From contig MWDY01000249.1 of NCBI GenBank assembly GCA_002070755.1, positions 1 through 8,147 of the forward strand: a stretch of DNA of 8,147 bases, given 5' to 3'. Both the position numbers and the translations under genes were made by a program. Below the pieces are notes generated by a model. That model made no database searches and was not told the DNA's origin. It saw nothing but the letters and a program-made list of their open reading frames with translations. The stretch is from Spirochaetes bacterium ADurb.Bin110. Its GTDB lineage: Bacteria > Spirochaetota > Spirochaetia > Treponematales > Rectinemataceae. Positions 1 to 8,147 of this stretch are shown piece by piece; within the stretch, counting starts at the first letter, position 1; every line of letters starts with the position of its first letter.

Positions 1-530
1 AAGCCGAGCGCTCTCAGGCAATCGAGAGCCTCGTCCTCTATCCAGCTTTTGTGCCTAGGCTCTATTGCGAAGCGCAGAGCGGGCAGAGTGCGCAAAGTAA
101 TACTGCCAGAGCGCATTCCAGCCTCACCAAAGCCTGCACCGCGCAAAGTCGCGCTGAATTCTTCGAGAGCTCCCTTTTCGAACGCCAAGGATGGCGGAAG
201 CTGAAAAAGCACCACCCCTAACTTATCTCCAAGCGTACTTGCAGAACCCAAAAAACGCTCGAGCGGCTCTTTGACATCATGCAGCCGCTTAATGTGTGTT
301 ATAAAGCGACTCGCCTTTACCGCCCAGCAAAAACCTTCTGGCGTTACTTTTCGCCATCTTTCGTAGGTAGACTGCCGCATCTCGTGGTAGAAGGTTGCGT
401 TCACCTCTATCGAATCAAAATACTCCGCATAGAACTCGAGCCATTTCGTCTTTGGAAGCTTATCTGGATAGAAAGTGCCCCTCCAGTCCTCATAGTTCCA
501 TCCCGACGTTCCCACGCGCACCCGATGCAT
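1..530 (-). CDS. DUF72 (YecE-like) family protein, C-terminal part cut by the window edge
   Basis: The minus-strand reading frame opens at ATG 530 and runs without a stop off the left edge, giving about 176 residues. It starts MHRVRVGTSGWNYEDW and continues with FYPDKLPKTKWLEFYAEYF, then SIEVNATFY, then FCWAVKASRFITH, and later LGVVLFQLPPS. This is the usual order of conserved blocks in the DUF72/YecE family, a TIM-barrel-like cytoplasmic family of about 240-290 residues whose biochemical role is not firmly established. The start is supported by a GAGG ribosome binding site 6 bases upstream and a promoter just before it. The last third of the protein lies outside the window. It diverges from the AAA ATPase gene, with a shared control region of about 200 bp. 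The family call is strong; no specific function can be given. Confidence 0.88.
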   Translation of the reverse strand, partial: MHRVRVGTSGWNYEDWRGTFYPDKLPKTKWLEFYAEYFDSIEVNATFYHEMRQSTYERWRKVTPEGFCWAVKASRFITHIKRLHDVKEPLERFLGSASTLGDKLGVVLFQLPPSLAFEKGALEEFSATLRGAGFGEAGMRSGSITLRTLPALRFAIEPRHKSWIEDEALDCLRALG

Positions 531-547
531 GGCAAATCCTCAAAGGA

Positions 548-575
548 AGTATAACATGGCTCTAAGGCTTGGCAA
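548..575 (-). promoter_or_regulatory. Promoter of the DUF72 gene
   Basis: On the minus strand, a TTGCCA -35 box (570-575) and a TATACT -10 box (548-553) are separated by 16 bases. The predicted start of transcription falls near 541, leaving a very short leader that still contains the GAGG ribosome binding site in front of ATG 530. It faces away from the ATPase promoter. Confidence 0.6.
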
Positions 576-607
576 GGCAATCCATAATAGTGCACTCGAC
601 ATCTTTC

Positions 608-714
608 TTGCGGAAAAATGATAATAAGTCGCGCCCATCTTGCGGAGAATTGCAAAAATTCCGCACTTATTTTGCTGAAAATTATAAAAAATCTGCAGCA
701 TAGTTGCGGATTTT
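608..714. repeat. Cluster of five TGCGGA half sites forming two inverted repeats
   Basis: TTGCGGA occurs at 608-614, 640-646 and 704-710. Its reverse TCCGCA occurs at 660-665 and a one-base variant TCTGCA at 692-697. Two dyads result. The first pairs 641-645 with 661-665, extends through AATT/AATT across a 2-base bulge, and has a 5-base loop. The second pairs 688-697 with 705-714 over 10 bp with one G-T pair and a 7-base loop, and it overlaps the -35 box of the ATPase promoter. Position between two divergent promoters suggests an operator for a DNA-binding regulator, possibly the neighbouring ATPase itself; that role is inferred. Confidence 0.6.
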
Positions 715-732
715 GTAAAGTCATTGTATACT
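704..732 (+). promoter_or_regulatory. Promoter of the AAA ATPase gene, placed for a leaderless transcript
   Basis: A TTGCGG -35 box (704-709) and a TATACT -10 box (727-732) are separated by exactly 17 bases. Only 6 bases lie between the -10 box and ATG 739, so transcription should begin at or within a base or so of that start codon. The -35 box is itself part of the second TGCGGA inverted repeat, so a protein bound there would block the promoter. Confidence 0.6.
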
Positions 733-738
733 GTTTCC

Positions 739-1878
739 ATGGAATATGCTCGGAAACTCGATCATATCAGGGAACCAAAATCTCTCTTTCTCTTCGGACC
801 GCGCCTGACTGGCAAAACTTATCTCTTGAAGAAGACATTTCCGGAGGCAAAATACTACGATCTTTTACGCTCAGACACTTTCCTCAGGCTTTCGATGAGG
901 CCTTCCATCCTGCGGGAAGAGCTTGAAACGCTGCCTCCAGGAACCACTGTGATCATCGATGAAGTGCAAAAACTTCCTATTTTGCTCGATGAGATACATT
1001 CACTCATCGAAGATAAGCATCTTCGCTTCATTCTCACTGGGTCGAGCGCAAGAAAATTGCGGAGAACTGGCGTCAATTTGCTTGGTGGTAGGGCAAGAGT
1101 GCTCCGGCTTCATCCTTTGGTTTCTTCCGAGATTGGCGACTATGACGTAGAGCGCATACTCACCTTTGGAAGCCTCCCCGCCATCTACGATTCCGATGAG
1201 CCATGGCAAGACCTCAAAGCATATTCCGGAACCTATCTTAAGGAAGAAATAGCCGCGGAAGGCGCAGCGCGAAGGCTCGACGCTTTTTCAAGGTTCTTGC
1301 ACAGCGCAGCACTCTATTCCGGAAAGCAGGTCAATTTTGAAGCCTTAAGCTCTGATGCCGCGGTTCCAGCGCGCACGGTGCGCGAATATTTCTCAGTCCT
1401 CAGCGATACGCTCATTGGCGAAATGCTCGAACCATGGAAGGGCGGTAAGAAGCGCAAACCAGCCTCGACAGGGAAGTGCTATTTCTTCGATATAGGAGTG
1501 AGGAATGCGCTTGCAGGAATTCAATCGATTGCTCCGGGCACCGATGAATATGGTAATGCGTTGGAACACTTAATCTATGAAGAGCTTCGCGCCTGGCTCG
1601 ATTACCATCGCGATGACAGGCCGCTGACCTTCTGGAGAACCCAAGATAAAAAAGAAGTTGATTTCATCGTCGGAGACGAGCTCGCCATAGAAGTCAAAGC
1701 AGCTGAATTCCCACAGCACCGTCATCTCAAAGGGCTTATCGCTATTGCAGATGAAGGCACCTTCAAACATCGCATTCTGGTCTGTCAAGCCCCAGAACCG
1801 CGCCTCTCGGAAGGTATCGAAATCCTTCCAGTCAAGGTATTTCTGAAAGCGCTTTGGGCAGATACTCTTATAGAATAA
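739..1878 (+). CDS. AAA family ATPase with DUF4143 C-terminal domain
   Basis: Predicted cytoplasmic P-loop ATPase of 379 residues from ATG 739. An in-frame TTG at 724 gives 384 residues, but it lies inside the -35/-10 region and overlaps the -10 box, so ATG 739 is preferred. Residues below are numbered from the TTG. A Walker A motif GPRLTGKT sits at 25-32, Walker B VIIDE at 76-80 and a sensor-type LTGSSARKL at 104-112, as in the prokaryotic AAA_14 group. The C-terminal DUF4143 part carries EVDFIV at 311-316 and AIEVKA at 321-326, resembling the D...ExK core of restriction-like nucleases. These proteins are common, often horizontally moved, and of uncertain function. Length and motifs look complete. 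It stands alone, with its own promoter and a terminator-like hairpin 37 bases after the stop codon. Confidence 0.93.
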   Translation: MEYARKLDHIREPKSLFLFGPRLTGKTYLLKKTFPEAKYYDLLRSDTFLRLSMRPSILREELETLPPGTTVIIDEVQKLPILLDEIHSLIEDKHLRFILTGSSARKLRRTGVNLLGGRARVLRLHPLVSSEIGDYDVERILTFGSLPAIYDSDEPWQDLKAYSGTYLKEEIAAEGAARRLDAFSRFLHSAALYSGKQVNFEALSSDAAVPARTVREYFSVLSDTLIGEMLEPWKGGKKRKPASTGKCYFFDIGVRNALAGIQSIAPGTDEYGNALEHLIYEELRAWLDYHRDDRPLTFWRTQDKKEVDFIVGDELAIEVKAAEFPQHRHLKGLIAIADEGTFKHRILVCQAPEPRLSEGIEILPVKVFLKALWADTLIE

Positions 1879-1914
1879 AGAAAAATCCACACTAAGAGAC
1901 AGACTCGTATAAGT

Positions 1915-1944
1915 GACTTTAAGCCGAGGTGCAAAGTCGTTTTT
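1915..1944 (+). terminator. Rho-independent terminator after the AAA ATPase gene
   Basis: GACTTT (1915-1920) pairs with AAAGTC (1933-1938). A further GC/GC pair inside can form across a 2-base bulge. The hairpin is followed directly by GTTTTTG. The stem is short and the T run only five long, so strength is uncertain. Confidence 0.5.
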
Positions 1945-1987
1945 GCTGAAGACATCCTACTGGACATCTCCTTTCCTCTATTCCTTA

Positions 1988-2111
1988 GCACATTAAAAAA
2001 ATGCTTACCAAGGCACATAAAATATTCTTTACCAACAAGGCATATAAAAAATACCTTACTGTACCACATAAAAAACATCTTCCCGAAGCATTTAAAATTG
2101 CCTTGAAATTA
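1988..2111. repeat. Degenerate AT-rich direct repeat, five units of 24-27 bp, in a gene-free stretch
   Basis: Units begin at about 1988, 2013, 2040, 2064 and 2088, roughly following GCACATAAAAAA, a short variable part, then a CTTACC-like end. The spacings are 25, 27, 24 and 24 bases. The last units have an 8-codon period, and on the plus strand they read as lysine-rich peptides such as KAYKKYL, PHKKHL and AFKIAL, which could point to a decayed repeat-protein gene or to a simple DNA repeat. No convincing gene, RNA or other signal was seen in the rest of 1945-2284. Confidence 0.5.
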
Positions 2112-2284
2112 GCAAGATTGTGTGGGAATAGCGCTTCTCTTTTCAATTTAGGACACAGAGAGGTCAGTGCTTCATTAATATTTTTCTGCCCGCAAGGTCT
2201 GTCTAATGTGTGCGTGAAATCAACAATGCAAAGTCAAGATTGATGTTTGCTGCAATTTATCAATTTCTCAGAATGAATCTTTTC

Positions 2285-2674
2285 TTAGGCTTTTGTTTCT
2301 GGTTCAAATCGCTTACATTGCATAGCCGGGATGAATTTGTAGTGTTTGTCATTGGCGGTGAGAAGTGTTTCTCCTCTCTGTATGACAGTTGCTGCGATCA
2401 AAGCATCCGCCAAATACATTGAATGACTAAAGGCATATTCTTCTATGTAGAACATCGTTCTAGAAGAAATCTCGTTGTCTATGTGGATAATCTTTGTATT
2501 CCAATTCTGTATTTGTTTTTGGAAACGTCGGTACTCTTCTTTGTTCTTCATCCTTTGCACAAGTTCGATATAGGTTACGACCGATAGAGAGAATGGAAGA
2601 GCTGTTTCAACGGCATCCTTTGCCTTCTCATTGCCTCGGAGATACCAAATAAGGACATCGGTATCGATAATCAA
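2285..2674 (-). CDS. vapC: PIN-domain ribonuclease toxin, VapC family
   Basis: A 129-residue protein with the compact PIN fold typical of VapC toxins, which cut tRNA or rRNA and are neutralised by a cognate antitoxin. It opens MIIDTDVLIWYLRGN; the metal-binding acidic residues visible are D4, E37 (in TYIEL), D90 (in LADALIAAT) and D109 (in TANDKHY). Length fits the family (about 125-140). The start is TTG 2674, overlapping the antitoxin stop by four bases, with a GGGAG ribosome binding site a few bases upstream; this arrangement couples translation to the upstream antitoxin gene. All catalytic residues are present, so the toxin should be active. The exact RNA target cannot be read from the sequence. 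Confidence 0.93.
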   Translation of the reverse strand: MIIDTDVLIWYLRGNEKAKDAVETALPFSLSVVTYIELVQRMKNKEEYRRFQKQIQNWNTKIIHIDNEISSRTMFYIEEYAFSHSMYLADALIAATVIQRGETLLTANDKHYKFIPAMQCKRFEPETKA

Positions 2675-2913
2675 AATACTCTCCCTTTTCTGAGATCGCG
2701 GACCTGTTCTTCGACCGATTTGTCTGTAGGATGATCTTTCCAGAGGCCGAAGATTGTTTCTTCATTGCGATCATCTACCGTATTCTCATTCTTAAAAGGG
2801 ACGATTTTTGCAAGAGCTTTTCCGCGATAAGTAATGATAACTTCTTGTCCCTTAGCGACATGCTCGATTATTTTTCCGGGCTGAATACGGAGTTCTTTCG
2901 TGGTTATTTTCAT
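2671..2913 (-). CDS. Phd/YefM-type antitoxin of the VapC pair
   Basis: An 80-residue protein that starts MKITTKELRIQPGKIIEHV and continues GQEVIITYRGKALAKIVPF. This is the N-terminal DNA-binding region shared by Phd/YefM-type antitoxins. The C-terminal part, ending VEEQVRDLRKGRVF, is the segment expected to wrap around the PIN toxin. It is the first gene of a two-gene operon, followed by vapC with a four-base overlap. ATG 2913 fits the start of the family, and a GGTAAG stretch lies close upstream. It probably represses its own promoter together with the toxin, since two perfect 13-bp direct repeats lie at the promoter. Phd-like antitoxins with PIN toxins are well known, so the name VapB is used loosely here. 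Confidence 0.9.
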   Translation of the reverse strand: MKITTKELRIQPGKIIEHVAKGQEVIITYRGKALAKIVPFKNENTVDDRNEETIFGLWKDHPTDKSVEEQVRDLRKGRVF

Positions 2914-2925
2914 ATGCTTACCTTA

Positions 2926-2971
2926 TATAGTATACACTTTATAGTATACACTGGGACTAGAGCAATGACAA
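2926..2971 (-). promoter_or_regulatory. Promoter and tandem operator of the antitoxin/vapC operon
   Basis: On the minus strand a TTGTCA -35 box (2966-2971) and a TATACT -10 box (2943-2948) are 17 bases apart. The 13-base sequence AGTGTATACTATA occurs twice without change, at 2940-2952 and 2926-2938, with a 14-base period. The first copy covers the -10 box and the second lies just past the expected transcription start. This is where an antitoxin-toxin complex would bind to shut the operon down; the binding role is inferred. Confidence 0.72.
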
Positions 2972-2980
2972 GTTTTTTGT

Positions 2981-3004
2981 GCAAAAAGACCAATTTAGCA
3001 TTGG
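2981..3004 (-). terminator. Weak terminator-like hairpin downstream of the methyltransferase gene
   Basis: Read on the minus strand, CCAAT (3004-3000) and ATTGG (2994-2990) form a 5-bp stem with a 5-base loop, followed by TCTTTTTG. It lies about 120 bases past the methyltransferase stop and before the antitoxin promoter, a sensible place for a terminator, but the stem is short. Confidence 0.3.
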
Positions 3005-3121
3005 CTCAATCTGTAGGCGCAGCTTCAGCATGGATACTAGGTTGAAAACATTGCCAGCCTTATATGTGTGAGGTATGATTGGATTTTCCCCCGCTTTCTT
3101 GGTCGCCCGACAATCGTCGCA

Positions 3122-3868
3122 TCACCGTGGCATCAGTGCAAAGACACCCCAGCCAAGGTATTCACGAGTATAAGCGGCATAGCGCTCTGGTTCCGAGCTA
3201 AGTGCGTCTCGAATATCTTTCGCTAACTCGTCGTCTGGATTGGCTTCAAGCCATCGGCGCATGGTGAGCCATTTTGCTGCCTCGTATCTGTCCCAGCTGT
3301 CTTGGTCAGCCAGAACCATTTCAACGACATCGTAGCCAAGCTGTCTGAAAGACGCGAGAAATTCTGGAAGCAGGAGAAAGTCGGAAATTGAGCCAGCAAG
3401 ACAGCCCTTGGCAACATCTTCTGTCGGTGGTAATTGCCTCCAGTAGGGCTCGCCTATGAGGATGATACCTCCAGTGCGTAGGCTCCGCGCCAGAAGCTCA
3501 ATAGTGCCAGCGACTCCTCCACCGATCCACGTGGCACCGACACAAGCTGCCACATCGACCTTCTCGTCAGAGACATATCCTGCAGCATCGCCATGGATGA
3601 ATTTGACCTGATCGGCCACCCCGAGCTCTTCAGCGCGGAGTTTCGCTTGCTCAGTGAATAACTGGCTCATATCGATGCCGATGCCAACGATTCCGTAATC
3701 GCGTGCCCAGGTACATAGCATCTCCCCAGAACCGCTACCGAGGTCGAGCACCCGCATACCTTTTTCCAGACGCAGCGCCGCACCAAGAGTGGCCAGCTTT
3801 TCTGGTGTGAATGGATTATGGATGCGGTGAGCACTTTCGGTGATGTTGAAAATACGTGGAATATCCAT
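3122..3868 (-). CDS. Class I SAM-dependent methyltransferase
   Basis: A Rossmann-fold methyltransferase of 248 residues, predicted cytoplasmic. Motif I is VLDLGSGSGEM at residues 40-50, followed by the acidic end of strand two at GIGIDMSQ (D66), a GDAAGYV block and the IILIGEPYW block. The region before motif I, SAHRIHNPFTPEKLATLG, is strongly family-like and argues for the start at ATG 3868, which has AGGG about 8 bases upstream. A GTG at 3907 would add 13 residues without support. The substrate is unknown; small-molecule methylation is the usual guess for this group. The gene is visibly GC-richer than the toxin-antitoxin genes around it and stands alone, which suggests separate acquisition. 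No attC site flanks it. Confidence 0.88.
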   Translation of the reverse strand: MDIPRIFNITESAHRIHNPFTPEKLATLGAALRLEKGMRVLDLGSGSGEMLCTWARDYGIVGIGIDMSQLFTEQAKLRAEELGVADQVKFIHGDAAGYVSDEKVDVAACVGATWIGGGVAGTIELLARSLRTGGIILIGEPYWRQLPPTEDVAKGCLAGSISDFLLLPEFLASFRQLGYDVVEMVLADQDSWDRYEAAKWLTMRRWLEANPDDELAKDIRDALSSEPERYAAYTREYLGWGVFALMPR

Positions 3869-3959
3869 TGGAAAAACCCTACTTATAGTTGCAAATAGAT
3901 CGGCCACTGCCTAACATATTATTTACCATTGGAGTTCTTTTGCCTATAGTATTTCGCTG

Positions 3960-4249
3960 CATCGGCCAGGGAAAAATGAATACATAGGCACAATTGACAA
4001 GGACGAACGCCTCTTTACCTTGATGATACGGCAGCCCGACTTTGTCACAGAACAATATGCAAAAGAGACAATCGAGAAAACAAAGAAGAAAAAGCCCCAC
4101 AGGCTGCTCGAAGAAGTGAAGTTTGAAAGAATCCCGGAAGGCAAATGCATCCAAATGCTTCACGTGGGCAGCATAAGGAGATATACTTGAGCGATCCTCG
4201 CAGGGCCGAAGAGGACAAACTGAAAACAGCCTTGAGGTTCAGGGTATAA
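3960..4249 (+). pseudogene. Decayed GyrI-like small-molecule-binding domain gene
   Basis: No start codon or full frame exists, but two pieces of one protein family are readable. Frame 1, from 3960 to about 4172, gives blocks such as LFTLMIRQPDFVTEQ, KKKKPHRLLEEVKFERI and GKCIQMLHVGS, and then runs into a stop at 4188. Frame 2, from 4172 to the TAA at 4247, gives HKEIYLSDPRR followed by LKTALRFRV, the normal C-terminus. In intact GyrI-like proteins (about 200 residues) roughly 30 residues separate MLHxG from the EIYLSDPRR block, so an internal out-of-frame deletion of about 90 bp joined them near 4172. The first 90-100 residues are also missing on the left. The gene must be dead. Its stop codon lies 20 bases before the GNAT start, so the two may once have formed an operon. 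Confidence 0.8.
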
Positions 4250-4268
4250 TGAAACAGGAAATAAACCC

Positions 4269-4826
4269 ATGAGTTCAGACATAAAAGATATCGATTCGCG
4301 GTCTTTTGTCGACCTGTTTTCGCCTTGCGACAGATGTATCTATTGGGAAGCGCCCGAGCAGTTTGGCACCAATGGGAATGACAGCCTGAAACTGGCGGGA
4401 AAAGACGCCTTTGGAATAAAGTGGGCTTGGTTTGAAGAGACACTGAAAATATTCGGACGATGTGGGGTAATTCTTTATGTCGATCGAGAGGCAGCAGGCT
4501 ATAGCCAATATGCTCCTCCCTCCCTACTTCCCAATGCTGCAGGATATGCGCAATTCATATCACCACCGAGTCGGGACGCGGTCCTGATTTCATGCCTGTA
4601 CATCCGGCCAGAATATCAGGGGCGGGGCCTGGGGAAAATCCTGCTTAGGAAGGTCACTGGAGACATAGAGGAAAGAGGCTATTACGCCGCAGAGACATAC
4701 GCCCGGGACGATTCGCCCGATAACTGCTCCGGCCCAACTGAATTTTATCTCAAAAGTGGCTTTACCTTGCTTACAACGAAGAAATGGAGCGAGGCCACAT
4801 TCTCTCTGCTCAGGCTCACCTTGTAA
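4269..4826 (+). CDS. GNAT family N-acetyltransferase
   Basis: A 185-residue protein of the Gcn5-related acetyltransferase fold, which moves an acetyl group from acetyl-CoA to an amine. The acetyl-CoA-binding motif A is clear: CLYIRPEYQGRGLGKILLRK at 109-128, with the Q/R-x-x-G-x-G signature at QGRGLG. The C-terminal part, TEFYLKSGFTLL, is the usual strand-helix-strand end of the fold. The N-terminal third, with CDRCIYWEAPEQF, resembles GNATs that begin with a Cys-containing segment. ATG 4269 has AGGA about 9 bases upstream, and TATAAT occurs at 4245-4250, with no good -35 box. It reads toward attC site A, the normal direction for a cassette gene. Substrate unknown. Confidence 0.9.
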   Translation: MSSDIKDIDSRSFVDLFSPCDRCIYWEAPEQFGTNGNDSLKLAGKDAFGIKWAWFEETLKIFGRCGVILYVDREAAGYSQYAPPSLLPNAAGYAQFISPPSRDAVLISCLYIRPEYQGRGLGKILLRKVTGDIEERGYYAAETYARDDSPDNCSGPTEFYLKSGFTLLTTKKWSEATFSLLRLTL

Positions 4827-4851
4827 GGAATAAGGAAGGAGGAGCGTACAT

Positions 4852-4975
4852 ATGACAATCACCGAATTGAGCACTGAAAATATCGCTAATTAGCTCGATT
4901 TCTTAACAATAAGGCCTTTTCAGACCATCAGGACTGGGGAACATGTAATTGCCCCTATTATTTTCAGCCAAGACC
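4852..4975 (+). pseudogene. Remnant of the 5' end of a second GNAT-like gene
   Basis: A textbook AGGAGG ribosome binding site (4837-4842) stands 9 bases before ATG 4852, but the frame MTITELSTENIAN stops after 13 codons at 4891. In another frame, from about 4890, the reading continues LARFLNNKAFSDHQDWGTCN followed by CPYYFQPRPKNY. An AF-x-D-x-x-x-W-x-x-C-x-C pattern after such a start is found near the N-terminus of a GNAT subgroup, so this looks like a frameshifted gene start whose remainder is gone. The catalytic part is absent and the remnant ends about 20 bases before attC site A. The family assignment rests on short matches and is tentative. Confidence 0.5.
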
Positions 4976-4992
4976 GAAGAATTATCACCGAC

Positions 4993-5103
4993 TGTGACAG
5001 TGCGCTTAACCAGCGAGCCTCAAATTAGCGCAAAACTTACCGGGCTAAGCCTGAACGCAAGTCTTGTTACAACAGGCAAATCTGATTAAGGCGTTTGTTA
5101 GCC
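4993..5103 (+). other. Integron attC recombination site A
   Basis: The inner left arm CGCTTAACCAG (5003-5013) pairs with CTGATTAAGGCG (5082-5093), leaving one extra base on the right arm and one G-T pair. Outside it, separated by TTT, lies the right core box GTTAGCC (5097-5103), which matches the GTTRRRY cleavage box at 6 of 7 positions. The left core box position holds TGTGACA (4993-4999), which no longer resembles RYYYAAC. Between the arms a smaller imperfect stem (CAAAACTT with AAGTCTTG) can form. Layout, length (about 110 bp) and the extra base on the right arm are those of attC sites, with cassette orientation to the right. The degenerate left box may reduce its activity. Confidence 0.75.
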
Positions 5104-5119
5104 ATAGCATTCGTCTTCT

Positions 5120-5509
5120 TTACCTTTTCTTGGAATAGAATTCAAATGCTTTTTCCAATTCCACTTTCGTCATTTTATTACTAGCGACAGCCATCATAAT
5201 GTCATAAATTTCTTCTTCAGAACACTCAAAATCATAGCCATTGATATCAAGAAAAACTAATGCAGCAGCTAAAGCCGTTCGTTTGTTCCCATCAATCAAC
5301 GCATGATTCTCGCAGATGTGATAGGCGTATGCCGCAGCCATCTGTGGAATTGTTACATGAAGGTACTCATTTCCAAATGTTGCCTGTGGCACATAGATAG
5401 CAGAGCTTAAGAGCGAAATATCCCGCACACCATATCTTCCACCATACTGTCGAATCTGATCTTCATAAATGAGCAGTACTTCAGAGAGGGTCAAGAAGCG
5501 GATACTCAC
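5120..5509 (-). CDS. doc: Doc-type Fic-domain toxin
   Basis: A 129-residue protein of the Doc branch of the Fic fold. Doc of phage P1 phosphorylates elongation factor EF-Tu and stops translation; other family members transfer AMP. The active-site motif is HALIDGNKRT at residues 69-78 (H69, D73, N75, R77 present), with a leucine where the family usually has phenylalanine. The upstream YGGRYGVRDISLLSSAI segment and the ATFGNEYLH block are typical of the family. The start is GTG 5509, whose G is shared with the TAG of the antitoxin, and AGGTGA lies about 5 bases upstream, so translation is coupled. It is the last gene at the left end of the cassette. Length and catalytic residues are complete, so it is expected to be active. 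Confidence 0.92.
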   Translation of the reverse strand: MSIRFLTLSEVLLIYEDQIRQYGGRYGVRDISLLSSAIYVPQATFGNEYLHVTIPQMAAAYAYHICENHALIDGNKRTALAAALVFLDINGYDFECSEEEIYDIMMAVASNKMTKVELEKAFEFYSKKR

Positions 5510-5736
5510 TATTCACCTAGTTTCTTTAATGCGTGCTGATATTTTTGGTTAATTTTTTTTAGGGAATCAAGAATATCCTTTTCGCGAGATGCATCCTTCT
5601 GTGGTGAAAGGATGAGGTTTTTGCCGTCGGTTGTAATCTCAACCGGAGTGTCTAACGACATATTCAGTAAATCAAGAATAGGCTTGTCAAGGATAAGCGC
5701 CGCACTATTACCGTGCTGAATTAATTTCTTGATCAT
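5509..5736 (-). CDS. AbrB/MazE-type antitoxin of the Doc pair
   Basis: A 75-residue protein opening MIKKLIQHGNSAALILDKP, then LLNMSLDTPVEITTDGKNLI. This is the swapped-hairpin AbrB/SpoVT DNA-binding domain, with the GNS motif and the LxLxxxxxV pattern, at residues 1-46. The charged tail KINQKYQHALKKLGE at the C-terminus is suited to binding the toxin. GGAGG lies 7 bases before ATG 5736, a very strong ribosome binding site, as expected when antitoxin must be made in excess. It overlaps doc by one base. The classical Doc partner is Phd, so this is an AbrB/Doc pairing; the Phd-type antitoxin of this window instead sits with VapC. It likely represses its own promoter. Confidence 0.88.
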   Translation of the reverse strand: MIKKLIQHGNSAALILDKPILDLLNMSLDTPVEITTDGKNLILSPQKDASREKDILDSLKKINQKYQHALKKLGE

Positions 5737-5754
5737 ATATCTTCCTCCATTATA

Positions 5755-5783
5755 AATATATACACATTGTGTTTACATTTCAA
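5755..5783 (-). promoter_or_regulatory. Promoter and palindromic operator of the antitoxin/doc operon
   Basis: On the minus strand TTGAAA (5778-5783) and TATATT (5755-5760) are separated by 17 bases. Within the spacer lies ACACATTGTGT (5762-5772), a perfect 5-bp inverted repeat with a one-base centre, an obvious place for the antitoxin to bind. Transcription should start near 5748, just before the GGAGG ribosome binding site. A TATAAT at 5749-5754 could serve as an alternative -10 box but has no good partner. Confidence 0.6.
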
Positions 5784-5840
5784 GTAGGGAAGTATATTAT
5801 CTGTTTTGTACATTATGTTCTATTTCCCTTGCAGATTTCT

Positions 5841-5862
5841 TTATTTGTGTATTATTTGTGTA
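5841..5862. repeat. Perfect tandem 11-bp repeat between the two toxin-antitoxin operons
   Basis: TTATTTGTGTA occurs twice back to back (5841-5851 and 5852-5862), 58 bases upstream of the doc operon promoter. The reverse complement contains TACACA, which recalls the ACACA arm of the operator palindrome. It may be an extra binding site or just AT-rich repeat noise. Confidence 0.4.
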
Positions 5863-5903
5863 CTATACATCCTATTTTTCTTATATTATTGCATTTCTCA
5901 TTA

Positions 5904-6191
5904 TTAGACATGAGAAGTCTTTTTGGAACCTGTCTCCTTGAGTCTGCCGGTGACATATTTATGGAGAATGCTGGTCACGAGTGTCTGATAAGGAATGCCA
6001 TCTTCTAAGGCTTTTGTCTTTAATGCTTCAACATCACGTTTGGAGATACGAACATTGATCCGATAGTCCTTTATCGCGGTTTCGGCCGCTGCTTTCATGA
6101 GGTTCTGTTTAATCTCATCAAAATTGGAGACACTTGTCCATTCATCATTTTCTATGGACTGCATAAGTTCCTTTTCCTCATTTATGGTCAT
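5904..6191 (-). CDS. BrnA/CopG-type antitoxin
   Basis: A 95-residue protein with the layout of BrnA/CopG-like antitoxins. A charged N-terminal part includes MQSIENDEWTSV. The conserved C-terminal block has YRINVRISKRDVEALKTKA at about 43-61 followed by DGIPYQTLVTSILHKYVTGRL, a ribbon-helix-helix DNA-binding domain. ATG 6191 has GGAG about 8 bases upstream. The gene starts inside the end of the toxin gene with a 14-base overlap, so the order is toxin first, antitoxin second, as is usual for BrnT/BrnA systems. The last residues, GSKKTSHV, are specific to this copy. It is expected to repress the promoter upstream of the toxin. Confidence 0.9.
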   Translation of the reverse strand: MTINEEKELMQSIENDEWTSVSNFDEIKQNLMKAAAETAIKDYRINVRISKRDVEALKTKALEDGIPYQTLVTSILHKYVTGRLKETGSKKTSHV

Positions 6192-6468
6192 CTTGTTTTC
6201 TCCTTGTATACTGCTTTGTATATTTCCTGCTCGGGAAGGCCGTTTTCAGGAAATAGGTGCCGTTGTCTTCTGGGATGCAGGGAACACAGAAGGCATAGCC
6301 TTCAATCTCAACTACGAGAATGATTTGGTTGCCATATTTCTGTCTATTAGGATGTTCCAGAACATCGAGAAGATGACCTTCTTCAATGGCAACTACAATT
6401 CGTTCAAAAGAGATGCCTCTCTCTTTCTGCAAGAAGGTATTCTTTTCTTCATTCCAGTAGAAGCTCAT
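6178..6468 (-). CDS. BrnT-like (DUF497-type) ribonuclease toxin
   Basis: A 96-residue protein starting MSFYWNEEKNTFLQKERGIS, which is the usual beginning of the BrnT-like toxin group. It is followed by LLDVLEHPNRQKYGNQIILV and, near the end, YFLKTAFPSRKYTKQY. BrnT has an RNase fold related to RelE toxins. ATG 6468 is chosen over an in-frame TTG at 6504 because that TTG is part of the TTGACA -35 box and the family begins at this Met. There is no ribosome binding site, and the -10 box ends 7 bases before the ATG, so the message is probably leaderless. The downstream antitoxin gene overlaps by 14 bases. The match is to the more divergent BrnT-like group rather than to classical Brucella BrnT. 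Confidence 0.86.
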   Translation of the reverse strand: MSFYWNEEKNTFLQKERGISFERIVVAIEEGHLLDVLEHPNRQKYGNQIILVVEIEGYAFCVPCIPEDNGTYFLKTAFPSRKYTKQYTRRKQDDHK

Positions 6469-6475
6469 ACGGATA

Positions 6476-6504
6476 AATATAGGGTTATGTATGCCTGATG
6501 TCAA
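6476..6504 (-). promoter_or_regulatory. Consensus promoter of the BrnT/antitoxin operon
   Basis: TTGACA (6499-6504, a perfect -35 box) and TATATT (6476-6481) are separated by 17 bases on the minus strand. Only 7 bases follow before ATG 6468, so transcription should start at about the start codon. Just upstream, AGCTATTA is repeated at 6523-6530 and 6537-6544 (14-base period), a possible additional control site. Confidence 0.72.
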
Positions 6505-6589
6505 TACATGGTTTCAAAAGAGAGCTATTAAAAGAAAGCTATTATAGAAGAGAATGAATCACGGATAAAGGGAAGTGCCCGAGGCATCC

Positions 6590-6701
6590 GTCTAACGTGC
6601 GCTTAACCAGCGGGCCTGAGATTGGCGCGGTTTGTGCTTGAGCAAAGCGCAAAAGCACAAACTGTGACAACAGGCGAGTCTGGTTGAAGCGGTTGTTAGG
6701 A
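6590..6701 (+). other. Integron attC recombination site B
   Basis: The left core box GTCTAAC (6590-6596) matches RYYYAAC fully and pairs with the right box GTTAGGA (6695-6701; 6 of 7 to GTTRRRY). Inside, after three-base spacers, CGCTTAACCAG (6600-6610) pairs with CTGGTTGAAGCG (6680-6691), with one unpaired base on the right arm as in site A. The centre contains a perfect 10-bp inverted repeat, GTTTGTGCTT with AAGCACAAAC, forming the inner stem. Site A shares the left arm and an ACAACAGGC stretch with it, so both belong to one attC family. This is the more intact of the two sites. Confidence 0.82.
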
Positions 6702-6793
6702 CATTTCTCATATTCATTATATTCTATATGATGTAATGATATATCTTGTTTATCTGTGCATCATCCCGCCTAAAAATCCTGCCCATCCTGTCG

Positions 6794-7801
6794 CTATTCT
6801 GCAATCCCTCTTCCCAAAATCAGCTCGGGCCGATACTCGAAGTGCATATTATCCCAGACTGTCCACTTCCCGCCCCAAACAAATCCCTCATTTTCGAAAA
6901 TATCGATAACCTGCTTGGGGGGCATCCAGCGTTCGGACAGCGGGATGAGCATCCAGTCCTCGTTGCCTTTATTCTTTTCCCAGTTCCAGTAGATGATCTT
7001 ATTCTGCCAGCTGCGTGGCAGTATATCGATGGCGAGACCCATACTATGAAAGGAGATGCCGTTTGTATCGCGTATCTGGCGCCAGGAATAGCCATCGATG
7101 GAGCTTATCGATTCCACAAAAGCTTTCACTGAAGCATTGGTCTGGGCCGCAGCAAGGATTTGCTCTTCAACTCGCGCAAGAAGTTCCACAATATGTTTGT
7201 GGACGCTTACCTGTTTTCCCAAAAAGATTGTCTTTACAATGTGCCGCTCGACATCTTCTCTTGTGGATGTTTCATAGATTGCTTCAAAAAAAGAAGTCGC
7301 AGATACTGGCGCAGTCTCTCGGCTCTCTGAGGAACCAAAATCGCGAATTTCTTCGATTTGAGCATCACTGAAGGTGGCAGGATCAGCAAGCTTTTTAGGG
7401 ATATAGAAGATGAGTTTGCGATATTTTTCCTTAGAGCCAAGAAGTTTCGCTGGCAGATACCGCCCCTCTGCCCAATAAAGTTCAACGGTGGTGTCGTCCT
7501 TTGTAATGTATATTTTCCAATCGCGTATTGCCGGATCGAAGATATTTTCGATCTTGATGCCTGGATAAGCAGCGCGAAGGACACTCAGCTCTTGGTCTAT
7601 TCTTGAAGGGCTTTCGGTTAGGATTCGAGGCGCTGGACCTGATCTGGGCGCTAGCAAGTATATAATAATAAATGCAAGGCCTACTGCAAATCCTAAAGCG
7701 ATCTTAACTAGACGGTTCGAATTAGGACTAAAATTTTGCGCCTCTTCTTCCTTATCTTTTTCCTGGTCATTATCAAGCATCGTGCTATAAAGATAGCGCA
7801 T
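6794..7801 (-). CDS. Membrane-anchored M15-type (VanY-like) peptidase
   Basis: A 335-residue protein with a charged cytoplasmic N-terminus of about 30 residues and one transmembrane segment (LVKIALGFAVGLAFIIIYLL, residues 31-50). The C-terminal domain lies outside the cytoplasmic membrane and has the M15 zinc-peptidase pattern: SFHSMGLAIDI with H252 and D259 as ligands and WDNMHFEYRPE with H320 as the third. Enzymes of this family cut D-Ala-D-Ala or other peptidoglycan peptide bonds, so a cell-wall remodelling role is likely. The middle part (residues 55-230) has no motif I recognise. Neither ATG 7801 nor the in-frame ATG 7780 has a ribosome binding site, so the start is uncertain by 7 residues. 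Gene-poor DNA of about 90 bp (6702-6793) separates it from the integron part. Confidence 0.82.
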   Translation of the reverse strand: MRYLYSTMLDNDQEKDKEEEAQNFSPNSNRLVKIALGFAVGLAFIIIYLLAPRSGPAPRILTESPSRIDQELSVLRAAYPGIKIENIFDPAIRDWKIYITKDDTTVELYWAEGRYLPAKLLGSKEKYRKLIFYIPKKLADPATFSDAQIEEIRDFGSSESRETAPVSATSFFEAIYETSTREDVERHIVKTIFLGKQVSVHKHIVELLARVEEQILAAAQTNASVKAFVESISSIDGYSWRQIRDTNGISFHSMGLAIDILPRSWQNKIIYWNWEKNKGNEDWMLIPLSERWMPPKQVIDIFENEGFVWGGKWTVWDNMHFEYRPELILGRGIAE

Positions 7802-7902
7802 TTGGCTTGCGCCATGTCAAGGGAGCAAATTTTTCCAATGTCGAATATTTTTGATACGAGATAGTGCTTTCTAACCCAGGCACCTCCAGTCTACGTAGTC
7901 CA

Positions 7903-7929
7903 CTATTTCACCCGCCCCGTGCAAGCCAC
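7903..7929 (-). other. Eight-codon ORF with a strong ribosome binding site, possible gene relic
   Basis: AGGAGG (7935-7940) lies 5 bases before GTG 7929, which opens a frame of 8 codons ending in TAG 7903. Its last bases, GGGTGAAATAG, repeat exactly the end of the permease gene just upstream (7964-7974). A strong start fused to a permease-like end could be what an in-frame deletion of a second, paralogous permease gene left behind. No clear terminator or other gene was seen in 7802-7963. Confidence 0.28.
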
Positions 7930-7963
7930 CTTTACCTCCTTTGTGCCTTGTGTAAGCCTTAAG

Positions 7964-8147
7964 CTATTTCACCCTCACCCAGCGCAACACCTCTTTGAGC
8001 TTGGGCCTTTTGCCCGTCATGAGTATGCCAACCCGGAAAACTCTTCCCGCGAATATCATCATGCCCGCGACAGAGGCAACAAGGATGCCAATACAGAGCA
8101 TCAGATGCCATGCCGGAGGCGATGAAACAAGGATTCTGGAAAGCATC
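7964..8147 (-). CDS. ABC-2 type transporter permease, C-terminal end only
   Basis: The frame enters from the right edge and ends with TAG at 7964, giving about 60 residues. They contain one hydrophobic helix (HLMLCIGILVASVAGMMIF) followed by AGRVFRVGILMTGKRPKLKE and a final RWVRVK. The AGRxFRVGILMxGKRPxLKE ending is a hallmark of a group of ABC-2 family permeases (NatB/YhaP-like) that form the membrane part of exporters driven by a separate ATPase. The ATG near the edge is internal, so the true start and the ATPase partner are outside the window. The substrate is unknown. It lies 162 bases before the peptidase gene on the same strand; co-transcription is possible but not shown. Confidence 0.82.
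   Translation of the reverse strand, partial: MLSRILVSSPPAWHLMLCIGILVASVAGMMIFAGRVFRVGILMTGKRPKLKEVLRWVRVK

Follow-up and report, generated by a model that had tools for sequence, protein, structure and literature searches.

The locus analyzed here raises the question of whether two similar sites of about 110 bp, located in what looks like a spirochaete chromosome, are integron recombination sites (attC) that form a cluster of attC sites without an integrase (CALIN), and, if so, how such a cluster came to lie between chromosomal genes. The whole stretch of DNA analyzed, being 8147 bp in length, is referred to as the window. Our analysis indicates that this part of the chromosome of a Rectinema-like spirochaete very probably represents a small, decaying integron-cassette remnant, to be classed formally as a CALIN. 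The window contains one complete attC site, one attC site without its crossover box, a cassette of two modules between these sites, and a GNAT gene that is truncated at approximately position 4986.

Identification of two attC sites

The two sites are located at positions 4993-5103 (site 1; 111 bp) and 6590-6701 (site 2; 112 bp), lie in one orientation with their starts 1597 bp apart, and both contain the sequence ACAACAGGC, in agreement with the original prediction, which described two similarly oriented sites, 1.6 kb apart, with a stretch of sequence in common. A first covariance model (R1) was built from eight sites including both window sites, so that its scores for the window are in-sample, while a second model (R2), from which all window sequence was left out, was built from 27 attC sites found in related spirochaetes, the candidates having been collected using R1. 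R2 is derived from the spirochaete arrays of this analysis and differs from the model used by IntegronFinder. With R2, both sites were matched on the minus strand at scores far above chance, i.e. 103.7 bits for site 2 (E 1.7e-24) and 62.5 bits for site 1 (E 8.9e-14), and once the speed filters were switched off no further match in the window rose above 9.1 bits, the opposite strand of site 2 (36.6 bits) aside. The original prediction had held that two attC hits in one orientation would support it, and two matches in a single orientation are what our own spirochaete model R2 returned.

An attC pattern scan of a genome collection retrieved three contigs, one from Rectinema subterraneum and two in metagenome-assembled genomes (MAGs) labelled Firmicutes and Methanomicrobiales; the same scan of a viral collection produced no match, and a scan against Rfam produced no integron-related match. 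When 17 other loci were searched with R2 up to an E value of 10, matches were obtained only in L001 and L002, and none of the 15 searched loci lacking the attC pattern gave a match. L001 and L002 are two of the three contigs picked out by that pattern.

The core boxes were compared with the consensus R'' RYYYAAC and R' GTTRRRY by scoring the AAC and GTT triplets. Site 2 (R'' TCCTAAC, R' GTTAGAC) carries both triplets, while site 1, taken alone, retains AAC (R'' GGCTAAC) but lacks GTT (R' TGTCACA). The shared core boxes originally described are therefore present in three of four cases, the exception being the left box of site 1, which reads TGTGACA in place of YYYAAC. When the plus strand is read, the alignment of both sites shows the inner arms as claimed, the right arm having the one extra base; on folding, site 1 does not form these arms. 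By model score both sites qualify as attC, and their identification as such is, on sequence grounds, close to certain.

Strand assignment and folding

In a standard attC site the extra base is located on the left (L'') arm. Because the extra base of the window sites is on the right arm of the plus strand, the minus strand is the true top strand, and the attC strand given in the original prediction was wrong. Site 2 folds more stably on the plus strand (-32.9 kcal/mol, z -6.17) than on the minus strand (-25.3 kcal/mol, z -3.92), and the assigned bottom strand was likewise the more stable one in 30 of 32 other attC sites. In the arrays of the relatives G036 and G009, the longest open reading frame (at least 80 aa) of each interval between attC sites was recorded: in 64 intervals it lay on the assigned top strand and in 7 on the other strand (71 scored; 3 of the 74 intervals were unscored). 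The side of the extra base, the fold stability, the direction of the open reading frames and the layout of Treponema intI thus all agree on the minus strand as top strand, which places the cassette genes at 5120-6504 (minus strand) in the normal direction; the notion of cassette genes running backward was dropped on the same grounds. The recombinogenic bottom strand of site 2 would be the plus strand of the window. The internal palindrome, originally ascribed to both sites, is strong in site 2 only (plus strand); site 1 shows no gain over shuffled sequences on either strand (z -0.05).

Toxin-antitoxin cargo of cassette A

The region between the two attC sites corresponds to a cassette (cassette A; 4993-6595, minus strand), consisting of a body and its own attC, with site 1 being the attC that belongs to the cassette on its right side. 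Its four genes, located on the attC top strand, constitute two toxin-antitoxin modules, and the addiction modules reported as cargo by the original prediction were thus recovered. The first module encompasses a Doc-type toxin (Fic/DOC, death-on-curing; 5120-5509, minus strand), which exceeds the cut-off of TIGR01550 (60.6 bits, cut-off 38.65) and scores 56.2 bits with PF02661 (cut-off 24), and a putative MazE/AbrB-like antidote (5509-5736, minus strand), which matches TIGR02609 (doc_partner) at 24.3 bits, under the cut-off of 55.9, and whose frame overlaps that of Doc by one base. The second module encompasses a CopG-type antitoxin (5904-6191, minus strand; PF12441 28.5 bits, just above the cut-off of 28) and, in an overlapping frame, a BrnT-like toxin (6178-6504, minus strand). 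The latter is a weak assignment, since its score with PF04365 (18 bits) is under the cut-off of 34.5 and PF14384 gave 16.4 bits (cut-off 26.1), so that the module falls short of BrnT/BrnA by both profiles. The BrnT-like protein has a 61% amino acid match over 54 aa in G076, approximately 1.3 kb from the intI gene of that genome.

Relatives carry the two modules in separate places, the Doc module being present in G009, G036, G004 and others, and the BrnT-like module in G004, G009, G001 and others. No attC was detected beside these copies (6 loci scanned, approximately 1.5 kb per side where the contig allows), from which it follows that both modules also live outside cassettes, a point that counts against the remnant reading. 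Two modules may have come together to form cassette A, or else a former attC site separating them may have been lost.

A probable third attC site and an IS21 remnant

A probable third attC, in a decayed state, was recognized by eye at 2202-2290 (minus strand), with R' ATTAGAC at 2202-2208 and with the inner hairpin lost. It is above noise in neither R1 nor R2, and its recognition is based on this reading and on flanking homology: the 80 bp past the site (2197-2118) show 86% identity to DNA with which a cassette of a G009 array begins, 9 bp after the attC of that array. The adjoining VapC/Phd-type module (2285-2913) consists of a VapC-type PIN toxin (2285-2674, minus strand; PF01850 44.6 bits, cut-off 23.6) and a Phd/YefM-type antitoxin (2671-2913, minus strand; PF02604 32.5 bits, cut-off 29.8), both above their cut-offs, and has 74% DNA identity to a copy followed by an attC in G006:C211 and to one within a G009 array. 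The G009 array that holds this copy and the one that matches 2197-2118 are two different arrays. The third site probably belongs to a cassette carrying the VapC/Phd module.

Beside this site, a segment with short repeats (1994-2114, plus strand) has 82% identity to DNA downstream of istB in L001 (PF01695, 206 bits), and is on this basis regarded as the remnant of an IS21-family transposon end.

Chromosomal flanks and the junction at site 1

The segment to the left of site 1 (3969-4985, plus strand), encompassing a GNAT gene (4269-4826) and the start of the next gene, is common to relatives, with 87-88% DNA identity to G009:C8 and 70-82%, in pieces, to G010:C6. Of this next gene, a chromosomal GNAT acetyltransferase gene, the window has the 5' part (4852-4986, plus strand), aligned to a G009 counterpart which is open over its 186 aa, with one residue unread, and GNAT by Pfam. 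An internal stop and a frame change interrupt the window copy of this second GNAT gene, whose homology stops at approximately 4986, about 7 bp from attC site 1. The remainder of the gene is absent elsewhere in the window, including the far side of the cassette, and no empty site, in which the flanks are joined without the cassette, was found, which likewise counts against the remnant reading. Of the decayed cargo that had been described, part of that to the left of site 1 has to be reassigned as DNA that is chromosomal in relatives (the truncated GNAT gene).

To the right, a VanY-like M15 peptidase gene (6794-7801, minus strand; PF13539 68.2 bits) is conserved in G006 (75% amino acid identity) and G027, and no attC was detected near the gene on the G006 and G027 contigs. 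The G006 contig with this gene has one weak attC match (25.7 bits) at its far end. Judging from the gene content of these relatives, the cassette block is located between genes that are chromosomal in them. The closest VanY-like proteins are from a metagenome (99%) and from Spirochaetes bacterium ADurb.Bin110 (89%), followed further down by Rectinema sp. (79%), so that the nearest named relatives, a Spirochaetes MAG and Rectinema sp., bear out the assignment to a spirochaete chromosome.

Absence of an integrase and CALIN status

The window contains 57 open reading frames of at least 50 aa, largely short or overlapping, 13 of which were taken for domain scanning. No recombinase was found among these 13 frames by Pfam, 10 of them also being scanned by NCBIfam, and the statement that no integrase gene is present in the window thus holds for the 13 frames scanned; of the arrangement of a complete integron (intI and attI beside the array), intI is accordingly lacking in them. 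With a closely spaced attC pair and no integrase in the scanned frames of 8147 bp, the locus would count as a CALIN inside 8 kb, for the frames scanned. The original reading was partly sustained, namely with regard to the attC pair, the spirochaete host and the addiction modules, and had to be corrected with regard to the strand, one crossover box, part of the decayed cargo, the probable third attC and the reach of the integrase's absence, which covers the scanned frames of 8 kb.

Integrons of related spirochaetes

Of a set of 98 genomes, comprising R. subterraneum and its relatives, 39 encode an integron integrase above the TIGR02249 cut-off, and 39 have an R1 attC match at E ≤ 0.01. Same-strand attC arrays beside intI encompass 19 copies in G009 and 40 copies in G036, with intervals between attC sites that reach 3 kb or more. 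Six genomes (G001, G004, G007, G009, G036 and G054) have an intI gene that is divergent from the array, and 14 have one that runs in the direction of the array. In a tree of 38 integrases (out of 43 matches, 5 partial or broken ones having been left out and a partial G004 frame of 276 aa having been kept), the divergent-layout and array-direction sets are placed on opposite sides of a branch with a support of 100/100, and the Rectinema-type integrases therefore form, at this support, a clade apart from the Treponema-type 'reverse' integrons. Eighteen integrases in the tree have no assigned layout, of which those of G010 and G011 group in the divergent clade. The best DNA matches of the window attC sites, among the loci compared at that stage, were in G001, a member of the divergent-layout group.

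According to the available part of PMC3607928, integrons had been found in no spirochaete clade other than Treponema, and the accessible text of PMC9668308 describes two atypical Spirochaetota IntIs, one of them from a hot spring, which are located next to archaeal IntIs and apart from the usual reverse-orientation group. No report joining Rectinema and integron was found in the literature collection searched, and among the matches listed for Gracilinema, Spirochaeta/Treponema caldaria and S. thermophila the term 'integron' was absent. The kind of element described here is already known and the locus, taken singly, is fairly ordinary, but the Rectinema-like lineage is little described for it; a non-Treponema spirochaete lineage is thus added to the integron hosts and tied to a second integrase clade with a conventional layout.

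Dispersed cassettes and loss of the crossover box

Relatives also contain isolated attC cassettes away from arrays. In a set of 19 dispersed sites, GTT is kept in 13, as compared to 72 of 75 array sites (Fisher p 0.0019), and AAC in 15, as compared to 71 of 75 (Fisher p 0.05). The array control for these triplet counts consists of G036 and G009 alone, with two of its 77 rows dropped (one split across two sequence pieces and one 65 bp match). The 19 sites exclude contig-end sites, clusters of at least three, both G006:C211 sites and the second site of a two-site place in G036; they retain three short G006 contigs (L088, L089 and L090), as well as L121 and L093, which are non-independent. GTT is kept in 2 of 5 dispersed sites when G036 and G009 only are considered (p 0.0023), in 11 of 13 in the other genomes minus L093 (p 0.16, not significant), and in 11 of 15 when L088, L089 and L090 are omitted along with L093 (p 0.014). 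GTT loss as a general mark of dispersed sites is consequently borne out only partly, the effect resting on G036 and G009. In the Rectinema/Gracilinema group, sites outside arrays may more often have lost the crossover box, as site 1 has; such a loss could be caused by insertion at a chromosomal site or by decay.

An enrichment of toxin-antitoxin cargo among dispersed cassettes failed, such cargo being frequent in both sets: it was assigned to 8 of 23 dispersed loci (three of the eight resting on DUF6290, which we take to be an antitoxin family, and one having its pair on the opposite strand) versus at most 11 of 39 array intervals of G036, the latter figure being based on two families only (7 PIN and 4 ParE proteins among 60 open reading frames by Pfam). 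The assignment in dispersed loci represents our own locus-by-locus reading, confirmed by Pfam for four loci; L126, one of the 23, has no same-strand open reading frame and is outside the 42 frames scanned. The case for three independent occurrences of one and the same cassette became weaker as well, as G009 and G010 have their DUF6290 cassettes in shared chromosomal surroundings and only the G036 copy is located elsewhere.

A broader reading is that in Rectinema/Gracilinema-type spirochaetes cassettes repeatedly exit the array and become locked in the chromosome through replacement or loss of R', the toxin-antitoxin cassettes being examples. Given that GTT loss was only partly borne out across genomes, this reading, already doubtful beforehand, was lowered slightly and is now considered unlikely. 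If true, it would mean that the integron converts mobile toxin-antitoxin cassettes into resident chromosomal toxin-antitoxin loci. The sites described here provide concrete loci for asking how R' loss fixes cassettes outside arrays, and whether toxin-antitoxin cargo aids the survival of a remnant.

Proposed origin of the remnant

The remnant reading is favored by the R2 matches, the arrays beside intI in relatives, the strand data and the chromosomal gene cut at approximately 4986. According to this reading, an integrase of the Rectinema-type clade, present elsewhere or formerly, would have moved the cassette or cassettes by recombining the folded plus strand of attC. Arrival may have occurred through recombination at a chromosomal site other than attI (attG-type), which would leave a chromosomal half in the R' box of site 1, or through a rearrangement that joined an array end to the chromosome. 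Insertion of cassettes at attG has reportedly been described by Loot et al. in 2024. As site 1 has lost both GTT and its hairpin, it should now be a poor substrate, and the cassette is thus probably fixed. The toxin-antitoxin modules of the cassette probably have their own promoters and would resist deletion; toxin-antitoxin modules with own promoters are reported for other integrons in the available part of PMC11023631.

One version within this reading, tentative though it could well be correct, is that the cassette block is what is left at the end of a sedentary integron that was formerly complete and has been broken: deletions, rearrangements and an IS21-type element would have eliminated its integrase and most of its cassettes and fused the rest to chromosomal genes. 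A third decayed attC, a truncated gene, the remnant of an IS21 end and mixed synteny, all within 8 kb, argue for this version, as does the match of 2118-2197 to a cassette start inside a G009 array, whereas the isolated cassettes of G036 and G009, whose main array is elsewhere, indicate that dispersal also occurs without loss of an array. That the window is instead the distal portion of a complete integron, with an integrase located just beyond the 8 kb, is quite improbable: integrases (39 of 98 genomes over the cut-off) and arrays are common in relatives, and array intervals of 3 kb or longer would accommodate it, but the flanking genes, being the VanY-like gene on the right and the GNAT pair on the left, have no nearby attC in the scanned stretches of these relatives. 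Finally, an unrelated genome-wide repeat of REP or MITE type, raised from the outset as what might undo the attC identification, is hardly credible even though dispersed single copies occur in relatives, because the same sites form ordered same-strand arrays next to intI (19 copies in G009 and 40 in G036), and of 75 array copies 71 retain AAC and 72 retain GTT.

Comparison with known systems

The small remnant that we favor is close to the CALIN, a class of IntegronFinder according to the accessible text of PMC9024848, for which the available part of PMC9668308 supplies a 4 kb spacing rule for attC sites. Like a CALIN, the locus has an attC pair less than 4 kb apart with no integrase seen nearby; it differs in that one window site lacks its crossover box, a probable third site has decayed beyond the models, and only 8 kb are visible. 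With the chromosomal integrons of Treponema, which in the portion of PMC3607928 available include attC sites of more than 100 bp in some species and, in T. phagedenis, attC sites but no intI, it shares a spirochaete host. In that source Treponema intI runs toward the array, whereas Rectinema-type intI is divergent from the array and belongs to another integrase clade. The Rectinema-type integrases and the atypical Spirochaetota IntIs in the available text of PMC9668308 are both outside the reverse-orientation group, and may or may not share a clade.

In Xanthomonas, CALINs are located away from the integron locus (PMC12444791, as far as its accessible text goes), and, as in these CALINs and in attG insertion, the cassettes considered here occupy chromosomal places off the main array. 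The window differs from Xanthomonas in phylum, in its toxin-antitoxin cargo and in that one site has lost its crossover box. The toxin-antitoxin cassettes that occur in Vibrio superintegrons are reported, in the available part of PMC11023631, to punish cassette loss, and the window resembles these superintegrons in carrying toxin-antitoxin modules as integron cargo, with the difference that its modules are present in a small remnant rather than in a large array.

Genes and repeats of the window and their relatives

The AAA_14/DUF4143 ATPase gene of the window (724-1878) is preceded by an imperfect inverted repeat (approximately 657-713), and positions 663-719 share 84% identity with a segment of genome G010. 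The methyltransferase gene (3122-3907) was recovered with 81-88% identity at four places in three of the 98 genomes searched (twice in G005, and once each in G012 and G051), a distribution which, judged from these sequence matches, is patchy; no attC site was found on the retrieved stretches.

Cassettes and attC sites in other genomes

The same two-gene cassette is present in three genomes (locus L121, 6942-7426; locus L093, 4497-4981; locus L125, 7305-7783), where it specifies a DUF6290 protein and a second protein (in G009, 91 amino acids without a Pfam family). The cassette occupies a common place in G009 and G010 and a different one in G036 (probably Gracilinema caldarium), and in all three genomes the adjoining attC lacks the GTT crossover triplet.

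Rectinema-type attC contigs (L001 and L002) were also retrieved from MAGs labelled Firmicutes and Methanomicrobiales, for which mis-binning and transfer are equally likely explanations. In L001 (5250-5400), the sequence directly after an IS21-type end resembles, by eye, an attC right half, which would fit insertion of the element into an attC.

Integrase clades and gene direction

The tree of 38 spirochaete integron integrases contains two strongly supported clades (branch support 100/100), and clade tallies with whether intI is divergent from the array (G001, G004, G007, G009, G036 and G054) or runs toward it (Treponema-type genomes), 18 integrases being without an assigned layout.
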